Virus record (IMG/VR): IMGVR_UViG_3300006931_000005 | Span: 1 to 64,000 of that record | DNA length: 64,000 bases | Direction: 5' to 3' (one strand) | From: a virus | Part shown: one piece after another, positions 1 to 64,000 of the stretch | How positions within the stretch are numbered: the stretch's first letter is position 1 | Layout: each line of letters opens with the position of its first letter | Notes under the pieces: generated by a model | Seen by the model: the letters and a program-made list of their open reading frames with translations, nothing else | Databases searched by the model: none | Told to the model about the DNA's origin: nothing | Position numbers and translations under genes: made by a program

Positions 1-771
1 AACCTTGAACGTCTCGCCATTGCGATGCCAGCCGGTTTCGCGCTTGCTGGTGATGAACCGGAAGGCGAGCTTGGCTTCAGCCAGCGGAACGGAAGCCCCC
101 TTGCTGGTTTCGAGGATCGTTTTTTCGCTCGGCGAACACGCGCCGGTTTCATCCGGGATCAGACTCGCTTTTGCACGCAAGTAAACCTTGGTGATGTGAT
201 GCGGAATCGTCACCAGCTTGTCACCAGCCAGCCAAAGCCGGATCGCGTCAGCCGCTTCAGCTTCCTGCCGGGCTTGCTTGGCCGCAGCCGCCTTGCGTTC
301 ACGGGCCGCAGATGCCGCCGCCTTCGCCTTCAACGCGACCAGATCGGTCTCGCCCGGCACCGCGAAGCGCGTGACGAAACCGAAGTGCTGCGCGAATTCG
401 TTCGCCTCATCGACCAGCCGCGTCAGGCATTGCAGCGCAAAATCCGGGTTGCGGGCACGGGCCGCAGTCAGGGCCGCTTCCTTGATCCGTTCGCGGTACT
501 CGGCCAGATGATCCTTGCCCGGCCCCTTCAAAACGTCCGCGACGGTGAACACCTTGAGATGATGGCAGGCGCTCCGCGTGATGCTGATATGCCGCGCCGT
601 TGAACTGCTGTACCCCTTCGTGGTGAACAGCACCGCGCCAAGGTAATGCCGGGCAATCGGGAAGTGATGGCCGTAAGAGTAGATTGTGTCGCCGTTGAAA
701 TAGAAGCTGCTTCCTTTTGCTTCTGCCCGTGATTTGTTCGCCCAAAGATGGGCTACCTGTTCATTGTTCAT
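1..771 (-). CDS. Conserved phage protein, C-terminus cut by the window edge
   Basis: The frame is open from an ATG at 771 to the left edge (257 codons, no stop). The start is set by a strong AAAGGAAATC Shine-Dalgarno leader just upstream. The protein opens MNNEQVAHLWANKS and continues with FYFNGDTIYSYG and HFPIAR; I recognise this as a phage protein family of unknown function. An Ala/Lys/Arg-rich, probably helical segment lies near residues 120-160. It is the last gene seen of the leftward early group and shares its leader sequence with the two genes upstream. No function can be assigned. Confidence 0.75.
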   Translation of the reverse strand, partial: MNNEQVAHLWANKSRAEAKGSSFYFNGDTIYSYGHHFPIARHYLGAVLFTTKGYSSSTARHISITRSACHHLKVFTVADVLKGPGKDHLAEYRERIKEAALTAARARNPDFALQCLTRLVDEANEFAQHFGFVTRFAVPGETDLVALKAKAAASAARERKAAAAKQARQEAEAADAIRLWLAGDKLVTIPHHITKVYLRAKASLIPDETGACSPSEKTILETSKGASVPLAEAKLAFRFITSKRETGWHRNGETFKV

Positions 772-790
772 TCGATTTCCTTTGTTTTTT

Positions 791-839
791 GAAGCGTAAT
801 TGCTTCAGCCCGGCCACCGGTTTTTACCGGTGCCGGGAT
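791..839. repeat. Two stacked hairpins between leftward early genes
   Basis: The 75-nt gap holds two inverted repeats. The first is GAAGC/GCTTC (791-795 and 802-806). The second is a strong stem built from CCCGGC plus ACCGGT (809-821) against ACCGGT plus GCCGGG (826-837), with one bulged C. Neither is followed by a U-run in the leftward direction, so they do not look like ordinary terminators. They could be mRNA processing or stability elements before the AAAGGAAATC leader of the next gene. Confidence 0.5.
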
Positions 840-846
840 GAAACCA

Positions 847-1404
847 TCACGGGCAGGCCGCAGCAATCAGCGTTTCGGCCACGAGCTTTTTGTGCTCCTC
901 GATTGAATACCGCGCATGATCCTCCGCCTCCCCAGCCATGTATTTTTCGCCCTCGTCATCACCCTCAAATCCCCAGCATGAATCCCCTTCGATTGTCCCG
1001 CCGTCCGGGGTTTCAATCGTCGTGGTGTAGCCCAGCCAGTGCCAGTCATTGTTACACCAGCCCCGGCAGTATTCAAAATCGCGCTCGACCGCCTCCGCCG
1101 TGATTTCCTTCACCGTTGGCGTGCGGCCCAGCTTTGCGGCCAGCTTTGCCTTCGCTTCTTCGCCCAGCCCCCAGCCTTCCGCCTTGGCCTTCTTGATCGT
1201 GGCCGGGATGTCATAAAACCGGCTGCTGCTCCGGTCTGAAGTCAGAACACGTTCACCGGCCCGCTTGTCGCGCCGTTCCCAGCCCGTCACAATGCCGTGG
1301 CCATCGTGCTCCTCCCATGGGGCACCCATGAAAGGATCGTGATAGATTGAGATTCTGGCGGTGTAGCCGTCCAGCTCGAATGATTTTGTTTTAATTGCTT
1401 CCAT
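847..1404 (-). CDS. Phage protein of unknown function (185 aa)
   Basis: The frame extends upstream to 1491, but the ATG at 1404 is preferred. It is preceded by AAAAAGGAAATCT, the same leader found before the genes starting at 771 and 2062, and the protein then begins MEAIKTKSFELDGYTARI. The sequence is acidic and rich in Trp and Gly (GWERRDKRAGER, CRGWCNNDWHWLGYTT). It has no signal peptide or membrane segment. A family of phage proteins with the 'WLGYTT.IETPDGG' pattern comes to mind but has no known function. It lies in the leftward early transcription unit. Confidence 0.7.
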   Translation of the reverse strand: MEAIKTKSFELDGYTARISIYHDPFMGAPWEEHDGHGIVTGWERRDKRAGERVLTSDRSSSRFYDIPATIKKAKAEGWGLGEEAKAKLAAKLGRTPTVKEITAEAVERDFEYCRGWCNNDWHWLGYTTTIETPDGGTIEGDSCWGFEGDDEGEKYMAGEAEDHARYSIEEHKKLVAETLIAAACP

Positions 1405-1483
1405 AGATTTCCTTTTTGTTCTGGCGAGTTGAGTCTCATCAGCAGCCGCAAAACGGCTGGACGGGCTCGCGCCCGTTTCGACT

Positions 1484-2062
1484 TCAGCCATAAATCACTT
1501 CACCAAGGCAGGCCAGTTGCGCGAAGGCGTCAAAGCTGGTGGCGTCCGACTGGCCCAGCCAGTCGTCCCATCTTTCCCAGTCGGCGGACAGCGGGGGCGG
1601 GGTGCAGCCCTTCGGCCATTTGTCCGTGAACATCAGCGGGAATGCGGCCAGCAGCTTGGCCTTGTCCAGCTCGTAATCCTTGCCCTCCTCGTCGTCGGTG
1701 AACGAGAATTCAAACGCCTTGTAGCGCCAGCCGTGGCAACGGAGCGCGCAACCGTTGGAAGCTTCAGGAAAGTTTTCCATGATGCCGCCGATAATACGCT
1801 CCACCATTTCCAGCGGAATTTCGACGGCCAGCTTCAGCGCACCACTTTTAGCGGCTGGCGCATCATTCACGGGCTCCCATGTCACGCTGAAAACCCATTT
1901 TGCATTTGCCACGGTAGCGGCTTGATGGAAGCAATGCTCAACATGAAGATCACCCGCACCACCCTCGCTGAATTTCAAAAGGGCTTCATCCAATGTGGTA
2001 GCAAAGCAGGTACGAAGCACGCGGACTGAATCCGCCAGTTTGTAATGGTATTTTTCACTCAT
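1484..2062 (-). CDS. Phage protein of unknown function (192 aa)
   Basis: The ATG at 2062 follows an AAAGGAAATCT Shine-Dalgarno leader, so the start is secure. The protein is mildly acidic, begins MSEKYHYKLADSVRVLRT and has an acidic stretch (SFTDDEEGKDYELD) in the middle. No catalytic motif, zinc site or membrane segment is visible. The end lies close to the start of the next leftward gene, consistent with one transcript driven by the promoter at 2346-2373. I do not recognise the family. Confidence 0.65.
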   Translation of the reverse strand: MSEKYHYKLADSVRVLRTCFATTLDEALLKFSEGGAGDLHVEHCFHQAATVANAKWVFSVTWEPVNDAPAAKSGALKLAVEIPLEMVERIIGGIMENFPEASNGCALRCHGWRYKAFEFSFTDDEEGKDYELDKAKLLAAFPLMFTDKWPKGCTPPPLSADWERWDDWLGQSDATSFDAFAQLACLGEVIYG

Positions 2063-2180
2063 AGATTTCCTTTGTAGTTTTGACTCACCTTGTTGCCAGA
2101 CTTGTCACTGGACGGGTTGAGACATTCAACGCCGTGTAGGTTTAAAACTTGGCTTTTCAATCGGTTGCCGGGCAAGGCGT

Positions 2181-2321
2181 TTAATCCTCATCCATGTCCC
2201 CGTCGTTCTGACGGGTTGACCGCCCGGTTGCGTCACCTGACCTGATACCGGGATCAAACTGCTTACCAGTTGCACCGTTTCTACGCTCGGCAGCGGGCTG
2301 AATCTTTTTCGTCCCGGCCAT
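2181..2321 (-). CDS. Small basic/polar protein (46 aa), first ORF of the left operon
   Basis: The ATG at 2321 opens a 46-codon frame (MAGTKKIQPAAERRNGATG...DGDMDED) ending with TAA at 2183-2181. It lies 18-20 nt downstream of the predicted start of the leftward promoter at 2346-2373 and has an AAGG motif 9-12 nt before the ATG. It is basic at the N-terminus and acidic at the C-terminus, with no hydrophobic segment. A GTCCCG/CGGGAC hairpin (2311-2327) overlaps the start codon and could control initiation. It may instead be just a leader peptide, so I hold it at moderate confidence. Confidence 0.45.
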   Translation of the reverse strand: MAGTKKIQPAAERRNGATGKQFDPGIRSGDATGRSTRQNDGDMDED

Positions 2322-2345
2322 CGGGACTAACCTTACGGTGATACC

Positions 2346-2398
2346 AATTTAACAGATCGTGTTAAACTGTCAACACCTATTTTGACAAAGTTGTCAAA
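2346..2398 (-). promoter_or_regulatory. Leftward early promoter flanked by two palindromes
   Basis: On the minus strand TTGACA (2373-2368), a 16-nt spacer and TAAATT (2351-2346) form a good sigma70-type promoter. A TTTAACA/TGTTAAA palindrome (2348-2366) covers the spacer and -10. A second palindrome, TTTGACAA/TTGTCAAA (2381-2398), sits just upstream of the -35. Their placement suggests operators for a repressor or regulator. The same hexamers with the same spacing recur at 3180-3207. The transcript would serve the genes at 2321, 2062, 1404 and 771. Confidence 0.6.
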
Positions 2399-2454
2399 GC
2401 TGTTTGAGGCAATAGGGACGGGCTGGAAGCGTGCCCGCAGTCATCCCGGTGAAA

Positions 2455-2613
2455 TTATCGGCGCGATTTTTTGAGGTAGGCGTCAGGCCATTCGCCCCAC
2501 TTTTTGAAAAACGCCCGTTCGTCCGCTTTGGTAGTCGGATCATTGGCCACCTTCAGGCGGATGCGTTGTTTGCAAGTAAGGCCGGATTTATTGGTCGAGA
2601 GCGGTGTTTTCAT
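2455..2613 (-). CDS. Small Lys/Arg-rich protein (52 aa)
   Basis: An ATG at 2613 inside the end of the preceding leftward gene (26-nt overlap) gives MKTPLSTNKSGLTCKQRIRLKV and ends with YLKKSRR. The protein is strongly basic with no membrane segment, as for a nucleic-acid-binding peptide. There is no clear Shine-Dalgarno sequence, so translation would depend on coupling to the upstream frame. The same frame is open further upstream to 2655 without a better start. It may be an accessory protein or only a chance frame. Confidence 0.4.
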   Translation of the reverse strand: MKTPLSTNKSGLTCKQRIRLKVANDPTTKADERAFFKKWGEWPDAYLKKSRR

Positions 2614-3139
2614 TCGAGGCTGGCGAAGGGGTTGCGGGTTGCGAAATGCCGTCAACGATTTGAGCGGCGGTCACGTTGTTACCCTTGTTGAGCTGATCGC
2701 AGAAAGCTTTTTCGGTGGCTGATCCGGCTGACCATGTGAGTGATTCTTTGGGCGGTTTTGGCGCTGCTTTTTTCTTGGCTTTCCGCACCTTGGCCTGCGA
2801 TGCCCGCCAGCTTTCGCGGAGGGCTTCACGATCCTGCACACCCCGGTAATACGAGTAGCTGACGATCATCCAGCCCCAGTCGCGGCCAGCGTCCAGCGGG
2901 ATCAGCCGCCGCCCGTCGTGCTCTTTGTTCTGGGATCGCGGATCAGGCTTGCACAGTTGCTCGATGCCGAAACGGATTTTTTCCAGCGGTACATTTGCAC
3001 GCCGGGCGATGGCCTCCTGCGTCATGTTCACGGCTCCGGTTCTGTCTGCCATTTTGAGCAAGTCCTCGAACACATGGCGCACCTCGTAATTTTCAGCCAG
3101 TGAGGAGTCGAAAATCGCCGTGAAGATTTTTGCGTACAT
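2588..3139 (-). CDS. Replisome-organiser-like wHTH protein, short paralogue (183 aa)
   Basis: The start at 3139 (MYAKIFTAIFDSSLAENYEVRHVF) is chosen because it lines up with the rightward protein at 5432 (LYARVFLQILDSS). Both share an N-terminal winged-helix-like domain of about 125 residues: VRHVFEDLLKMADRTG versus MRHIFEDLLKLCDHRTG, then DPRS..DGRRL...RDWGW. This copy lacks the C-terminal 'YYE.NGW..GKNPMKNW' helicase-loader-type tail of the 5432 protein and ends in a Lys-rich then low-complexity region. It may bind the same DNA sites and act as a regulator or competitor of replication initiation; that is inference. An alternative TTG start lies at 3181. Confidence 0.65.
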   Translation of the reverse strand: MYAKIFTAIFDSSLAENYEVRHVFEDLLKMADRTGAVNMTQEAIARRANVPLEKIRFGIEQLCKPDPRSQNKEHDGRRLIPLDAGRDWGWMIVSYSYYRGVQDREALRESWRASQAKVRKAKKKAAPKPPKESLTWSAGSATEKAFCDQLNKGNNVTAAQIVDGISQPATPSPASNENTALDQ

Positions 3140-3179
3140 AAGGCCGACATTACAGGCGATTGTCGTGGGTGTCCATGAC

Positions 3180-3207
3180 AATTTATGATGTCAAAAATGT
3201 CTGTCAA
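3180..3207 (-). promoter_or_regulatory. Leftward promoter with TGACA/TGTCA operator
   Basis: On the minus strand TTGACA (3207-3202) is separated by exactly 16 nt from TAAATT (3185-3180), the same hexamers and spacing as the promoter at 2346-2373. A TGACA-N8-TGTCA inverted repeat overlaps the -10 region, and a second TTGACA copy lies inside the spacer. The predicted start gives a leader of about 34 nt before the ATG at 3139. The putative HTH gene 150 bp away, pointing the other way, is a natural candidate regulator. Confidence 0.55.
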
Positions 3208-3358
3208 AAGTCCACAGAAGCAGATGCAGAGGCATTGCGTAGCATGACACGGTTTGACGGTGGCAGGATCGTCAGCCGGATCAGTGGTGAAGTCCATGAA
3301 TGGGACAGTGAAGATTTGAGTGGACGGATCGGACGTGTCAGCGCACATTTCTCGTTAA

Positions 3359-3697
3359 ATGGACGCTGAATTGGCCTACACTCGCGCTCGGTCATCCGAT
3401 GCCCGGCCTTTGATCGACGATTTACTGCTTGTCCATGATCCTCGGCGACTTGCGATGATGCTGGGGATCAAGCGGGCGGCACTTTCATGGAAGAAACACC
3501 CCGTCCCAGTGGCTCGTGCTGCGTTAATGCTTCACCTTATGACGTTTGCACCGGGTCAGAAGGTCTCGCTGTTCGACATTCTTACGGGGTGCCGGTATAA
3601 GATCGGATCATCTTGTGGCATGGCCAAGCCCCAGATCGGCAGGCCGGACGTTACATTTAATGCCACAGATGTTGCAACCCCTTGCAAATCAGGGTAA
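3359..3697 (+). CDS. Putative HTH regulator (112 aa)
   Basis: The ATG at 3359 opens MDAELAYTRARSSDARPLIDDLLL. Residues about 25-60 (DPRRLAMMLGIKRAALSWKK) look like a Cro/YdaS-type helix-turn-helix: LAMMLGI as the first helix and turn, then a recognition helix. The region after residue 70 is not recognisable. There is no good Shine-Dalgarno sequence (GTTAAATGG). It sits opposite two leftward promoters with palindromic operators, which suits a transcription regulator. The downstream end of the frame could be wrong. Confidence 0.45.
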   Translation: MDAELAYTRARSSDARPLIDDLLLVHDPRRLAMMLGIKRAALSWKKHPVPVARAALMLHLMTFAPGQKVSLFDILTGCRYKIGSSCGMAKPQIGRPDVTFNATDVATPCKSG

Positions 3698-4131
3698 ACG
3701 CCTTGTGGTCGGCAGTGAATATATGAACGATTGTGCATCTTTAATTCAAATCGGGACACTGGCTGGACGGCAGGCCGGGAGGGGGATTTTGGGGGTGCCG
3801 GGGGTCGTCAGATTTCAACGTATAGGGTGCTGCGGTCTATGTCGTCCCTTCAAAAAAAACGCAACGATCCCACCAGCCAGCGCGATTCACCTTGCACCCT
3901 CTGCGTCGTCAGGGTGTGCAACGTGCAGAAAAACGGAAAAGGGCTGGGCCGTCGAATTTCCGAAAAACTGAAAATTTTTCTCGCGCCTGCGGCGATGATC
4001 GCGGAGAGTGCGGTCATGCTTCAGCGCGTACCACGAAACCGGGTGCCTTACCACCAGCTCGATACGCACGTCCACATGAAGCCCCTGCTCAACTCGAAGG
4101 CCACCATCCGAAAAACGTCGGTCAAGAAACC
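3698..4131 (+). other. 434-nt stretch with no confident gene
   Basis: Overlapping frames exist but none has convincing composition. One frame ending at 4135 overlaps the next gene's start by an ATGA junction, so a short gene from an ATG at 3995 (46 aa, MIAESAVMLQRVPRNRVPYHQ...) or a GTG near 3918 is possible but has no Shine-Dalgarno. The clearest element is the G-quadruplex motif at 3777-3804. The rest looks regulatory or untranslated. Confidence 0.4.
3777..3804 (+). promoter_or_regulatory. G-quadruplex motif
   Basis: Four G-runs occur in 28 nt: GGG (3777-3779), GGGGG (3781-3785), GGGGG (3791-3795) and GGGGG (3800-3804), with loops of 1, 5 and 4 nt. This meets the standard definition of an intramolecular G-quadruplex on the plus strand. 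It lies in the non-coding stretch between the early control region and the replication module, where it could affect transcription or replication-fork passage. Confidence 0.55.
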
Positions 4132-4599
4132 ATGAGTCAGGATGTCATCGGCGGAATCTCTGTCATCCAGCGCAGCCGCTTCTGGTCGCAAGCGCCGATC
4201 TACCGTGTCTCCCACATCCTGCACCACGCGGACGGTCGCCGGGGCACGATCTGCCTGTGCATGACCGAGGGGCCGACGGAGCCGCCCGGTGTGGCGGAGA
4301 TCGCGGGCGAACCGGTCTGGCAGTTCATCAAGGGCTTGCCCGGCCATGGCTGGATCGCGTGCCATCCGAGCGTCCGGCAGTTCGTGACCGTCGAGGGCGT
4401 GCAGCGTGATCTGTTTCACAATGCCTACGACTGGCAGGTTCAGTACGTCGAGATGCGGTGGCAGGAGCCGGACATCGGCCAGCAGCCATGCCAGATCGAG
4501 CGGTACGATGTGCTGCTGACGCTGAACAACCCGGAGTTGTCGGACGCGGAGCGGGCCGCGAAGTTCGCCGAATTCAGGCAGCACGGCGTCATTTACTGA
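4132..4599 (+). CDS. Unknown phage protein (155 aa)
   Basis: The ATG at 4132 begins MSQDVIGGISVIQRSRFW. Reading further upstream in frame gives an Arg-rich, unlikely N-terminus, so this internal start is preferred. The protein is soluble, rich in Trp and Gln (WQVQYVEMRWQEP), with a helical acidic end (PELSDAERAAKFAEFR). It has no recognisable domain. The coding pattern is strong, with G/C-rich third positions typical of the genome. It is followed directly by a promoter-like element at 4600. Confidence 0.6.
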   Translation: MSQDVIGGISVIQRSRFWSQAPIYRVSHILHHADGRRGTICLCMTEGPTEPPGVAEIAGEPVWQFIKGLPGHGWIACHPSVRQFVTVEGVQRDLFHNAYDWQVQYVEMRWQEPDIGQQPCQIERYDVLLTLNNPELSDAERAAKFAEFRQHGVIY

Positions 4600-4627
4600 T
4601 TGACAAATCTGTCAAACATGGCAGGGT
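4600..4627 (+). promoter_or_regulatory. TTGACA element 34 nt before an ATG, with operator palindrome
   Basis: TTGACA (4600-4605) starts one base after the stop of the previous gene. A 16-nt spacer leads to CAGGGT (4622-4627), a poor -10 that keeps only the A at position 2 and T at position 6. The ATG follows 6 nt later at 4634. TTGACA-AATC-TGTCAA forms an inverted repeat over the -35. The spacing matches the leaderless-type promoters at 5396, 8389, 12985, 44379 and 53211, which is the main reason to list it. Confidence 0.4.
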
Positions 4628-4633
4628 CGGTGA

Positions 4634-4885
4634 ATGATACGAACCGTATTTGAATCCGTCCTTGGCGTGGTCATTTTAATTCTGGCCCTGAACATCTACC
4701 TTGAAAAGCGGCATCATGTGCAGCCCGGCCCGCATTGGCACGTCGAATTGGACTGCCGGTATCATACCCATTCTTGGGTGGCGGACGCGGAGCCGACGTA
4801 TGACCAGCAGGCGCATCTCCTGCGGTTCAGCGTTGATGGCGTGCCCACGCTCGTCCAAGGCGATGTCGTGATTACCTACAAATAA
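4634..4885 (+). CDS. Small membrane-anchored protein (83 aa)
   Basis: The protein starts MIRTVFESVLGVVILILALNIYLEK. Residues about 6-22 form one transmembrane helix, followed by a basic residue and a polar domain (HVELDCRYHTHSWVADAEPTYD). Topology would be one N-terminal anchor with the rest on the far side of the inner membrane. It is followed after 1 nt by another small membrane protein, so the two are likely co-expressed. The start is fixed by the promoter-like element 34 nt upstream rather than by a Shine-Dalgarno. Function unknown; a role in modifying the host envelope early in infection is possible. Confidence 0.6.
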   Translation: MIRTVFESVLGVVILILALNIYLEKRHHVQPGPHWHVELDCRYHTHSWVADAEPTYDQQAHLLRFSVDGVPTLVQGDVVITYK

Positions 4886-4886
4886 C

Positions 4887-5132
4887 ATGAAACTTTTCCT
4901 CACCCCCGGCTGGAACGGGACATACGAGCCGACGACCCTGCTGATGATTCTCATCCTGCTAGTCCCGGCCTGCACCCTCCTGTTTATTGTGCTCCTGTGG
5001 CTCGACCAGAACAACAAGGTGCCATGGCTCTGCTGCCCGCTGTTTCACCGCAGGCACCGTGTCCTCTGGCACTCGTCCGACGGCGACTTCATCAAGTGCT
5101 CGCGCTGCGGGCGCGTGGAAAACTGCCTGTGA
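4887..5132 (+). CDS. Small membrane protein with cytoplasmic-type zinc ribbon (81 aa)
   Basis: Residues about 17-39 (TLLMILILLVPACTLLFIVLL) form a transmembrane helix. The C-terminal part has cysteine pairs, LCCPLFHRR and IKCSRCGRVENC, resembling half of a treble-clef or zinc-ribbon (CxxC). The ATG follows the previous stop by 1 nt, and the stop is followed after 1 nt by the next ATG, indicating tight coupling. It may recruit something to the membrane. No family recognised. Confidence 0.6.
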   Translation: MKLFLTPGWNGTYEPTTLLMILILLVPACTLLFIVLLWLDQNNKVPWLCCPLFHRRHRVLWHSSDGDFIKCSRCGRVENCL

Positions 5133-5133
5133 T

Positions 5134-5307
5134 ATGGCCAAGCGCAAGCCCTGCCGAAAATCCGGGAAAATCAAATTCCCGTCGCACGAGGCGGCGGCGA
5201 TCCGGGCGGGCGAAATCCTCGCCAAGCAGCCCGGTGGCGCGAGCTTCCTGCGGACGTACCTCTGCGGCTTCTGCGGCAAATGGCACCTGACTTCCCAGCC
5301 CGCGTAA
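5134..5307 (+). CDS. Small zinc-ribbon-type protein (57 aa)
   Basis: The ATG at 5134 lies directly after the previous stop. The product, MAKRKPCRKSGKIKFPSH..., is basic and ends in LCGFCGKWHLTSQPA. The CxxCxxWHLT ending is typical of many tiny phage proteins in which a lone N-terminal Cys and the CxxC pair bind zinc. It completes a cluster of three very small genes before the replication control region. Function unknown. Confidence 0.6.
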   Translation: MAKRKPCRKSGKIKFPSHEAAAIRAGEILAKQPGGASFLRTYLCGFCGKWHLTSQPA

Positions 5308-5310
5308 TAC

Positions 5311-5342
5311 CAGAATCAGATACAACTTCAGAATCAGATACA
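5311..5342 (+). repeat. Iteron-like direct repeat (2 x 14 bp, 18-bp period)
   Basis: CAGAATCAGATACA occurs twice, at 5311-5324 and 5329-5342, 18 bp apart, followed by a partial third CAGACTCA. They lie about 90 bp upstream of the replisome organiser gene. In many temperate-type phages the initiator binds iterons near or inside its own gene, so these may be part of the replication origin or an autoregulatory site. Confidence 0.5.
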
Positions 5343-5349
5343 GACTCAA

Positions 5350-5390
5350 GGTGCTAACGCACCATGTTACGGTGTGTTACAAGGTAACAT
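5350..5390 (+). promoter_or_regulatory. Hairpin and GTTAC/GTAAC inverted repeat upstream of replication operon
   Basis: GGTGC-TAAC-GCACC (5350-5363) is directly followed by ATGTTAC (5364-5370) and its exact complement GTAACAT (5384-5390), with a third GTTAC half-site between them. The group ends 5 bp before the TTGACA at 5396, a position suited to a regulator or initiator binding site. A related CGTTAC-C-GTAACG palindrome occurs at 27302-27314 upstream of the tRNA. Confidence 0.5.
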
Positions 5391-5395
5391 TTTAA

Positions 5396-5424
5396 TTGAC
5401 AACCCGGACAACCAGCCCCATTAT
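5396..5424 (+). promoter_or_regulatory. Leaderless-type promoter of the replication operon
   Basis: TTGACA (5396-5401), a 17-nt spacer and CATTAT (5419-5424) form a good sigma70-like promoter. The ATG of the replisome organiser follows at 5432, 7 nt after the -10, so the first transcribed base would be at or within 1-2 nt of the A of ATG. No Shine-Dalgarno could fit on such an mRNA. The same geometry recurs at other operon starts. Confidence 0.6.
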
Positions 5425-5431
5425 CAAAACC

Positions 5432-6193
5432 ATGAGCCAGCTATACGCCCGCGTCTTTCTCCAGATTCTTGATTCATCCATCTCCGAGGATTACACCATG
5501 CGCCACATCTTCGAGGACTTGCTGAAGCTGTGCGATCACCGTACCGGCGTGGTGGACATGACGCGGCAGGCGTTGAGCCGACGGCTGAACATCCCGCCCG
5601 ACGTGCTGGACGCCCAGCTTCAAAAGCTGGAGTCGCCCGATCCGAACAGCCGGGACGACGAGTTCGAGGGCCGTCGCATCGAGCGCCTTGACGAGCACCG
5701 CGACTGGGGCTGGCGGATTCTGAACTGGGCCAAGTACGATTCGATCCGGGTGAAGGCCGACCTGTCCATCCGGGTCGCCCGGCACCGCGAGAAAAAGGCG
5801 GCGGAGAATCCGTCGGAGAAATTCAAGAAGCCGACCGTCGAGGAGGTCAAGCTCTACGCTTCCGAGAAGGGGATGCCGATGTCGGAGGCGGAAAAGTTTT
5901 TCCATTACTACGAGGCGAACGGGTGGCGCGTCGGCAAGAACCCGATGAAGAACTGGCACTCGGCGGTCGCCAACTGGAAAAAGAATTTCGAGGAGCGCAA
6001 GTACGGCGGCGGATTGCCGCCCGCCGACAAGCCGGTGCGCGATCTGGATGTCTGGCATCTCGGCAGCGGCAAGTACAATCTCACCAACGGGCCGAAGCGC
6101 GAGCATTTTCCAAATCAGGCGGCGTTCGATTCGCATCTGCGGATGTGGCAATCGTGGCAGGCCAACCGGCTCCGCCAGAAGGAGGCGAAATAA
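5432..6193 (+). CDS. Replisome organiser / replication initiation protein (253 aa)
   Basis: The N-terminal 110 residues form a winged-helix-like domain (MRHIFEDLLKLCDHRTGVVDM...ALSRRLNIPP) ending in RDWGWRILNW. A charged linker (REKKAAENPSEKFKKP) leads to a C-terminal domain with the pattern YASEKGMPMSEAEKFFHYYE then NGWRVGKNPMKNWHSAVANW, typical of phage replisome organisers that load the DnaB helicase. The ATG at 5432 fits the paralogue at 3139 and the promoter spacing. The same frame extends to a TTG at 5396 that would overlap the -35. It is the first gene of the operon containing DnaB and SSB. Confidence 0.8.
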   Translation: MSQLYARVFLQILDSSISEDYTMRHIFEDLLKLCDHRTGVVDMTRQALSRRLNIPPDVLDAQLQKLESPDPNSRDDEFEGRRIERLDEHRDWGWRILNWAKYDSIRVKADLSIRVARHREKKAAENPSEKFKKPTVEEVKLYASEKGMPMSEAEKFFHYYEANGWRVGKNPMKNWHSAVANWKKNFEERKYGGGLPPADKPVRDLDVWHLGSGKYNLTNGPKREHFPNQAAFDSHLRMWQSWQANRLRQKEAK

Positions 6194-6194
6194 A

Positions 6195-6404
6195 ATGCCC
6201 GAAGAAACGACCAAGGAAAAAATGTTGAGCTGGGCTGACAAGCTTTACTGCGATGCGAAATTTGTCCGGTCGCAGCTCGTGCAACTCGCTCCGCAGTACC
6301 GGCAGAAGGACGAATACAACCAAGAAGGTTTGTATCTCGAAAATATCAAGGTAACGCTACGCCTGCGCCGTGTGGTTTTACAACTGGCGGAACGATTAAA
6401 ATGA
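6195..6404 (+). CDS. Small protein between initiator and helicase (69 aa)
   Basis: The ATG at 6195 is 1 nt after the initiator stop and has a strong GGAGG Shine-Dalgarno within the end of that gene. The product MPEETTKEKMLSWADKLYCDA is helical and charged, without membrane segment or cysteine pairs. Its stop overlaps the helicase ATG (ATGA). The position between initiator and DnaB suggests a helper in helicase loading, but nothing in the sequence proves it. Confidence 0.6.
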   Translation: MPEETTKEKMLSWADKLYCDAKFVRSQLVQLAPQYRQKDEYNQEGLYLENIKVTLRLRRVVLQLAERLK

Positions 6405-7882
6405 TCGACTCCGTATCAGAGCACGCGGGAGAGCCAGACTTCCGTGGATCACGTCGGCCAAAGACGTTGCAGGAGCGCGGTGCGGCCACGCTCGACCGGG
6501 TGCCGCCGCATGAGCTTCAGATGGAGATGGGCGTGCTGGGCTGCATCATGCTGTCCCCGCATGAATGCCTCAACGAGTGCATCACCAAGTTCAAAGAATT
6601 CGGCAAGGAGGTTTTTTACGACCTGCGCCATCAGGCGATCTACGAAACGATCCTGATCTTGTACGAGGCCCGGTTGCCCGTCGAACTGATCTCGGTGCAG
6701 CAGAATTTGAAAGACCGCCAGTTGCTCGAACAGGTCGGCGGCATCGCTTACATCTCGCAGATTCAGGACAGCGTTCCGAGCGCGGCCAACCTTGGCTACT
6801 ACATGGAGGTCATGCTGGAGAAGTTCATGCTGCGCCGGATGATCGAGACCTGCACGGGCGTCGTTGGCCGCATCTACCAGTACGAGGGCGAAGTGGATCA
6901 ACTGCTCGACGAGGTGGAAAAGGAAGTCCTGAAGGTCGGTGATATGCGGCGAAACACGGACGAGATGCCGACGGACAAACAGCTCGTCAACGAGGCGATC
7001 ACGCAGATCGAAACTTATTTCAACAAGAAGGGCGAGCTCACCGGGCTGGCCACCGGCTTCCCAGACCTTGACCGGATGACCGACGGGCTCGTTGAGGGCT
7101 TCTACGTCATCGCCGGTCGCCCGTCCACTGGGAAAACTTCGCTGGCGATGAACATCGCCGAGCACGTCGTCATTGAATTGAAGCAGCACGTCGGCGTGTT
7201 CAGCCTTGAGATGTCGGCGCAATCGCTGATGCTCCGCATGATGTGCAGCGTCAGCCGCGTGAACCTGCGGATGATCCGGGATGGCTTCATGTCCGAGGCG
7301 GATTTCCCGAAGCTGATGAACGCGGCGGGCAAGCTGGCGAAAGAGCTGCTGCACATCGACGCCACAGCCGGGCTCTCGATCATGCAGCTCCGCTCCCGCG
7401 CCCGCCGCATGAAGATGCGCTTTGGTATCAAGCTGCTCATCGTCGATTACCTTCAGCTCTTGAATTCCAGCAACCGCAAGGTCAAGAGCCGTCAGGAGGA
7501 GATCGCGGACATCAGCGCCGGGCTGAAGGCGCTCTCGAAGGAATTGCACATCCCGATCATCGCGCTGGCCCAGATGTCCCGCGATTTCGAGAAGAACAAC
7601 ACGGGCAAGAAAAAGCGGAAGCCGCGCATGAGCGATCTGCGCGAGTCCGGTGCCATCGAGCAGGACGCCGATCTAGTGGCGTTCCTTTTCAATCCGAACG
7701 CGACGGACGACGAGGATGAGATGGAAGCGCAGCAGGAAGCCGACGGCCTCGCCATCGACCTGCTGATCGCCAAGCAGCGTAACGGCCCGACTGGGACGGT
7801 GCATCTCACCTTCCTGAAACCGTACACGCGCTTCGAGAGCGCGGCAAAATTTAGCAACGACGATATTCCCGACGGTAAATAA
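6401..7882 (+). CDS. dnaB: Replicative DNA helicase, DnaB family (493 aa)
   Basis: The full-length DnaB layout is present. The N-terminal domain is at about residues 30-135 (RVPPHELQMEMGVLGCIML... AYISQIQDSVPSAANLGYYM). The RecA-like domain has a Walker A GRPSTGKTS near residues 238-246. A Walker B KLLIVDYLQLL lies near residue 345, followed by SRQEEIADIS, ALAQMSRDFE and the arginine-finger region SGAIEQDADLVAFL. Length matches cellular and phage DnaB. It unwinds the fork 5'-3' and is loaded by the protein at 5432. The start overlaps the upstream stop (ATGA). Confidence 0.95.
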   Translation: MIDSVSEHAGEPDFRGSRRPKTLQERGAATLDRVPPHELQMEMGVLGCIMLSPHECLNECITKFKEFGKEVFYDLRHQAIYETILILYEARLPVELISVQQNLKDRQLLEQVGGIAYISQIQDSVPSAANLGYYMEVMLEKFMLRRMIETCTGVVGRIYQYEGEVDQLLDEVEKEVLKVGDMRRNTDEMPTDKQLVNEAITQIETYFNKKGELTGLATGFPDLDRMTDGLVEGFYVIAGRPSTGKTSLAMNIAEHVVIELKQHVGVFSLEMSAQSLMLRMMCSVSRVNLRMIRDGFMSEADFPKLMNAAGKLAKELLHIDATAGLSIMQLRSRARRMKMRFGIKLLIVDYLQLLNSSNRKVKSRQEEIADISAGLKALSKELHIPIIALAQMSRDFEKNNTGKKKRKPRMSDLRESGAIEQDADLVAFLFNPNATDDEDEMEAQQEADGLAIDLLIAKQRNGPTGTVHLTFLKPYTRFESAAKFSNDDIPDGK

Positions 7883-7908
7883 CAAACAACCAAGAAAGAA
7901 AAAATACT

Positions 7909-8385
7909 ATGGCCTCGTTTAACAAAGTAATCCTGATGGGCAACCTGACCCGCGACCCAGAGCTTCGGTACACGCCGAAGGGCATGGCCATCGCCAAGAT
8001 CGGCCTTGCCGTAAACCGTGTGTGGACGAATGAAGCAGGCGAAAAGAAAGAGGAGGTGACGTTCGTGGACGTGGATATGTTCGGACGCACGGCGGAGAAC
8101 GTCGCGCAGTACATGAAGAAAGGTCGGCCCATCATGGTCGAGGGCCGTCTCAAGCTCGATCAGTGGGATGACAAGACGACCGGCGCGAAACGCAGCAAGC
8201 TTGGCGTGGTCGCGGAGACTGTGCAATTTCTCGGCACCGCTCCCGGAGCCGGTGAAGGTGGCGGAGCGCCCGCACCATCGCAGCGCACCCAGCGTCCATC
8301 CGCGCCCCCTGCCGCGCAGGGCGAACTGCCAGTCGAAGGCGACGGCCCGCCTGAAGATGATGACGGTACGAATGTTCCTTTTTAA
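7909..8385 (+). CDS. ssb: Single-stranded DNA-binding protein (158 aa)
   Basis: The OB fold occupies residues 1-110: MASFNKVILMGNLTRDPELRYTPKG, then AVNRVWTNEAGEKKEEVTFVDVDMFG, YMKKGRPIMVEGRLKLDQWD and LGVVAETVQFLG. A Gly/Pro/Gln-rich linker follows. The acidic tip DDDGTNVPF is the usual partner-binding tail. Compared with E. coli SSB the length is typical. It sits 26 nt after DnaB with an A-rich leader (AAGAAAGAAAAAATACT) in place of a strong Shine-Dalgarno. It protects ssDNA in replication and recombination. Confidence 0.95.
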   Translation: MASFNKVILMGNLTRDPELRYTPKGMAIAKIGLAVNRVWTNEAGEKKEEVTFVDVDMFGRTAENVAQYMKKGRPIMVEGRLKLDQWDDKTTGAKRSKLGVVAETVQFLGTAPGAGEGGGAPAPSQRTQRPSAPPAAQGELPVEGDGPPEDDDGTNVPF

Positions 8386-8388
8386 TGT

Positions 8389-8417
8389 TTGACATACTTG
8401 GCAAGTTCCATTTTAAT
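8389..8417 (+). promoter_or_regulatory. Leaderless-type promoter downstream of ssb
   Basis: TTGACA (8389-8394), 17 nt, TTTAAT (8412-8417), then 6 nt to the ATG at 8424. Both hexamers are good. The -35 begins three bases after the ssb stop. The predicted first transcribed base coincides with the ATG, so no Shine-Dalgarno is possible. It would boost the zinc-protein/exonuclease part of the operon independently of DnaB and SSB. Confidence 0.6.
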
Positions 8418-8423
8418 ACCCAC

Positions 8424-8870
8424 ATGAAGCGTTGCTTCAAATGCAAAAAAGTAAAGCCGCTGGGTGAGTTTTATGCTCACCCTAAAATGCTCGACGGCCA
8501 CTTGAACAAGTGCATCGACTGTGCCAAAAGTGATGTGGCTGCGAGAGTGATCGAAAAATCACAAGACCCGAAATGGTTGGCCGCAGAGCGTGAGCGTCAC
8601 CGGCTGAAGCAGGCAAATTACCGAAGGCTTGGTATTGCAACGCCGGTATCAAAAGAAGCGCGTAAGCAGTGGGCAAAAAGAAACCCGCACAAAATAAAGG
8701 CGCAACGTAAGGCTAATTGGGCCGTCCGGTCTGGCAAAATCAAACGTAAGAAAAAATGCGAAGGCTGCGGAAAGCGAAAGCGATTACAGATGCACCATGA
8801 TGATTATTCAAAGCCGTTGGCGGTTAAATTCCTGTGTTCGGGATGCCATGGTGAAGCCCATCAGAAATGA
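8424..8870 (+). CDS. Zinc-binding HNH-like protein (148 aa)
   Basis: The N-terminus has a ribbon MKRCFKCKKVKPLGEFYAHP...KCIDC with two CxxC pairs. The C-terminus has CEGCGKRKRLQMHHDDYSKP...LCSGCHGEAH: two more CxxC pairs around an HH-D-N/S-H arrangement typical of HNH nucleases that use structural zinc. The middle is Lys/Arg-rich and probably binds DNA. The start at 8424 is chosen because it begins right after the promoter and at the first zinc ribbon; the frame extends to 8385 without support. It may be a nicking endonuclease or a degenerate, DNA-binding relative. Confidence 0.7.
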   Translation: MKRCFKCKKVKPLGEFYAHPKMLDGHLNKCIDCAKSDVAARVIEKSQDPKWLAAERERHRLKQANYRRLGIATPVSKEARKQWAKRNPHKIKAQRKANWAVRSGKIKRKKKCEGCGKRKRLQMHHDDYSKPLAVKFLCSGCHGEAHQK

Positions 8871-9403
8871 AAACGCCATCACGCAAACCCTGTTGCATCC
8901 GCAACTGCCGGAAGTCGGTCGGGCCGTCGGAGAAAAGCAATAAGTGCCATTTCCACCGCCGCATGGCTTTCAAGAATAAGTTTCCGCTGAAGTATTCATT
9001 CGGTTACTTGCGGCGGCGGGCCAAGGTGCGCGGTGTGGTTTTTAAACTGACCTACGCGGAGTATGAGGCGTTCGCCATCAAAACCGATTATGCGCGGATG
9101 AAGGGCCGGAGCTCGCTGTCGCTGTCGGTGGATCGGATTGAAAACTCGCTGGGGTATTACCCTTGGAACATTCAGGCGATGACGATCCGGGAAAATGCGC
9201 GGAAGCAGTACGTCCCGTATTTCAATGGCGGCAAGATGCCGCAGCGGATGGCGGAGCAGCAGCATCACTTTGACAAAGAGTACCGCGCAAGGTGCGAGGG
9301 GTTGGCCCGGTCTGTGGGCGCGGTGTTCGAGCCGGGCACAAAAGAATTTTGGCGGCTGTTCCGCCATCGAAAGATAAAAATGTTTGAACAAGTAACAGCA
9401 TAA
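8867..9403 (+). CDS. HNH-endonuclease-like protein (178 aa)
   Basis: An N-terminal Cys/His cluster (KPCCIRNCRKS...NKCHFHRR) is followed by the pattern LSLSVDRIENSLGYYPWNIQ AM then REN, which matches the 'L.DRI.N..GY...N....... N..' core of phage HNH endonucleases: the Asp-Arg-Ile, Tyr-x-x-x-Asn and terminal Asn positions are conserved. The C-terminal third is basic. The start overlaps the upstream stop (ATGA). Possible roles are DNA nicking in packaging or a domesticated homing endonuclease. Confidence 0.65.
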   Translation: MKTPSRKPCCIRNCRKSVGPSEKSNKCHFHRRMAFKNKFPLKYSFGYLRRRAKVRGVVFKLTYAEYEAFAIKTDYARMKGRSSLSLSVDRIENSLGYYPWNIQAMTIRENARKQYVPYFNGGKMPQRMAEQQHHFDKEYRARCEGLARSVGAVFEPGTKEFWRLFRHRKIKMFEQVTA

Positions 9404-9407
9404 AATT

Positions 9408-9800
9408 ATGAGCACAACATTCACTGAATTCGTAACCCTTGAACGCTGCACCTGTGGAAAGTGCGGCGGCGTCTTTGCTTTGAATCAAGACGTGCTGACC
9501 TATGCGCGTGCAAACGCTGGTCATTATCATTGTCCATATTGCGAAACCGAATGGGGTTGGTCTAAATCCGAAGCGCAGAAATTGCGCGAGCAGCTTGAGC
9601 AGACGCAGCGCGAATTGCGCGAGGCGAATTGCCGGGCGATCAATGAGCGGGCAGCGCGTGAATCCGTTGAGAGCGAAAACATAAAGCTTGGTAGAAAACT
9701 TGTCCGTGTTCGCAAGGGTGTATGCCCATGCTGTACCCGCTCGTTTTCAAACCTCAAGCGCCACATGGAAACGAAGCATCCTGAAGTTAGCAAGGCATGA
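9408..9800 (+). CDS. Double zinc-finger protein with coiled coil (130 aa)
   Basis: Three parts are visible. An N-terminal ribbon (CTCGKCGGVFAL ... YHCPYCETEWGW) has paired CxxC motifs. A coiled coil of about 40 residues follows (AQKLREQLEQTQRELREANC). A C-terminal C2H2-type finger has the form VCPCCTRSFSNLKRHMETKH. The layout recurs in phage genomes without known function and suggests a dimeric nucleic-acid binder. Its stop overlaps the ATG of the exonuclease. Confidence 0.65.
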   Translation: MSTTFTEFVTLERCTCGKCGGVFALNQDVLTYARANAGHYHCPYCETEWGWSKSEAQKLREQLEQTQRELREANCRAINERAARESVESENIKLGRKLVRVRKGVCPCCTRSFSNLKRHMETKHPEVSKA

Positions 9801-10726
9801 AGCTCCTGATCGTAGATGGCAGCAACATCGTGATGCGTGCCTCGTTCGGTGGAAAGATTGATCCCGCGCAATCCACACCGACAGCCATGGGCATGATCGA
9901 CCGCGCTTACCGCGATCTTGAAGCCACGCATCTCGTGATCGTGTTCGACTGCCCGGATTTTCCGACGTGGCGCAAAAAGCTTTACCCGGAATACAAGGCT
10001 CACCGCGAGACCGACACGCGGCCATGGATCGACGCCGCGCTCCGAGACTGGGATCGCTCGAAGCAATGGATTGAAGTAGCCGCAGGCTTCGAGGCGGACG
10101 ACATCATCGCCACCATCGCCGAACACGCGAAGCAAATGTGCGAAGTCTTGGTGCTCTCCAGCGATTCCGATCTGTTCCAAATTTCCTGCCCGGAAGTTTG
10201 CGTGTGCCGTCCGGTGAATGGTGGCGGAGTATCGGCAATGACGGAGGACATGATCTGCGAGCGGTACGGCATCGGCTACCCGGAGCTCATCGTGGACTTC
10301 AAGGCTCTGACTGGCGAGGACGGCGACAATGTGCCGGGCGTCGAAGGCATCGGAGCGGTCAAAGCCGCGCAGCTTTTGAAAGCCTACGGCACGCTGGAGG
10401 ATGTCATCAAGGCCGGGCAATCGAAGTCATGCAAGGGATCAACCAAGGTGGCGGAGGCCGCTGAAACGGCCCGGCTCGCCCATCGGTTGATCTCTTTGGA
10501 CAAAGCAGCGCCAGTCGTGAACTTGCTGTTGAAGCTTTTTTGTTTGAGCGAAAATTTCAAGCTCGCGCAGGATCAGTATCCAATGACGCTGCCGGAGCAG
10601 CGTGAGTACATTTACACTTTTCAGGAGCGGCTTGGAATTCTTGGCGCGGATCGCAACCCGACGGACGATCAGATTATTATTGCGAAGCTCGACGCCCAAG
10701 CGGTGATTGAGAAAATGAGATTATGA
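9797..10726 (+). CDS. 5'-3' exonuclease / flap endonuclease (309 aa)
   Basis: The PolA-N/FEN fold is recognisable: MKLLIVDGSNIVMRASF with the first acidic residue D7, VIVFDCPDFPTWR, LYPEYKAHR (the conserved K/R arch), GFEADDIIAT near residue 98, LSSDSDLFQ near residue 121, and the helix-hairpin-helix GEDGDNVPGVEGIGAVKAAQ near residues 172-192. It resembles stand-alone phage exonucleases such as T7 gp6 and T5 FEN. It would remove RNA primers and process recombination ends. No polymerase domain is attached, and none is seen elsewhere in the window. Confidence 0.9.
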   Translation: MKLLIVDGSNIVMRASFGGKIDPAQSTPTAMGMIDRAYRDLEATHLVIVFDCPDFPTWRKKLYPEYKAHRETDTRPWIDAALRDWDRSKQWIEVAAGFEADDIIATIAEHAKQMCEVLVLSSDSDLFQISCPEVCVCRPVNGGGVSAMTEDMICERYGIGYPELIVDFKALTGEDGDNVPGVEGIGAVKAAQLLKAYGTLEDVIKAGQSKSCKGSTKVAEAAETARLAHRLISLDKAAPVVNLLLKLFCLSENFKLAQDQYPMTLPEQREYIYTFQERLGILGADRNPTDDQIIIAKLDAQAVIEKMRL

Positions 10727-10941
10727 GCCTGACCCGCGACCTCATTGCAAAAAAGCCTTGGGACTTTGCCGCCGAAGAAAAAAAGCACGCCGGGTGGATC
10801 ACCATCGCGCAGCGTGTCGTCAATGGTGATTACAGCAAGGCGGACGGCTCAACCCGGACAAGCCTCACCATCGGTCTCCGTGGATACCCTGATGACATTT
10901 GCCAACGTGCCGTGGAAATTCTGAAAAAATATGAACGCTAA
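10723..10941 (+). CDS. Small unknown protein (72 aa)
   Basis: Coupled to the exonuclease by an ATGA overlap and overlapping the next gene by 11 nt. The product MSLTRDLIAKKPWDFAAEEKKHAGW... is soluble and moderately basic with a helical C-terminus (DDICQRAVEILKKYER). No motif recognised. Its place in the replication operon is the only clue. Confidence 0.55.
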   Translation: MSLTRDLIAKKPWDFAAEEKKHAGWITIAQRVVNGDYSKADGSTRTSLTIGLRGYPDDICQRAVEILKKYER

Positions 10942-11233
10942 CGATTACATAAAGCAGGCCGAAAAAATCGAACCTGAAAAAGCGGTGCGGATGGGCCAGC
11001 AGTACACGCAGCTCTGGTCAACGTCCGAAGTGACTTGCCACTGCGGAACAAAGATTCATTTCATGGACGCATTTCGCTGCCTCTACTGTGGCGAGTTTTT
11101 TTGCCAGCGGTGTGCCGAGGTTCACTTCGGCCAGACGCACCGCGACTGGATGAAGCAAAAGCACCCTGAAGTATTGAAGCAACTAGATGGCGAAGCGATG
11201 GTCGAGTATTACAAACACCCGTCAAGGCCATGA
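10931..11233 (+). CDS. Zinc-ribbon protein (100 aa)
   Basis: A pair of CxxC-type motifs, VTCHCGTKIH and FRCLYCGEFFCQRCAEVH, followed by HFGQTHRDWMKQKHP, resembles a B-box or ribbon-type zinc module with alternating Cys and His ligands. It overlaps both neighbours (11 nt upstream, ATGA downstream). It is probably a small DNA- or protein-binding factor of the replication operon. Confidence 0.55.
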   Translation: MNANDYIKQAEKIEPEKAVRMGQQYTQLWSTSEVTCHCGTKIHFMDAFRCLYCGEFFCQRCAEVHFGQTHRDWMKQKHPEVLKQLDGEAMVEYYKHPSRP

Positions 11234-11763
11234 TTAGCTTGTTGCAAACCATCCAGAATTATGTTGCAACGAAACTGAACTTGTATAATCTGGATGTCAT
11301 GCACTCAACTGTTAAAAAAGATAAAAGGTGGAAGCATGGATTTGCTGTTAAAAAGCAGATCGCTCCAGAGTATAGTTGCTGGGCTACAATGGTTCAGCGT
11401 TGCACAAATAAAAAATCAAAGGATTATAAATACTACGGAGGGCGCGGCATCAGGGTTTGCAATCGCTGGCGAAATTCATTCGTAAACTTTTTAAAAGACA
11501 TCGGCAAAAGACCGTCCAAAAAACACTCTCTGGAGCGGAAAGATAATGACGGTCACTATACGCCATCAAACTGCCGCTGGGCAACAAAAGCAGAGCAATC
11601 AAGCAATCGTCGAGATAACAGGATTTTAACTTACAAAGGCCAGTCAAAAACGATTACGGAATGGGCGCGGTTGACTGGCTCAAAATTTATGATTATTTCA
11701 AGGCGCATAGCAAGGGGGTGGAGCGTTGAAGATGCCCTGACCGAACCAATACAACAGCGATGA
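11230..11763 (+). CDS. HNH-type homing-endonuclease-like protein (177 aa)
   Basis: The central part has the pattern [41 protein letters not shown], then SLERKDNDGHYTPSNCRWAT and a final SSNRRDN. This is the phage HNH family in which 'RGI.VC.RW', 'L.R.DNDG.Y.P.NCRW.T' and 'NRR' are conserved. A C-terminal DNA-recognition-type segment (YKGQSKTITEWARLTG) follows. The gene is visibly more AT-rich than its neighbours and is joined by ATGA overlaps at both ends, suggesting recent acquisition. The start could instead be the internal Met at residue 24. A relative sits at 59362. Confidence 0.75.
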   Translation: MISLLQTIQNYVATKLNLYNLDVMHSTVKKDKRWKHGFAVKKQIAPEYSCWATMVQRCTNKKSKDYKYYGGRGIRVCNRWRNSFVNFLKDIGKRPSKKHSLERKDNDGHYTPSNCRWATKAEQSSNRRDNRILTYKGQSKTITEWARLTGSKFMIISRRIARGWSVEDALTEPIQQR

Positions 11764-12422
11764 GCGTCGAGAATCTAAAAAAAGTTTTCGTGCAGGCGAA
11801 CGCCAGCGACATGGCTGACGGCAAGCGGTCGTACCAGCGGTACAACCAGTTGATGCGCCTGATGGGTGAGCAGAACGGATACGATCACACGATTGCCGCC
11901 GCAGTGTTCTGCGCCCTGTCTCCGAACAATGATTTCAACGGCAACCTGCGGGATGCCCGCAACCTCCTGAAAAATCACCGGGCCGGGCGCGGCATTGACG
12001 ATTTCAAGGTCTCGACTTACGGCAACAACAAGCGCAAGGCGTGGGCCATCGTAAACGGCGCTGATCCGCTGGAGTTAATCAAGGCTCCGAAAACGCGCAG
12101 CTTTTTTCTGAACGTCTGCGATCCGACCGACCACAAGCCGGTCACGGTGGACGGCCACATTTACAACTGCTGGAACGGAAAGCGGATGAATCTGATCGGA
12201 CTCCGCACGCTTGGAAATTACGACGAGGTGGCCGAGGGCGTGCGCGAGCTGGCGCGGGAGGAGAACATGGTGCCGTGCGAAATGCAGGGCATCCTCTGGT
12301 TCACATGGAAGCGCATCCACGGAATTTTGAGCACGCCGCAGATGTCGTTCTGGCACGACGACATGATCCTCGCCGGAATCGGATTTCACCGCACTGAACA
12401 ATTAACCGCCGCTGTCGCATGA
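11760..12422 (+). CDS. DUF7178-like phage protein, possible HhH-GPD-type fold (220 aa)
   Basis: The sequence has HTIAAAVFCALSPNNDFNGN then LRDARNLLKNH, followed by a region NNKRKAWAIVNGADPLELI, KAPKTRSFFLNVCDPTDHKP and VTVDGHIYNCW. I recall this pattern from a widespread phage family of unknown function (DUF7178-like). The order 'PKT..F..N ... VTVDGH' resembles the helix-hairpin-helix and catalytic Asp region of DNA glycosylases ('PKTA.....P.VDTHV'), so a base-excision-like or DNA-binding role is possible. That is inference. Coupled to both neighbours. Confidence 0.6.
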   Translation: MSVENLKKVFVQANASDMADGKRSYQRYNQLMRLMGEQNGYDHTIAAAVFCALSPNNDFNGNLRDARNLLKNHRAGRGIDDFKVSTYGNNKRKAWAIVNGADPLELIKAPKTRSFFLNVCDPTDHKPVTVDGHIYNCWNGKRMNLIGLRTLGNYDEVAEGVRELAREENMVPCEMQGILWFTWKRIHGILSTPQMSFWHDDMILAGIGFHRTEQLTAAVA

Positions 12423-12970
12423 GAAAAATTTTTGAAACCAGAATGTACTGGCCGCGCATCCCGCTCGCGCCGGTTGCCCACAAGATTTGCATTTACGAAA
12501 ACCTTGTGGCGTTCAGGACTGAAAAAGAGATGGGAACGTACCACGAGAAAAAGTGCTCATCCTGCCCCATCTACCGGAAGTGGAAATGCCCGGTCTGCAA
12601 CGGCTATCATTTTCTGGCCAAGGAGATGCCGGGTGCCGGTGGATCATCGGGCACGCAGCGGGAAAATACCATCAAGCTTCCGCGTGCCGAATGGGAGTTT
12701 AAAATCAAGCCGCAGGAGCCCGGTACGCAGTTCAATGTGATGGTGTTCACCGAGCAGGATCGGGCTAGATTTGGCAAAGATGCCTCCGAAGAAGTTGTGC
12801 GCCGACTTGAAGGATACGGCGTAAAGATTGAGTGGAACAAAGGTCTGCCGATCACGGACGAGCGCGCCACACTGATGTTCGCCACAACTCCGATTCATTA
12901 CCGGCGCAACGAGGCCGGTGACATGATGTACGGCTGGCACGAAAAAGTGGCCGATTTGCAGCCGGTGTGA
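12419..12970 (+). CDS. Zinc-binding phage protein (183 aa)
   Basis: The N-terminal part has KKCSSCPIYRKWKCPVCNGYHF with two CxxC pairs, followed by a flexible Gly/Ser patch and a C-terminal domain (FNVMVFTEQDRARFGKDAS ... GVKIEWNKGLPITDERAT) that is not recognisable. The start overlaps the upstream stop by 4 nt. It is the last gene before the morphogenesis promoter at 12985. Function unknown. Confidence 0.6.
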   Translation: MRKIFETRMYWPRIPLAPVAHKICIYENLVAFRTEKEMGTYHEKKCSSCPIYRKWKCPVCNGYHFLAKEMPGAGGSSGTQRENTIKLPRAEWEFKIKPQEPGTQFNVMVFTEQDRARFGKDASEEVVRRLEGYGVKIEWNKGLPITDERATLMFATTPIHYRRNEAGDMMYGWHEKVADLQPV

Positions 12971-12984
12971 AATCTTGAAATCAG

Positions 12985-13013
12985 TTGACCTCACGGGTTT
13001 TGGGTGCTAAGAC
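12985..13013 (+). promoter_or_regulatory. Leaderless-type promoter of the internal-virion-protein operon
   Basis: TTGACC (12985-12990), a 17-nt spacer, TAAGAC (13008-13013), then 6 nt to the ATG at 13020. It stands exactly at the boundary between the replication and virion modules. No Shine-Dalgarno precedes the ATG (AGCACT), consistent with leaderless initiation. It would drive 14 kb including the giant gene. Confidence 0.6.
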
Positions 13014-13019
13014 AGCACT

Positions 13020-13238
13020 ATGGCAGCAACGGATAAAGATCGTTTGGCCCGGCGTTCGGACATCAGCGGCGTCCAGCCAGTGCCGGAGATCAAGTTTCCG
13101 AAGCTTCCGGCGAGGATAGTTCAGATTGATCCAGAGGGTTGCAAGCAGTACCAGCAGCAGCTCGATCAGGTTTTTAACGACTGGATTCAAAAGCTGAACA
13201 ATGTAACAGCCGGGCTTGCAGGCCAAATAAAACCGTGA
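13020..13238 (+). CDS. Small virion-module protein (72 aa)
   Basis: MAATDKDRLARRSDISGVQP begins 6 nt after the -10 of the upstream promoter. The second half (CKQYQQQLDQVFNDWIQKLN) is a likely amphipathic helix or coiled coil. Its stop overlaps the next start. It is probably a minor internal virion or assembly protein given its place at the head of that operon. No family recognised. Confidence 0.6.
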   Translation: MAATDKDRLARRSDISGVQPVPEIKFPKLPARIVQIDPEGCKQYQQQLDQVFNDWIQKLNNVTAGLAGQIKP

Positions 13239-15376
13239 AACTTTACTCTGCACTCGATACCCCGGCGCTCAATGGGACTACCCAGACACCGATCCGGGAT
13301 TTGACCGGGAGGATCACCGGATATTCAACCAATGGCACCGGCATCTCGACGCCGCTCTATGGCGCATCTCCAGTTAAACCGACCCGCGCCAAGCCACAGC
13401 AAAATTCCGAGGGCAAGTGGATCGACACGAGCACGGGTATGCCGTATCACGGAACGTACACCGACGAGTCGGGCCGCACGCAGTATTACTCGAACGGCCA
13501 ACAGGTGAGCAACGCGGCGGATGTCGGCATCCAGCAGCAGCCTTTCAGCGTTGAGCGCACGCCGAAAAATCCAACGATCAGCGGTGCCATCGACCAGCTC
13601 CAGTCGGAAATCCCGAACACCGGCCTGATGTCGAAGTCGTTCCAGAATTATTTGTCCGAGGCCAGCCGCGTGAACGCCGATGCGAAAGGCCAGCTCGCCA
13701 AAGATCAGGCCGCATACGACACGACCAGCACCGAGAACCGGCTGAACAACGACGTGGCATCGCAGTCGGATGCGCTGCTCGCCAACAACCGGAATTACGA
13801 GCTTGGACAAAATCAGGTTTTGAACGATGTCGGCGCGGCCACCCGGAATTACACGGGCGACCTTACCACCTCGCTCGCCGGGCTGGAAAAAGGCACGGCG
13901 CTCACCGCAGACCAGTTGCGGAAGAACAACGCCGATTATGCAGCGAATCAAAATAATGTTCAGGCGGATGTCGCCAATCAGACCCGTGATTACACGGCTG
14001 GCGAACAGTCGCGCATCAACGATCTCAATCAGCGGGCGGCGACAACCGATGCCAATATGCGTGCGAACAACGCGCAGTATTCCACGCAGCAGCACAATGT
14101 TCAGGGTGAGATCGCCGGACAGAACCAGACCTATTCGACCACGGTGGCTGATCGGCTGAACAAGCTGAAGTCCGATCTCGATACGCAGAACGCGCAGTAC
14201 GAGAAGGCTTCGCAGGCCGTCGCGGATCAGGCGTATGGCGCGGCCCAGAAGCGGAATGATCTTTACCAGTTGACGAGCGGCACGCCGACCTCCGGCAGCG
14301 GCAACCTCGACAACCGGTACATCAAGGCTTATCAGGACATCAACATCCCGCTGCAACAGCAGCTCGCGGATCGCCGCTATCAGCAGGTCAACCAGCTCGA
14401 TGCCGCGCACGCCGGGGCGGACGCGCAGAATTATCAAAACCTGATGTCGCAGTACGCGGGTGAATCCGCGCTCAACTCCGACCTATCCAATCGCGGTATG
14501 TCGCTGGAGCAATACCTTTCCAGTTTGTACGGCCAGAACTACAACGCGAACGAGAACGCGGGCCACAACATTTACGGCGCGAATCTTTCCGTGGACGCCG
14601 GGGCCAGCGCGTTGAATTCCGATCTGGCAAACCGCTCTACGAGCCTCGACCAGTATCTCCAGAGCCTTGGCACGCAGAACTACGGTGCCGAGACTTCCAC
14701 TGCCGGTGCTGTGAACAACGCCCGGCTCGGCCTTGCCAGCACGACGGCTGGAATGAATACGGATTTTGCGAACCGCAACGCGGACACTACGAAGTATCTG
14801 GCCACGACCGACGCGCAAACTGCATCGCAGATTCAGGCGCTCCGGGTGCAGACCGCAGGAATGTCCCGCGCTGCCGCCGCCAGCTATCTCCAGCAGCTCG
14901 CCGTGCCGACGCAGATGGCGCAGCAGGTCTTGGGCAACGACATCGCCAACCAGAGCGCAGTGCAAGGTCTCGACGAGCGGGCGAACGCCTACACGTTCAA
15001 CACGCCCTACGACGCTTCCCGCGTTCCGGCTTCGCCCGGATTTTCTGCGGTCGCACCGCGCAGCTACACGGCCACCTCCGGCGTGAACAACGGCCCGGTG
15101 TCCGGGAATTTGAACAGCCTGCCTTCGGGCTACACCGATACCGCAAGCAGCGGTCAGGTTGGAGCCGCTGGCGCAAATGGCTGGGTGCAGGGATCGGATG
15201 GAAATTATTATGTGCCCGATGCCACGCAGAAAACCGGCTACCGGCTGGTTTGGCAGAAGCCCGCGACTTTGGGTGGCCCTTACAATGGTAACACCTACAA
15301 CGTCGGTGGCCGCACCTACAACTACGGTGAACCTGACAGCGGCAGCGGTGTCATTGATTACGGAGTACGCGCATGA
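13235..15376 (+). CDS. Asn/Gln-rich repetitive internal virion protein (713 aa)
   Basis: The protein is rich in Asn, Gln, Ala, Ser and Tyr and nearly free of Cys. From about residue 180 to 330 it has at least three degenerate 45-48-residue repeats of the form 'NN..Y...Q..V...[IV].....Y......'. From about 405 to 530 it has a second set around 'ALNSDL.NR..SL.QYL.SL..QNY'. The C-terminus is Gly/Tyr-rich. Such long helical, low-complexity proteins before a giant virion protein are typical of ejected internal virion proteins of podoviruses (T7 gp14/gp15-like by position, not by sequence). The role is inferred from context. Confidence 0.6.
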   Translation: MKLYSALDTPALNGTTQTPIRDLTGRITGYSTNGTGISTPLYGASPVKPTRAKPQQNSEGKWIDTSTGMPYHGTYTDESGRTQYYSNGQQVSNAADVGIQQQPFSVERTPKNPTISGAIDQLQSEIPNTGLMSKSFQNYLSEASRVNADAKGQLAKDQAAYDTTSTENRLNNDVASQSDALLANNRNYELGQNQVLNDVGAATRNYTGDLTTSLAGLEKGTALTADQLRKNNADYAANQNNVQADVANQTRDYTAGEQSRINDLNQRAATTDANMRANNAQYSTQQHNVQGEIAGQNQTYSTTVADRLNKLKSDLDTQNAQYEKASQAVADQAYGAAQKRNDLYQLTSGTPTSGSGNLDNRYIKAYQDINIPLQQQLADRRYQQVNQLDAAHAGADAQNYQNLMSQYAGESALNSDLSNRGMSLEQYLSSLYGQNYNANENAGHNIYGANLSVDAGASALNSDLANRSTSLDQYLQSLGTQNYGAETSTAGAVNNARLGLASTTAGMNTDFANRNADTTKYLATTDAQTASQIQALRVQTAGMSRAAAASYLQQLAVPTQMAQQVLGNDIANQSAVQGLDERANAYTFNTPYDASRVPASPGFSAVAPRSYTATSGVNNGPVSGNLNSLPSGYTDTASSGQVGAAGANGWVQGSDGNYYVPDATQKTGYRLVWQKPATLGGPYNGNTYNVGGRTYNYGEPDSGSGVIDYGVRA

Positions 15377-16464
15377 TTCTCTACGCATCATCTCCTGATG
15401 GGGTCGCCCAGCAGCAGAATTACTACGACCAGCTCCGAATGAACGCGGAGCAGAACAATGCCGCACGCTTCGACGCGGCACAGGCCCGTGCGCTTCAGGC
15501 CACCCTTCAGCAACGTGAATCCGACCGGCGCTCGCAGGATGCCGCCGATACCTCCGCAGAGCAAGCTGACCAGTTCAACCAGCGTCTTGCCTTCGAGGGT
15601 CAGCAAGGTGATCTGAACCGCGCTTCACACGAGAAGGACGTGAACACGCAGTACAGCTCGACGCACGCCGACCGGCAGGATGCGATCAATCAGCGCGATT
15701 TCGAGCAGGCTCAAAAGCTGGCCATGGCTGGTCAGATTCCGCAGACCGAGGAGAAGGTTGCCTCGCTGTATCCGAATTTCAGCAAAGACCAGATCAAAGT
15801 TTTGGCGGCGGCAAGCTCGCAGCACGCCTTCGACCGTTTCGGCACCGCTCTCGATATGTCGATCCGCGCCGGTAATCCGTTGCCGCTTGAAGCCGTCTCC
15901 AAGATCGTCAACCCGGACTCTCCGATGTACAAGGACGCGATTGATTTTCGCACCGAAAAACTCGCGCCGTTCGTCCAGCAGTTCAAGACCGGTGAGGACA
16001 AGGCCCGCAAGGGAAATTTAGCAGCAAAGATTCAGGCTGATACCGAGGCTGCACCGCTTCCGACTTCATTGAGCGCCAATACCCCTATGTGGGCTGGCGG
16101 TTATGCAAATCCTATCAACTGGGGTATTCGGCTCGGCGAGCATTTGTTCCCGGATATTACCCCAGATAATACAATCCAGCCTCGTGGCGACTGGCAGACG
16201 CGGGCTCCGTCGATTGTTTCATCGCTCCGCGCTGGGAATGATCCGGCTGTAACCACAGACGTTACAACTGGAAAATTTGTGAACACGATGCTCAATCCGA
16301 ACGGTGGCCCGCAAGCACCGGAGCCGATTGTTCCGCCGATCCAGCCCGGCCCGGTCGCTCCTGTCCCCGGCGTTCCGACGGTCACAACTCAAGCCCAATT
16401 TGATGCGCTGCCCAGCGGTGCCATTTACATTGGAAAAAACGGTAAGCAATTTCGCAAGCCATGA
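15373..16464 (+). CDS. Putative internal virion protein (363 aa)
   Basis: The first 130 residues are charged, Gln/Ala/Arg-rich and probably coiled coil (QARALQATLQQRESDRRSQDA). A middle helical part (KVASLYPNFSKDQIKVLAAASS) follows. The C-terminal part is Pro-rich (APEPIVPPIQPGPVAPVPGVP), ending with a short AQFDALPSGAIYIGKNGKQF module reminiscent of head-protein tails. It is coupled by 4-nt overlaps to both the repetitive protein and the giant protein. A core or ejection-protein role is inferred. Confidence 0.55.
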   Translation: MILYASSPDGVAQQQNYYDQLRMNAEQNNAARFDAAQARALQATLQQRESDRRSQDAADTSAEQADQFNQRLAFEGQQGDLNRASHEKDVNTQYSSTHADRQDAINQRDFEQAQKLAMAGQIPQTEEKVASLYPNFSKDQIKVLAAASSQHAFDRFGTALDMSIRAGNPLPLEAVSKIVNPDSPMYKDAIDFRTEKLAPFVQQFKTGEDKARKGNLAAKIQADTEAAPLPTSLSANTPMWAGGYANPINWGIRLGEHLFPDITPDNTIQPRGDWQTRAPSIVSSLRAGNDPAVTTDVTTGKFVNTMLNPNGGPQAPEPIVPPIQPGPVAPVPGVPTVTTQAQFDALPSGAIYIGKNGKQFRKP

Positions 16465-19400
16465 AGCAAGATGATTTTGGCGGCATCGCATTGGACGATC
16501 CACAATCATCTGACGAATTTGGTGGTGTACCGTTGGCACCTTCCACATCGACAGATGAATTCGGTGGGGCACCTTTAACTTCACCGGCTCCGATTCAAGT
16601 CCCGGCGCAGAGCCAGCCGATGCCGGAGCCGATTCCATTCAAAAACCCGGACATCATCGCGCCCGCGCCGGAAGCGCCGTCGATCCCCGGCGTCTTGGCC
16701 CGCAGCGCGGCCAGAAATGTTCTGCCGACCGCAGGATTTATTGCGGCTGCGCCAGTCGGTCGCTTGGCCGGTGCTGCTGCTGGTGCCCGCACTGGCGCTC
16801 TGCTTGGAGCTCTGGTGCCCGGTCTTGGTGAAACTGGCGTCAGTGAGGGCGTTGGCGCAGTGATTGGTGGCCTTATCGGTATGTTCGCCACTGGAACAGC
16901 GGCGGCAACTGCAACGAAAGCACTTCAGACTGGCGCTGCCGATTACGTCGCACCAGATTCTTTCCTTGGAACGAAGTCGGAGCAGGCGGATATGGCGGCA
17001 CATCCCATCGCCAGTGAGCTGGGAAGCCTTGCCGTCATCGGAAAACCGAATCCGTTCAACATCATCCGGGCTGCACGCACCATCGGGTCGGATACCGGAC
17101 GCGCAGCACTCGCCGATCTGTTGAAAACTGGCGCGACCAAGGGCGGCTATCAGGAATGGGCCAAGACTTACTCGCCAGAGGTGCAAAAATCTGCTGTCAA
17201 CGTGCTCAACGTCGCGCAGGCGGGCGGCATCAACGCGGCTTTCAATGTGTACGACCAGATCAAATCTGGAAATTACAGCGCGGGCGACCTTTTACGGTCG
17301 GCGGCGGAGGGCGCTTTGTTCAATGAGCCTTGGATTCACGCAAAAAATCCTGCGACCGACTCGTTTGATTCCGCACTGACACCCGAACAGGCCACGGAAG
17401 CGAATAAAAACCTCCGGGCGTTGAGCCCGTACCCGGAAACCGGGACGCCGACGAACATCTCGAAGGGGATCGTGGCCGTTCCGGTCGGTCAGCGGACGCA
17501 TATCATCCAAGTGAACGGTCAGGACGCCGCCGTTTTGAAGCACGTCGATGGCGCGGACTTTCAGAAGGCGCAGGACGATGCTGGCGCGTCCGGGTGGGAC
17601 GGATATTTTCTTAAAAAAGACCCGGAGAGCGGCAATCCGACGATCTACATCAACATGGATCACCTGAACCGTCAGGATTCCCTGTTCACGCACGAGTCAA
17701 CGCATTTGCTGGAGGCCATGGGGCTCATCAACCAGCAGCAGATGGACGCCGTGAACACGACCTACGGCCAGATCAAGGTCAAGGACGCCGACGGAAATGA
17801 ATTGCCCATCGCTCAAGAGGTGGCGAACCGTTACGCGAAATTTAATCAGGACAACAGCCGACCGGATCAGACGCCGGAAGATTTTCAGCGCGAACTTTTC
17901 GCCAACATCCTGCAACACTGGCATGAAACCGGGACTGCGCCGAAAGACACCTTCATCAAGCGGGCGATTGATTTCATTTCCGGCATTGCCGGGCTCGATA
18001 AATCGGGCGAACAGCACGCGAGAGACTATATCGCTGGCCGTTTTGAGAAGGCACCTGAAGAAGCCGGAGCTCCGGCGACCGCCGATCTTGTTCCGGCTGG
18101 CGCAGCGAGCGCGGCTCCTTTGCCAAATTTGGCATTTGACAAAAATCCTGTTCCGTCGCAGGCTACGGGTGATGTCAGACAAGCCGAAGAACGAGCAGGA
18201 GCCGGAGTACCACCGCCCGCCGAAGGGGTGGAAGCCGGGAGGCCCGCCGTTGGTGCTCCGCCCGCCCGCCCCGGTGCCGAGCCCAACGCCGCCGTCCAGC
18301 AAGCCGCCAATGCCTACAACGAAGCCGTAGGTCTCGGCCCAACGCAGCCGCATTACGTCCCGGTGGACGAGGCCCGTGCCCGCCAGATCGCCGCCGAGTA
18401 CGAGAAGCTTCCGAAAACCGACCAGTCTCCGCAGACCCTTGCGTCCTACGAACAGCTTGGCAAGGAAATCCAGCAGCAGTGGGATTATGCCCGGAACAAA
18501 ATGGGCATCACGTTCGAGGCTTGGACGAAAGAGGGCCAGCCCTACGCGAATTCCCGCGAGATGGTGAAGGATGTCCGGGACAATCATCACCTTTATTTTT
18601 TCACAGGCGGCGATGAGCATCCGCTGCTCAACGTCAAGGACGCTGACGGGCTCACGCTCAATGACAAGCTCCGGGCTGTCCATGACCTGTTCGGTCATGC
18701 GGCGGAAGATTTTCAATTCGGCGCACGCGGCGAGGAAAATGCGTGGATCAAGCACAGCCAGATGTTCACTCCCCTCGCGCAGAAGGCGCTGACGACCGAG
18801 ACCCGTGGCCAAAACTCGTGGGTGAATTACGGGCCGCACAATTACGAGGCGACCGGTGCCCGGAGAAACATCAAGCCGCAGGATCGTCCGTTTGCGGATC
18901 AAAAAGTTGCCCTGCTCCCTGACTGGGTGCATGATTGGAAAGGCCCGTTAAATGAAAACCAAAAAGCACAGTTCAGCGTCCCGAAACAAGCGCCCGATTT
19001 CACCGACCTCCAGTGGTGGAAGCGTGACAAATCCGAACCGGATGCAGGCGCTCGTGAATCTGGCGCTCCAAGAACTATCGCAGGTAATCCCCGCGAGCTC
19101 GCCCCCGGCGAACGCGACGGCAAAGTAACACTCACGCACTGGTCGAACTTCGACCTTCACGGAAAGGCGATTGATCCGAATTTTTACGGCTCCGGTTATG
19201 CCGGTGAGGAAAAAGGCCGTCGGGTTTTCAAAAAGTCTTGGCTGAACCGCAGCTATTTTGGAATGAAGGGCTACGTCAAAGAAGGTGGCCTTGGCCGATT
19301 CAAGCACAGCGTCACGGTGGACGTGAACAAGCTCTACGACCTGAAGAATGATCCCGACCGGCTGGGTGAAAAAGTCGGCGCGATCTCCGACCGGCTGTAT

Positions 19401-22400
19401 CCGAAGGGTGGCACGCAAGCCGATCTCACCGTTTACGAAAATCTCATCAAGAAGGCCGGGTACATCGGATACTACAACACCGATTATGCGGTGGCCGCGC
19501 TGTTCGACAAGGTGCGCGTCCCGGCCCGCGTTTCAATCATTCACTCGGTTGAAAATTTCAAGCCCGCCACACACAAGGACATGACGCCGGAGGAGCTGCT
19601 GACATCGGCGCAACAGGTGCGGATCAAGGCTCCTTCCGGGACTACCGCATTGCGTGTGATCGACTCGAACGGCAACACCGTGATTCATAACCTGTCGAAA
19701 TTCTCGACCAGAAATCCGCTGTTCAACAAGGATGTGGTGCGTGTCAGCCCGGTATCGGTGAAAACCAGTGGCGTGTACAAGAACCATCCGATCCCAGTGA
19801 AAGGGCCAGTGCGCGTCGAGCCGACGGCGATGTTTTCGGTGCCGAAGAAAAAAGAATTTTTAGATGCGGGCGAGGAATCTCGCAATCCAAGACCTAATGC
19901 TACGACATTGCCGACTCCACCGACAGGGGGGCTTAAAGAAATCGGAGATCGTACCGCATCTAAGTTTAATTACGATAAAAACGTGCTGGATGAAAATGGC
20001 GCGATGAAGCGATTTTATCACGGAACAGGAAAATCGGATCAATTAGTAAAATCTGGAGGATTTAGCTATGAAAAAGCCAGCGACGAATCACTGTATGGAA
20101 AAGGATTATATTTCACTGAAAATCCTGAAATTGCTGGAGGAACAGTCGTAGGCGCTGATTTGGTAAAACGCGGATATGCTGGCAGCTCTGGTGCTGTCAT
20201 TCCGGTCAACATCAATGCCAAAAATCTTTTTGATGATTCGGTCGGTATTCCGAAGCAGCAAGCCGAAAAGCTGGTGCTAAAATATATTGATAAAAACGGT
20301 GAAAACGATGTCCAGCTTAACGGCAAGTATGGATCATTCGCCGCCGCAAAACCGGTAATTAAAGCGCGTGAATCAATAGATAATTCGTTTCGAGAATTGA
20401 TTGATGATTTGGCGCAAGAAAAATCAATTCGGGATTTAGTTAAAAAATATGTTCCAGCCGGAAGTTTATCTGGAAGCCAGACCATAAAAGATCGTTTGAG
20501 CTGGGCTTTTGGTCGGCGCAGTATCCATAACTCAATCGCGTCTGAACAGGATAAGTCGGCTGGTGGAATACGGGCTGAATCAACAGGTGATATTAAGCAA
20601 AAAATTTACCAACTCGATGATCTTGAAAAGCAAAGCAATGCTCTTGATCGTCAAATTTCAGAGGCGATGGGGCAGGTTGGTAAGTATTCTGACTTTGTAA
20701 AAAAAGTAATTGAAAATGTTGATGGCCCTGTGAAATACGGCGATCTTACAGATATTTTTTTACAGGACAAAAACGAGGTCAATAATTTTTTAAGAAATTC
20801 TGGATACGATGGGATTACTCATATTGGAGGAACTATCACAGGTAGCGATCCACATCGCGTTGTAATTGTTTTCGATCCGAAGCAGATTCGCTTTGCGATT
20901 GGCGCAGATCAGCCTTTCTTTTCAGTTCCAAAAAATTCATCTCAAGAGCTGAAAAAATTTCCGCGCACAGCCATCGACATTCTGATGGACGAATCGGTAA
21001 TCAATCCGGTGCGTCCGAAGCAGGTTGCCGAATTCGATCTCATGGGCGATGACGAGGCCGCAGGATCGACCAGCTTCTCCCGCGTGTTCGCGGTTGCCGA
21101 CCACCTTTCCCGCCGATCCGCGCAGCTTGGCGGTGGAGCCCTGCACGAGCTCAACGACACAAACGCCGAGACGCTGGCAAACACTGTGGCGAACGAGGCG
21201 GAGTACGCGATCAACCGCGATCCGAAGGCGATTGGCTGGTACGACCGCGAAATGAAGGCGGCGATGGGCCAGATTTTTAACCGGCACCCGGAGCTGAAGA
21301 AAGATCGCGGCCTGCAATCCGTTTTCAAATCCATTCTGGCGATCACCAACAACGGCCAGAATGTTTTTGCGAATTTCGCGCAGGCGGACAAGCTTTACAC
21401 GGATTGGCGCACGGCGGGCAAGGTGCCGGACGAGGAGAACTGGGGCGGCAAGAGTAAGGGCGCGATCAACGACGGCCTGAAGATGCTCAACCTGCTCATC
21501 GAGAAGCTGGGCACCGCGAATCTGGAAAAGTTTTTGGCCAAGGAATTCAAGGTTGGCGATCTCAAGAGGGCTGGATTCGACATCAGTTCTGAAAACACCG
21601 AGCACATGGCGCACGGCTCGCTGATCTACGGCCCGAAGGTCGGCGGCGGATTCTATCAAAACCTGATCGGCAACCTGAATCCGATCACGATGGATATGTG
21701 GCTCATGCGGACGATCAACCGTATGCGCGGCACGCTCACCGAGCCCAGCCTCACGGCGCTCCCGGATCAGATCGACCGGTTCATCAAGTCGATGAAGAAG
21801 CAGCCGGACAGCGAGGCGATTATCGCGGATGCCAAGCGCGTGAAGCAGCAGATTTTGGACGGCACGCTCGACGTGAACAAGGAGAAGGATGCTCCGGGTG
21901 TGATGCTGACCGCCGCCAAGAATTTGTACGACGATTACCGCAACAGCGGGTTCGTAAAGCGGACGGAGCTCAACCGCAGCTCGAAGCTGATCGCCGAGGA
22001 ATTTTTCGGCATCAACGAAGCGCCGACTTCGGCGTCCGAGCGTGATTTCATCCGCAATGTTTTCGTCCGGGCGCAGGAGAAGTTGAAAGCGAAAAAAATC
22101 GACATCACGAACGCCGACCTGCAAGCCGTTCTGTGGTATCTTGAGAAGGATATTTATGGAAAACTTGGAGCAACCGACCGCCGATCCGCGCCCGCCAGCT
22201 ACTCGGACGCCGCCGCAGCCCTCAACCGAAAACAGCTCGGACTTTTCGATGAAGAACAAGGACGATCAGGCGATCTTCGAGGAGCTGAATCCGCTGGCCC
22301 GGAGATCAATCGCTTCGGTGAAGCTGGCAAGCAGCTTACTGGCGCACAGGCGCTCAAGCGGGTCTCCGTCCAAGAAGCGGAGCCTGTACCGCAGTTCTCG

Positions 22401-25400
22401 GTGACGAAGAAGCTGAAGTTTTACGAAGGCAAACGCTTCGGTGACGTGAAGGACGAGGTGGTGCCGGAAGTTCCGCCGTTTCATCCGCTCGGCGTCGAAC
22501 AATTCAAGCAGGCCCGCGACAGCATCGTGAACCTCGCGCACACGACCGGCGCGATCCAAGCGCGTGGTATGCGGATCAACTTCGCCAACCCTGATCCGGT
22601 CACGGCCAAGCGCCTTGGCGTTGACCAGAACAGCATGGTGGCCCGCGCCATCCACGCGATCTCAAATTCCGACCGGCGCACGGCGAACGAAAACAAGGTG
22701 CTGCTCGCCGACAACATTTTGAACACGGTGAAGCAGGCTGATTTCGTCACCAAGATTCAACGTGATTCAACGGACGGTGATAATGTCGGCCAGTACGGTA
22801 CGGCATTCATCAAGGCTTACGATATTGACGGCAAGAAGGTCTGGCACCTTGTCCAAGTGGACGGCAATGGTGATTTTATCACGCAATTTTCTTGGCCGGA
22901 TACGGAAGCTGAAAATGGACGGGTGATGCGGTCGCAGATTGTGCAGGTTGGTCAGCGGGTTGGTGGTTTGCTAGAGTCGAAGGTTAATCCGCAGGCCGAA
23001 GCCCCGACGCCTTCTAATTTCGCTCCGCCAACCGCTGACCAAGGTGAGATTGCCACATCTGGCAAAGAGGCGCAACCTCAATTTTCAGTAGCCAAGGAGG
23101 AGAAGCGGGCGCAGGTCGGCGGCATCCCTGAAGTCGGTCAGGTGCGCGATACCGAATCCATTTCCGACAACCAAGCGCACATCCGCGAGCGCCTGTTCGA
23201 CGGCACGCAGCCTGTTTCTGACGAGAACACATCCGCCGCGTGGCAGGTATTCGACGAGATGACGGGCAACAACCGCTCCCAGATCGCCGGGCAGTTGAAA
23301 GACGCCTTTGGCGGATCGCGGCTGCTCCTTGGCCTATATAAAGGCGAGGTCTGGAAGTACGCCCGCAAGCTGGCGGTCAACGGTGACGATTCGCTGCTGC
23401 GGGCGATGTACGATCACAGCGAACAGTTTGAGACCCTTGCCGGTGGTGGCGCATCAACCGCTGGCTCCGCGCTCCGGGCCGAGGCCGAGAATGCAAACGA
23501 TCCGGTCAACCGGGCACTCCAGTCCGCCTACGAGACCGAGCGCGAAAATGCGGCCCAGTCCGCCTCCGGCATCGACCGCGAGACCTTCACCGGACTGCTC
23601 AAGCGCCTGCGTAGCCTGAAGCTGACGCCGGACGAGGTTGAGAAGGTGGTCAAGGAGGGCAAGCTGCCGGACGGCAAAACCCTCGAAGAAGCTTTGGACG
23701 AGCTTACGCCGGAATCGAAGGAGGCCATGGCGTTGCTCGACAAGTATCAGCGTTCGCAGACGGAATGGCTGAAGCCGGACGTGAAGAAGTCGATCATCCG
23801 CGTGATCGTGGACGCCGCCATCGGCGAGAACAAGCTGGCGCGTTACGACGAGAAGGATTTTCAGGATCGGTTGTCCACCCGGCTGCAAGAAGCCACGGTG
23901 CCGAAGGAAGTCGCCGACCAGCTCGCGTTCGAGGTGTGGAAAGACAAGGCTGCACGCGAGGCCACCAAGACCGACAAGGCTGTCAAGGCGGATGCCGCGT
24001 TCGAGCAGAACCGGGCGCAGGCCATTCTCGACAAATTGCAATCTGACCAGACCGAAGTGTTCAGTCAGGCCCGGCGCTCGAAGGTTGCTGACATCGTTAA
24101 GGCGTTTTACAAAAACCCTGCGGCGTCCGAAGAAGTGCGAGCCCAGCAGATCGCGCAGCTCGAAAAAGATTTGGTTAATGAGACCGTGAAACCCGCAACG
24201 GCCAAGGAGCTGGCGCGGGAAGCTGGCCAGCGCAAGCTGGTGCTCGAAGCAAACGACCGGCTGGCGCAGGAGAAGGTCACGGCCAACGAAGCGCAGCAGA
24301 CCGCTGAACGCGAGCTCGCAAAATTCGAGGAGAAAAACTCCGGTGTCGAATGGCTGAAGGAAAAAGGCAAACGCGATCAGGTGCTTCAGGCGATTGCCGA
24401 TGCGCTGAAGTCGAAGTCGCCGATCCTCGATGATCCGACACCGCTGGTGAACGAGACCAAGGCGAAGCTCACTGCGCTCGGCGTAGATGAGGCCACGGCG
24501 GGCAAGCTGGCTTTCGAGATCGAGACCGTCCGGCGCACGCAGTTCGCCAACAGCCGCGTGAAGGCGATGGAAAATGCCGCCAAATCTAAAAGCCTGCGGT
24601 CGCTCATCGAATCTATCCTCGAAACCCCGTACCGCGCCCAGTCCGACCCGAAATGGCTGCATGAAACTGCTGTCCGCTGGTTCGAGTCGAACGGTCTCGG
24701 CAAGGATCAGGCTGAAGCCGCCGCCCGGCTGTTCGACAAGGAGTTTAAAGAGGCGTTGGCGCAGGCCAGCACCAAGGTTGCCGAGGCTGAACTGAAGAAA
24801 AAAGTATCGCCCCGCACTTACGATGATCTGGAGCGGTTGATCCGGGCCGGAATTTTCGACCCGGACAAAAACTGGATCGACCAGCTCGCGGCGAAGAACG
24901 GCTGGAAGAAGCCATCGCGTGACCAGATGCTCAAATTGCAGGAATTGGAGCACAAGCTTTCCGATCCTGAATTGTCACCCGAAGAAGTGCGCGACATCCA
25001 AGAGCAGCAGATGCACGTCCTGCGTCACGTCGGCAAAAAAAGGGGCCAGACCCTCCGGGCGCTCGGCGAATCGTTCACTGCCTCGCTGCTGTCCGGCATC
25101 CGCACGCTTACCGTGCAGACCTCGCCGACGGTCATGGCCCTCCGCGATCTGCCGATCATGGCGCTGTCCGATCCGAAGAACGCGATGAATTTTGCGAAGG
25201 CGATGTACAACTCCTTCAAGGCAAATGCGGTCGCGGCGTTCAAATTCGCGTGGATGAAGGACGCCTACGGTTTTCACTTGAGCGAGCTGGAGCACGGCTT
25301 CAACGAGATGAAGCGCATCTCCGAGGAGACGGATCAGGTGGTCAACTCAAAGACCTCGACGCCGGTTGCCAAGGCGCTCGCGTACACCAAGAAGCTCTAC

Positions 25401-27239
25401 GCGCTCCAGCGTTTTGTTTTCCGCAACCTGAATTCCATCGACCAAGCTTCGATGGCTGTCACCCGCGAATGGAAGCTGGCGTATTATTCCGCTTCTGCGT
25501 TCAAAGAAGCCGGGCTGACGAACACGGACATTTCGCAGTTGATCGACCACATCGAGATGCTGCGTAAAAACGAATTCGAGAAAGCCATCGACGCCGGGCT
25601 GGATGCGAACACGGCCAAGGTGCGGGCCAACAGCCGGGTCGCGGATTCCGTCTGGGATTTCGTGAATAACAAGACCGGTCGCAGCGATCTTGCGGATCAG
25701 GTTATCAAGGCTACCGAGAACGACGTGTACTCCACCGTCGGTCGTGTGCCGCACGGCTTGAATTCAACGGATGAAGGCTTCCTGACCCGGTTCTCCGGCT
25801 TTAATCATTTCCTGCAATTCGTGTCCAAGGTTCGCGGCGAAGGCGGGCTCCAGAACATCGGCACCACGGCGCTGATCGGCATGATTAACATTCCATTCCG
25901 CACGACCCGTTATTTTTCTGACTTCTCGCCCTACGGCCTGCTGCGCTACGGTATCTACAAGTACCGGCTGAATCGCGGCAAGGAAAACTTCTGGAAACAG
26001 ACGTATGGCAACGCGCTTCAGGCTCGCGCCCGGCTGTACTCCGCGCTCGCGGGCACCGTTGCCATGGCCGCAGCGACCGCATGGGCGCTCAAGAGCAACA
26101 CGGCGGACGACAAGGCTGGTGACGAGGACTTCGGCCTGTACATCACCGGCAAGGGGCCGAACAACAAGGTGCTGGCCGATGCGTGGGTCAAGCGTGGATT
26201 CAAGCAGTATTCGGCAAACTTTGTTTTCGGTGGCCACATCGTTGCGATTCCGCTGACCCGTGCGGGCGAAGCCCTGATGATGCCCTTCATCCTGCCCGCC
26301 GCGCTCGATGACTATGCGTGGAAATCGAAAGAGGCGGAAGCGGGCGGTCATCCGATCAAGACTCCGATTTCATCCGCCACTGCATCACTGATCGGCGAGG
26401 CAATGTACATGACCGGCCAGTCAGGTATCCTCCAGACTTTTGGCCAGCTCCAGCAGGCGACTGAAAACGGCGGCAGCTTGGGCAAGGCGGCGGTCAAGGT
26501 CGGTGTGAGCGCGGCATCATCGACGGTGTTACCCTTCCGCCAGCTCCTCGCGTCCGTGAGCGAAATGCTTTTCGGAAGCATGGATAATTCAAGCATCAGC
26601 TCGCTGATCGCAAACCAGTTTCCAATCGTGGGCCTGCCGTTTCAGAATCCGGCTGTCAACCGCTTTGGTGATCCGATGTACGACCGTAGCTGGTACGGTC
26701 TGATCGCCCGCACTGGCGTTCCCATCGCTTTTCAGATTTCGCGTTCGCCGGAAAATGAGCGGTTGTACACGACGCTCGTGGAAAAAGGAATTTCGCCACC
26801 GCCGCTGAATCGCTCCGATCTTGAATCGAAGTACGGCGACATGACCGATCAGCAGTTCAAGCAGTTTGCTACCGTTTCAGGTCAGGCGTTGAAGCAGGCA
26901 ATCACAAAGAATCTTCCCGACCTTCAGGGCATGAGCTCGGTGGACGCGAAGAACCTGATGTTCAAGCTGGCGATGCAGGCGAACGCTCAAGCGGCCATGG
27001 CCATTGGCGTGGCTCCGCAGCCCGCAGCCGGTCAGACTGCCGCCGCAGGGTCGGCTGGTGCCGCGCCGTCGAAACAGAAAAAGGCGAAGCTTTCCAAGGC
27101 GTCTAAATCAGTCCGGTCGCTTTACAAGCTGCCGAAGATGAGCCTGTCTCCGGTCGGTAAGAAATCTCACAAATCGACCACGGCCCGGCGCGGTGGATCG
27201 CTCTACGGCGTGCAGCCACGCCACCTCTACGGCACCTGA
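16461..27239 (+). CDS. Giant multidomain virion (polyvalent-type) protein, 3592 aa
   Basis: A single open frame of 10.8 kb. Segments in order: acidic head (FGGI/FGGV repeats, residues 5-35); Gly/Ala membrane-inserting zipper (about 85-155); a zincin-like HESTH motif (411-415); a 'DLFGHAAEDF' domain (about 660-830); ADP-ribosyltransferase-like modules near 890-1050 (LTHWSNFDL) and 1184-1485 (FYHGTGKS...GKGLYFTENP); a large helical domain around 1500-1900 (GPKVGGGFYQNLIGNLNPIT); long helical or coiled regions (2230-2850); and a C-terminal domain (about 2870-3500) resembling the LPD38-type end of polyvalent phage proteins. It ends in a basic tail. FSVxK motifs mark the linkers. I see no N4-type RNA polymerase motifs. 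It is probably ejected into the host with the DNA. Confidence 0.8.
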   Translation: MKQDDFGGIALDDPQSSDEFGGVPLAPSTSTDEFGGAPLTSPAPIQVPAQSQPMPEPIPFKNPDIIAPAPEAPSIPGVLARSAARNVLPTAGFIAAAPVGRLAGAAAGARTGALLGALVPGLGETGVSEGVGAVIGGLIGMFATGTAAATATKALQTGAADYVAPDSFLGTKSEQADMAAHPIASELGSLAVIGKPNPFNIIRAARTIGSDTGRAALADLLKTGATKGGYQEWAKTYSPEVQKSAVNVLNVAQAGGINAAFNVYDQIKSGNYSAGDLLRSAAEGALFNEPWIHAKNPATDSFDSALTPEQATEANKNLRALSPYPETGTPTNISKGIVAVPVGQRTHIIQVNGQDAAVLKHVDGADFQKAQDDAGASGWDGYFLKKDPESGNPTIYINMDHLNRQDSLFTHESTHLLEAMGLINQQQMDAVNTTYGQIKVKDADGNELPIAQEVANRYAKFNQDNSRPDQTPEDFQRELFANILQHWHETGTAPKDTFIKRAIDFISGIAGLDKSGEQHARDYIAGRFEKAPEEAGAPATADLVPAGAASAAPLPNLAFDKNPVPSQATGDVRQAEERAGAGVPPPAEGVEAGRPAVGAPPARPGAEPNAAVQQAANAYNEAVGLGPTQPHYVPVDEARARQIAAEYEKLPKTDQSPQTLASYEQLGKEIQQQWDYARNKMGITFEAWTKEGQPYANSREMVKDVRDNHHLYFFTGGDEHPLLNVKDADGLTLNDKLRAVHDLFGHAAEDFQFGARGEENAWIKHSQMFTPLAQKALTTETRGQNSWVNYGPHNYEATGARRNIKPQDRPFADQKVALLPDWVHDWKGPLNENQKAQFSVPKQAPDFTDLQWWKRDKSEPDAGARESGAPRTIAGNPRELAPGERDGKVTLTHWSNFDLHGKAIDPNFYGSGYAGEEKGRRVFKKSWLNRSYFGMKGYVKEGGLGRFKHSVTVDVNKLYDLKNDPDRLGEKVGAISDRLYPKGGTQADLTVYENLIKKAGYIGYYNTDYAVAALFDKVRVPARVSIIHSVENFKPATHKDMTPEELLTSAQQVRIKAPSGTTALRVIDSNGNTVIHNLSKFSTRNPLFNKDVVRVSPVSVKTSGVYKNHPIPVKGPVRVEPTAMFSVPKKKEFLDAGEESRNPRPNATTLPTPPTGGLKEIGDRTASKFNYDKNVLDENGAMKRFYHGTGKSDQLVKSGGFSYEKASDESLYGKGLYFTENPEIAGGTVVGADLVKRGYAGSSGAVIPVNINAKNLFDDSVGIPKQQAEKLVLKYIDKNGENDVQLNGKYGSFAAAKPVIKARESIDNSFRELIDDLAQEKSIRDLVKKYVPAGSLSGSQTIKDRLSWAFGRRSIHNSIASEQDKSAGGIRAESTGDIKQKIYQLDDLEKQSNALDRQISEAMGQVGKYSDFVKKVIENVDGPVKYGDLTDIFLQDKNEVNNFLRNSGYDGITHIGGTITGSDPHRVVIVFDPKQIRFAIGADQPFFSVPKNSSQELKKFPRTAIDILMDESVINPVRPKQVAEFDLMGDDEAAGSTSFSRVFAVADHLSRRSAQLGGGALHELNDTNAETLANTVANEAEYAINRDPKAIGWYDREMKAAMGQIFNRHPELKKDRGLQSVFKSILAITNNGQNVFANFAQADKLYTDWRTAGKVPDEENWGGKSKGAINDGLKMLNLLIEKLGTANLEKFLAKEFKVGDLKRAGFDISSENTEHMAHGSLIYGPKVGGGFYQNLIGNLNPITMDMWLMRTINRMRGTLTEPSLTALPDQIDRFIKSMKKQPDSEAIIADAKRVKQQILDGTLDVNKEKDAPGVMLTAAKNLYDDYRNSGFVKRTELNRSSKLIAEEFFGINEAPTSASERDFIRNVFVRAQEKLKAKKIDITNADLQAVLWYLEKDIYGKLGATDRRSAPASYSDAAAALNRKQLGLFDEEQGRSGDLRGAESAGPEINRFGEAGKQLTGAQALKRVSVQEAEPVPQFSVTKKLKFYEGKRFGDVKDEVVPEVPPFHPLGVEQFKQARDSIVNLAHTTGAIQARGMRINFANPDPVTAKRLGVDQNSMVARAIHAISNSDRRTANENKVLLADNILNTVKQADFVTKIQRDSTDGDNVGQYGTAFIKAYDIDGKKVWHLVQVDGNGDFITQFSWPDTEAENGRVMRSQIVQVGQRVGGLLESKVNPQAEAPTPSNFAPPTADQGEIATSGKEAQPQFSVAKEEKRAQVGGIPEVGQVRDTESISDNQAHIRERLFDGTQPVSDENTSAAWQVFDEMTGNNRSQIAGQLKDAFGGSRLLLGLYKGEVWKYARKLAVNGDDSLLRAMYDHSEQFETLAGGGASTAGSALRAEAENANDPVNRALQSAYETERENAAQSASGIDRETFTGLLKRLRSLKLTPDEVEKVVKEGKLPDGKTLEEALDELTPESKEAMALLDKYQRSQTEWLKPDVKKSIIRVIVDAAIGENKLARYDEKDFQDRLSTRLQEATVPKEVADQLAFEVWKDKAAREATKTDKAVKADAAFEQNRAQAILDKLQSDQTEVFSQARRSKVADIVKAFYKNPAASEEVRAQQIAQLEKDLVNETVKPATAKELAREAGQRKLVLEANDRLAQEKVTANEAQQTAERELAKFEEKNSGVEWLKEKGKRDQVLQAIADALKSKSPILDDPTPLVNETKAKLTALGVDEATAGKLAFEIETVRRTQFANSRVKAMENAAKSKSLRSLIESILETPYRAQSDPKWLHETAVRWFESNGLGKDQAEAAARLFDKEFKEALAQASTKVAEAELKKKVSPRTYDDLERLIRAGIFDPDKNWIDQLAAKNGWKKPSRDQMLKLQELEHKLSDPELSPEEVRDIQEQQMHVLRHVGKKRGQTLRALGESFTASLLSGIRTLTVQTSPTVMALRDLPIMALSDPKNAMNFAKAMYNSFKANAVAAFKFAWMKDAYGFHLSELEHGFNEMKRISEETDQVVNSKTSTPVAKALAYTKKLYALQRFVFRNLNSIDQASMAVTREWKLAYYSASAFKEAGLTNTDISQLIDHIEMLRKNEFEKAIDAGLDANTAKVRANSRVADSVWDFVNNKTGRSDLADQVIKATENDVYSTVGRVPHGLNSTDEGFLTRFSGFNHFLQFVSKVRGEGGLQNIGTTALIGMINIPFRTTRYFSDFSPYGLLRYGIYKYRLNRGKENFWKQTYGNALQARARLYSALAGTVAMAAATAWALKSNTADDKAGDEDFGLYITGKGPNNKVLADAWVKRGFKQYSANFVFGGHIVAIPLTRAGEALMMPFILPAALDDYAWKSKEAEAGGHPIKTPISSATASLIGEAMYMTGQSGILQTFGQLQQATENGGSLGKAAVKVGVSAASSTVLPFRQLLASVSEMLFGSMDNSSISSLIANQFPIVGLPFQNPAVNRFGDPMYDRSWYGLIARTGVPIAFQISRSPENERLYTTLVEKGISPPPLNRSDLESKYGDMTDQQFKQFATVSGQALKQAITKNLPDLQGMSSVDAKNLMFKLAMQANAQAAMAIGVAPQPAAGQTAAAGSAGAAPSKQKKAKLSKASKSVRSLYKLPKMSLSPVGKKSHKSTTARRGGSLYGVQPRHLYGT
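18136..18164 (+). promoter_or_regulatory. Internal TTGACA element 36 nt before a nested ATG
   Basis: Inside the giant gene, TTGACA (18136-18141), 17 nt and CAGGCT (18159-18164) precede an out-of-frame ATG at 18172. The 36-nt distance equals that of the promoter at 5396, and the weak -10 resembles CAGGGT at 4622. It abuts a perfect 14-bp palindrome, TGCCAAATTTGGCA (18121-18134). It may be coincidence, but the geometry repeats that of the operon promoters. Confidence 0.3.
18172..18330 (+). CDS. Nested out-of-frame ORF in a giant-protein linker (52 aa)
   Basis: Frame +1 relative to the giant gene. The product MSDKPKNEQEPEYHRPPKGW, followed by a Pro-rich tail (PPAPVPSPTPPSSKPP), has natural-looking composition for a small phage protein. 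In the giant frame the same DNA encodes an Ala/Pro/Gly linker. The ORF ends where the next giant-protein domain (HYVPVDEARARQIAAEY) begins. It may be an overlapping gene, a fossil of a former intergenic gene, or chance. Confidence 0.3.
   Translation: MSDKPKNEQEPEYHRPPKGWKPGGPPLVLRPPAPVPSPTPPSSKPPMPTTKP
18952..19128 (+). CDS. Nested out-of-frame ORF in a second linker (58 aa)
   Basis: Again frame +1. The ATG at 18952 has GGAAAGG 8 nt upstream, a good Shine-Dalgarno. The product starts MKTKKHSSASRNKRPISP and has a helical middle (RMQALVNLALQELSQVI). It spans exactly the linker between the 'DLFGHAAEDF' domain and the first ADP-ribosyltransferase-like module, including the first FSVPK motif. Translation is unproven. 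Confidence 0.3.
   Translation: MKTKKHSSASRNKRPISPTSSGGSVTNPNRMQALVNLALQELSQVIPASSPPANATAK
22156..22404 (+). CDS. Nested out-of-frame ORF in a third linker (82 aa)
   Basis: Frame +1. AAGGA sits 5 nt before the ATG, an optimal Shine-Dalgarno. The product MENLEQPTADPRPPATRTPP continues with an acidic, plausible segment (KDDQAIFEELNPL) and a Ser/Arg-rich end that looks more like a shadow frame. It fills the linker between the helical domain ending near residue 1900 and the FSVTK motif at 1979-1983. Confidence 0.3.
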   Translation: MENLEQPTADPRPPATRTPPQPSTENSSDFSMKNKDDQAIFEELNPLARRSIASVKLASSLLAHRRSSGSPSKKRSLYRSSR

Positions 27240-27249
27240 AAATTCCCTG

Positions 27250-27279
27250 TTGACTTCTTTGCCAGATTTGGCATTGTTA
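27250..27279 (+). promoter_or_regulatory. Possible promoter for the structured RNA and tRNA
   Basis: TTGACT (27250-27255) is followed after 17-18 nt by ATTGTT/TTGTTA (27273-27279). The spacer contains TGCCA-GATT-TGGCA, similar to palindromes at 18121, 23051 and 38214. A transcript from here would cover the stem-rich segment and tRNA-Gly. The -10 is only fair. Confidence 0.35.
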
Positions 27280-27281
27280 CT

Positions 27282-27356
27282 TCGTGGCCCGAATAACGGA
27301 GCGTTACCGTAACGGCGAAGTCCTCTGGATGGAGCGTGCAAGAGCAGAGGCCACGA
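27282..27356 (+). ncRNA. Structured RNA-like segment before the tRNA
   Basis: TCGTGGCC (27282-27289) and its exact complement GGCCACGA (27349-27356) can close a multibranched fold. Inside are the palindrome CGTTAC-C-GTAACG (27302-27314) and CCTCTG/CAGAGG (27322-27327 and 27345-27350, the latter competing with the closing stem). No ORF fits. It may be a tRNA leader, a small regulatory RNA or an RNase-processed spacer. The fold was inspected by eye only. Confidence 0.35.
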
Positions 27357-27357
27357 C

Positions 27358-27431
27358 GCGGAAGTAGCTCAATGGTAGAGCCGCCGTTTTCCAAACGGCA
27401 CACGAGAGTTCGATTCTCTCTTTCCGCTCCA
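27358..27431 (+). tRNA. tRNA-Gly (anticodon TCC)
   Basis: A complete 74-nt cloverleaf: acceptor GCGGAAG/TTTCCGC with one G-U pair, D arm GCTC-AATGGTA-GAGC, anticodon arm GCCGT-TTTCCAA-ACGGC with T33 and anticodon TCC, a 4-nt variable loop, T arm GAGAG-TTCGATT-CTCTC, discriminator T and an encoded CCA. It reads GGA and GGG codons, which may help translate AT-richer or rare-codon genes. It is the only convincing tRNA in the window. Confidence 0.93.
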
Positions 27432-27619
27432 ATTACCGAGTGCCGGAATCAGATTCCGTCAGCCTAGTTGCATGGGCGCATTGCATCCGCAGCGGTGGGC
27501 GAATTCCACCGCACGATTTGCAGAGCGGTGGGTGCGGAGTACGGCTCGTAGCTGGATACTACGGATGCGGCCAACCAGTCCGAGTGGAAAAGCCAGCACG
27601 CACCTGCCACCAATTTGAA
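27432..27619 (+). other. Non-coding stretch with tRNA-like stems
   Basis: Downstream of the tRNA lie the palindrome GGAATC-A-GATTCC (27445-27457) and a 7-bp hairpin GCGGTGG/CCACCGC (27492-27512). An 86-nt segment (27527-27612) follows with a 10-bp terminal stem, GGTGGGTGCG against CGCACCTGCC with two wobbles, and a 3' ACCA. Inside it, CGTAG-CTGGATA-CTACG mimics an anticodon arm with GGA (Ser). No T arm is found, so it is at most a degenerate tRNA or tRNA-like structure. A GTG-started frame runs through it but looks unnatural. Confidence 0.4.
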
Positions 27620-28033
27620 ATGGAAAAAAAACGACTAATTTTTAACTCGCCGACGAATGACGAGCTTAAAGTGCTGAAGCACTTTTTGCCGAAGATCAAG
27701 GCGCAAGCCGAGTCCGAGGCGTCAACTGATGTCAAAGCCAAGCGCGGTGCTCTAGTTCAAAAATTCTGCGGCATCTGCGGCGAGAGCCTGATCGACAAGC
27801 AGAAGCGAAGTCCGAATCCAAAATTGTGCAAAGAGTGCGATGAATTTTTAACCGCTGGCCAGACCGCTCTTGTCACGATGGATGGGCGCTATGCGTTTGT
27901 ACAATCTGACGGCTCCGAGGAGGCAAAGGCGATAGCTGGAAAAATCATTCCGGTTGAATCCAAGCTGCTGGATGAAATGGCGCAGAAACAAGGCATCGAA
28001 ATCAAAGAGAATCCCAATGTCAAAAACAACTGA
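27620..28033 (+). CDS. Zinc-ribbon protein (137 aa)
   Basis: The start at 27620 (MEKKRLIFNSPTNDELKVLK) is preferred over an upstream GTG at 27440 whose extension crosses the RNA-like stems. A zinc ribbon FCGICGESLIDKQKRSPNP then KLCKECDEFL supplies two CxxC pairs near residues 50-75. The N-terminal part is helical and Lys-rich and the C-terminus is acidic. There is no Shine-Dalgarno. It overlaps the next gene by 17 nt. Probably a small regulatory or virion-associated protein; unknown family. Confidence 0.55.
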   Translation: MEKKRLIFNSPTNDELKVLKHFLPKIKAQAESEASTDVKAKRGALVQKFCGICGESLIDKQKRSPNPKLCKECDEFLTAGQTALVTMDGRYAFVQSDGSEEAKAIAGKIIPVESKLLDEMAQKQGIEIKENPNVKNN

Positions 28034-28376
28034 TAAAACCCTTCTGGAATTTATGAATCGCATCCCCCCGGCGCTCTGCCGGGCGATGGCCGTGAATTGC
28101 GGCAAGGGCAAGACGCCGGTTCTCAAGCCGAACGAGGAGATCGTCGAGCGGAGCGGTCTCAATCTGCGAACGATCTGCCGGTTGAACTACGCGCCGTCGT
28201 GGAAGGGAATCCGCATCGAGGTCGCGTCCGCGTTCATCTACGGCTGCGGTTTCAACATCCTGAAAAACAGCGACGTGAACCGGTTTTTGAAATTGAAAAC
28301 GGCGACGGACTTTTCACACCTGATGCCGTTCCAGAAGAAGCTGCTTTGGCAGGCGATGAACTGGTCTGAAAAATAA
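28017..28376 (+). CDS. Putative HTH protein (119 aa)
   Basis: The ATG at 28017 (MSKTTDKTLLEFMNRIPPAL) overlaps the end of the previous gene and has AAAGAGA upstream. Residues about 45-75 (NEEIVERSGLNLRTICRLNY) resemble a helix-turn-helix: EEIVERSGLN as helix and turn, RTICRL as recognition helix. A Cys-containing helical region follows. It might regulate the sugar-modification genes that follow directly. The assignment is tentative. Confidence 0.55.
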   Translation: MSKTTDKTLLEFMNRIPPALCRAMAVNCGKGKTPVLKPNEEIVERSGLNLRTICRLNYAPSWKGIRIEVASAFIYGCGFNILKNSDVNRFLKLKTATDFSHLMPFQKKLLWQAMNWSEK

Positions 28377-28378
28377 TT

Positions 28379-28828
28379 ATGAAATTGCAATTTGGCTGCG
28401 GTGAAAACAGGCTCCCGGACTTCGAGAACCATGACAATGACCTCGATGTGTGTGTCTGGCCACTTCCGTTCCCTGACGGAAGCGCCGACATCATATTCGC
28501 CGAACATCTGGGGGAGCACCTGAATTCGCCGCAGCTTCTTGGCTTTCTGACCGAGTGCTACCGCATCCTGAAGCCCGGTGGTGTCATGCGCCTTTGCTGC
28601 CCGGTGATCGGGCCGCACCTGAAGCGTGAGCACGCCCGCGATCTGGCGATCAACCATGGCCATCAGCAGACGTTGAACCGTGAGTCGATGTTCACATTCC
28701 TGTGGATGGCTGGATTCGATTGGGGCTCGATCAATGCCACCGAGCGCCGTGATATAGATGGTCACTGGAAGATTATCGGCAAAGAGAAGGATGATCTGGA
28801 GACCTGTCGCATGGAGGCTAGGAAGTGA
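28379..28828 (+). CDS. Class I SAM-dependent methyltransferase-like protein (149 aa)
   Basis: MKLQFGCGENRLPDFENHDND corresponds to the SAM-binding motif I (LxxGCGxxxxxxxxNxD). It is followed by WPLPFPDGSADIIFAEHLGEHL and the helix-strand LTECYRILKPGGVMRLCCP, the usual motif II/III order of Methyltransf_11-type enzymes. At 149 residues it is short, so the substrate-binding end is minimal. It opens an island of sugar-active genes and may methylate a sugar or lipid-linked glycan. Confidence 0.7.
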   Translation: MKLQFGCGENRLPDFENHDNDLDVCVWPLPFPDGSADIIFAEHLGEHLNSPQLLGFLTECYRILKPGGVMRLCCPVIGPHLKREHARDLAINHGHQQTLNRESMFTFLWMAGFDWGSINATERRDIDGHWKIIGKEKDDLETCRMEARK

Positions 28829-29178
28829 AGTGGGCCACGCTCATCCTGCTGCTCGCGCTCCAGCTCCGGGCCGCTGACAACCAGCCAGTGATCTACACGA
28901 CGTTCGTGTATAACGATTTTTACACGGGTCGTCAGTATTGCTCGTGCTATGCGAGCAACGTCCAATACGGCACGCTTTGGGAGTTTCAAGTTAATACAAA
29001 CCTCGCCACGACCAACTGGGTTCATTTTGGCAGCGATTACTACACCGGATGGGGGACAAATTATTACTGGGTGCCGTATGCGATGGCAGACTGGCCGACG
29101 GATCGTGGCCCGCAGGCTTTTTTTCGGATGCGCCAGATTGGTACAAATTTTATGTTCTACCCGTTTTATCAGCTATGA
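28825..29178 (+). CDS. Small secreted protein with Sec signal peptide (117 aa)
   Basis: The start is GTG with a GGAGG-type Shine-Dalgarno, overlapping the upstream stop (GTGA). MKWATLILLLALQLRAADNQ is a clear signal peptide with an AxA-like cleavage site (LRA-AD). The mature part is Tyr/Trp/Asn-rich and ends RGPQAFFRMRQIG. The pattern 'NTNLATTNWVHFGSD ... FFRMRQ' is the style of repeat units in Verrucomicrobiota exported proteins. Location would be periplasm or surface. It may have come from the host; role unknown. Confidence 0.6.
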   Translation: MKWATLILLLALQLRAADNQPVIYTTFVYNDFYTGRQYCSCYASNVQYGTLWEFQVNTNLATTNWVHFGSDYYTGWGTNYYWVPYAMADWPTDRGPQAFFRMRQIGTNFMFYPFYQL

Positions 29179-29744
29179 ACGAAATCATCCATCTGCCGAA
29201 ACGCATCGACCTGATCGCCATGCTACCGCAGGGCTCGGTGATCGCCGAGATTGGCGTCTGGCGCGGTTACTTCTCTTGCGAGATGCTGAACTTGCCGAAT
29301 CTTGGCCATCTCTACCTGATCGACGCATGGAAGTCCCAGCCCGGTTACAACGATCCGCTGTCCGATGCCGACCACGAGGCGAATCTGGCGGAGACCAAGC
29401 GCAACATTAGCGGCCACATTCCCGGTGGCCGGGTCACGATCATCCGTGCCGATTCGGACAAGGCTGTCACGCACGAGCATTTCAAAGAGCAGCCACGGCT
29501 CGATGCGATCTTTCTCGACGCCGATCATTCGTATGACGCAGTTCTCCGCGATCTCCGGTACTGGGTGAAATTCGTCAAGCCTAACGGCTGGATCATGGGC
29601 CATGATTACACGAACAACGCCATGTCCCAGCAGCACAAGTGGGGCGTGATCCCGGCTGTCGCTGATTTCTGTGACGAATTTGGCTGGAAACTCACACACC
29701 TGACCGACGAGGATTTTGCGTCCTTCGGCCTGCGAAAAGCATGA
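29175..29744 (+). CDS. Class I SAM methyltransferase (Methyltransf_24-like, 189 aa)
   Basis: Motif I VIAEIGVWRGYFSCEML (E-x-G-x-x-x-G), the acidic loop YLIDAWKSQPGY, motif IV DAIFLDADHSYDAVLRDLRY and motif V KPNGWIMGHDYT are all typical of the class that includes macrocin O-methyltransferase-like and glycan-modifying enzymes. The LDADHSY signature is especially characteristic. The start at 29175 overlaps the previous stop (ATGA). It probably O-methylates a sugar made by the neighbouring enzymes. Confidence 0.8.
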   Translation: MNEIIHLPKRIDLIAMLPQGSVIAEIGVWRGYFSCEMLNLPNLGHLYLIDAWKSQPGYNDPLSDADHEANLAETKRNISGHIPGGRVTIIRADSDKAVTHEHFKEQPRLDAIFLDADHSYDAVLRDLRYWVKFVKPNGWIMGHDYTNNAMSQQHKWGVIPAVADFCDEFGWKLTHLTDEDFASFGLRKA

Positions 29745-30325
29745 TCCCGAAAATCATTCATCAAGTCTGGTTCGGCGACCGGCCTGAAGAAATCCGGCAG
29801 TTGATGCTCACCGTCCGGGCGATCCATCCGGGCTGGGAGATCAGGATGTGGCACGAGGACAACATCGAAAAGCTTGGCCTGAACTGGGCTGATCTGATCG
29901 ACAAATGCCAGAACGCCGCCAGCGTCTCGAATATCGTCCGGCTTTTTGCTGTGCTGCAATTTGGCGGATTTTATTTGGACTGCGATGTGCGCTGTCAGAA
30001 TCCGTTGACGCCATTGCTGATTCACCGGGCTGTGGCTGCTTTTCAGGGCCAGACAGATGAGCGTATTTGCAATGCGATTTTTGGTGCCGAGCCGAAGCAT
30101 CCGTGGATCGCGTGGCAGCTAAATGGAGATAATCTTGAGAAGCTGAAAAATGCCGATGCCGCTCGCGGTGTTTACATTATGACCGAAGCACCGCGCCAAG
30201 GTCTTTCGCTAATCTGGAGCCACAAATTTTATCCAATCGGCTGGGAGAATCCGCCCAAAGAACGCAAGCTGCCGACTGACAGCTTCACCGATCACTATTG
30301 GAACGGGAGCTGGAAGGAGAAATGA
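29741..30325 (+). CDS. Glycosyltransferase, GT32/Och1-TcdA-like DXD family (194 aa)
   Basis: The protein has the complete core of the Gly_transf_sug family: IPKIIHQVWFGDRPEE at the N-terminus, HPGWEIRMWHEDNI, then SVSNIVRLFAVLQFGGFYLD CD, where the DCD is the metal/sugar-nucleotide-binding DXD motif. AVAAFQGQTDERICNAIFGA follows. Length is short but normal for phage and LPS-type members. It would transfer a sugar from a nucleotide donor, in the cytoplasm, onto a glycan acceptor. Start overlaps the upstream stop. Confidence 0.85.
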   Translation: MIPKIIHQVWFGDRPEEIRQLMLTVRAIHPGWEIRMWHEDNIEKLGLNWADLIDKCQNAASVSNIVRLFAVLQFGGFYLDCDVRCQNPLTPLLIHRAVAAFQGQTDERICNAIFGAEPKHPWIAWQLNGDNLEKLKNADAARGVYIMTEAPRQGLSLIWSHKFYPIGWENPPKERKLPTDSFTDHYWNGSWKEK

Positions 30326-30579
30326 AAATTAAACAGATAGATTGGCAAGAAAGGCCAAGCGAGCGTTACCCAAATTCAAAACTTTGGGTTGGTAGCGTAG
30401 GTGGTAAATTTATTTTTGGCGCTACAAATTCAATGCAAGACGGAAGCGGTCAGTGGGGACTCCAGTTTTTCATCGGCCTACATCCAGATGAAAACGTGAA
30501 GTGGTTTCCAACTGTTGAAAAAATGAAAGAGGCGGCAACATTGCTTCTTGAAAACCACGTCAAAGGATTGATCGAATGA
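30322..30579 (+). CDS. Small unknown protein (85 aa)
   Basis: The ATG at 30322 has an AAGGAGA Shine-Dalgarno and overlaps the previous stop. MKIKQIDWQERPSERYPNSK suggests a compact beta-rich protein followed by a helix (TVEKMKEAATLLLENHVKGL). It is more AT-rich than its neighbours, a sign of separate origin. It ends with an ATGA overlap into the epimerase. No function assigned. Confidence 0.6.
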   Translation: MKIKQIDWQERPSERYPNSKLWVGSVGGKFIFGATNSMQDGSGQWGLQFFIGLHPDENVKWFPTVEKMKEAATLLLENHVKGLIE

Positions 30580-31574
30580 AATATCTTGTAACAGGCGGAG
30601 CCGGTTTTATCGGCAGTCATCTGGTGGACGCGCTGCTCGCGGACATCAATACCACCGAGGTCAGGATCATCGACGATTTCTCGTCCGGCAAGATCGAGCA
30701 CCTGTACCAGCACGGCGCGAACGTGGCCGATGGTCGTCTGAAGATTCACAAATTTGATCTGGTTCAACCCAACCCGGCAACCCATGTATGCTTCAAAGAC
30801 ATTGATTGTGTTTTCCATCTGTCTGCTAATCCCGATGCCCGTCTCGGAATCGAGAATACTCATTTGGATTTGGAGCAGGAGGTACTGGCTACCTACAACG
30901 TGCTTGATGCCATGCGTCGGGCTGGTTGTAAGAAGATCATTTTTTCTTCCTCCGGCACGGTCTATGGAGACATCGGCACAACTCCGGCGAAAGAAGGTAT
31001 GGGAGAACGTCACCCGATTAGTCTCTACGGGGCAGGTAAAGTTTCCAGCGAAGCCTTCATCGCAGCTTATTGCGGAACTTTCGGCTTTTCGTCGGTGATC
31101 TTCCGTTTCGGCAACGTCGTCGGTGAGCGCACCACTCACGGCTGCATTTTTGATTTCATGGCCAAGATCAAAAAGCACCCGGACAAGTTGGTGGTGCTCG
31201 GCAATGGCAAGCAATCGAAGCCTTATATCTACGTCCGCGACATTGCTGCTGGGTTGATCCACGGCCTTACCATGCTTACAGGCGGAGGCATGGGGCCGGG
31301 AAGCTGTTTTCCGTTCAATCTAGCACCGTCTGGTGCTACAACTGTTCAGTTTATCGCCGAGGAGCTGGTTCGTCAGATGGGGCTCGAAGGAAAAATCGAG
31401 ATCGTTTACGGCGAATCAGAATCAGGCTGGGCTGGCGACGTGCCACACTCACGCATGGACGCATCGAATCTTGAATTGTACGGATTCAAGCCCAGCCTGA
31501 CCTCCGACGGCGCGGTGATGCGGGCGATCTACGAAATCTTGAACTACAAGCAACCCGAACCTCCGAAAGAATGA
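30576..31574 (+). CDS. NAD-dependent sugar epimerase/dehydratase (332 aa)
   Basis: An extended short-chain dehydrogenase: the NAD motif TGGAGFIGSHL at residues 6-16, IIDDFSSGK, the active-site region KKIIFSSSGTVYGD, and the catalytic Tyr/Lys in ISLYGAGKVSSE (YxxxK). RFGNVVGERTTHG and YIYVRDIAAG are the usual substrate-domain signatures of UDP-glucose 4-epimerase relatives. It should interconvert or dehydrate a nucleotide sugar, supplying donors for the neighbouring glycosyltransferases. Confidence 0.88.
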   Translation: MKYLVTGGAGFIGSHLVDALLADINTTEVRIIDDFSSGKIEHLYQHGANVADGRLKIHKFDLVQPNPATHVCFKDIDCVFHLSANPDARLGIENTHLDLEQEVLATYNVLDAMRRAGCKKIIFSSSGTVYGDIGTTPAKEGMGERHPISLYGAGKVSSEAFIAAYCGTFGFSSVIFRFGNVVGERTTHGCIFDFMAKIKKHPDKLVVLGNGKQSKPYIYVRDIAAGLIHGLTMLTGGGMGPGSCFPFNLAPSGATTVQFIAEELVRQMGLEGKIEIVYGESESGWAGDVPHSRMDASNLELYGFKPSLTSDGAVMRAIYEILNYKQPEPPKE

Positions 31575-32269
31575 AGCCTCAACCCTATATGCTCGGCTCT
31601 GGCTACCACTGGGAATTTCACCGTGGCCCGGACACGTTTTTCAAAACGTGGATGGACAACATCTGCCGCCTCGATGTAAAGCCGGATAAGATCGTCATCA
31701 TCGCCGATACCGGAGCCCGGCCACCGATTGACGGCCTGTTCATTCCGGCGACGATCCCAGTGATCCCAATCCACTTGAGCGGCGATCTGGGTAACTGCCA
31801 TGTGTTGCTAAACGGGATCAAGCAGCACAAGTTCTCCGGTTGGACTGGCGCAGTTTGCCAGTTGGCCTTGACCGCTTACTGCGATGAGAAGGATTTTATT
31901 TTCTTCGAGCAGGACGTGCTCGCCTTCGGCCCGATCATCCACAAGATGTACGAGGAGATCAAAGACGCCGGGATAATCTTCGGCAAATGCAACTGGATGC
32001 CCTGCGAGCAAAGCCTGTTTCTTGTTCGCCACCATTACATCCCGGAATTCGTTCGACTTTTCTTGAGCCAAGGCCCGCAGAATTGCGAGGAGAATCTTGG
32101 CGAGCACATTTTCATGCGTCTCGCCCGCGAGCACACGAAGGACTGGTTTCAATTTGAAATCCAGTACGGTCGTAACCGGCCCATCAATTTTGATGATCCG
32201 GTTTTCTACGCCCAAAAATGGGAGCCCTGCGAGCTCGCGGAGCTTCTGAAACGCACAATGATAATTTGA
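31571..32269 (+). CDS. Glycosyltransferase-like GT-A protein (232 aa)
   Basis: The N-terminal part shows a nucleotide-sugar-type Rossmann half (PDKIVIIADTGARPPIDG). The segment DFIFFEQDVLAFGP holds an acidic 'EQD' in the position of the DXD motif. KCNWMPCEQSLFLVRHHYIPEFV then resembles the acceptor side of GT-A enzymes seen in phage and LPS loci. It is coupled to the epimerase by ATGA. The exact family is uncertain. Probably cytoplasmic. Confidence 0.6.
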   Translation: MKPQPYMLGSGYHWEFHRGPDTFFKTWMDNICRLDVKPDKIVIIADTGARPPIDGLFIPATIPVIPIHLSGDLGNCHVLLNGIKQHKFSGWTGAVCQLALTAYCDEKDFIFFEQDVLAFGPIIHKMYEEIKDAGIIFGKCNWMPCEQSLFLVRHHYIPEFVRLFLSQGPQNCEENLGEHIFMRLAREHTKDWFQFEIQYGRNRPINFDDPVFYAQKWEPCELAELLKRTMII

Positions 32270-32298
32270 CCGCAGTAAACCAATAAACAAAAACTGAT

Positions 32299-32658
32299 AT
32301 GCACGACCACGACCCATCACTAACCGCATTTAACAACTTGGCCAATTCTGAATTGACCAGAAAAATGAACGAGCTGAACGCCGCTGGCGTCCAGATGGAG
32401 ATGCCGAAATACAAATGCCACAAGCAGGTCTGGGCATTGAAGATCGGCGTGCTCCGTGATCCAACCGAGCCCGGAAACGAATCAGACGGAAGCCGCATCA
32501 TCATTCCGGTCGAGCCCGGCTACGCGCCGTTTAAGGTCGATGCTGATTTCGTCAGGAAGCATAAGCCTGAAGCTGGCGGCTACTACGTCGTTTACGCTGA
32601 TGGCTATAAATCCTATTCGCCAGCGAAAGCTTTCGAGGATGGTTACACCAAAATCTGA
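32299..32658 (+). CDS. Conserved phage protein of unknown function (119 aa)
   Basis: The second half has KYKCHKQVWALKIGVLRDP, then a loop and KHKPEAGGYYVVYADGYKSY and SPAKAFEDGYT. This 'CHK.VWALKI ... GGYYV.Y.DGY.S.SPA.AFE.GYT' pattern is common to many unrelated phages as a small stand-alone protein without known role. A TTGACC lies 33 nt before the start, but no -10 is visible. It interrupts the sugar-modification genes. Confidence 0.7.
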   Translation: MHDHDPSLTAFNNLANSELTRKMNELNAAGVQMEMPKYKCHKQVWALKIGVLRDPTEPGNESDGSRIIIPVEPGYAPFKVDADFVRKHKPEAGGYYVVYADGYKSYSPAKAFEDGYTKI

Positions 32659-32660
32659 TT

Positions 32661-33515
32661 ATGCACGATCCAATGACACAGATATGCTCATGGCCCAGCT
32701 ACGATTTCCAGCAGCGGTATAAAAACCGCTGGTGGTTTCCGAAGTGGCTGGGAAATTTTACGCTGTTCACGCTCTGGCACGTCGATCCATGCAAGCGCAA
32801 GGGCCGGTCGGTGCGCGGCGATGATTCCTGCGGCTGGTTTATGCGGTCGGGCCACGGCGACCCGGAGGTGCTGGCCAAGATCGTCAGCCGGTTCAAATTC
32901 GACTGGGATCGCACGTTCACGTCGGACGACAAGCGCGTTTATTTCTGCGGCCTGTTCTGCCCGAACGGTGATCCACACCATTCCGTTCAAGCCATCGTGT
33001 TGAATCTTTTCTTCGATGCCGCGAATGTTTATTTCACGGTCGATGGTCGGTCGAACTGGAAAAAGACCCGGAAATGGATGCAGAAAAATTTGTTCGACAT
33101 CCTGATGTTTGCGGAAAATCCGACCGACAGCCTGTTCGACGGCATCACCCGTAAGTTCAGCGATGGAGCCGCCGAGTCGCCGCGTGACCGCGAGGAGCGG
33201 ATCGAGCGCATGGCATCGTGCATCTACGGCTGGATTCTGCGCGAGCAGCGGCCTTGGTATCGCCATCCCCGCTGGCATATCAATCACTGGAGCATCCAGA
33301 TTCATCCGTGGCAAAAGATTCACCGCTGGCTGTTCGCCCGGTGCGCGATCTGTAAGCGCGGATTCAAATATGGCGAGACGCCCATGGGCAACTGGGGTGG
33401 TGATAAAATCTGGCATCAGAAATGTGATGCGGCACAATGCCCCGATCCATGTAGCGGATCGCAGCTTGCACAGCAGGCGGGAGTCACGCCGGATAAACCT
33501 TGGCCGAGAAAATAA
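32661..33515 (+). CDS. Trp/Cys-rich phage protein (284 aa)
   Basis: The protein is Trp- and Phe-rich, starting MHDPMTQICSWPSYDFQQRY. It has Cys at FCGLFCPNG and a zinc-ribbon-like segment CAICKRGFKYGETPMGNWGG followed by HQKCDAAQCPDPC near the C-terminus. No catalytic motif is recognised. Similar 'WHVDPC..K.....GDDSCGWF.R..HGD' patterns occur in other phage genomes as hypothetical proteins. Its role is unknown; the gene is 2 nt after its neighbour. Confidence 0.6.
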   Translation: MHDPMTQICSWPSYDFQQRYKNRWWFPKWLGNFTLFTLWHVDPCKRKGRSVRGDDSCGWFMRSGHGDPEVLAKIVSRFKFDWDRTFTSDDKRVYFCGLFCPNGDPHHSVQAIVLNLFFDAANVYFTVDGRSNWKKTRKWMQKNLFDILMFAENPTDSLFDGITRKFSDGAAESPRDREERIERMASCIYGWILREQRPWYRHPRWHINHWSIQIHPWQKIHRWLFARCAICKRGFKYGETPMGNWGGDKIWHQKCDAAQCPDPCSGSQLAQQAGVTPDKPWPRK

Positions 33516-33517
33516 TT

Positions 33518-35788
33518 ATGGGAGTAACAGCAATCTTGGTGGCAACTGGTCGGATCGAACGCTTGAACGAGGCGATAGCCAGCTTTCTGGATCAGGATTT
33601 GGAGGACAAGCAACTCATCGTTTTTAACTCTTGCTTCCGGCAGACGTTGAGCGGCGACTTTCCGAATGTCATTTTCATCAATGCGAAGGAAATGACGATG
33701 CCAATGCGGTGCAAAAACATCTCCATCGAAAACGCGAAGCACCCGATCATCGTTTTATGGAGCGAGATTGATTACTACCTGCCCGGCCACCTTTCGCGTG
33801 TGGTAAAAAACATGGAAGGCCGTGATTGGTGCTGGTTCGAGCGTGAATTCCAGTCGGATCATCGCCGCCACCTCCGGGTTGAGCAGGGCTCTGAATCTGT
33901 GTTCTCATTTTCCCGCACAGCATGGCGCAAGGTCGGCGGCTTTCATCCCGGCATCAACGGCGCGGACGACCGTAACTTCATCGCCCGTGTCACGGGTGAA
34001 TGCGAGGGCCAGAAGATTCCCACCTCGCCCGCCGAGATCACCTTCATTCGCGTTGGAAACGAAGAAGCGCGGGCCGCGTGCAAGCCTACAATCAAGAGCG
34101 GGCCGATCAAGGTTGAGCCGCTTTTATCCCGCGACTATCGCAGCCAGATTCTCCAGTTTCTTTCCGGCAAGATTGAGAACAAAGTCTGCGTCGTTGAGCT
34201 GGGCCGGTTCGGTGATCTCATCAACATTCTGCCCTATCTGCGGATGATCCACGAGCTGTACGATACGCCCGCCGTCTGCGTCAGTCAGGAATTTGTTTCG
34301 CTGTTCGACGGGATTTCCTACGTCAAGCCGTGGCCGCTGCCGATCAAGAACGAGGAGCTGGGCCAAGCCCTGTCGCTGGCCAAGGAGGAATTCTCCATTG
34401 TCATCAACGCGCAAATCTGGGGCCGTGGCTGGTCGCAGCGCCGGACTACCGAAAGCTACAACAAGGAGAGCTGGGCCAACTGTGGCATCCTGAATCTTTT
34501 TGAGGACAAGGAGATCAGACCCGCGTTCGACCGGCGTGATCCGGCGCGTGAAGCGCAGCTCATCAAAACGGTTCTTACTTCTGACGTTGACTCGCTCGTA
34601 TCTCCGGGCATCACCGAACCCTTGCTGGTCGCCAGCAGGCCGGTGATCTTGGTGAACACCAGCAAGGCCATCAGCTCGCCGTGTCCAACGTGTGATGTCG
34701 TGCTCGACGAGATCAGGAAGCTCTGGGGTGTTGATAACATTGTCGTTGATCTGGCCAAGGTCACGGCGGAAAGAATTTACGATCTGCTCGGACTGTTTGA
34801 AATCTCATCGTGCCTCGTGTGCATCGACAGCGCGTTCCTTCATCTCGCGCAGGCAGTGGACATCGGGATCGTGGCGATCACTAACCCAAAGCCGTGGGCA
34901 GGTACAATCGTCCGCCGAAATTTGGTGGCGCAGACCGACTACGAGAAGCTGGACATGGCCAAGATTCACGAGGGCATTGCAGCCTGCCTAAACATTGGGC
35001 CTTTGAGGATCAAAACGCCGGAGATTCTGAAGCCGTTGCTGTACCGGGCCTTCAACTTGATCGACAAGTTTGAGGATTCGGACGAGATGGCGATCCGCCG
35101 CAAATCGCACGCCGTAAAATCACAGGATGATCTTTACGAGAACGGCAGGCTGACCCCGATCCATGTCTGGGATTACCCGCGCACGGCGGACAAGGAGCTT
35201 GGCGATCCGCGCAGGCTTCCGTACCTGAAAGACCTGTTCCAGAAATTCTTGGACGTGTCTGAAAACGCCAATGATGTCTGCATCTGGTCGAACGACGACA
35301 CGATCCTGCATCCAAACATCGTGGAGTACGCAAAATTTCATTGCGCGGTGTACGGCGCTTGCTCGTTCTTCCGCAGCGAGTTTGGGCCGAACCCTCCGTC
35401 ACTTGAATCAAGGCCGGAAGATTACGCCCGGCAATCGCGTGGCCGTCACATTGGGCGTGATGCGTTCGCCTTCAGCCGTAGTTGGCTGCATGAGAATTGG
35501 GACGACATACCGGACTTCGTGCTTGGTGCGTCTGGCTGGGATTTGTGCATGGCGGCGATCATCCGGCTGACCTTCGGCATCAAGACGACCGGCGCAAACC
35601 TTGGCGAGCAGATTTTCCCGGCAGAGCCGCCGAACGGGTATGTCGGCCACATCGCGCACAAGTCGCTCTGGAATCTGGAGCACACGGTTAATTCGCCGTC
35701 GAACGTCTGGAACGGAAAGCTGTTTCGCAAGTGGTCGGAGAAAAACGACATGGCGCTTCAGTTTACGCCGGAAAATAATCTCGCATGA
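33518..35788 (+). CDS. Three-domain glycosyltransferase (GT2-like + GT9-like + GT-A-like), 756 aa
   Basis: The start at 33518 (MGVTAILVATGRIERLNEAI) matches the beginning of a GT2-type domain (to about residue 190; VATGR...FLDQD, GADDRNFIARVTGE). Residues about 205-500 have the GT9 heptosyltransferase pattern: VCVVELGRFGDLINILPYLR, VILVNTSKAISSPC and IDSAFLHLAQAVDIGIVAIT. Residues about 530-750 form a further GT-A-like part with IWSNDDTILHPNIVEYAKFH. Triple fusions of this kind are unusual, especially in a phage. It would build a multi-sugar structure by itself. A TTG start at 33500 is possible but less likely. Confidence 0.75.
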   Translation: MGVTAILVATGRIERLNEAIASFLDQDLEDKQLIVFNSCFRQTLSGDFPNVIFINAKEMTMPMRCKNISIENAKHPIIVLWSEIDYYLPGHLSRVVKNMEGRDWCWFEREFQSDHRRHLRVEQGSESVFSFSRTAWRKVGGFHPGINGADDRNFIARVTGECEGQKIPTSPAEITFIRVGNEEARAACKPTIKSGPIKVEPLLSRDYRSQILQFLSGKIENKVCVVELGRFGDLINILPYLRMIHELYDTPAVCVSQEFVSLFDGISYVKPWPLPIKNEELGQALSLAKEEFSIVINAQIWGRGWSQRRTTESYNKESWANCGILNLFEDKEIRPAFDRRDPAREAQLIKTVLTSDVDSLVSPGITEPLLVASRPVILVNTSKAISSPCPTCDVVLDEIRKLWGVDNIVVDLAKVTAERIYDLLGLFEISSCLVCIDSAFLHLAQAVDIGIVAITNPKPWAGTIVRRNLVAQTDYEKLDMAKIHEGIAACLNIGPLRIKTPEILKPLLYRAFNLIDKFEDSDEMAIRRKSHAVKSQDDLYENGRLTPIHVWDYPRTADKELGDPRRLPYLKDLFQKFLDVSENANDVCIWSNDDTILHPNIVEYAKFHCAVYGACSFFRSEFGPNPPSLESRPEDYARQSRGRHIGRDAFAFSRSWLHENWDDIPDFVLGASGWDLCMAAIIRLTFGIKTTGANLGEQIFPAEPPNGYVGHIAHKSLWNLEHTVNSPSNVWNGKLFRKWSEKNDMALQFTPENNLA

Positions 35789-36555
35789 CACCCCTGCACA
35801 TTTTCACGCTGGCGCTGGACGCCATCGACTTCCTGCCGTGGCAGCTTGAGACCTTCGAGGCGCTGAATCGCCCGTGGACGTGGCATATCATCACCGGAGT
35901 CGCCGACAATGTGGCGGATACAAAATGGTGCTCCAAGATCGCGCCACGGTTAAGCCGTGACGGTACGGAAGAATGGCTGGCGAAGCACGCGAAGCATCCG
36001 AACATCCGCGTTTATAGACGCCAGCTCTGGCCGGGCAAGACCGCCATGTGCAATGCGGCCACCTCTAAGATCAACGAGGACTGCGTGCTCATGCAGATCG
36101 ACGCGGACGAAATTTGGACTGCCGGGCAGCTCGAAAAAATCTGCAAACTATACGAGTCCGGTAGCTACGACCGCATCAGATTTCTGTGTCGGTACTTTGT
36201 AGGCGAGAGCTTGGTCGTGTCATCCAACTGCGGCTGGGGGAACAAGCCCGGCGAGTGGAGCCGGTCGTGGCTGTTCCGGCCCGGTATGTTTTTCACCTGT
36301 CACGAGCCGCCCGTGCTGGAGGGCTGTGGACGGCGTGAGATGTCACGCGAAGAATCGAGCGGTCATGGTCTCGTTTTCGATCATCTGGCGTATGTGATGG
36401 AGCGTCAGGTGGCGTTCAAGGAAAAGTATTACAAGTACGCCGGGGCGGTTGATGGCTGGCGTCGTTTACAGGCGCAGACAGAATTCCCGTGCAGGCTGAA
36501 GCCGTTTATGCCGTGGGTGGACGACGGTACGATGGTGGACAAGATCAAAGCCTGA
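35785..36555 (+). CDS. GT2-like glycosyltransferase (256 aa)
   Basis: The protein has MTPLHIFTLALDAIDFLPWQ, then WPGKTAMCNAATSKINEDCV and LMQIDADEIWTAGQLEKICKL: the DADE is a canonical DXD with the preceding hydrophobic strand. KPGEWSRSWLFRPGMFFTCHEPPVLEG looks like the acceptor domain. It overlaps the preceding glycosyltransferase (ATGA), and its last 11 bp overlap the convergent terminase gene. It acts in the cytoplasm on nucleotide sugars; substrate unknown. Confidence 0.72.
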   Translation: MTPLHIFTLALDAIDFLPWQLETFEALNRPWTWHIITGVADNVADTKWCSKIAPRLSRDGTEEWLAKHAKHPNIRVYRRQLWPGKTAMCNAATSKINEDCVLMQIDADEIWTAGQLEKICKLYESGSYDRIRFLCRYFVGESLVVSSNCGWGNKPGEWSRSWLFRPGMFFTCHEPPVLEGCGRREMSREESSGHGLVFDHLAYVMERQVAFKEKYYKYAGAVDGWRRLQAQTEFPCRLKPFMPWVDDGTMVDKIKA

Positions 36556-38155
36556 CCCGGATCGGCTCGGTCTGATGCTGACGCCGGGTGCTCGCCCGGA
36601 TGCTTCGCACATCTTCCTGAAGCTCATCCCAAAGCTCTCGAGCCAGCGCGTAAGTGAGCGCGTCGAACGGATGTTTGTGCCGTGAGTGCGCGGCAATGGT
36701 GCCCTCCACCTTGCCCTTGCCGATGCACTGAAGCATCTCGATCAGCTTGGGGCATTTCGATGACGAAATAATCAGCCGGTTCTGGATCAGCAATTTCTTC
36801 AGCAGCCGGATGCGGTTGCCGACAGAGCCACGGCCCTTGTCCACACCGATCAGGCGCAGCCGTCCGTCGCTGATGGTGTACATCTCGTCCGCGACCGTCC
36901 GGTTCGCAATCGACTCCTTGAAATTCACGGCGCTCGAATCCGCCCAGCAGGATGACCAGTCAAAATCCCAGCCGCAATTCTTAACCCAGCCAGTCTCGCG
37001 CTCCCACTCATCCATCTTCTCCATTAACAGGATGGTGAATTCGCTCACTTGAATTTCTTCGCCAATGTACGCAAGCTCGTCGAGCACCTTAAATACGCTC
37101 ACCGGCTTCAGGGTGTGAACCCCTTTTATAATCACCGGTCTTTGGTCGGTGACTTTTTCGATGATGTATGAGACCGGGTTTACGCCACCGGCATCGTGGC
37201 CGGTAATCAGCCCGGTGCATCCGGGCTCCGGGATCAGATCGTCGAGCGGGTCTGGATTTTTAAGCGCCCCGGAAAGATGGATCAGCGGAAGAAATGCGTC
37301 AGCAAACAGAGCGCCCTTGACCGCCGCCGTCCACTTGCCAAGGATATAGCGGTCGTATTGCGCCGGATTTTTTTCGTACACCTTCCGGGTGAGCGCCTTT
37401 CGCTCGTCGGATACGAACGGGTTGTCCTCCATCGTCCACTCGGTCAGGTGCAGGCAGCGGCGGATCAGCAGCTCGTCGGCATCACATTCAGATTCCGGCG
37501 CGATCCGCAGCTCGTAGAAAAGTTTGTAGAGAAAATGTTCCGTGCCGGTATCAGGTGGATTCGCGTCGATCAGCATGACGTGCTCCTCATCGTGGAGACC
37601 CATGATGCGGAGCGCCATGAACAGCGTCATAAATGTGGTCTCATCCCGGAATTCACCCGCTTCCGACCAGTAGATCATCGAGTAATAGCGTGACTTGTAT
37701 TTGTCCTCGACCTCGCGCTCGTCATCGAGCGAGTCCAGCTCCAGCTTGGAAATTCCGCCGTGCTTGTTCCTAACGGAAGCGACCATCTTTTTCGTGGCAC
37801 CATGAATCTTTGGCTCCATCTCCCACTCGAAGAAAACCTGCTGCTTCTGGCCATCAACCTCGATCTCGACGCCGATGTTCTGGTTGATCCAGTCGGGCAA
37901 AACTTTTTCCGTGAGCTCCGTCCAGATGCCGGAGGTTGCTGCTGCGCCAGCGGTGTGGCAGAGAACGAGGACTGATCCATCCTTGGTTTCCCATAGATGC
38001 TCGGCGATGGCATCAAGACAGCCAACACTTTTGCCGGAGATACGGGTGCCGAAAACAGCGATTACCTTCATTACCCCGGTGCGCTTCCGGCACAAGGCCC
38101 GCAATGCTTTCTGCTTGGGGGACTGGATCAGCGTTCCGTTTTTGTCGAATGGCAT
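36545..38155 (-). CDS. terL: Terminase large subunit (536 aa)
   Basis: The N-terminal ATPase has a Walker A VFGTRISGKSVGCLDA at about residues 34-48, an adenine-motif region before it, and a Walker B-like strand SMIYWSEAGEFRDE near residue 160. Then the coupling region DEEHVMLIDANPPD follows. The C-terminal nuclease has LITGHDAGGVNPVSYII near residue 315 and later acidic residues typical of the RNase H-like fold. It packages DNA into the procapsid. It is the only late gene on the minus strand, convergent with the glycosyltransferase island and divergent from the portal operon. No Shine-Dalgarno is evident. Confidence 0.85.
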   Translation of the reverse strand: MPFDKNGTLIQSPKQKALRALCRKRTGVMKVIAVFGTRISGKSVGCLDAIAEHLWETKDGSVLVLCHTAGAAATSGIWTELTEKVLPDWINQNIGVEIEVDGQKQQVFFEWEMEPKIHGATKKMVASVRNKHGGISKLELDSLDDEREVEDKYKSRYYSMIYWSEAGEFRDETTFMTLFMALRIMGLHDEEHVMLIDANPPDTGTEHFLYKLFYELRIAPESECDADELLIRRCLHLTEWTMEDNPFVSDERKALTRKVYEKNPAQYDRYILGKWTAAVKGALFADAFLPLIHLSGALKNPDPLDDLIPEPGCTGLITGHDAGGVNPVSYIIEKVTDQRPVIIKGVHTLKPVSVFKVLDELAYIGEEIQVSEFTILLMEKMDEWERETGWVKNCGWDFDWSSCWADSSAVNFKESIANRTVADEMYTISDGRLRLIGVDKGRGSVGNRIRLLKKLLIQNRLIISSSKCPKLIEMLQCIGKGKVEGTIAAHSRHKHPFDALTYALARELWDELQEDVRSIRASTRRQHQTEPIRVRL

Positions 38156-38252
38156 GGCGAATAAACTTGTTGCAAGTATCGCCCGATTGAATTACAAATC
38201 AATAGGAAACGCCAAATATGGCAATATCAAATCCTTAACCCGCAAAACTTTT

Positions 38253-38486
38253 ATGGACTCTCTTACCATCGCCGTACCACCCGAACAACAGGATGCCGTT
38301 TCAAGCTGGCAGGATGGCGAATCCTACACCGTCACCATCAAGCAGACCGGCCCCGGCCAGTTTGATCTTGTTTCCGTCGAGCCCGAAAGCCCGGCAGAGG
38401 ACAAGACCGAGACCACCGAGGAAGGCCCGGCCATGGATGCGAATCCTTCCATGGATGTGGTGATGAAGCAGAAAAAGGGTGCATGA
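38253..38486 (+). CDS. Small acidic protein before portal (77 aa)
   Basis: The ATG at 38253 (MDSLTIAVPPEQQDAVSSWQ) is followed by a beta-type segment GESYTVTIKQTGPGQFDLV and an acidic, Pro/Glu/Thr-rich tail. Its stop overlaps the portal ATG. The 97-nt divergent gap upstream includes GCCA-AATA-TGGC (38214-38225) and presumably promoters for both directions, though none is clear. It might be a head-completion or assembly cofactor; that is inference from place. Confidence 0.6.
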   Translation: MDSLTIAVPPEQQDAVSSWQDGESYTVTIKQTGPGQFDLVSVEPESPAEDKTETTEEGPAMDANPSMDVVMKQKKGA

Positions 38487-40834
38487 TCTCGAAGGCGACC
38501 ATAAAGAAGTACAAGCTCGACACGGAATCGCTTAAAACGCTGTTCACGGCGGACAAGCCGAGCAAGCCGATCAAGAGTCTGACAAACTTGATCGGCAACC
38601 GCATAAAAGAATGGCGGGAGCGAAATTTCTCCGACTACAAAATCTGGGCGGCGGTCGATTATGCTTACGACACGCCGTTCTCACAGACCACGGCCACGGT
38701 GCTCCGGCACATCATGTCGGAATGCACCAAGCCGGAAGAAATTCTGACCGCGCTCCGGGGCTGGGGGCTTTCGGATGAAACGCTTTTCACAACCGAGGTG
38801 GACGGCGACAAGAAAAAGCACCACCTGAATATGTCGGTGTTCACCGAGGTATTCATCCCGCTCGTCCGGGCCTACCTGACGATCCGGCTTTCAAAGATTT
38901 ACAACGACCGGAACATCTCGCCACTTTTCACCTATTCGCCGGTTTTCGCCACGGCTGAAAATCGCTTCCTCTGCGAAGTTCTTCAAGAGCTGGTCGAGAC
39001 CATGGCGACCAACTTCGGTTATCCGGCAGTGCTCCGCGATTTCATCTTCAACGCTCTGATGTACTCCGTCTCGCTCAAGTTCCCGGTCGAGCCGTGGACT
39101 GAATACAAGCAGGAGGATGCGGATGGCAAAGAGATCGTCGAAAAAGAGGGTGTGCGCTACGTCATTCCGCACGTCAGCCGCATTGGTTATGATCTGAATT
39201 TTCCGCTGCACACCCTGAACACCGGCACCGGCTGCTCCTACGCGCTTTACTGGGAGGTCACGCGCTGGGGTGATATTGACGAGGATGTTTTTTGGAATTT
39301 GGACAAGGTGCCGCACGGCACCAACTGGCTTGATCCGTCGCAGGGCTGGCATAATTATTTTACGGAGGTCTATCCGTGCTCGCTCCAGTTCCCGACCACC
39401 ACCGCTGCAATCAAGGGCAAGAAAACAAACCGTGAGGACATGGCGGCAGGCTTCTACAACAAGGATGACTACGACAGCGCGTTTTTTCAGACCTATATTT
39501 TCATGGAGCTGGTGCCCTCTGAATGGGGGCTTGGCGATTACGATAACAAGGTGTGGATGAAGTTCACGGTCGGCTCCGACCGGACGATCATATACGCCGA
39601 GGTCTGGCAATACCGACCAGTTGATTACATTGGTTATGACGCAGACAGCGGACGTGGCCGTAATGCGAGCTTGGCACTGGAGATCATTCCGTTCCAAGAT
39701 TTGACGGGCAATGCGCTGAACCAATTCCTGCTGACGATCAAGCGCAACCTGACGAACGTGGTTTTTTACAACAACGAGGCTGTTGATGAAAACCAGATCA
39801 AGTCCTTGAACCGCGAAAGCAATTCGCAGTATCAGCAGTTGAATTTTGTCGGCTTCGACGGGTTGAAGATGGAACGCGCTGGCGTGGACATGGGCAACGT
39901 GTTCAAGGCCGTGACCTTTCCATACGCTGATCCAAGCCCGGTGCTGCTTTCGCTCAACACGATCATCGCCGTGCTCGAACGGGTGCTCGTCATTTCCGCG
40001 CAGGAAAGCGGATCGTCCGCCAGCCATCAGCAGTCGAAGAAGGAAGTCGAGATCACCAACGCGAACACGAGCAATCGCGTTTCATACACGGCTGGATTCG
40101 TTGACGAGGGATCGGACGCATGGAAGCGGCAGCTCGTGGAAGCGGCCCTGTGTAACATGACTGGCAACGAGGTCATGGCCAACGTCTCGACCGACATTCC
40201 GGGCCTTGCCGATCTGGTTAAAAAACTTGGATTTGAATTTGTGAACGGGTTGCCGGTTGCGGGCGAGAAAAAAGTTCTGGTCAAGGGCAAGATTCCGGCG
40301 ACCAAGCTGGTGCAGTTGATCGCACGCCGGGCCGAGACCGACCGCGAAACCGATGCGGCCACGGCGCAGGCCATGTTCAACGCGATCTCCTCGATCTCAA
40401 ACAGCCAGTTCTTGTCCTCCGTCGTCGATCCAGCATCGCTCGTCGAAGCTCTGGAGCTCGCGTCGAAGCTCGCTGGTGCCGACAACGATTTCAAAATCCG
40501 GCTGAATCAGGACGGGGCCATGGCCGGTCAGGTTCAAAAGCTCATCGGCCAAATCCAGCAGCAGATCATGCAGGCCGTCGAGAAGGAAGTCGCGCAGCCC
40601 GCCGCCGACGCCATCGCGCAGCAAGGCCAGAAGAATAACGAGAATACCGCCAACATTGAGGCGCTGACAGCCGCGCTCGAAAAGATTCAGCAGATGATTT
40701 CCGCCAGCGCACCGTTGCCGACACCGACGGTCACTGCAAAATTGGCCACCGCACCAGCCCCGTCGGCTGCGCCCGCGCCAGCACTAGCACCAGACCTTAA
40801 TGCACCTCCAATCCAACCCCCTATCAGCGGCTAA
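38483..40834 (+). CDS. Portal protein (783 aa)
   Basis: Position between terminase and scaffold/capsid, size and layout fit a podovirus head-tail connector. The N-terminal helical region is AVDYAYDTPFSQTTATVLRH. A middle beta-rich wing has IGYDLNFPLHTLNTGTGCSY. A clip/stem region has LEIIPFQDLTGNALNQFLLT, then QSKKEVEITNANTSNRVSYT, typical of portals with long C-terminal helices. The last 120 residues are Gln/Ala-rich coiled coil and a Pro/Ala tail, as in barrel-type portals. It forms the dodecameric DNA-entry channel. Confidence 0.8.
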   Translation: MISKATIKKYKLDTESLKTLFTADKPSKPIKSLTNLIGNRIKEWRERNFSDYKIWAAVDYAYDTPFSQTTATVLRHIMSECTKPEEILTALRGWGLSDETLFTTEVDGDKKKHHLNMSVFTEVFIPLVRAYLTIRLSKIYNDRNISPLFTYSPVFATAENRFLCEVLQELVETMATNFGYPAVLRDFIFNALMYSVSLKFPVEPWTEYKQEDADGKEIVEKEGVRYVIPHVSRIGYDLNFPLHTLNTGTGCSYALYWEVTRWGDIDEDVFWNLDKVPHGTNWLDPSQGWHNYFTEVYPCSLQFPTTTAAIKGKKTNREDMAAGFYNKDDYDSAFFQTYIFMELVPSEWGLGDYDNKVWMKFTVGSDRTIIYAEVWQYRPVDYIGYDADSGRGRNASLALEIIPFQDLTGNALNQFLLTIKRNLTNVVFYNNEAVDENQIKSLNRESNSQYQQLNFVGFDGLKMERAGVDMGNVFKAVTFPYADPSPVLLSLNTIIAVLERVLVISAQESGSSASHQQSKKEVEITNANTSNRVSYTAGFVDEGSDAWKRQLVEAALCNMTGNEVMANVSTDIPGLADLVKKLGFEFVNGLPVAGEKKVLVKGKIPATKLVQLIARRAETDRETDAATAQAMFNAISSISNSQFLSSVVDPASLVEALELASKLAGADNDFKIRLNQDGAMAGQVQKLIGQIQQQIMQAVEKEVAQPAADAIAQQGQKNNENTANIEALTAALEKIQQMISASAPLPTPTVTAKLATAPAPSAAPAPALAPDLNAPPIQPPISG

Positions 40835-41111
40835 ACAGGCGATGGTACGCCGCACGCTCGATTCGGACGGCTTTCCCGTTCTGATCGAGGTTCTGCGTTC
40901 AAAGGCTTTTGAATTCGAGGTCGAAGTCGCCAACGCTTCGCTCACTTCAACCACCGGCTACGAGAACAAGGCGAAGGATTTCGCGCAGAAGGCCATCGCC
41001 GCGCACGCCGCCATCAAGCTGCTTACGGAAATGTACGAGCACGACAGCAAAAACAATTTTAAAGTTTCGACGGCGACACCATCGGAAAACACCAACACCA
41101 TAACCAAGTAA
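40800..41111 (+). CDS. Small head-module protein (103 aa)
   Basis: The frame begins at ATG 40800, overlapping the portal end by 35 nt; an alternative ATG at 40842 (MVRRTLDSDGFPVL) would avoid the overlap. The protein is helical (YENKAKDFAQKAIAAHAAIKLLTEMYEHD) and has an Asn/Thr tail. It may be a small scaffold partner or head protein because it sits between portal and scaffold. Neither start has a clear Shine-Dalgarno. Confidence 0.55.
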   Translation: MHLQSNPLSAAKQAMVRRTLDSDGFPVLIEVLRSKAFEFEVEVANASLTSTTGYENKAKDFAQKAIAAHAAIKLLTEMYEHDSKNNFKVSTATPSENTNTITK

Positions 41112-41115
41112 AAAT

Positions 41116-42555
41116 ATGCCAGAAGCACCCAAGACCGATCTTCCGAAACCCAACGCAACCACCGACGCTGAAAAGCAGGAGAATCGCACAGCGTTCATCC
41201 GCAACATCGTCGGCATCAGAAAGCCGAAGGAGAGCACCGAGAAGCCAGCAGAAAAGCCGGGTGACAAACCGGCTGAAGCCAAGCCCGGAGAAAAGCCTGC
41301 GGACAAACCCATCGCTGCCGCGAAGAAAAAAGTCACGGCTCCGAAGGCGGCTCCCGTTGCGCTTTCCACGGAAGATTTGGCGACCGCCGTTTCGACCGGC
41401 GTGCGCGAGGCTCTGAAGCCTGCGGACAAGCCGAAGGTCGAGGAGCCGAAGCCGACCGACAAACTCTCGGACAAGGACAAGAAGCGTTACGCCGTGTTCG
41501 AGCAGATGGAGAAAAACAATCCGACGGCGAACACCGGGCTGGCCAAGAAGTTTTTGGAAAACCGCACCAAGCACGAGGAGTATCAGAAGGCTTGGGAGGC
41601 AAAAAATCCGGGCAAGAAATTTGACATCGGCGAGGATGAGCACGCTGATTTCATCGCGGCCAACGATTTGACGTGGGACGAGGATGAATACGTCGAGGCG
41701 CTGACCGATCTGAAATCCAGCAAGGCGCTCAACAACGTGGAGGAAAAATTCAAGGGCCAGCTCACGGAGCAGCAGCGCCAGCGCGAGCAGGAAGAACGCG
41801 CCCGCGAAGAAGCCCCGCTCGTGATCCGGCATCAAGTGGACACGGCCCGGACGCTGTTCAAAAATCTTGGTGATGAATTCGCCAAGGTGCTGAACGAGGA
41901 CGGCAACATCAACATCGAGGAGGTGAAGCGCCTGTCGGAAGAAAATCCGATCTACAAGAAAACCGTTTTTCCGATGGCGCAAAAGGTCGAGGCATTCGCG
42001 GGCGAGCTGCTTCGCATTGCGCGTGGCCATACTTCGATCCGCGAGACCGAGCCGACCGCCGCTGAATGGGCGAAGATGAATCCGGCAGCGCGGGCGCAGC
42101 ATCTTTTGCACGCCGAGATCGTGAACTACGTCACGCAGCAGGAGCAAATTTTCGACCAGCTCCCGGATGAGAAGAAGATGAACCAGCGCGATCAAATGTT
42201 CACCACGTCCGAGAAATACTCGAAGATGACCAAGGCGCAACAGGCGAAGCACTGGGTTTTGCGCGACTCGGAATTGTCCGCGCTTTACGCCATGGACGCC
42301 TCCGTCGCCATCAAAAAATCCATCGAAGCCGAGGAGGGAAACTTCCGCCAGATCGCCGAGAAGCGCGGTCTCAAGCTTCCTGAAGCGCCCAAGCCCGGCG
42401 AGAAACCAGCCGAAAAACCTGTTGATGACAAGGCTGCGGATGTTACTGGCCGTCGTCCGCCGCCGTCCACTGTTTCGCCAAGAATGGCAACGAAGCCCGG
42501 TGAGCAGAAAGATGAAAAAACTGCTACCTATAAAGGACTTCTTGGACGAAGATAA
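41116..42555 (+). CDS. Putative scaffolding protein (479 aa)
   Basis: Directly before the capsid gene, strongly charged and Lys/Glu/Pro/Ala-rich: the first 115 residues are a disordered tract of 'EKPADKP'-type repeats, followed by long helices (RQREQEERAREEAPLVIRH) and another disordered KPGEKPAEKPVDDKAAD tract. Absence of Cys, high charge and position are typical of phage scaffolds that line the procapsid interior and then leave or are cleaved. No sequence family is recognised. Confidence 0.65.
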   Translation: MPEAPKTDLPKPNATTDAEKQENRTAFIRNIVGIRKPKESTEKPAEKPGDKPAEAKPGEKPADKPIAAAKKKVTAPKAAPVALSTEDLATAVSTGVREALKPADKPKVEEPKPTDKLSDKDKKRYAVFEQMEKNNPTANTGLAKKFLENRTKHEEYQKAWEAKNPGKKFDIGEDEHADFIAANDLTWDEDEYVEALTDLKSSKALNNVEEKFKGQLTEQQRQREQEERAREEAPLVIRHQVDTARTLFKNLGDEFAKVLNEDGNINIEEVKRLSEENPIYKKTVFPMAQKVEAFAGELLRIARGHTSIRETEPTAAEWAKMNPAARAQHLLHAEIVNYVTQQEQIFDQLPDEKKMNQRDQMFTTSEKYSKMTKAQQAKHWVLRDSELSALYAMDASVAIKKSIEAEEGNFRQIAEKRGLKLPEAPKPGEKPAEKPVDDKAADVTGRRPPPSTVSPRMATKPGEQKDEKTATYKGLLGRR

Positions 42556-42562
42556 TTCCAAC

Positions 42563-42583
42563 AGCGGAATATAACCCTCCGCT
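42563..42583 (+). promoter_or_regulatory. Hairpin just upstream of the capsid start
   Basis: AGCGGA (42563-42568) and TCCGCT (42578-42583) form a 6-bp stem with a 9-nt loop, followed by the A-rich AAAAATAAAATT and the capsid ATG. There is no Shine-Dalgarno. Such a 5' stem could define an mRNA processing site or stabilise the capsid message. Confidence 0.4.
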
Positions 42584-42595
42584 AAAAATAAAATT

Positions 42596-44320
42596 ATGGG
42601 AAAAGCACCCGCATCAATCGCCAACGTATTCCAACGCTGCTCGCCAGCGATCCGCTCCAACATCGCCGAATGCGGATCGGTAACTTTGTGCGCCAACACG
42701 AAGCCTGAAACGCTGGATGATCTGCTGAACATCTACACGTCGGACGGCGAATACCGCCTGCTGAATCATTTGCTGATGACGCACTTCACCATCAAGGCGT
42801 GCGGCACGGTCAAGCGGGGGATGCGTGATTTCTTCATGGCGAACCTGAAAACGACCCAGAAGTCGCAGATCAAGTTCGACCAGAACGAACGGGCGCTGAC
42901 CAAGGTTGCGCCGTTCATCATGGCGGATCAGAAGATTCCGCGTAACAACATTTCATGGCAGGCCACGGCTGGCGCTTCCGCTGACGGCGGCAACTGGTCG
43001 ATGCGTATGGCTTCCGCCGACGGCATCCCGGCCCACGCCCGCTATTTCCCGGCTGGCATGGTCTTGTTCGTTGTCGGCATCGGTGCCGGTGGCGTGAAGG
43101 TGAAGTGGCAGGGCGACGTGGTTTCATCCACGCTCTCCGCCGACGGCACATACGTCACCGTCGTAATGACTCCGCAGAACGCGGGGTCGTTGATGCCCGC
43201 TGCGAGCACGGCGAATCCCACGACCGGCGTGGCTTATCGCGGTGTCGCCAACGTCGGCAAGACCGAAAGCTACTGCGACGATACGCCCGCCTTGGTTGAC
43301 ACCAAGCGCGTGCCGTTCTGGATGCAGGATATGCGCTGGACGATGTGTACCTCCGAGCTGTTCAACGAATGGCAGGATTTGGTCATGGCGAACAACCCGC
43401 TGTACAAGGCGTACCAGTACATCCCCGAAGTCGAACGGATGCGCCAGATGGGTGAGGACTTTGAGGCCCGGCTGTTCAACGCCGCGTGGTTTCAGGCTCC
43501 GATCAGCGAGAAGCAAAACCTGTCGGAATACAACCAGCTTCCCGAACTGACGAACTACCTTTCCGCCACCGGGCTCGGTGTCGAAGGTGGCCGTTGCGTC
43601 GGTCGCCGGGCGAACATGGTCGGCTGGCTCGAACAGCTCCGCGAGTGCGACCGCTGGTTCGACGCGGCTGGTGCCCAGCTCAACCTGTACAGCATCTTTG
43701 ATGCGATCTACGCGATGTCCCGCGTCCGGGCCGGTATCGGCTCCATGGCGGCGAAACGCTTCGACGTGTTCACCGACGGCATCACTGCCGCCGCGATTGA
43801 GCAGGCGTTCATCGGCTACTACGGCGTGAAGTTTGGCGACAAGGATCGTTATCAGATGTACGCCAAGAGCGGCGAGAACGAGGAGCTGGGCATGGTGTTC
43901 ACCAGCTACGTCCTCGACGGTCGCAACACGGGCGTCACCCTGAACGTCATCACCGACTGGGCGTTCGACGACACGCTCGCGGATTTCGCGGCGATGAACC
44001 TGACGAACGCCGGTCGCACGCTGATGTTCTTGGACATGACGGGCATCTACTTGCAGGTCATCGAATCCGGCAAGCAGACGAATCACACGGGCGACATCAA
44101 GGCGCTGGCCGCTGTGGACGCGAGCTACCGCTGCGTGATCGAGACGTACACGATGGATACGGAGATCAACTATGTGAAGATGGCGGCGGTGGTCGAATGC
44201 CCGCAGGCATCGCTCATCATCGACAACTTCTCCAGTGACGTGCCGAAGTTCGCCAAGGCGGACGCCACGGGCCGTCCGAGCTACATCCCCGGCCACGTCA
44301 TCACGCCCTACGCGCTGTAA
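42596..44320 (+). CDS. Major capsid protein (574 aa)
   Basis: It follows the scaffold and is followed by a strong terminator, the usual place for the capsid gene of podovirus-like phages. The sequence is long, evenly composed and rich in aromatic and Ala residues: TLDDLLNIYTSDGEYRLLNH, VPFWMQDMRWTMCTSELFNE, MCTSELFNEWQDLVMANNPL and the C-terminal region SLIIDNFSSDVPKFAKADAT. It is larger than the minimal HK97 fold, so it probably carries an insertion or extra domain. Assignment rests on context and composition. Confidence 0.75.
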   Translation: MGKAPASIANVFQRCSPAIRSNIAECGSVTLCANTKPETLDDLLNIYTSDGEYRLLNHLLMTHFTIKACGTVKRGMRDFFMANLKTTQKSQIKFDQNERALTKVAPFIMADQKIPRNNISWQATAGASADGGNWSMRMASADGIPAHARYFPAGMVLFVVGIGAGGVKVKWQGDVVSSTLSADGTYVTVVMTPQNAGSLMPAASTANPTTGVAYRGVANVGKTESYCDDTPALVDTKRVPFWMQDMRWTMCTSELFNEWQDLVMANNPLYKAYQYIPEVERMRQMGEDFEARLFNAAWFQAPISEKQNLSEYNQLPELTNYLSATGLGVEGGRCVGRRANMVGWLEQLRECDRWFDAAGAQLNLYSIFDAIYAMSRVRAGIGSMAAKRFDVFTDGITAAAIEQAFIGYYGVKFGDKDRYQMYAKSGENEELGMVFTSYVLDGRNTGVTLNVITDWAFDDTLADFAAMNLTNAGRTLMFLDMTGIYLQVIESGKQTNHTGDIKALAAVDASYRCVIETYTMDTEINYVKMAAVVECPQASLIIDNFSSDVPKFAKADATGRPSYIPGHVITPYAL

Positions 44321-44343
44321 TTTGGTCATGGTCTGGTGTCAAG

Positions 44344-44376
44344 CGAGCGGTGGCCAAAAGCCGCCGCTCGTTTTTT
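44344..44376 (+). terminator. Rho-independent terminator after the capsid gene
   Basis: CGAGCGG-T-GGC (44344-44354) pairs with GCC-G-CCGCTCG (44360-44370), leaving a CAAAA loop, followed by six T (44371-44376). It is the strongest terminator in the window and lets capsid mRNA end separately from the tail genes. Confidence 0.9.
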
Positions 44377-44378
44377 GT

Positions 44379-44406
44379 TTGATAAACGACGGGCAGGCAT
44401 TAGGAT
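44379..44406 (+). promoter_or_regulatory. Leaderless-type promoter of the tail operon
   Basis: TTGATA (44379-44384), 16 nt, TAGGAT (44401-44406), then AAAAAC and the ATG at 44413. It begins three bases after the U-run of the terminator, so tail genes restart transcription here. The A of ATG is predicted to be the first transcribed base. Confidence 0.6.
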
Positions 44407-44412
44407 AAAAAC

Positions 44413-44844
44413 ATGGCTAAGATGTATTTCAAAAAGTTGAACACGGCCAATGTCATCGCTGACCGGGCCGGATCACCAATCGAGTGGGAATCCCTTGGCG
44501 ACCGTGACCGCACTGGCGTCCGGGCGCTGGACACCGAAATCGACGCGAACCTCATCGCCGACCTCGACAAATACGCCGACGACCGGGTGGGCGGCGTCAT
44601 CAGGATCAGCCCGGAGATTTACGAGGAGCTTAAAAAAAAAGAGGAGCCACCGAGAAAATCATCGGCGCAATTATCCGGGCTCCGTCTGGCGGCACAGCCA
44701 GAGCCGTACAGCCGCCCGTCGGTCGAGGCTGCTCCGTCTGCGGCGGCGGTCGAGTCCGCTAGTTTTCAAGAGCCTCCCCCTCCGAGTGCGTCAACATTTT
44801 TCGCCCGCACGCGCCGGGCTCAAGCCCAGAAACCAACTGAATGA
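44413..44844 (+). CDS. Small virion protein (143 aa)
   Basis: MAKMYFKKLNTANVIADRAG begins 6 nt after a -10 element. A folded N-terminal part (to about residue 75) ends with YEELKKKEEPPRKS, followed by a disordered Ala/Pro/Ser tail. It sits between capsid and adaptor and may be a head-completion or decoration protein. Stop overlaps the next ATG. Confidence 0.6.
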   Translation: MAKMYFKKLNTANVIADRAGSPIEWESLGDRDRTGVRALDTEIDANLIADLDKYADDRVGGVIRISPEIYEELKKKEEPPRKSSAQLSGLRLAAQPEPYSRPSVEAAPSAAAVESASFQEPPPPSASTFFARTRRAQAQKPTE

Positions 44845-47030
44845 ATCTTGGAGAATTAAAGGCGGAGGTTCGTGCAACACTTTGGCCGGATGGCGAGGCT
44901 GAAAATCTCATCGGGCCGCACGATAAAAAGTTCATTGAAGCCCTCGTCGATCTTCAAGAAGCGGTGCCCTGTCTGAAGATCGGCAACACCGACATCTACG
45001 CGCATTGCGCCACTTACTTCGATTGCGGCATGACCGTGTTCCCGGCCCCCCGTGGACAGATCAACGCCGTTTACACCATCGGCAAGCAGCAGGATGCGAG
45101 CGGTGTAGCCAATGGCACCTCGATTGGATCGGTTGATCTGCCCGCGTCACAAAACCAGTTATTGATCGACGATGGCGGCGGCAACCTCATCGCCCCGCCC
45201 GCAACGCAGGCTGACGTGGCCGTAATCCCGGCTGACGGCCTGTACACGATCCAAGTCCAGCAGAGCAATGCCGCGAGCTCGCTGTATCCCGCGAATGCCG
45301 CGCAGTATTTTCGGACGGAAGTGATTTACACGGACACGGGCGGCGTCGTGCAGACGATCCAGCCAGCGCCCTTGATCCACATGAACGTGTCGTCGAACAA
45401 CGGCTCCATGGTCATCAGCGCCAAGGCGGGCACCACGGTCTCCTGCCGGGTCAGCTCGTTCAATTCACCGCAGGTTGATGGCGGCATCGAGGTCATCGTC
45501 AACGTGCTGAAGGGATCGACAGTGAACAATGATGATTGGTGCTCAAAGGTTTTTTATGATCGTGTTGATTACTCACACCTCGAACGGTATGGCCGCATCT
45601 GCTCTCGCCAGACTTCTGGCATCCGGGCCATTGCTACCGCGCTGTTTGCCAGTCTGTTTGGTTGCGGACGATTCCGCCCAAAGTATTCCTATCCCGCCCC
45701 TGACGATGCCGGATACCAGCTCCTCCCTTCGCTCCCGTATGGCATCCATTACCCGCAACGCTCGACGGATGCTGGAGGTCGATCCCCCCGTGGCGTGTAC
45801 GCAATCCACCATGGCCGCGTTTATATCGCGCCGTGGATCGAGAGCACGGAATCAGTGGTCATCGAATGGAATGGTCACAAGACCGAATGGAGTGATACCG
45901 ACTCGGTTAATAGCCATCCGAAGTTCAAGAAAGCGGTGACGGAATTCGTGGGCCGCGAGCATTACACTTACTACGAATCAGATGACACTCGCAAAAACGA
46001 TTTCATCAAAAATTATGCGCTGTCCGTGCGCGAGCTCATCAACGACTGCCGGAACAACACTCGCAAATTCAGCCTGAATGAAGCCGGTGTTTCGCCATCG
46101 GCGGCGACCGGCAACGGCACGATCTCCGGTGGATCAGGCGGCGTCAGCGGCGGCGGATCGGGCAGCTCCGGTGGTGGTGGATCGGGCACGTTCTACAACG
46201 ATGAGCAGTCTTACACGGCGACGTGCCCTGCCGGTCAGACCGGCCAGTCGGTCACGTCCACAGTTTCAGCCGGTCAGGTGGGTAGCACGCTTTCCGTGGC
46301 GGACGCAAACGCACGGGCCTTGGCGCAGGCGCAGGCTGACGCGCAATCAAAGCTTTCATGCTCTCCGGCGTCCAGCGTGTTTCTGAACGTCGAGCAGACG
46401 TACACTGCCAACTGCCCCGGTGCCAACGGATCAACGCCCGCCTCGGTCGGCACTCCGGTCACGGTCACGATCCCGGCAGGCGCTTACCAGTCCGCCGTTT
46501 CGCAAGAGCTGGCTGACACGGCGGCTTTGCAAGCGGCCATGGAGCAGGCTAACGCCCAGCTCGTTTGCACGTTCTACAACGCCCCGCAGACAGCCACCGC
46601 CACCTGTCCGACGGGCACCACCGGCACGCAGCAGCAGGCCACGGTCGCAGCCGGTCAGTTCAACGATGTCACGCAGCAGGGTGCGGATGCCAAGGCGCTC
46701 GCCGCCGCCCAGACGCAGGCCACCGCCGCGCTTACCTGCTCCGGCACCACGTTTCAGGTCGGCAATACGCCGCAGACCGCCACCCGCGCCGGATCGGTTG
46801 TGCCACCGGGCTGTACGCGGGTTTTCACCTACAATCTGTCGGCGACCGTTTTGCAAAACACCTATGTCGCGCTGACAACGGCTGCAAATCAAATGGCAAC
46901 GCAGGCTTCTTTGAACGCACAAGCGCAGGCGGCGGCACAGAACGCCGTAGGATTGCTATACTCGCAGCAGCTAAACAAATTCATGGCCTCGAACTGCGGT
47001 AGAACTGGGCCGGGAACGATCCTGCAATAA
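44841..47030 (+). CDS. Head-tail adaptor-like protein with C-terminal DUF5977 repeats (729 aa)
   Basis: Residues 1-425 form a globular part beginning MNLGELKAEVRATLWPDGEA and resembling podovirus adaptor proteins by position and the 'LGELK..V...L' opening. A Gly/Ser linker (about 428-449) follows. From about 450 on there are three to four repeats of about 62 residues: TFYNDEQSYTATCPAGQTGQ, VFLNVEQTYTANCPGANGST, TFYNAPQTATATCPTGTTGT, each followed by 'AG....S...AD..AL..A...A...L.C'. These are DUF5977-type units with paired Cys, known from Bacteroidota and related surface proteins. The fusion suggests a displayed, receptor- or glycan-contacting appendage. Confidence 0.7.
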   Translation: MNLGELKAEVRATLWPDGEAENLIGPHDKKFIEALVDLQEAVPCLKIGNTDIYAHCATYFDCGMTVFPAPRGQINAVYTIGKQQDASGVANGTSIGSVDLPASQNQLLIDDGGGNLIAPPATQADVAVIPADGLYTIQVQQSNAASSLYPANAAQYFRTEVIYTDTGGVVQTIQPAPLIHMNVSSNNGSMVISAKAGTTVSCRVSSFNSPQVDGGIEVIVNVLKGSTVNNDDWCSKVFYDRVDYSHLERYGRICSRQTSGIRAIATALFASLFGCGRFRPKYSYPAPDDAGYQLLPSLPYGIHYPQRSTDAGGRSPRGVYAIHHGRVYIAPWIESTESVVIEWNGHKTEWSDTDSVNSHPKFKKAVTEFVGREHYTYYESDDTRKNDFIKNYALSVRELINDCRNNTRKFSLNEAGVSPSAATGNGTISGGSGGVSGGGSGSSGGGGSGTFYNDEQSYTATCPAGQTGQSVTSTVSAGQVGSTLSVADANARALAQAQADAQSKLSCSPASSVFLNVEQTYTANCPGANGSTPASVGTPVTVTIPAGAYQSAVSQELADTAALQAAMEQANAQLVCTFYNAPQTATATCPTGTTGTQQQATVAAGQFNDVTQQGADAKALAAAQTQATAALTCSGTTFQVGNTPQTATRAGSVVPPGCTRVFTYNLSATVLQNTYVALTTAANQMATQASLNAQAQAAAQNAVGLLYSQQLNKFMASNCGRTGPGTILQ

Positions 47031-47032
47031 CT

Positions 47033-50000
47033 ATGAACTTTGATCCACTCAACCGGGCTGACTGCGTGATCCCGCAATCGCTGATCGACGGCGGCTCTGG
47101 CGGTCAGCAGCCGGACGCCCGGTGCAGCGATGCGGCTTTCGCGGCGGCAAATCCCGGCATCTGCGGGTCGCGCCCCTACTTGGTCATCAAGCCCTCATCC
47201 GCTCTCATTATGCGGCTTTCGTCCATCGGCTTCACGGTGTTCGAGTATTCCAATGGCGTGGAGTCACAGGTCGTTGACGGGCTTTCTTTTTCGAGCTCCA
47301 ACCCGGATATTTTTCTGATTGGCGCGTCCTCCGGCTCCGGCACCGGTATGCTCAAGGGCACCTCGATCATCACTGTGACCCGCAACGGGCTTTCCGCCAG
47401 CGCAAGCGTGACTGTTCTTGACTCGACGATTGGCTGCTTGGGCACGGCTGTTAAAAGCTTGCTCCTGATTGACAACTCGCGCTCGATGAGTCTCGCGTTC
47501 GGCGGCGTTTACCAGTCGCGGCTTGATTTCGCAAAGGCGGCGGCAAAGCGGTGGACGGACAAGCTGATTATGGTGAGCGGTGTGGCCAAGGACGGATTCA
47601 AGCTCGCGTCATTTTCAAACGCGATTGCCAACGTCACGACCGATTACATCGGCGACCAGACCGCGCTCGATTCCGCCATTGACGGCATCGAGCAGACGTT
47701 GGACAAGACTGACGTTTTTGATTCACTGACCGCCGCGATCATGGACATCACGCTGGAGACGGCGGACGAAAAAGTGATCGTGCTGATTTCCGACGGCGAG
47801 CAAAATTCATCGGCCAACTATCAGCCGATCTACGACGCGGCGGCTGCATTCAAGGCGGCAGGCGGCATCATTGTCGTGATCGGCGTCCGCGCCTCTGGAT
47901 CGGCGTTCGATATGCTTGAACGTGTGGCGACCGGTGGATTCTTCCTGAACGGCACGCCATCCACCTCCAATGCCGTGCTCGACGGTCTCGCATTTTTGAA
48001 ATCTTCCGTCTGCGTCGGATCGTGCGTGGATGCCGGTGATGTTTATGTGAATCAGGGCGAGCTGAATTACTCCTCGTTCCAAAACTGGGAGGTACTTTCT
48101 GGCACGGTCGATCTTTGCGGCAACGGCTTCGCTGATTTCCTGCCGAACAACGGGCTGTATCTGGACATGGTTGGCACCGCTTCGTTTACGAACGATAATT
48201 CAGGCAACACAATTCCGCTTGGCGCGATGATCCGCAGCATCGACTCGTTCGCTCTGGTTGGCGGCTCTGATTACACCATCTCTTTCAAGTGCGCCGGGAA
48301 CAACCGGGTCAAGCCCATCGGCGGCATCCAGTCGATCAAGGTTTATCTGCGCGATCCGTCAGCCCCGGCCACGAATCCGAACCTGTTTGAACACTTGGTC
48401 GCACCGAGCTGGGATGCCGGATTCCAGCGTTACACTTTCACGTTCACCGCGCCCTACTCGGCGAACGCCAAGATTTATTTCCAGCAAATTCTGGCCGTGG
48501 GCCGGAACGGAAACGCCATCGACGAGATCACGTTCGCGGATTCAAATCTGAACATCCTGCTCTCCGATAATTTTGACTCGGAGAATCCGGTCTATCTTCC
48601 GCCCGCGTGCGGCAAGGGCACTACGCCGATTCCTTATGTCGGCGGATCGGTCGTGTACAATGCGCTGATTCCAGCTATGACCGGGGCGTCAACCCCGTCA
48701 GGCACCGCATCCGCATCTGCCAACAGCGGCGGCTTTTTGCCTTGGATGGCTTTCGCACAAGCCGGATACAGCGAAGCGGGTTTGCCAAACAAGTGGCAGT
48801 CAGTCGGAAGTTTTTCAGGCGACATTCCTGATTGGCTTGCGTATCAGTTTGGAAGTCCGCAGGTAGTTACACGGTATGAATTCGGCGGCAATAACAGCTT
48901 TGGCGCATCGCCTGTTGACTGGACGTTTGAAGGATCGAATGATGGCGCGAGCTGGACTGTGCTTCACACTATGGTTGGCTATCATTGGCCGAAACCGTAC
49001 ACCGTTCCTGCGAGCGATAATTTTTACGTCTCCAGCTTCAACATCACGAATACGACGGCCTATTCCCGCTATCGCATTCGCTGCACGAAATCTGTCGGCG
49101 GCTTATTCGAGGTGTTCTTGTACCGGATATATCAGTTTCAGATGTACTCCAGCACGCTCGTCACCACCTACACCTATGCTTTTGGTTACGGCGGATGCTA
49201 CGGCGACAACTGCTCGCAACAGGCCGCAGTCGGCCCGCAATTCCAAGATTCAAATCCGCTGCCGGATATTGAATCAGGTGTGGCACCGACGAAGTACACA
49301 GGCAATAAAAGTTTTTGCGCCCAGTGTCTTGCCGGGACGGTGAACATTCAGGCGGATGATTCCGACATCGGCAACCGGACGGTGATCGACGCGGCGGACG
49401 GCACGGTGTTCAACTTCGACACACCACCGACGCTGAATATCATCTGCTGGACGTTTGCGGTATCCGGCTCCTTCGTGCTTTCAATCTACGGGTCGAATGA
49501 CGGTACGACGTGGTTTAAGATTTTCATCACCACAGGCCATGGCTACGCGGCCACGCCCACGGGTGACGCGAACATCGGTTTTGTCAGCGGCAGTTGCAGC
49601 TCGTTCGATCCGGTGCAGTACAAATACTTCAAGCTTGCCTACGACAAGACCAAAGGCACGCTCTCGAAATACAGTTTCGGCGGGATCAAGATCGCCGATT
49701 CGCCGCAGGTCTGCAAAAGCGCCACGGCCACCAGCTACATCAGCCAGAGCGATGCCGACTCGAAGGCATTGGCGGCGGCAACGCTCGCGGCCCAGTCCGC
49801 GCTCCAATGCGTGCAGGTTTACAATTCGACGCAGACGTACACGGCCACCTGTCCGCTCGGCAACGGATCGTCCGTGACCAAGACCGCCACGGCCACCAGC
49901 TTCACCTCGCAGGCGGCGGCTGATGCCGAGGCGCTGGCGGACGCGAAGGCACAGGCGCTCGCGGCCATTGATTGCAGCCAGTCGAATAATACGCAGCCGG

Positions 50001-50464
50001 TCACGATCAATGACAATGCCGTGGCCACACCCTATCCGAGCGTCAAGGTGGTCTCCGGGATGACCGGCCATATCACCAAGGTCACGGTCGCCATCAAGGG
50101 ATTCAAGCACACCTACCCGAACGACGTTGACATCCTGCTTGTCAGCCCAAGCGGAGCCATGGTGAATCTGATGCGGCTTTGCGGCGGTCAGGTTCTCGTA
50201 ACCGGCGTCAACCTCGTGTTCGACGACGCGGCCAGCGGATCGTTGAACAACACAACTCTGGTCAGTGGCACATTTAAGCCGACCGTACTCGGCCCGTTAA
50301 TTTCATTTCCAGCGCCGTGCCCATCTGGAACACCAAGCACGACGCTCGCGGCGTTCATCGGCGGAATTCCGAACGGCGGCTGGGCGCTCTATGTGCAGGA
50401 TGTCAAGCAGCAGGATGTGGGATTGATTGCACAAGGCTGGGATTTGACTATAACCTCTGCGTAA
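47033..50464 (+). CDS. VWA-domain virion adhesin with DUF5977 and P-domain-like modules (1143 aa)
   Basis: The order of modules is unusual. A Big2/Ig-like part at about 45-135 (VDGLSFSSSNPDIFLIG ... ITVTRNGLSASASVTV) comes first. A von Willebrand A domain at about 140-330 carries the MIDAS DNSRS (147-151), TAAIMDITL and VIVLISDGEQNSS. Two beta-sandwich or discoidin-like modules follow (one with VTRYEFGGNNSFGASPVDWT near 613). One to two DUF5977-type repeats lie near 892-985 (VYNSTQTYTATCPLGNGSSV). A proprotein-convertase P-domain-like C-terminus (about 988-1143) has YPNDVDILLVSPSG and GIPNGGWALYVQDVKQQDVG. It is probably a metal-dependent host-surface adhesin. Confidence 0.75.
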   Translation: MNFDPLNRADCVIPQSLIDGGSGGQQPDARCSDAAFAAANPGICGSRPYLVIKPSSALIMRLSSIGFTVFEYSNGVESQVVDGLSFSSSNPDIFLIGASSGSGTGMLKGTSIITVTRNGLSASASVTVLDSTIGCLGTAVKSLLLIDNSRSMSLAFGGVYQSRLDFAKAAAKRWTDKLIMVSGVAKDGFKLASFSNAIANVTTDYIGDQTALDSAIDGIEQTLDKTDVFDSLTAAIMDITLETADEKVIVLISDGEQNSSANYQPIYDAAAAFKAAGGIIVVIGVRASGSAFDMLERVATGGFFLNGTPSTSNAVLDGLAFLKSSVCVGSCVDAGDVYVNQGELNYSSFQNWEVLSGTVDLCGNGFADFLPNNGLYLDMVGTASFTNDNSGNTIPLGAMIRSIDSFALVGGSDYTISFKCAGNNRVKPIGGIQSIKVYLRDPSAPATNPNLFEHLVAPSWDAGFQRYTFTFTAPYSANAKIYFQQILAVGRNGNAIDEITFADSNLNILLSDNFDSENPVYLPPACGKGTTPIPYVGGSVVYNALIPAMTGASTPSGTASASANSGGFLPWMAFAQAGYSEAGLPNKWQSVGSFSGDIPDWLAYQFGSPQVVTRYEFGGNNSFGASPVDWTFEGSNDGASWTVLHTMVGYHWPKPYTVPASDNFYVSSFNITNTTAYSRYRIRCTKSVGGLFEVFLYRIYQFQMYSSTLVTTYTYAFGYGGCYGDNCSQQAAVGPQFQDSNPLPDIESGVAPTKYTGNKSFCAQCLAGTVNIQADDSDIGNRTVIDAADGTVFNFDTPPTLNIICWTFAVSGSFVLSIYGSNDGTTWFKIFITTGHGYAATPTGDANIGFVSGSCSSFDPVQYKYFKLAYDKTKGTLSKYSFGGIKIADSPQVCKSATATSYISQSDADSKALAAATLAAQSALQCVQVYNSTQTYTATCPLGNGSSVTKTATATSFTSQAAADAEALADAKAQALAAIDCSQSNNTQPVTINDNAVATPYPSVKVVSGMTGHITKVTVAIKGFKHTYPNDVDILLVSPSGAMVNLMRLCGGQVLVTGVNLVFDDAASGSLNNTTLVSGTFKPTVLGPLISFPAPCPSGTPSTTLAAFIGGIPNGGWALYVQDVKQQDVGLIAQGWDLTITSA

Positions 50465-50465
50465 G

Positions 50466-52277
50466 ATGGCTGATAAATACAAGACAGTCCCGATGACGCC
50501 GCTCACCGGCATCTTCGATGCGCGTACCTCCGTCGATCAGGAGCCAACGGGTGCGTTTGCGTGGAAGCAGAACTTCGAGATCACGCCGGATGGAAAGCTG
50601 CGTCAGGCCACCGGCTTCATCAAACCGTTCGCGCAGTTCAAGACTGTGAATCTCCAGCCGTGCCCCTACGCCAATGCCGACTGGCATAACCAAGGCGGCA
50701 TCGCCAGCAACCGCGAGCCAATCACACTGATCTTTCCGTCCACATCGAACACTCAAGTCCGAAAACTTTACGCCGGAACCAAGACGAAATTCATCCGCTT
50801 GGACGAGGGCAGCGGCCAGTGGACTGTGATCGGCAGCGGATTTGGAAATGACGGCAGCACGCTCCACACCTCGGCCCGATGGAAGGCGGCGGCATTGCAG
50901 AACAAGATTTTCCTGACCAACGGAATTGACAAGATTCAGTACCACGACATCTCGACGGACGTGATGCAGGAAGTGACCAGCCTGAACACGGCTGGAGTTG
51001 GCGGAGCGGCTGTGAGCAAGGCTATGATCGTGATCGAATATCAGGGCGCGATCCTGCTGATGAATATGTACGAGGGGGCGACCCGGTTTGGTAGCCGAAT
51101 CCGCTGGTCTGGCCTGAACAACGGCACGGACTTTACGATCTCCGGCAGCAGCATCACGGATTACCAAGACCTCGATTACGGTGAGGAGATTCTGAACGCG
51201 ATCATCATGTCCGGGCTGCTCTACATCTTCACCGACCGGGCGATCTGGAAGTGCAATTTCACGGTGGACGCCGTGAATAATCAGGCGGCTCTGACGTGCA
51301 ACCGTTTTTACAGCGAGCCCCGCAACAAGGCGAAGTGCTTGGCGTTCCCGAACACGCTGGTCAGCACCGGGCTTGACCTGTATTACGCGGGCACCGACGC
51401 GATCTACCATTACAATCCGTATCTCGCGGAGCCGGAGCGCGTCGAGTGGATTTACCGCTCGACCTCCATCATCTTTGACGACGGCAACATCCAGATTGAC
51501 CGCGAGGCGTGCCAAGCTCCGGTCGCTGATTTCTGGCCGGATAAAAACGAGATTCATTTTTCGTGGCCCATCGTGGATGCGAGCCCGACATCGGCTGACG
51601 TGCCCAACTGCAACTCACCGGCCAACAAGTCGGTGAGCTCCGGCATCAACCGGTACACGATGGTCATCAACACGAAATATATGACGTGCGATTTCCGGGA
51701 TTACGGGATGTCCGCGTACTCGAATTTCCGCTCCGACCTCCATGCAGTCGGCGACTGCAACCAGTCCGTGCTTTTTCTTGGTGCCCATGGCACGGACTTC
51801 TGCCTGAAGCAGCTCGGCACCGGTTATTACCGGGAGATTTACGATCCGGTTTTTGACTCCTACAAAAACACCGGTTACACGCCGATGCTGCGCGGAATTT
51901 TCCCCTTCGGTCGCTTCGACGCCGACAAGATCATCAGCAAGTTCGTGATCGACGGGATCGCCGACGGCGACAACGGCACCGTGTTCGCGCTGCGGATCGG
52001 CACGTCATTTACGCTGATGAATCCGAATGAGACCGTGGCCGGATGCAGCGTGCTCTGGAAGAAGCTTTCCAACAAGCCGATCAAATGCCTGATGAACAAG
52101 TCGGCGGAAGCATACTCCGCCGCCAATGTCAGGCCGAACACAAACACCAACTGGGATTTTTACTACCGTGGACGGTATTTGTATTTCGAGATTTCTATCC
52201 AGAACAAGGATGGCACCCCGGCGAACGCTGGCGGCGTCATGCTATCACGGCTTGAGGTAAAGGCGATTGCCGCATGA
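50466..52277 (+). CDS. Tail nozzle/stabilisation protein, T7 gp12/P22 gp10-like (603 aa)
   Basis: The size and the opening MADKYKTVPMTPLTGIFDAR, DQEPTGAFAWKQNFEITPDG, with WSGLNNGTDFTISGSSITDY and then IIMSGLLYIFTDRAIWKC, match the beta-propeller tail-nozzle family ('N....PDG.L....G', 'IW.S..ND...F', 'L..F....W'). It follows the adaptor and adhesin with a 1-nt gap and should form the distal tail through which DNA exits. Assignment is by motif and position. Confidence 0.75.
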   Translation: MADKYKTVPMTPLTGIFDARTSVDQEPTGAFAWKQNFEITPDGKLRQATGFIKPFAQFKTVNLQPCPYANADWHNQGGIASNREPITLIFPSTSNTQVRKLYAGTKTKFIRLDEGSGQWTVIGSGFGNDGSTLHTSARWKAAALQNKIFLTNGIDKIQYHDISTDVMQEVTSLNTAGVGGAAVSKAMIVIEYQGAILLMNMYEGATRFGSRIRWSGLNNGTDFTISGSSITDYQDLDYGEEILNAIIMSGLLYIFTDRAIWKCNFTVDAVNNQAALTCNRFYSEPRNKAKCLAFPNTLVSTGLDLYYAGTDAIYHYNPYLAEPERVEWIYRSTSIIFDDGNIQIDREACQAPVADFWPDKNEIHFSWPIVDASPTSADVPNCNSPANKSVSSGINRYTMVINTKYMTCDFRDYGMSAYSNFRSDLHAVGDCNQSVLFLGAHGTDFCLKQLGTGYYREIYDPVFDSYKNTGYTPMLRGIFPFGRFDADKIISKFVIDGIADGDNGTVFALRIGTSFTLMNPNETVAGCSVLWKKLSNKPIKCLMNKSAEAYSAANVRPNTNTNWDFYYRGRYLYFEISIQNKDGTPANAGGVMLSRLEVKAIAA

Positions 52278-52648
52278 TCCACAGAAACAAAACCTTCGTG
52301 CGCGTAGTGCTGACAGCCGCCTTCTATTCGATCAATCATCCTTCAAAAATTCCGCCCGCGCTGATGTCGGTCTGGCGGGCATTTTTCTTCAACCGTGGCC
52401 AGCAGGCCAGCCGGACGATGTACATCCGGCGCTGCCTGCGCTGCCGGTCATGCCCAGTGTTCCACAAGCCGACGCGATCCTGCGGGGCTCCGACTTCCGA
52501 CAACCCGGAGCTGGGCTGCTGGTGCTTCGCATGGTATAAGAACAAGCTGAAGTCAGCCCGGTGCTGGATGCGCGACAACTGTGAATACAAAGCAACCAAG
52601 GAATTCTCATGGCCAACGAAACTGATGCGCCAAAAGTGGTCGCGGTGA
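52274..52648 (+). CDS. Cys/Arg-rich small protein (124 aa)
   Basis: Overlaps the upstream stop (ATGA) and extends 40 nt into the next gene. It has a cluster of Cys (RRCLRCRSCPVFHKPTRSCG, then GCWCFAWY and CEYKATK), perhaps zinc-binding, and a basic, Trp-containing N-terminus. The long overlap with a gene that has a good Shine-Dalgarno makes this one less secure. Unknown function. Confidence 0.5.
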   Translation: MIHRNKTFVRVVLTAAFYSINHPSKIPPALMSVWRAFFFNRGQQASRTMYIRRCLRCRSCPVFHKPTRSCGAPTSDNPELGCWCFAWYKNKLKSARCWMRDNCEYKATKEFSWPTKLMRQKWSR

Positions 52649-53202
52649 TCGACATCCCGCCCCCCGTCTCGGCAGAGCCAAAGCGCGACTGGCGCGAGCC
52701 GCCGCCAAATCTGCCATTCGGCCACCGGCTGCTCAACGAGATAGACCCGGAGCGCACCATGCTCTACCCGGATCAGCAACGCAAGGTTCTGGCCATCGAA
52801 AACGAGGAGGCGCTGAAGGCGATGCTCTACGCCGACCTTGGCGACACGCTGAATCCCGACATAATGACCGCCCAGAAGGTTTTCGGAGACCTTGTAAAGC
52901 GCGAATTTGAGATTCCCAGCATCCTGATGACATGGCAGTTTTACACCCTTGCCCAGTGTATGCTGGCCATCGACGATGGGCGCAAGCTGGCGGCTGATAA
53001 AACGCTGTCCGGGGCCGAGCGGGTGAAGGGATTTCAAATCCAGATGGAGGGAGTACGCGCCCTGATCCAGATCAACGGTAGGCTGTCAAAACTGGCGTCG
53101 AAGATGGGCGCGATCAAATATCAGAGCAAGAAAAAGAAGGTGGCCAAGGTTGCCCGCGCCATCCGTGCCGCGCCAACTTTGTCACCGGAGCCACAGGCAT
53201 AG
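52609..53202 (+). CDS. Phage structural or packaging-related protein (197 aa)
   Basis: The ATG at 52609 has a good AAGGA Shine-Dalgarno. A Pro-rich N-terminal arm (IDIPPPVSAEPKRDWREPPP) precedes helices (ENEEALKAMLYADLGDTLNP, then ERVKGFQIQMEGVRALIQIN) and a Lys-rich end (YQSKKKKVAKVARAI). The helix-plus-basic-tail design would suit a small terminase or DNA-binding virion protein. No family is recognised; no other small-terminase candidate is seen in the window. Confidence 0.5.
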   Translation: MANETDAPKVVAVIDIPPPVSAEPKRDWREPPPNLPFGHRLLNEIDPERTMLYPDQQRKVLAIENEEALKAMLYADLGDTLNPDIMTAQKVFGDLVKREFEIPSILMTWQFYTLAQCMLAIDDGRKLAADKTLSGAERVKGFQIQMEGVRALIQINGRLSKLASKMGAIKYQSKKKKVAKVARAIRAAPTLSPEPQA

Positions 53203-53210
53203 GATTACCC

Positions 53211-53239
53211 TTGTTTAAGCGGCTGTTTGAACTTAATGT
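53211..53239 (+). promoter_or_regulatory. Leaderless-type promoter before the fibre genes
   Basis: TTGTTT (53211-53216), a 17-nt spacer, TAATGT (53234-53239), then TTTCTC and the ATG at 53246. The hexamers are weaker, but the distances equal those at 8389 and 12985. It would give separate expression of the fibre and lysis genes. Confidence 0.45.
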
Positions 53240-53245
53240 TTTCTC

Positions 53246-53590
53246 ATGGCTCTTGATCCACAAGGCAATTATTACGCGGCACTCCCGGACGAAGTTCGCG
53301 GGAATGGAACCGGCTCAATCAGCGCCATTGGCTCCGGTTCTGGAGCGCCTGATGCCAGCACCAAGGTCACTACCATTTATGTGGATGTCGCCACCGGTAA
53401 TATTTATGCCTACGTTTCAGGGGCTTGGGTGGCCAGTGGTGGTGCGGGCAGCAACGGCCAGATCGTGATCTACACCAGCGGCACCCCGTCCAACCCGTCG
53501 GACATCACCAAGCCAGCCCTTGCTTACGATCCGAACGGCATCCAGCCGATTGTCGGATGGAACACAACCACCCACCTCTGGAGCCTCTAA
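53246..53590 (+). CDS. Small tail/fibre-associated protein (114 aa)
   Basis: The sequence is Gly/Ser/Thr-rich: MALDPQGNYYAALPDEVRGN, a loop of GSGSGAPDASTK, then VTTIYVDVATGNIYAYVSGA and WVASGGAGSNGQIVIYTSGT. The unit 'TTIYVD.ATGNIYAYVSGAWV' resembles small beta modules at the tips of phage fibres and tail collars. It directly precedes the large fibre-like gene. No catalytic motif. Confidence 0.55.
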   Translation: MALDPQGNYYAALPDEVRGNGTGSISAIGSGSGAPDASTKVTTIYVDVATGNIYAYVSGAWVASGGAGSNGQIVIYTSGTPSNPSDITKPALAYDPNGIQPIVGWNTTTHLWSL

Positions 53591-53595
53591 TTTTT

Positions 53596-55224
53596 ATGAA
53601 GAAAATCACCTCACTAGCCATACTGTTTTTCACCCTGAACCTGATGGCGCAGACCGCGCAGTTGAAGGGCACCAACAATTTTACAGGCAACAATGCGTTC
53701 AACAATTTTGTCGGATTTACGAACGGAGCGAACGTCTATGCGATGGATGGCGTCGGCAGGTTTACGATGACCAATTTGGCGAATGGCGCGTACTGGATCA
53801 TGGGCACCAATGGTCATTACAGGGGCGTTGACCAGTTTGGAAATCTGCGCGAGTGGACGACCAACCGATTTACGGTTCAAACCACTGTTGGCGGAGTATC
53901 GAAAACGCTGCTGTTTTCAAACGATGTTTTGTCCGTAGATGGCACAGCAGTTTTACTTACCGGCGCAAGCGTAACATTGCCGCCGGACATTTACGGGAAC
54001 AATATCAACGCATCAAACAAACTGACCTTTACCAATCGCGTTCCGCTGATTGATGCTTCTGCCACAACACCGGGTCAATTCGGGTTGTACGATGCGTGGT
54101 CAACGAATTACAACGGCGTTCCAAACACGACTCCGGTTTATGGTGTTGCGGTTCAGAACGGGCAATCGAGCGCCGGAAATTGGTACACCGAGGCCTTTCC
54201 AAGTTCTTATCTAATCCCGCAAAATGGATATGTTTCACCGCCTGCGGTGCCGGGAGGGGGAAGTTGTGTTCAGAACTATATCTGGAACGCTCACTGGCAA
54301 CCCATTGGAGGGGATGACCGGTTCAATGTGGGATTGGCTGAAATGTGGGGGCCTAACGGGATTGGTGGTGGAGTAACTGAATTTCTTGTTAAAAAATCAA
54401 CCAACGCACCATCGAGCGTTGGTGCATTGTTTTGCACTCCGCTCGTAATAGATGGCTATAACCGTGTCACCATAGCGCGGAATTTTTCACAACACACAAT
54501 CTATAATGTTGCGGCTGGTGTGCTTGATATTTGGGATGGCGTTGACATAGTACCGGCAATCAAATTCCACAATGGGGGGCTAATCGCCACGCCTTCACCG
54601 AGGGGGCTTGAGGCTGACAGCAGCGGCAATCTTTTTTGGACGGATAATACATCCACCCGTTCGCAGGTATTTGTAGGGTCGAACGCATCTTCGCTCACTA
54701 ACATGAGCGTCAGCACGGCGACCGGAAGCCTGCCATCAGCCTCATCGTGGAAGCAGAGGCTTATGTACTCCGGTGTTACCAATGCACTGACTTCCGGCAA
54801 TGGCACGAACTATGTTGGTATTCCAGCCAATAAAATTGTGAACATTGGAGACAAGATTACTTTTGATGCAATGGTTTACTCTGGCAGCGCACCAGCCCTG
54901 CGCAGCGTGATGTTTCAGGTAAACAATACGAATGTATTTTCGGCGGGTCGTAAACTTGGCTCCAGCGGCGTAAACTGGACTACATTTCAGGGGACTTTGA
55001 AGTATGTCGGCTTGACGAATGCCATTATTGAGGGTCTTAAAATGACATCGGCGGGCGGGGCGAACATGAATGATGAAACTCAAACTGGAAATCCAGACCG
55101 CCAAGGCGTTCCTTTCTATTTCGACCCCACAGTTACGAATAACCTGATGATTTACGACACCGGCAAGGATGGTAAAACGATAGTCGAATGGTTTGACGGC
55201 GAATACAGCTCGGCCACGCAATGA
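53596..55224 (+). CDS. Fibre-like protein with a Sec signal peptide (542 aa)
   Basis: The ATG at 53596 (MKKITSLAILFFTLNLMAQT) is chosen because it begins a classical signal peptide with a cut near MAQ-T. The rest is Asn/Gly/Thr/Ser-rich and beta-type (LKGTNNFTGNNAFNNFVGFT, GVGRFTMTNLANGAYWIMGT), as in tail fibres or host surface fibres. A signal peptide on a fibre is odd, because virions are assembled in the cytoplasm. It may be exported to the cell surface, or the signal may reflect host origin. Base composition is more AT-rich than the head genes. Confidence 0.6.
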   Translation: MKKITSLAILFFTLNLMAQTAQLKGTNNFTGNNAFNNFVGFTNGANVYAMDGVGRFTMTNLANGAYWIMGTNGHYRGVDQFGNLREWTTNRFTVQTTVGGVSKTLLFSNDVLSVDGTAVLLTGASVTLPPDIYGNNINASNKLTFTNRVPLIDASATTPGQFGLYDAWSTNYNGVPNTTPVYGVAVQNGQSSAGNWYTEAFPSSYLIPQNGYVSPPAVPGGGSCVQNYIWNAHWQPIGGDDRFNVGLAEMWGPNGIGGGVTEFLVKKSTNAPSSVGALFCTPLVIDGYNRVTIARNFSQHTIYNVAAGVLDIWDGVDIVPAIKFHNGGLIATPSPRGLEADSSGNLFWTDNTSTRSQVFVGSNASSLTNMSVSTATGSLPSASSWKQRLMYSGVTNALTSGNGTNYVGIPANKIVNIGDKITFDAMVYSGSAPALRSVMFQVNNTNVFSAGRKLGSSGVNWTTFQGTLKYVGLTNAIIEGLKMTSAGGANMNDETQTGNPDRQGVPFYFDPTVTNNLMIYDTGKDGKTIVEWFDGEYSSATQ

Positions 55225-55694
55225 AATTCTCGGCAATCATCTTGGTGGTCGCAATCTGCTCGCTGGCGCGGGCAGACATTGTTTTTTCGTGGACTGATTG
55301 CACGAATCATTTGAAGGGGTCGACCACGCTCATCTGGGCTGGCACCAAAGCGCCGTTGAATTATTCGACATCGTATCCGACGCTAGGAACAAACTTTCTG
55401 TTTCCTGCATCGGCGCTGCCAGTTGGCTTGAGCTATTTCGCCTGTCAGCAGATTGCAACCAATAAAGATGGGTCGGTCTGCGCCACGCCCATGTCCGGCG
55501 AAATCCAAGTTCAGGTAAACCCGGCGGTCGAGGTAGATGTTCAGACCATGGCCAGCACCAATCTAGGATCAGGCTGGACGGTCGTAAGCCAGCAGTCGCT
55601 TGTATTTCCAACCGCAGACGCGCAGCAGCAATTTTTCAGAACCCAACAGCGGATGATCCGCACAAACCTAATCGTACTACCCCCATCACCATGA
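55221..55694 (+). CDS. Small secreted protein, Verrucomicrobiota-like (157 aa)
   Basis: MKFSAIILVVAICSLARADI is a signal peptide with a likely ARA-D cleavage. The mature protein reads as one fibronectin-type unit: VFSWTDCTNHLKGSTTLIWA, LPVGLSYFACQQIATNKDGS and TMASTNLGSGWTVVSQQSLV ending AQQQFFRTQQRMI. The 'ASTNL..GWT.V......FFR.Q' ending is a hallmark of exported proteins of Verrucomicrobiota. It is translated coupled to both neighbours (ATGA). Its role in infection is unknown. Confidence 0.6.
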   Translation: MKFSAIILVVAICSLARADIVFSWTDCTNHLKGSTTLIWAGTKAPLNYSTSYPTLGTNFLFPASALPVGLSYFACQQIATNKDGSVCATPMSGEIQVQVNPAVEVDVQTMASTNLGSGWTVVSQQSLVFPTADAQQQFFRTQQRMIRTNLIVLPPSP

Positions 55695-56092
55695 GCGAAA
55701 ATTGGCAAATTGCATTGTTCACAATCGTCGGCGGCTGGCTGTTTGTCGGATCATCGGCGGTTACTGGAATGTTTTTTTCCATGCGTGACCGGCTTACCCG
55801 TGTCGAAACATCGGTCGAATTTATGATTGATGCGACTGGCAGGTTGGCGGCGAAAAAGCTTCACAGCCCGGACAATCATCTTGGCATTGATGGTATGCTC
55901 GACAAGTATATCGAGAGCCACCAAATGACTACTGAAGAATGGTTGGAACTTAAAAACCTGTGCATTCTTACGCGCTCAAATCCAGCCGCCAGCAAGACTG
56001 AAAAGGTGTACGCAGAATTCTTGGTTGAAATCTGTGAGCACAAACTTTCCCCAAAAAGTCTTTCACACTCAAAAGGAATCCTTAAAATCTAA
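55691..56092 (+). CDS. Membrane-anchored small protein (133 aa)
   Basis: Residues about 8-30 (IALFTIVGGWLFVGSSAVTGMFF) form a transmembrane helix, followed by a helical, charged domain (RDRLTRVETSVEFMIDATGR ... DKYIESHQMTTEEWLELKNL). This N-anchored helical form is seen in phage lysis cassettes, but also in unrelated proteins. It lies between the secreted protein and the holin-like gene. Confidence 0.5.
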   Translation: MSENWQIALFTIVGGWLFVGSSAVTGMFFSMRDRLTRVETSVEFMIDATGRLAAKKLHSPDNHLGIDGMLDKYIESHQMTTEEWLELKNLCILTRSNPAASKTEKVYAEFLVEICEHKLSPKSLSHSKGILKI

Positions 56093-56097
56093 ACGCT

Positions 56098-56412
56098 ATG
56101 AAATCTAAAACCAATCTTGGCGGGGCTCTGATGGTTCTCGGCTCCGCGCTTACCGGCGTCGGCGTGCTAACGCAGTTTGCGCCCAGCGTCGGCATGGAGA
56201 TACCCCACCCTGTTATGATCGCCATGTGGTTTGTCGCCTTGGCTGGATTCATCATTGGCGCGGTCGGTAAATTCGTGACCGCTTATTTTGCCGCAGACAA
56301 CGCGGACGTGCAGAGTGTGGCAAAGACGGTAGATACCATAAACCAAAGCGGCCCGGCTATGATCGCAGCCCCGGCCATCAACGCAAACCAAGACACCAAC
56401 AAAACACCATGA
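56098..56412 (+). CDS. Holin-like protein (104 aa)
   Basis: Two transmembrane helices are predicted by eye: GGALMVLGSALTGVGVLTQF (about 8-27) and VMIAMWFVALAGFIIGAVGK (about 39-58), followed by a polar tail. Size and topology match class II holins. Position next to small envelope proteins at the end of the late operon supports a lysis role. No endolysin is recognised nearby. Confidence 0.5.
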   Translation: MKSKTNLGGALMVLGSALTGVGVLTQFAPSVGMEIPHPVMIAMWFVALAGFIIGAVGKFVTAYFAADNADVQSVAKTVDTINQSGPAMIAAPAINANQDTNKTP

Positions 56413-56831
56413 AAAATAACAAATGGCTTATCGCCATCACCTCCCTGATCGCCCTGACTTCCGTGCTTTACGGAATCGCCATGACCACGGGCTGCAAGTC
56501 GCCTCCCGAAGCAGGAGTCTATCGCACCGAGAAGCTGATCGCTGATGCGGCGACCAGCGCCGTTCACACGTTCAACGTGTACTATAAGCAGCAGACCGCA
56601 ACCGCCCCTGCGAGCGCCGATCTTGAGGCAACCCGCACTCAAATCTACGACGCTTCGCGCAAGCTGTCGGCAATGCTCAATGTCGTCGATCAAGCCCGGC
56701 TGAACTACACGCAGAACCCGGCGCAGACCAACCAGTCCTCGATGTTCATCGCGCTGCAAGCCGCGTCCGACCAGTCATCGAACATCGTGGCCGTCGTTAA
56801 TCTTTTCCGTGCAGCTCATCCCGCGAAGTAA
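56409..56831 (+). CDS. Possible lipoprotein / spanin-like protein (140 aa)
   Basis: MKNNKWLIAITSLIALTSVLYGIAMTTGC: an N-terminal hydrophobic segment ends in TTGCKSPP, a weak lipobox with Cys at position 29. A helical periplasmic part follows (EAGVYRTEKLIADAATSAVH ... YDASRKLSAMLNVVDQARLN). It could be an outer-membrane-linked spanin-type lysis protein or a simple lipoprotein. Its start overlaps the holin-like gene. Confidence 0.45.
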   Translation: MKNNKWLIAITSLIALTSVLYGIAMTTGCKSPPEAGVYRTEKLIADAATSAVHTFNVYYKQQTATAPASADLEATRTQIYDASRKLSAMLNVVDQARLNYTQNPAQTNQSSMFIALQAASDQSSNIVAVVNLFRAAHPAK

Positions 56832-56864
56832 ACACCAACCAATCGAAACCTGACCAAATAAATT

Positions 56865-57203
56865 ATGAAAACCCTTCTCATCTCTGACGCCCAGCTCGGT
56901 CAACCCGGCGCTGGTGATTTCACCGGCCAGTCTCCGGCCCCGGCTCCTGCGATCTCGACCGCCGACAAGATCAAGGCCATTGAAGCCGAGCTTGGTGCTG
57001 GCCTTACGCTGGCTGCGAACATTTCCGGTGCCATCGACCCGGCACTGATCCCGTTCATCGTCATTGGCAAGGCCGCAGCCGCCGCCGTCCCCGGCATCGT
57101 GGATGACGTGACTGCGATGATCGAAGGCGGAGCCCCGTCCCCGGAGGACAATGTGGCTCTCGCCCAAAAGATCGCCGGTCTCAACAGCCCGGAGAATCTG
57201 TAA
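56865..57203 (+). CDS. Ala/Pro-rich small protein (112 aa)
   Basis: MKTLLISDAQLGQPGAGDFT begins after a 33-nt A-rich gap. An Ala/Pro linker (QSPAPAPAISTAD) is followed by a helical region with a hydrophobic stretch (PALIPFIVIGKAAAAAVPGI). It is the last gene of the late operon before the terminator. No function recognised. Confidence 0.5.
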   Translation: MKTLLISDAQLGQPGAGDFTGQSPAPAPAISTADKIKAIEAELGAGLTLAANISGAIDPALIPFIVIGKAAAAAVPGIVDDVTAMIEGGAPSPEDNVALAQKIAGLNSPENL

Positions 57204-57218
57204 CAAATCTTCAAAACA

Positions 57219-57250
57219 AAAAGGCGCGACCCGTGAGGGCCGCGCCTTTT
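57219..57250. terminator. Bidirectional terminator between convergent operons
   Basis: AAAAGGCGCG (57219-57228) pairs with CGCGCCTTTT (57241-57250), with additional inner pairing of CC with GG, and both sides carry A/T flanks. It separates the rightward late operon from the leftward operon ending at 57300, and can stop transcription from either side. Confidence 0.85.
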
Positions 57251-57299
57251 GTCTGTTAGCTATGGATCGGGCTTTCACCGTCAGCGGCTAAACCGCACT

Positions 57300-57488
57300 T
57301 TAACCAGATTTTTTCCGACCTTGCTGATACTTGTACTTCGCCAGTTTCGCTCTGGCCCAGTCGGGTGTCTTGTGAAAAGCGTACCCGATGGCTTTGATCG
57401 TGTAACCCCTCGACGCGAGGAACGCCACAGCCTCAAGCCGGGCCGGGATCGCGGATTGATGATCTTCCTTGTTGTATTGCTTACTCAT
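57300..57488 (-). CDS. Small HTH protein (62 aa)
   Basis: The start MSKQYNKEDHQSAIPARLEA overlaps the previous stop (ATGA). The segment AVAFLASRGYTIKAIGYAFHKTPDW has the periodicity of a helix-turn-helix: 'FLASRGYTIKAIGYAF' then 'KTPDWARAKLAKYK' as recognition helix. A basic end (YQQGRKKSG) suits DNA binding. It is the last gene of the leftward operon and may regulate the right arm. Confidence 0.55.
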   Translation of the reverse strand: MSKQYNKEDHQSAIPARLEAVAFLASRGYTIKAIGYAFHKTPDWARAKLAKYKYQQGRKKSG

Positions 57489-57691
57489 GGTGGGGGTGTG
57501 GGTTGTGGGGAGGTGCGGGTGTTCCATCTCTTAACAGCATCCTCTTTCTTTGTCATTCCGCTTGGTGGAACTAGAGATTCAATACTTCCGCCGCATACAA
57601 TGCACCAAACAGAGTTTGCATGTATGCGTGCTTTATCTGCTCCACAAAACGGACAAGGCAACAACCTCACTTCTTTTTCAGGGGATGGCAT
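57485..57691 (-). CDS. Lar-like restriction alleviation protein (68 aa)
   Basis: The protein has the small Lar-family layout: LLPCPFCGADKARIHANSVW, then CIVCGG, then a helix ending DAVKRWNTR. The 'CPFCG ... C..CG ... A...WN.R' pattern is the family signature: two CxxC pairs form the zinc site. Lar of Rac prophage alters type I restriction-modification, so this phage protein may protect incoming or newly made phage DNA from host restriction. Confidence 0.75.
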   Translation of the reverse strand: MPSPEKEVRLLPCPFCGADKARIHANSVWCIVCGGSIESLVPPSGMTKKEDAVKRWNTRTSPQPTPPP

Positions 57692-57695
57692 AGGG

Positions 57696-57944
57696 TTATT
57701 TCTTTCTAAATTGAACTATTGTCCAGTTGCCGTTGGTAATGATAACAGGATAGTAGTTGGTTGAGAGTTCGACTTGGAAATTTGTTATTGAATCACGGCC
57801 ACCGTCATTTGTGCCGTTGAATACATATTGGCGTTTTATCCAAAGACGTGTATCAACATTGCGGTCTATGTAAACATAAGCGGGCATTCTGCTTAGTGAT
57901 ATTGAGTCCCTCGGTTCTATGAGTAATGGTAAATCGTTTGTCAT
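57696..57944 (-). CDS. Small AT-rich gene of unknown function (82 aa)
   Basis: MTNDLPLLIEPRDSISLSRM continues with a beta-rich domain, YVYIDRNVDTRLWIKRQYVF and NYYPVIITNGNWTIVQF. There is no signal peptide, zinc site or membrane helix. The stretch is much more AT-rich than the phage average, suggesting recent acquisition. It starts 1 nt after the previous stop on the leftward transcript. Confidence 0.55.
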   Translation of the reverse strand: MTNDLPLLIEPRDSISLSRMPAYVYIDRNVDTRLWIKRQYVFNGTNDGGRDSITNFQVELSTNYYPVIITNGNWTIVQFRKK

Positions 57945-57945
57945 C

Positions 57946-58101
57946 TCATTTCTTCTTTCTATTTGGTCTTGGTGTTTGGCAGATGGGGCAGCATTGCCAG
58001 CGTTCAGTCACAAATATCTTTAGCCTATCAGCCTTCCATGTGCCTGTTCGCAACTCGTATCCAAGCGGCGTTATTACAAGATGCCTGCACCATTTCTTCA
58101 T
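57946..58101 (-). CDS. Small 'W.CCPICQTPRP' zinc protein (51 aa)
   Basis: An ATG at 58101 overlaps the upstream stop by ATGA and gives MKKWCRHLVITPLGYELRTG, ending RWQCCPICQTPRPNRKKK. A Cys-His pair at the start (WCRHL) and CPIC near the end match a common tiny phage protein ('KWC.H ... W..CPICG.PRP'). It is short and easily missed, but the coupling and motif make it convincing. It may bind zinc and a host protein. Confidence 0.7.
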   Translation of the reverse strand: MKKWCRHLVITPLGYELRTGTWKADRLKIFVTERWQCCPICQTPRPNRKKK

Positions 58102-59012
58102 ACTGATTTTTTGGTTGTGGGTTGGAGGGCTTTAGAACACTTCTGCACAATGAAGTGAACACCTTCACCGGGATTGTGTGCCATCCACTGAATAGCTTCA
58201 TGCAAAGCACTATTCATCCGCTTCTCCCGCTCCAACAGGTCTAGCGCGGCTTGGGGAGTGGTGGGGAGGGCAACGTCAATTGCTTCGCCAGCTTCTTCAA
58301 TCCACTGGGCTGATTGGTCAAAAGTCACTTCGCCAGCACAACTATTTCCACCATAAGGATGTGACCAAGCGATAGCCTGCTTTGACTTTTTCAACGCCTC
58401 ACTCATCACCGCCATTTGAGCGGTGGCGAGGGTGAGTTGGTTTCTTAAATCTTCCACGACTGACAAAGCAATCATGTCTTTGCAAGCATCAGTTACAGTC
58501 TGGCCGATTGCTTTGTCAGACATCTGTTGCTCCAACTCCTTCACGCTGGATTGGAGGGTGACAAGCTTTTGTGCAGCTTGTTTATCTATTGTTTTCCAAA
58601 CATTGATACTGGCCAAAGCCTCCGTCAGTTCGCGTTCAAGGGTGCGATACTTCATGTCAAAGAAAATCCTTATGGTATCAGGACAATCTCCAAACTGTTG
58701 CCAGAACTCTTTCCATAAAGCATCCGTCCTCGGCGTTGGTGGGGTGGTGGGTGTTGACATAGGTTTTTTAGTTTGTCGTTTCAGGGCCAGCTCACGCTGG
58801 GTTATCAGGATCGCGCCGGACTTGATCGCCAGCTCGCGCTTGGTCAGGCAGACATCGAAGTGTTCCTTCCAAGTGCCGGGCGATTGAATCCATTTTCGCT
58901 GCACGCCGATCTTGTCCACCATCGCCAGAAGCTCGTCGCTGGTGTCCGCGATCATGTGGCACATTCGCATCCGCTTGAAGGCCATCCGCGCATCGTCGAT
59001 GTAAACGCTCAT
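58098..59012 (-). CDS. DUF4031 domain fused to a coiled-coil phage protein (304 aa)
   Basis: Residues 1-77 ([40 protein letters not shown], then KRELAIKSGAILITQREL) match DUF4031, usually a stand-alone protein of about 85-90 residues. After residue 85 a second module begins at an internal Met (MSTPTTPPTPRTDALWKEFW), with a coiled coil (LERELTEALASINVW, SSVKELEQQMSDK), a form commonly encoded as its own gene. No stop lies between them, so the two have been fused. DUF4031 proteins are of unknown function. Confidence 0.7.
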   Translation of the reverse strand: MSVYIDDARMAFKRMRMCHMIADTSDELLAMVDKIGVQRKWIQSPGTWKEHFDVCLTKRELAIKSGAILITQRELALKRQTKKPMSTPTTPPTPRTDALWKEFWQQFGDCPDTIRIFFDMKYRTLERELTEALASINVWKTIDKQAAQKLVTLQSSVKELEQQMSDKAIGQTVTDACKDMIALSVVEDLRNQLTLATAQMAVMSEALKKSKQAIAWSHPYGGNSCAGEVTFDQSAQWIEEAGEAIDVALPTTPQAALDLLEREKRMNSALHEAIQWMAHNPGEGVHFIVQKCSKALQPTTKKSV

Positions 59013-59416
59013 AGTGATTCGATTTTTACGACGACGCCTTTTCGCCCTCTGGTTTCGACCTGCCCATATTGATAACGTATTCGTTTATCGCCATCGTCGA
59101 TGCCGAGGGTGGCTGACACTGCATCACGGAGGGGCTTGCAAGCCGCTGCGAGATTGTCTGTATCGAGCTCTCGATGGACGTAGGCGATGAAAGTAACGAC
59201 GACTGCCAAGCGGCCTTTGCGTCTTTTGAATGTTGGCTGACGAGCCGCCAGTGCTTTCGCAGCAGCCGGTTTGGGCTGATGGGTTTCCACGCCACCCAGA
59301 GGAGGATACAGGTGTGGGTTTCTTTTCCTGACGGATTCGCTGACATTTTTTGGTATCTCGTTCACTTCGAGTTTCGGCGGTTGTTTGCTTGCTGCTTTCG
59401 CGTTGCCCAATAGCAA
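59009..59416 (-). CDS. RusA-type Holliday junction resolvase (135 aa)
   Basis: The C-terminal half is recognisable: [11 protein letters not shown] and, before it, [36 protein letters not shown]. The Asp residues at about 85, 87 and 107-108 match the metal-binding set of RusA (DxDN, then DD). The listed start is a TTG at 59416 that overlaps the HNH gene by 55 nt; the true start may be internal and the N-terminus is uncertain. It would resolve recombination junctions before packaging. Confidence 0.7.
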
Positions 59417-59829
59417 TTCTTTGGCGTGTAATTGCCGTTATTATTTCTGCGTTCCACGGTCAAGCCCGGTGGCCGCTTGCCCATGTCGGCCAAAAAGTTT
59501 TTGAACTTCAACCACCGTTTACAAACGCGGATGCCGCGACCGCCATAATATCGGTAGATGCGACAGGTTGGAGATAAGCATCGGCTTTTAATTCCAGCCC
59601 ATATTCGATATTCGGCAGTTTTCGATTTGCCATGAGTGGTACTGTCTTTGATGGCTTGCGCGGATCGTAAGCAGCCACAGCTTTTGGTGTGACCGTTTTG
59701 TAGGTTGTAGGCAAATGCGACCGCAGATTTACCGCAGTCGCATTTGCACCGATACTTCTTTTTGCCAGCCTTCGATACGAGCCTTAAAACTACAAGGCTA
59801 CCGAATCGAAGGCCGATGATTGATGTCAT
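59362..59829 (-). CDS. HNH-type homing-endonuclease-like protein with zinc ribbon (155 aa)
   Basis: The N-terminal [20 protein letters not shown] ... SCGCLR is the zinc-ribbon found on many phage HNH/AP2-type endonucleases. The C-terminal part repeats the 11230 protein's core: [20 protein letters not shown], then [21 protein letters not shown] and ANNRRNSK. In the key 'DNDG.Y' region this copy has RNNNGNY, so the acidic residue seen at 11230 is missing. It may be inactive, or use different ligands. The gene overlaps the ATPase stop (ATGA) and the resolvase start. Confidence 0.7.
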
Positions 59830-61160
59830 GTCTTAGGTACGATCTCGCCGTCCTGAATGAGTAGCGCCATCGGATCAGTGGATCGTGCATCTTCAATCCA
59901 GATTTGTACATCTTTTTCTGCCGCCATTTTTGCCACAATTTCTAGGCCGTTCTGGTCGAGCAGCGATCCGTCTCGGATGAACATCACCCGCAGGTTGGGA
60001 TTGAGCGCGATCCCGATGCTCACGCTCACCAGCAGCTTCTTCGCCGTAGATGCCTGCGAGAACGGAATCCGGTTGAACAGGATTTCGTCGCCGTCGATGG
60101 ACAGCCCTTCGAGCGGGAACTTGCAATCGGCGAGAAGCTTTGCCTTCTGCCCGTCGATCTGTTCGAGCTTGGCCGTGAGCTCGGCGGACTTCGTGGCCTT
60201 CGCGGTCACGATCTCCTTCTGGTCGTTGTGCGACTTATTGGCCTGCACCTTGGCGTTGACTGCCGCCGCGCTGTTGATCGCGTCAGTGATCGCCTGCGTG
60301 TCCACATCAACGACCTCCGCAAGTGCGGCATCCGCGATCTTGATTTTCTCCTCGCCTGCGGTGATGGCCAGCCGCTTCGCAGCCAGAACACCTTCGGCAC
60401 TCGTGACCGCAGCCTTGGCCGCTTGCAGCTCTTGTTCGAGGCGCGTGACTTCCGCCTTTGCGCTCTCAACGCCCTGCTGGGCCGTCTGCTCCTCGGTCTT
60501 AGCCGTACCCAGCAACTCCCGGAGCCGATCTACGGCCCGGCGCTGCTCGGCGTTGGACTCGTTCTGTTGCTGGGCGAGTGTCAATTTTTGAATCAATTCG
60601 CTGACATCCACGGCCTGTGCAGGAGCCGCAGGATCGTGCGGGAACAGCGCCAGACGCGCCTTGGCGCTGTCATGCTCCCGGTTGACGATGGTTCGTTCGC
60701 CAAACACAGCCGCACGCTCTGCGTCGAGCTTGGAGGTGTCCAGCCCTACGAGCCTGCGAAGGGTCACGAGCTGCACTTCAGGCTTCTGGCGGGAGAATTC
60801 CAGCGGATCGAATGACAGCTTGCCGACCAAGCTGTCGAGGATGCCTTGTGGCGATTTTTGTACAGCGCCCTCCCGGTTCGTGACCTTGATCGCGGTGCCC
60901 GTCGGCCCGAACGTCCGGGTGGCCACGAGGTCGCCAAGGTCGAGGACGATGCTGGCCTTGCTGGTGCCGTCCCGGATGGGCCGGGGCGGGATCGCGTCGG
61001 CCCCACCCATGACCATCTGGATGCAGTCGAGGATCGAGCTCTTGCCCGCTTCGTTGGCCCCGGTCAGGACGACAGTGTTGCCCTGCGGGGTGATGCTGAT
61101 GGCCTTCAAGACCTTCACGTTGGAAGCTTGAAGGGATACGATTTTGTGTGTCGGTGTCAT
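59826..61160 (-). CDS. RecF/SMC-like coiled-coil ATPase (444 aa)
   Basis: [20 protein letters not shown] matches the start of RecF/SbcC proteins. Walker A is GANEAGKSS (34-42). A long coiled coil occupies about residues 155-340 ([20 protein letters not shown]). The C-terminal head has [20 protein letters not shown], then [17 protein letters not shown] in the Walker B/D-loop place, but with RDGS rather than the usual DE. At 444 residues it is short. It probably works with the nuclease encoded upstream in DNA end processing. Confidence 0.75.
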
Positions 61161-61190
61161 TTTGTTTTCGGTGTCTGGTGTTGCGGATGG

Positions 61191-62033
61191 TTAAAAAATA
61201 CGGTCGATGATTTCAGAGATGTACGCGGCGTTGAGCTTGGCCGGGTCGGTGCCTTCGAGGGCTTCAAGGAGTTGTGCGAAGTACGCCGAATCGACGCCAA
61301 CCAACTGCTCCTGAAGAACGGCGATGTTAAACAGGTCAAGCTCGTTGAGCTGAAGAATGACCTTCAACATCTGACCGGCGTTGATCGTCCAGCCACGGGC
61401 GATGAACTTGCGGAGCCGGATCAGCGAACAGAGCGGATACTTGCTGCCGACGTAGTTCAGCTCCTTCGTCATAATCGACTGGAGCGCGGCCAGCGGCGTG
61501 ACCAGTTCCTCGTCCCACGATTTCCAGTACGATGTGCAGTGAACGAAATCGTAGTTCGCGTGAATCTCCTCCGGCTGGCCGAAGAAGCGCACCACGATTT
61601 GAATCTGGCCGGAGAGCGTGATCGCGTTCGAGGACATGAACACGGGCTCAAACTTCTCGTCCTCCTTCAGCTCTGGAGATTCATCGGAAGCTTCCTCGTC
61701 GCCCATGTAAACGATGTCCGGCGTCGTGCGGATTGAGATGCGCTGCGGGTCTGCGGGAATTCCGCGATCAGGATCGGCAGGAAGTCCGTCCCAGATCGTG
61801 ACCTTGCCCGGAAAAAACTTGGCGTAGTATTCCGCCACGGCCAGACAGGTCGAGCGGTCGCGGAAATACAGGTCAAAGTCATTCGGCTTTTCGTTCTGCA
61901 ACAGGCTGACGATGGAGCCGCCCGTGATGATGGTGCCGTCGATGACTTTCTTGCGAAGGTTTTCGTCGGTGATCGAGTTGGCCCAGAGGTTGAATCTCGC
62001 GGCCAGCAGTTTCTTTATTGATTTTAACTTCAT
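61191..62033 (-). CDS. Nucleotidyltransferase-fold protein (280 aa)
   Basis: TIITGGSIVSLLQNEKPNDF and DLYF give the GGS...DxD signature (G38-G39-S40, D52/D54) of the polymerase-beta-type nucleotidyltransferase superfamily. The rest has no helix-turn-helix or CCA-adding tail. Phage genomes carry such proteins without known substrates; a tRNA-, nucleotide- or protein-modifying role is possible. It lies 30 nt upstream of the ATPase gene and overlaps the nuclease stop. Confidence 0.65.
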   Translation of the reverse strand: MKLKSIKKLLAARFNLWANSITDENLRKKVIDGTIITGGSIVSLLQNEKPNDFDLYFRDRSTCLAVAEYYAKFFPGKVTIWDGLPADPDRGIPADPQRISIRTTPDIVYMGDEEASDESPELKEDEKFEPVFMSSNAITLSGQIQIVVRFFGQPEEIHANYDFVHCTSYWKSWDEELVTPLAALQSIMTKELNYVGSKYPLCSLIRLRKFIARGWTINAGQMLKVILQLNELDLFNIAVLQEQLVGVDSAYFAQLLEALEGTDPAKLNAAYISEIIDRIF

Positions 62034-63097
62034 GGCATTACGTCGGGGTTTTGTGTTTTGGCTTCTTGTTGCGTTATCGGAAAGTCGATCATCCGCTCGT
62101 CGTCAAGCGAGGCGTTGATGTCCCACTGGCTCGGCTCGGTGATCGTCCAGCCGTTCATCACCATCTTGCCAGTTTCGTAGTCCGGCCAGAATTTATGCTT
62201 CAGGCATTGGCAGTAAAACTTGAGTGCTGCCATGTATTTGGCTCGGCCCACCTCGATGAATTCGTGCGACAGAATACGTCGGCCAGTTTGATATGGCGCA
62301 CTGCTCTCTTGGATCAGGTGCCGGAATTCTTGGCGCTCAATTTCGGGTGTTGCCGCCGTGTGTAGGTCAAGATTCAGCGCAGCCTGCACATGGTAGGCAT
62401 AAGCCCCCACGGTCTTTGGCCATTTGTTCGGGTGGCCGTCCTCTGAAGTTTTGAAGTCACCCAGCGACTTGCCATACAGCTTGTGCAGCGGATCTGGCAC
62501 GAGGTCGGTGAGCACCCGGATCGGCACAATCAGCCCGGTGGCCGCATCAACATACTCGGCTGTGACCATGACCTGCACTTTCGAGCAGTTGATGAATTCC
62601 CGGATACGGTCATCGGCGAACAGCCGCTCGACCGCAGCGCCAGCTTCATCGGCATCACCCTTTTTAATCAGGATTTTGTCCGACCGCTTCGCCGCCCAAT
62701 CCTTGCAAAAATTCGCGTTGTTATTCCAAGGTTTCTCCTCGCCCCTTTCTGACACATAGGTCTCCGGGTATTGCTCGTAAATCTGATCTACCTTGTCCGG
62801 CGTCAACACAAGCATATCGAGATAGCTGCCATACTTCAGGCTGGGCGTTATCTCTTTCTCTGGCGAAGCCAACCACTTCATAGGACACTTCACAAACTCC
62901 ATGAGCTCGCCGCGTGACATGACGTAACGCGGGTCGCCACGCTTCACTAATTTCACATCCAGCGGGTCTTGAGTGACCGGCTTTGTTTCATCAGGCAGCG
63001 CCAAGGCAGTTGCTTCTAGGTCAACCGGCTGCTTGGCATAGGTTTCGTAGTCGATATTATCGCCGACGACCTTGGCGTTTTGGAATGGTAATTTCAT
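62030..63097 (-). CDS. PD-(D/E)XK exonuclease, RecE/DUF3799-like (355 aa)
   Basis: SRGELMEFVKCPMKWLASPE, then SLKYGSYLDMLVLTPDKVDQ, is the 'S.S....... F..CP..... G...H....' opening of phage PD-(D/E)XK nucleases. Catalytic positions are visible: RVLTDLVPD (D198) and SLGDFKTSEDG (D214-x-K216), then the Gln-containing region YAYHVQAALNLDL. Length fits RecE C-domain enzymes. It would make 3' overhangs for phage recombination, with the AAA ATPase encoded upstream. Confidence 0.8.
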   Translation of the reverse strand: MKLPFQNAKVVGDNIDYETYAKQPVDLEATALALPDETKPVTQDPLDVKLVKRGDPRYVMSRGELMEFVKCPMKWLASPEKEITPSLKYGSYLDMLVLTPDKVDQIYEQYPETYVSERGEEKPWNNNANFCKDWAAKRSDKILIKKGDADEAGAAVERLFADDRIREFINCSKVQVMVTAEYVDAATGLIVPIRVLTDLVPDPLHKLYGKSLGDFKTSEDGHPNKWPKTVGAYAYHVQAALNLDLHTAATPEIERQEFRHLIQESSAPYQTGRRILSHEFIEVGRAKYMAALKFYCQCLKHKFWPDYETGKMVMNGWTITEPSQWDINASLDDERMIDFPITQQEAKTQNPDVMP

Positions 63098-64000
63098 GGC
63101 ATGACGACCGGCTTGGTGATTTCGGGTTTGGCTTTGACTTGGTTGATGAGGGCTTCGAGCCCGGCGAGGGACAGTTTTTCGACGGCATGATCGACGTTAC
63201 CGCCATCCAGAATCTCGGCCCGGTACAAGATTGCGTTGATGATCTTCCAGTCAGCCGGAGCCTTCTTGGTGGCCGGGTCGATGTTGACTTCCTTGAACAG
63301 ATTCCACAGCTCGGCCTTGGCCTTGACCATGGGATCATTCGGATCGCGCTTCGGCTTGGCCGGGCTGGACTGCGTGGTGGTTGCATTGGGCGTGCCACCG
63401 CAGAGCTTCAGGATCGCTTCAGCATGATCGAACGTGAGTCGCTGGCCATTCTCCGGCAGGCAGGACAGAATTGACGGATGCGTGAACTTCGTGCCCTGTC
63501 CAAGCGGGAGCTCGAACGAGCACAGACCGCCGACGCCCTGCTCGTCCGCAGTCACCAGACCGACGGCGAGCGCCGTGCGGGTCAGCCCGGACTCTTGGAT
63601 CGGGCTCTGGAATTCGTTCGGCTTGGATGCCGCCGCGTTGAATTTCTGCTTCGCTTGGAACAGGAGCACAAGGTTGGTCTTGGGCGTGGTCAGCTTGTTG
63701 ACCAGCCGTTGATGTGTCCACGGCTTCACGGCGGCGGCAGCAGCGGCGGCACTGCGCTTCTTCTTCGCCTCGTCCTCGCCCGCCATCTTGTTCAGCACCT
63801 CATCCTTCAGGTCGAGATAGCCGCCTTCAGAATCCCATGCCTGCGACATGACATCTTCGATGATCGTGACACAGCCCAGTTCTTCCAGAGCTTCAGTCGC
63901 GGCGATCACCTTCAGCGGATTGAACGGCGGATCGACGTGGATCACGCGGAAGCGGTCGATCCAACTGGCCTTGGTGCCACCGTATTTCTTTGCCGCCATG
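63094..64000 (-). CDS. Phage AAA_24-type ATPase, N-terminus outside the window
   Basis: The visible frame has VIHVDPPFNPLKVIAATEAL, then CVTIIEDVMSQAWDSEGGYL and TPKTNLVLLFQAKQKFN. These correspond to the middle and C-terminal part of phage RecA-like nucleotide-binding proteins encoded next to RecE/RecT (Walker B, sensor motifs), so the Walker A must lie beyond the edge. An ATG at 63999 exists but is probably internal. The C-terminal region (about residues 200-300) is an additional Lys/Pro-linked domain. It overlaps the nuclease gene by 4 nt. Confidence 0.7.
   Translation of the reverse strand, partial: MAAKKYGGTKASWIDRFRVIHVDPPFNPLKVIAATEALEELGCVTIIEDVMSQAWDSEGGYLDLKDEVLNKMAGEDEAKKKRSAAAAAAAVKPWTHQRLVNKLTTPKTNLVLLFQAKQKFNAAASKPNEFQSPIQESGLTRTALAVGLVTADEQGVGGLCSFELPLGQGTKFTHPSILSCLPENGQRLTFDHAEAILKLCGGTPNATTTQSSPAKPKRDPNDPMVKAKAELWNLFKEVNIDPATKKAPADWKIINAILYRAEILDGGNVDHAVEKLSLAGLEALINQVKAKPEITKPVVMP

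Follow-up and report, generated by a model that had tools for sequence, protein, structure and literature searches.

Small genes hidden in a second reading frame of a longer phage gene are known from the Rz/Rz1 lysis genes, in which Rz1, a small lipoprotein gene, is nested in the other frame of the longer gene and separately initiated. Another case is that of the ShiLan-type insertions, i.e., out-of-frame HNH endonucleases lodged in phage methylase genes, which are homing enzymes of 195 aa (PMC11855218). Polyvalent proteins have been described by Iyer et al. (2017, PMC5512222) and occur in phages as well as in conjugative elements; literature searches that combined them with overlapping genes gave no description of small genes such as those considered here.

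Our window (the whole stretch of 64,000 nucleotides analysed, positions 1 to 64,000 of the IMG/VR virus record IMGVR_UViG_3300006931_000005) carries one giant gene, inside which the original prediction singled out three small ORFs; their positions and their common +1 frame are confirmed (Table 1). ORF1 has its own start and stop in the second frame of the shared DNA. As with Rz1, a longer phage gene contains a small one that is read in a different frame, but here the host gene is not a spanin gene, and the translation of ORF1 contains neither a cysteine nor a lipobox. With the ShiLan-type insertions, the small ORFs share an out-of-frame location in a stretch that the phage host gene reads through stop-free, as well as a start codon of their own within the host transcript, leaderless initiation having been proposed for the former (PMC11855218). 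In contrast, the products here measure about 45–110 aa and match no endonuclease (ORF1 to ORF3, of 52–82 aa, have no counterpart in Pfam or PHROG, HNH endonucleases included), and the hidden ORFs recur at several domain junctions, where they are tied to neighbouring effector domains.

The giant gene itself resembles those of polyvalent proteins (PMC5512222): it is very large and made of many unrelated domains, effector domains included, which are shuffled between phages, and it encodes an ART-PolyVal-like domain and an HExxH motif. The Pfam match to ART-PolyVal (E = 1.5e-6) scores 29.4 bits, slightly under the gathering score of 31.2 bits, while the Pfam search of the giant protein gave no peptidase match, despite the HESTH in its translation. 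The AlphaFold2 model of domain D1 reached a pLDDT of 92.5, and a fold search of this model against the PDB returned nothing usable. Relatives sought directly with single proteins of the window, and by a contig scan, were not obtained.

Table 1. Features of the giant gene (positions in the window).
Feature	Position	Strand	Remarks
Giant polyvalent-protein gene	16461..27239	+	frame 0, 3592 aa; phrog_3170, E = 5e-24
HESTH (HExxH) motif	17691..17705	+	candidate embedded metallopeptidase; read off the translation
Perfect palindrome TGCCAAATTTGGCA	18121..18134	.	37 nt upstream of ORF1 ATG
ORF1	18172..18330	+	52 aa, +1 frame; family A (RPPKGW); overlapping gene, supported as real
ORF1 core	18208..18237	+	+1 codons YHRPPKGWKP; extreme among 221 ten-codon windows
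Domain D1	18279..18932	+	aa 607–824; co-inherited with ORF1
ORF2	18952..19128	+	58 aa, +1 frame, between D1 and D2; AAGG 8 nt before ATG; coding-like codon usage; candidate
Junction motif FSVPK, copy 1	18972..18986	+	aa 838
Domain D2	19104..19530	+	aa 882–1023
Junction motif FSVPK, copy 2	19833..19847	+	aa 1125
ADP-ribosyltransferase-like domain (ART-PolyVal)	19989..20273	+	Pfam match slightly sub-threshold
Junction motif FSVPK, copy 3	20919..20933	+	aa 1487
Domain D3	20964..22250	+	aa 1502–1930
ORF3	22156..22404	+	82 aa, +1 frame, over and past the end of D3; AAGGA 5 nt before ATG; coding-like codon usage; candidate
Junction motif FSVTK, copy 4	22395..22409	+	aa 1979
Junction motif FSVAK, copy 5	23082..23096	+	aa 2208

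Chance expectation and codon usage

The original prediction held that the three ORFs are more than the product of chance. As far as number and length are concerned, this does not stand: the giant gene has 9 ATG-started +1 ORFs of at least 50 aa for 9.2 expected from synonymous shuffles, the numbers and lengths of its +1 ORFs fit synonymous and codon-order shuffles alike, and the stretches of ORF1 and ORF2 remain open in 80–93% of the shuffles. Pure chance, first suggested by the length statistics, was nevertheless dropped for ORF1 after the +1 alignment revealed constraint. What remains of the prediction is conservation, for ORF1 alone, and the codon usage of all three ORFs, which is coding-like and atypical for shadow frames (shadow P: 0.003 for ORF1, 0.013 for ORF2 and 0.004 for ORF3; about 0.005 for the last two among shadows with a similar frame-0 score), while the remaining +1 ORFs of the giant gene nearly all score as shadows. 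Moreover, the junction slots are strongly enriched (see below). That all three frames are open by chance, owing to the GC-richness of the gene, is thus very improbable, and for ORF1 it is refuted by a +1-specific constraint in eight phages. Raw tblastn and phmmer E-values of +1 and +2 shadows were rejected as evidence because frame-0 conservation alone yields values down to 7e-15.

Codon-level constraint on ORF1

Directly upstream of D1, the +1 peptide [YF][HK]RPPKGW[KD]P is kept in these eight phages, with frame 0 scrambled there. Summed over pairs, the first, second and third positions of the +1 codons show 64, 36 and 155 differences, respectively, and the excess of +1 third-position substitutions in ORF1 has a Fisher p of 3e-11 against D1 (three non-overlapping pairs). 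In the core of ORF1, the frame-0 third-position share of the differences is 0.14, compared to a median of 0.59 for the ten-codon windows. In L088, L089 and L090, the frame-0 differences of the core are 22/12/4 and the amino-acid difference is 0.69 in frame 0 vs. 0.27 in +1, and change in D1 is dominated by third positions. As judged from these substitutions, the +1 codons of ORF1 are under purifying selection, the giant protein's own linker being nearly free to drift. The original prediction had named +1 conservation and codon-position suppression in relatives as its own test, and both were observed for ORF1. We therefore regard ORF1 as probably a real overlapping gene, with a probability of about 0.85. 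The conserved core is short (about 10–27 codons) and the N-terminus variable; L094, a close D1 relative, is devoid of the +1 peptide, while L089 and L091 have no ATG near it.

DNA-level conservation and the palindrome upstream of ORF1 might also be expected of a noncoding RNA or DNA element. However, variation here is codon-periodic, occurring at third positions of the +1 frame and hardly at second ones, which is not expected of a structural element; such an explanation is extremely improbable.

The ATG at 18172 is internal to a longer +1 frame, open from the ATG at 17797 (177 aa), but homologs point to 18172 as the actual start of ORF1, and so does codon usage (LLR per codon: +0.24 counted from 18172 vs. 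−0.33 from 17797). Regarding the start signals attributed to each of the three ORFs, those of ORF2 and ORF3 were found as Shine-Dalgarno (SD) motifs, whereas the SD of ORF1 is weak (just AGG), and the leaderless-type box proposed at 18136 is a TTGACA hexamer without matching −10, where a promoter scan found nothing. In relatives, the ATG of the small ORF is preceded by an AAGGAG SD (L088, L115 and L230) or belongs to a promoter-like TTGACA-N16-TAACAT-N5-ATG (L093). In the window, the 125 codons before 18172 contain no +1 stop, and ribosomes might thus also enter +1 by programmed frameshifting out of frame 0, ending the giant protein early with a short alternative tail; yet, +1 stops occur immediately upstream of the small ATG in L090 and L093, and several relatives have their own SD or promoter at this ATG, which makes frameshifting very unlikely.

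ORF2 and ORF3

ORF1 and ORF2 lie in linkers, in line with the original prediction, but ORF3 begins within the conserved C-terminal end of D3, so that its linker is filled only partly. L093 is the sole relative covering both ORF2 and ORF3, and substitutions across the two are of the frame-0 type. It has a +1 ORF in the linker of ORF2, of which the free part is not homologous, and it shares the ATG and the open +1 frame of ORF3. No homolog of ORF2 was found beyond L093, while the ATG of ORF3 is forced by a conserved frame-0 Tyr-Gly. Against these points, both ORFs have SDs and low shadow P values (0.013 and 0.004), ORF3 sits in a slot that family B uses in other phages, and the L093 equivalents of ORF2 and ORF3 are likewise coding-like in codon score. 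The odds are about even that, beside a real ORF1, ORF2 and ORF3 are chance frames, their likeness to those of L093 being a by-product of frame-0 conservation. Overlapping genes, as first proposed for all three ORFs, are thus strongly supported for ORF1 and for related giant genes, whereas ORF2 and ORF3, with the frame-0-type pattern against L093, stay candidates.

Co-inheritance, origin and possible function

Between L088 and L115, a bounded block composed of the small ORF and D1 is 97.5% identical, with dissimilar flanks, and the type of small ORF tracks the phylogeny of D1, on which family A requires 2 changes vs. 6.8 in shuffles. On the evidence of these alignments and trees, the small ORF and D1 are inherited and exchanged as a single module. 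In many related giant genes, the same arrangement of an ORF beside a domain is found with small proteins of other families: +1 windows that look coding are present in 20 of the 67 slots upstream of D1 and in 38 of the 51 slots downstream of D3, vs. 209 of 6223 bins overall, and constrained windows in giant genes number 158 in +1 vs. 5 in +2. Family B, the most diverged one, shows a modest +1 excess (identity of 0.41 vs. 0.37), and its model, of modest confidence (pLDDT of 79, pTM of 0.34), is helical. A family B ORF lies at 27569–27781 on the minus strand of the isolated Limnohabitans phage DC33 (PQ492659), with its ATG at the 27781 end. A +1 family "F" is not claimed, its substitutions being of the frame-0 type. 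In two annotated records that we examined, the conserved small proteins are not listed.

On the best reading of these comparisons, inter-domain linkers carry overprinted small independent proteins, which are inherited together with the neighbouring effector domains. ORF1 is probably overprinted in +1 on the linker preceding D1 of a polyvalent (multi-effector) gene; with no constraint on its frame-0 sequence, such a linker would have room for a second gene. Ribosomes would start independently within the giant mRNA, at the ORF's own SD (or, in the L093 variant, on a leaderless ATG behind an internal promoter), and a product of ~45–60 aa would be made alongside the giant protein.

Alternatively, the giant gene might have formed from separate genes that fused, in which case the small ORFs would be former intergenic genes kept as linkers, as the original prediction also envisaged. 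L093 indeed repeats a promoter-like 54-nt element with a leaderless ATG in two linkers, in L128 an in-frame stop separates the N-terminal part from D1, and a small ORF lies upstream, and palindromes of the intergenic type lie inside the giant gene. However, no clear stand-alone gene of family A, B or C was found, 17 of the 17 family A matches and 61 of the 62 family B matches are already in +1 within giant ORFs, and de novo overprinting on unconstrained linkers accounts for the same data. Hence, a fusion is not established and appears unlikely.

Returning to overprinting, the likeliest role of the small protein would, tentatively, be that of a cognate partner to the effector domain beside it. 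It could be an inhibitor, which would protect the phage-producing cell, or a folding or loading helper. As no homolog has a known function, it is co-inheritance that suggests this role, in partial agreement with a toxin-immunity pair, since a small protein is genetically linked to one effector domain. It is more doubtful that polyvalent genes are two-frame cassettes, in which a frame-0 effector and its dedicated small +1 partner (an inhibitor or a loading factor) in the adjacent linker would always recombine together within a single giant gene.

The five FSV[PTA]K copies at the junctions are not DNA repeats, which were ruled out because their synonymous codons differ as at random (12 identical codons vs. 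16.8 expected), and they may be a processing site, cut to free the domains. Processing of polyvalent proteins was proposed in 2017 (Iyer et al., PMC5512222), in the main text of which we did not find repeated junction motifs; protein-specific motifs of this kind would be candidate cut sites for it.

The linkers of giant phage genes are usually taken as filler, but some of those considered here appear to be a dense second coding space. If each small ORF is the partner of its neighbouring effector, such modules could be found by a +1 scan of linkers, which would give leads on what inhibits or assists many uncharacterised anti-host domains and would show how a polyvalent gene swaps its effectors while keeping their controls.

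Out-of-frame ORFs of the giant gene

As originally predicted, three small ORFs (ORF1 to ORF3) lie, at the coordinates given, in a single +1 frame of the giant polyvalent gene relative to its own reading frame (frame 0); the ATG of ORF1 is internal to a longer open frame whose start is at 17797. Their number and length are no evidence for coding, because synonymous shuffles yield as many +1 ORFs of at least 50 aa with an ATG (9.2) as are observed (9); the claim that they exceed chance finds its support in codon usage instead. According to a log-likelihood model opposing real frames to +1 shadows (out-of-frame readings of real coding frames) of the window’s phage, the mean score of shadows is -0.82 per codon, with a 95th percentile of -0.18, while ORF1, ORF2 and ORF3 score +0.24, +0.01 and +0.12 (P = 0.003, 0.013 and 0.004, or 0.000, 0.005 and 0.004 when compared with stretches that score similarly in frame 0), these P values being approximate since windows overlap. 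The remaining +1 ORFs of at least 40 aa score -0.33 to -1.08, except 16717-16863 (0.02). Long +2-frame ORFs are mildly over-represented in the gene (5 vs. 1.3 expected, P = 0.01).

Relatives of D1, the domain following ORF1, were gathered from IMG/VR, and the conservation of the +1 frame, proposed as a test in the original prediction, was found for ORF1. The peptide RPPKGW or a close variant is read in +1 at the same place in the related phages L088–L093 and L115, while frame 0 over it is scrambled (e.g., PPPAEGVEAGR, ATTPGMGSASG, TPERVGPENR). Adding up the differences of all pairs across ten codons gives 64/36/155 at +1 codon positions 1/2/3. Among L088, L089 and L090, the core window shows 22/12/4 differences by frame-0 position and an amino-acid divergence of 0.27 in +1 vs. 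0.69 in frame 0; constraint is apparent in both frames over the following 45 nt, and changes return to frame-0 third positions through D1. The core is the most extreme of 221 windows, and its substitution pattern differs from that of D1 (Fisher p = 3e-11, three non-overlapping pairs). Sequence comparison thereby shows ORF1 to be under constraint specific to the +1 frame. Two more phages, L230 and L235, came from another scan, which returned no stand-alone copy of the small ORF.

ORF2 and ORF3, both candidate genes, are covered by L093 only, in which the +1 ORF following D1 has no homology to the free part of ORF2. For ORF3, the ATG, AAGGA and open +1 frame are kept, but substitutions are of the frame-0 type.

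Recurrence at domain junctions and co-inheritance with D1

Among 235,321 25-codon windows from pairs of giant ORFs, conservation in +1 clearly exceeds that in frame 0 in 158 (41 ORFs), vs. 5 (2 ORFs) for +2, a ratio that overstates the +1 excess given the partial redundancy of the pairs and the greater openness of the +1 frame. Mean identities in +1/frame 0 are 0.58/0.42 (family A, the RPPKGW family), 0.41/0.37 (B) and 0.39/0.29 (C), and further small-ORF families occur in L088/L115/L230. Nearly every family match lies in the +1 frame of a giant ORF; families B and C are present but unannotated in the isolated phage DC33 and in MW202675. A coding-like open +1 window is present in 20/67 of the slots preceding D1 and in 38/51 of those following the domain D3, vs. 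209/6223 bins overall. Small +1 ORFs are thus shown to recur at domain junctions.

The Inoviridae label of Limnohabitans phage DC33 (L003, PQ492659) looks wrong: its genome is 39 kb long, includes a 9.4-kb relative of the giant gene and has a gene order similar to that of the podovirus-like MW202722.

L088 and L115 share a block of 869 nt (97.5% identical) that covers D1 together with the small ORF and has flanks without detected similarity over several hundred bases on either side, and the L088–L089, L089–L090 and L088–L090 blocks likewise start within the ORF and extend through D1. On the D1 tree, family A requires 2 changes vs. 6.8 in shuffles. Shared blocks and tree together show the small ORF to be co-inherited with D1, for which no fold match was found in the PDB.

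Features of the giant gene, its surroundings and its relatives (window positions unless stated)
Feature	Position	Details
Giant gene	16461-27239	product of 3592 aa
D[ED]FGG(I/V/A)xL repeats	16461-16600	three, protein N-terminus; possibly a targeting signal
ORF1	18172-18330	
ORF2	18952-19128	
ORF3	22156-22404	
Long +2-frame ORFs	21698-22045, 23765-24046, 25250-25567	
phrog_3170 match	aa 607-790	
ART-PolyVal domain	aa 1177-1271	Pfam match just below Pfam cut-off
FSV[PTA]K copies	18972, 19833, 20919, 22395, 23082	aa 838, 1125, 1487, 1979, 2208; every copy between domains, at junctions
Palindromes TGCCANATNTGGCA	18121, 23051, 27260	two in giant-gene linkers, one just past gene
Palindrome TGACAAANNTGTCA	2383, 4601	
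tRNA-Gly (TCC)	27358-27431	directly 3' of giant gene
Family B	just after D3	~70 aa, DPIE.AIKRHPxLTxExAEEMA..FGF; often with conserved AAGGAG
Family C	before D1	~50 aa, PKRENFQxQEEYEEALAFF
L093 54-nt promoter-like element	L093 9852-9905, 10650-10703	leaderless ATG at its end; both linkers flanking D1
L128 in-frame TAG	L128 5640-5900	splits N-terminal part of giant frame from D1; family C ORF just upstream
L179 single ORF	L179 7307-13243	joins phage portal protein and zeta-toxin domain; E..HPR motifs separate segments

Start signals, junction motifs and possible role

AAGGAG directly precedes the small-ORF ATG in L088, L115 and L230, while the start in L093 reads TTGACA-N16-TAACAT-ACCTT-ATG, and the second copy of its 54-nt element, in the post-D1 linker, precedes another +1 ORF. 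In the window, AGG is the sole SD-like signal of ORF1; the start box predicted at 18136 does contain TTGACA but lacks a -10. The nearby palindrome at 18121 has 19 matches with at most 3 mismatches vs. 4.7 expected.

The virus record is 73.7 kb long, of which the window covers 64 kb. By its ART-PolyVal and phrog_3170 matches, and by domains that each occur singly in many phages, the giant protein resembles phage polyvalent proteins. The synonymous codons of its five FSV[PTA]K copies are randomised, and other giants have a repeated junction motif of their own (QFMPAE, QYSGR, KFSR, ES.HPR, IRRMPE, KTNLKP). Post-D1 flanks match the motif of their own protein in 9/67 cases vs. 1.7% for motifs of other proteins (score 4), and Pfam domains in L147 and L179 confirm the placement at junctions. 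These motifs are candidate cut or processing sites; processing of polyvalent proteins by embedded metallopeptidases has been proposed by Iyer et al. (PMC5512222), in the main text of which a search found no repeated junction motifs.

Host genes that read through an out-of-frame gene hidden within them are already known (ShiLan HNH, PMC11855218), but the products described here are non-endonucleases, lie in polyvalent linkers, recur and are tied to effector domains, a combination of which the literature searched holds no account. The small ORF would be translated independently within the giant mRNA and, judging from co-inheritance only, the most likely role of its protein would be that of a partner of the neighbouring effector domain.
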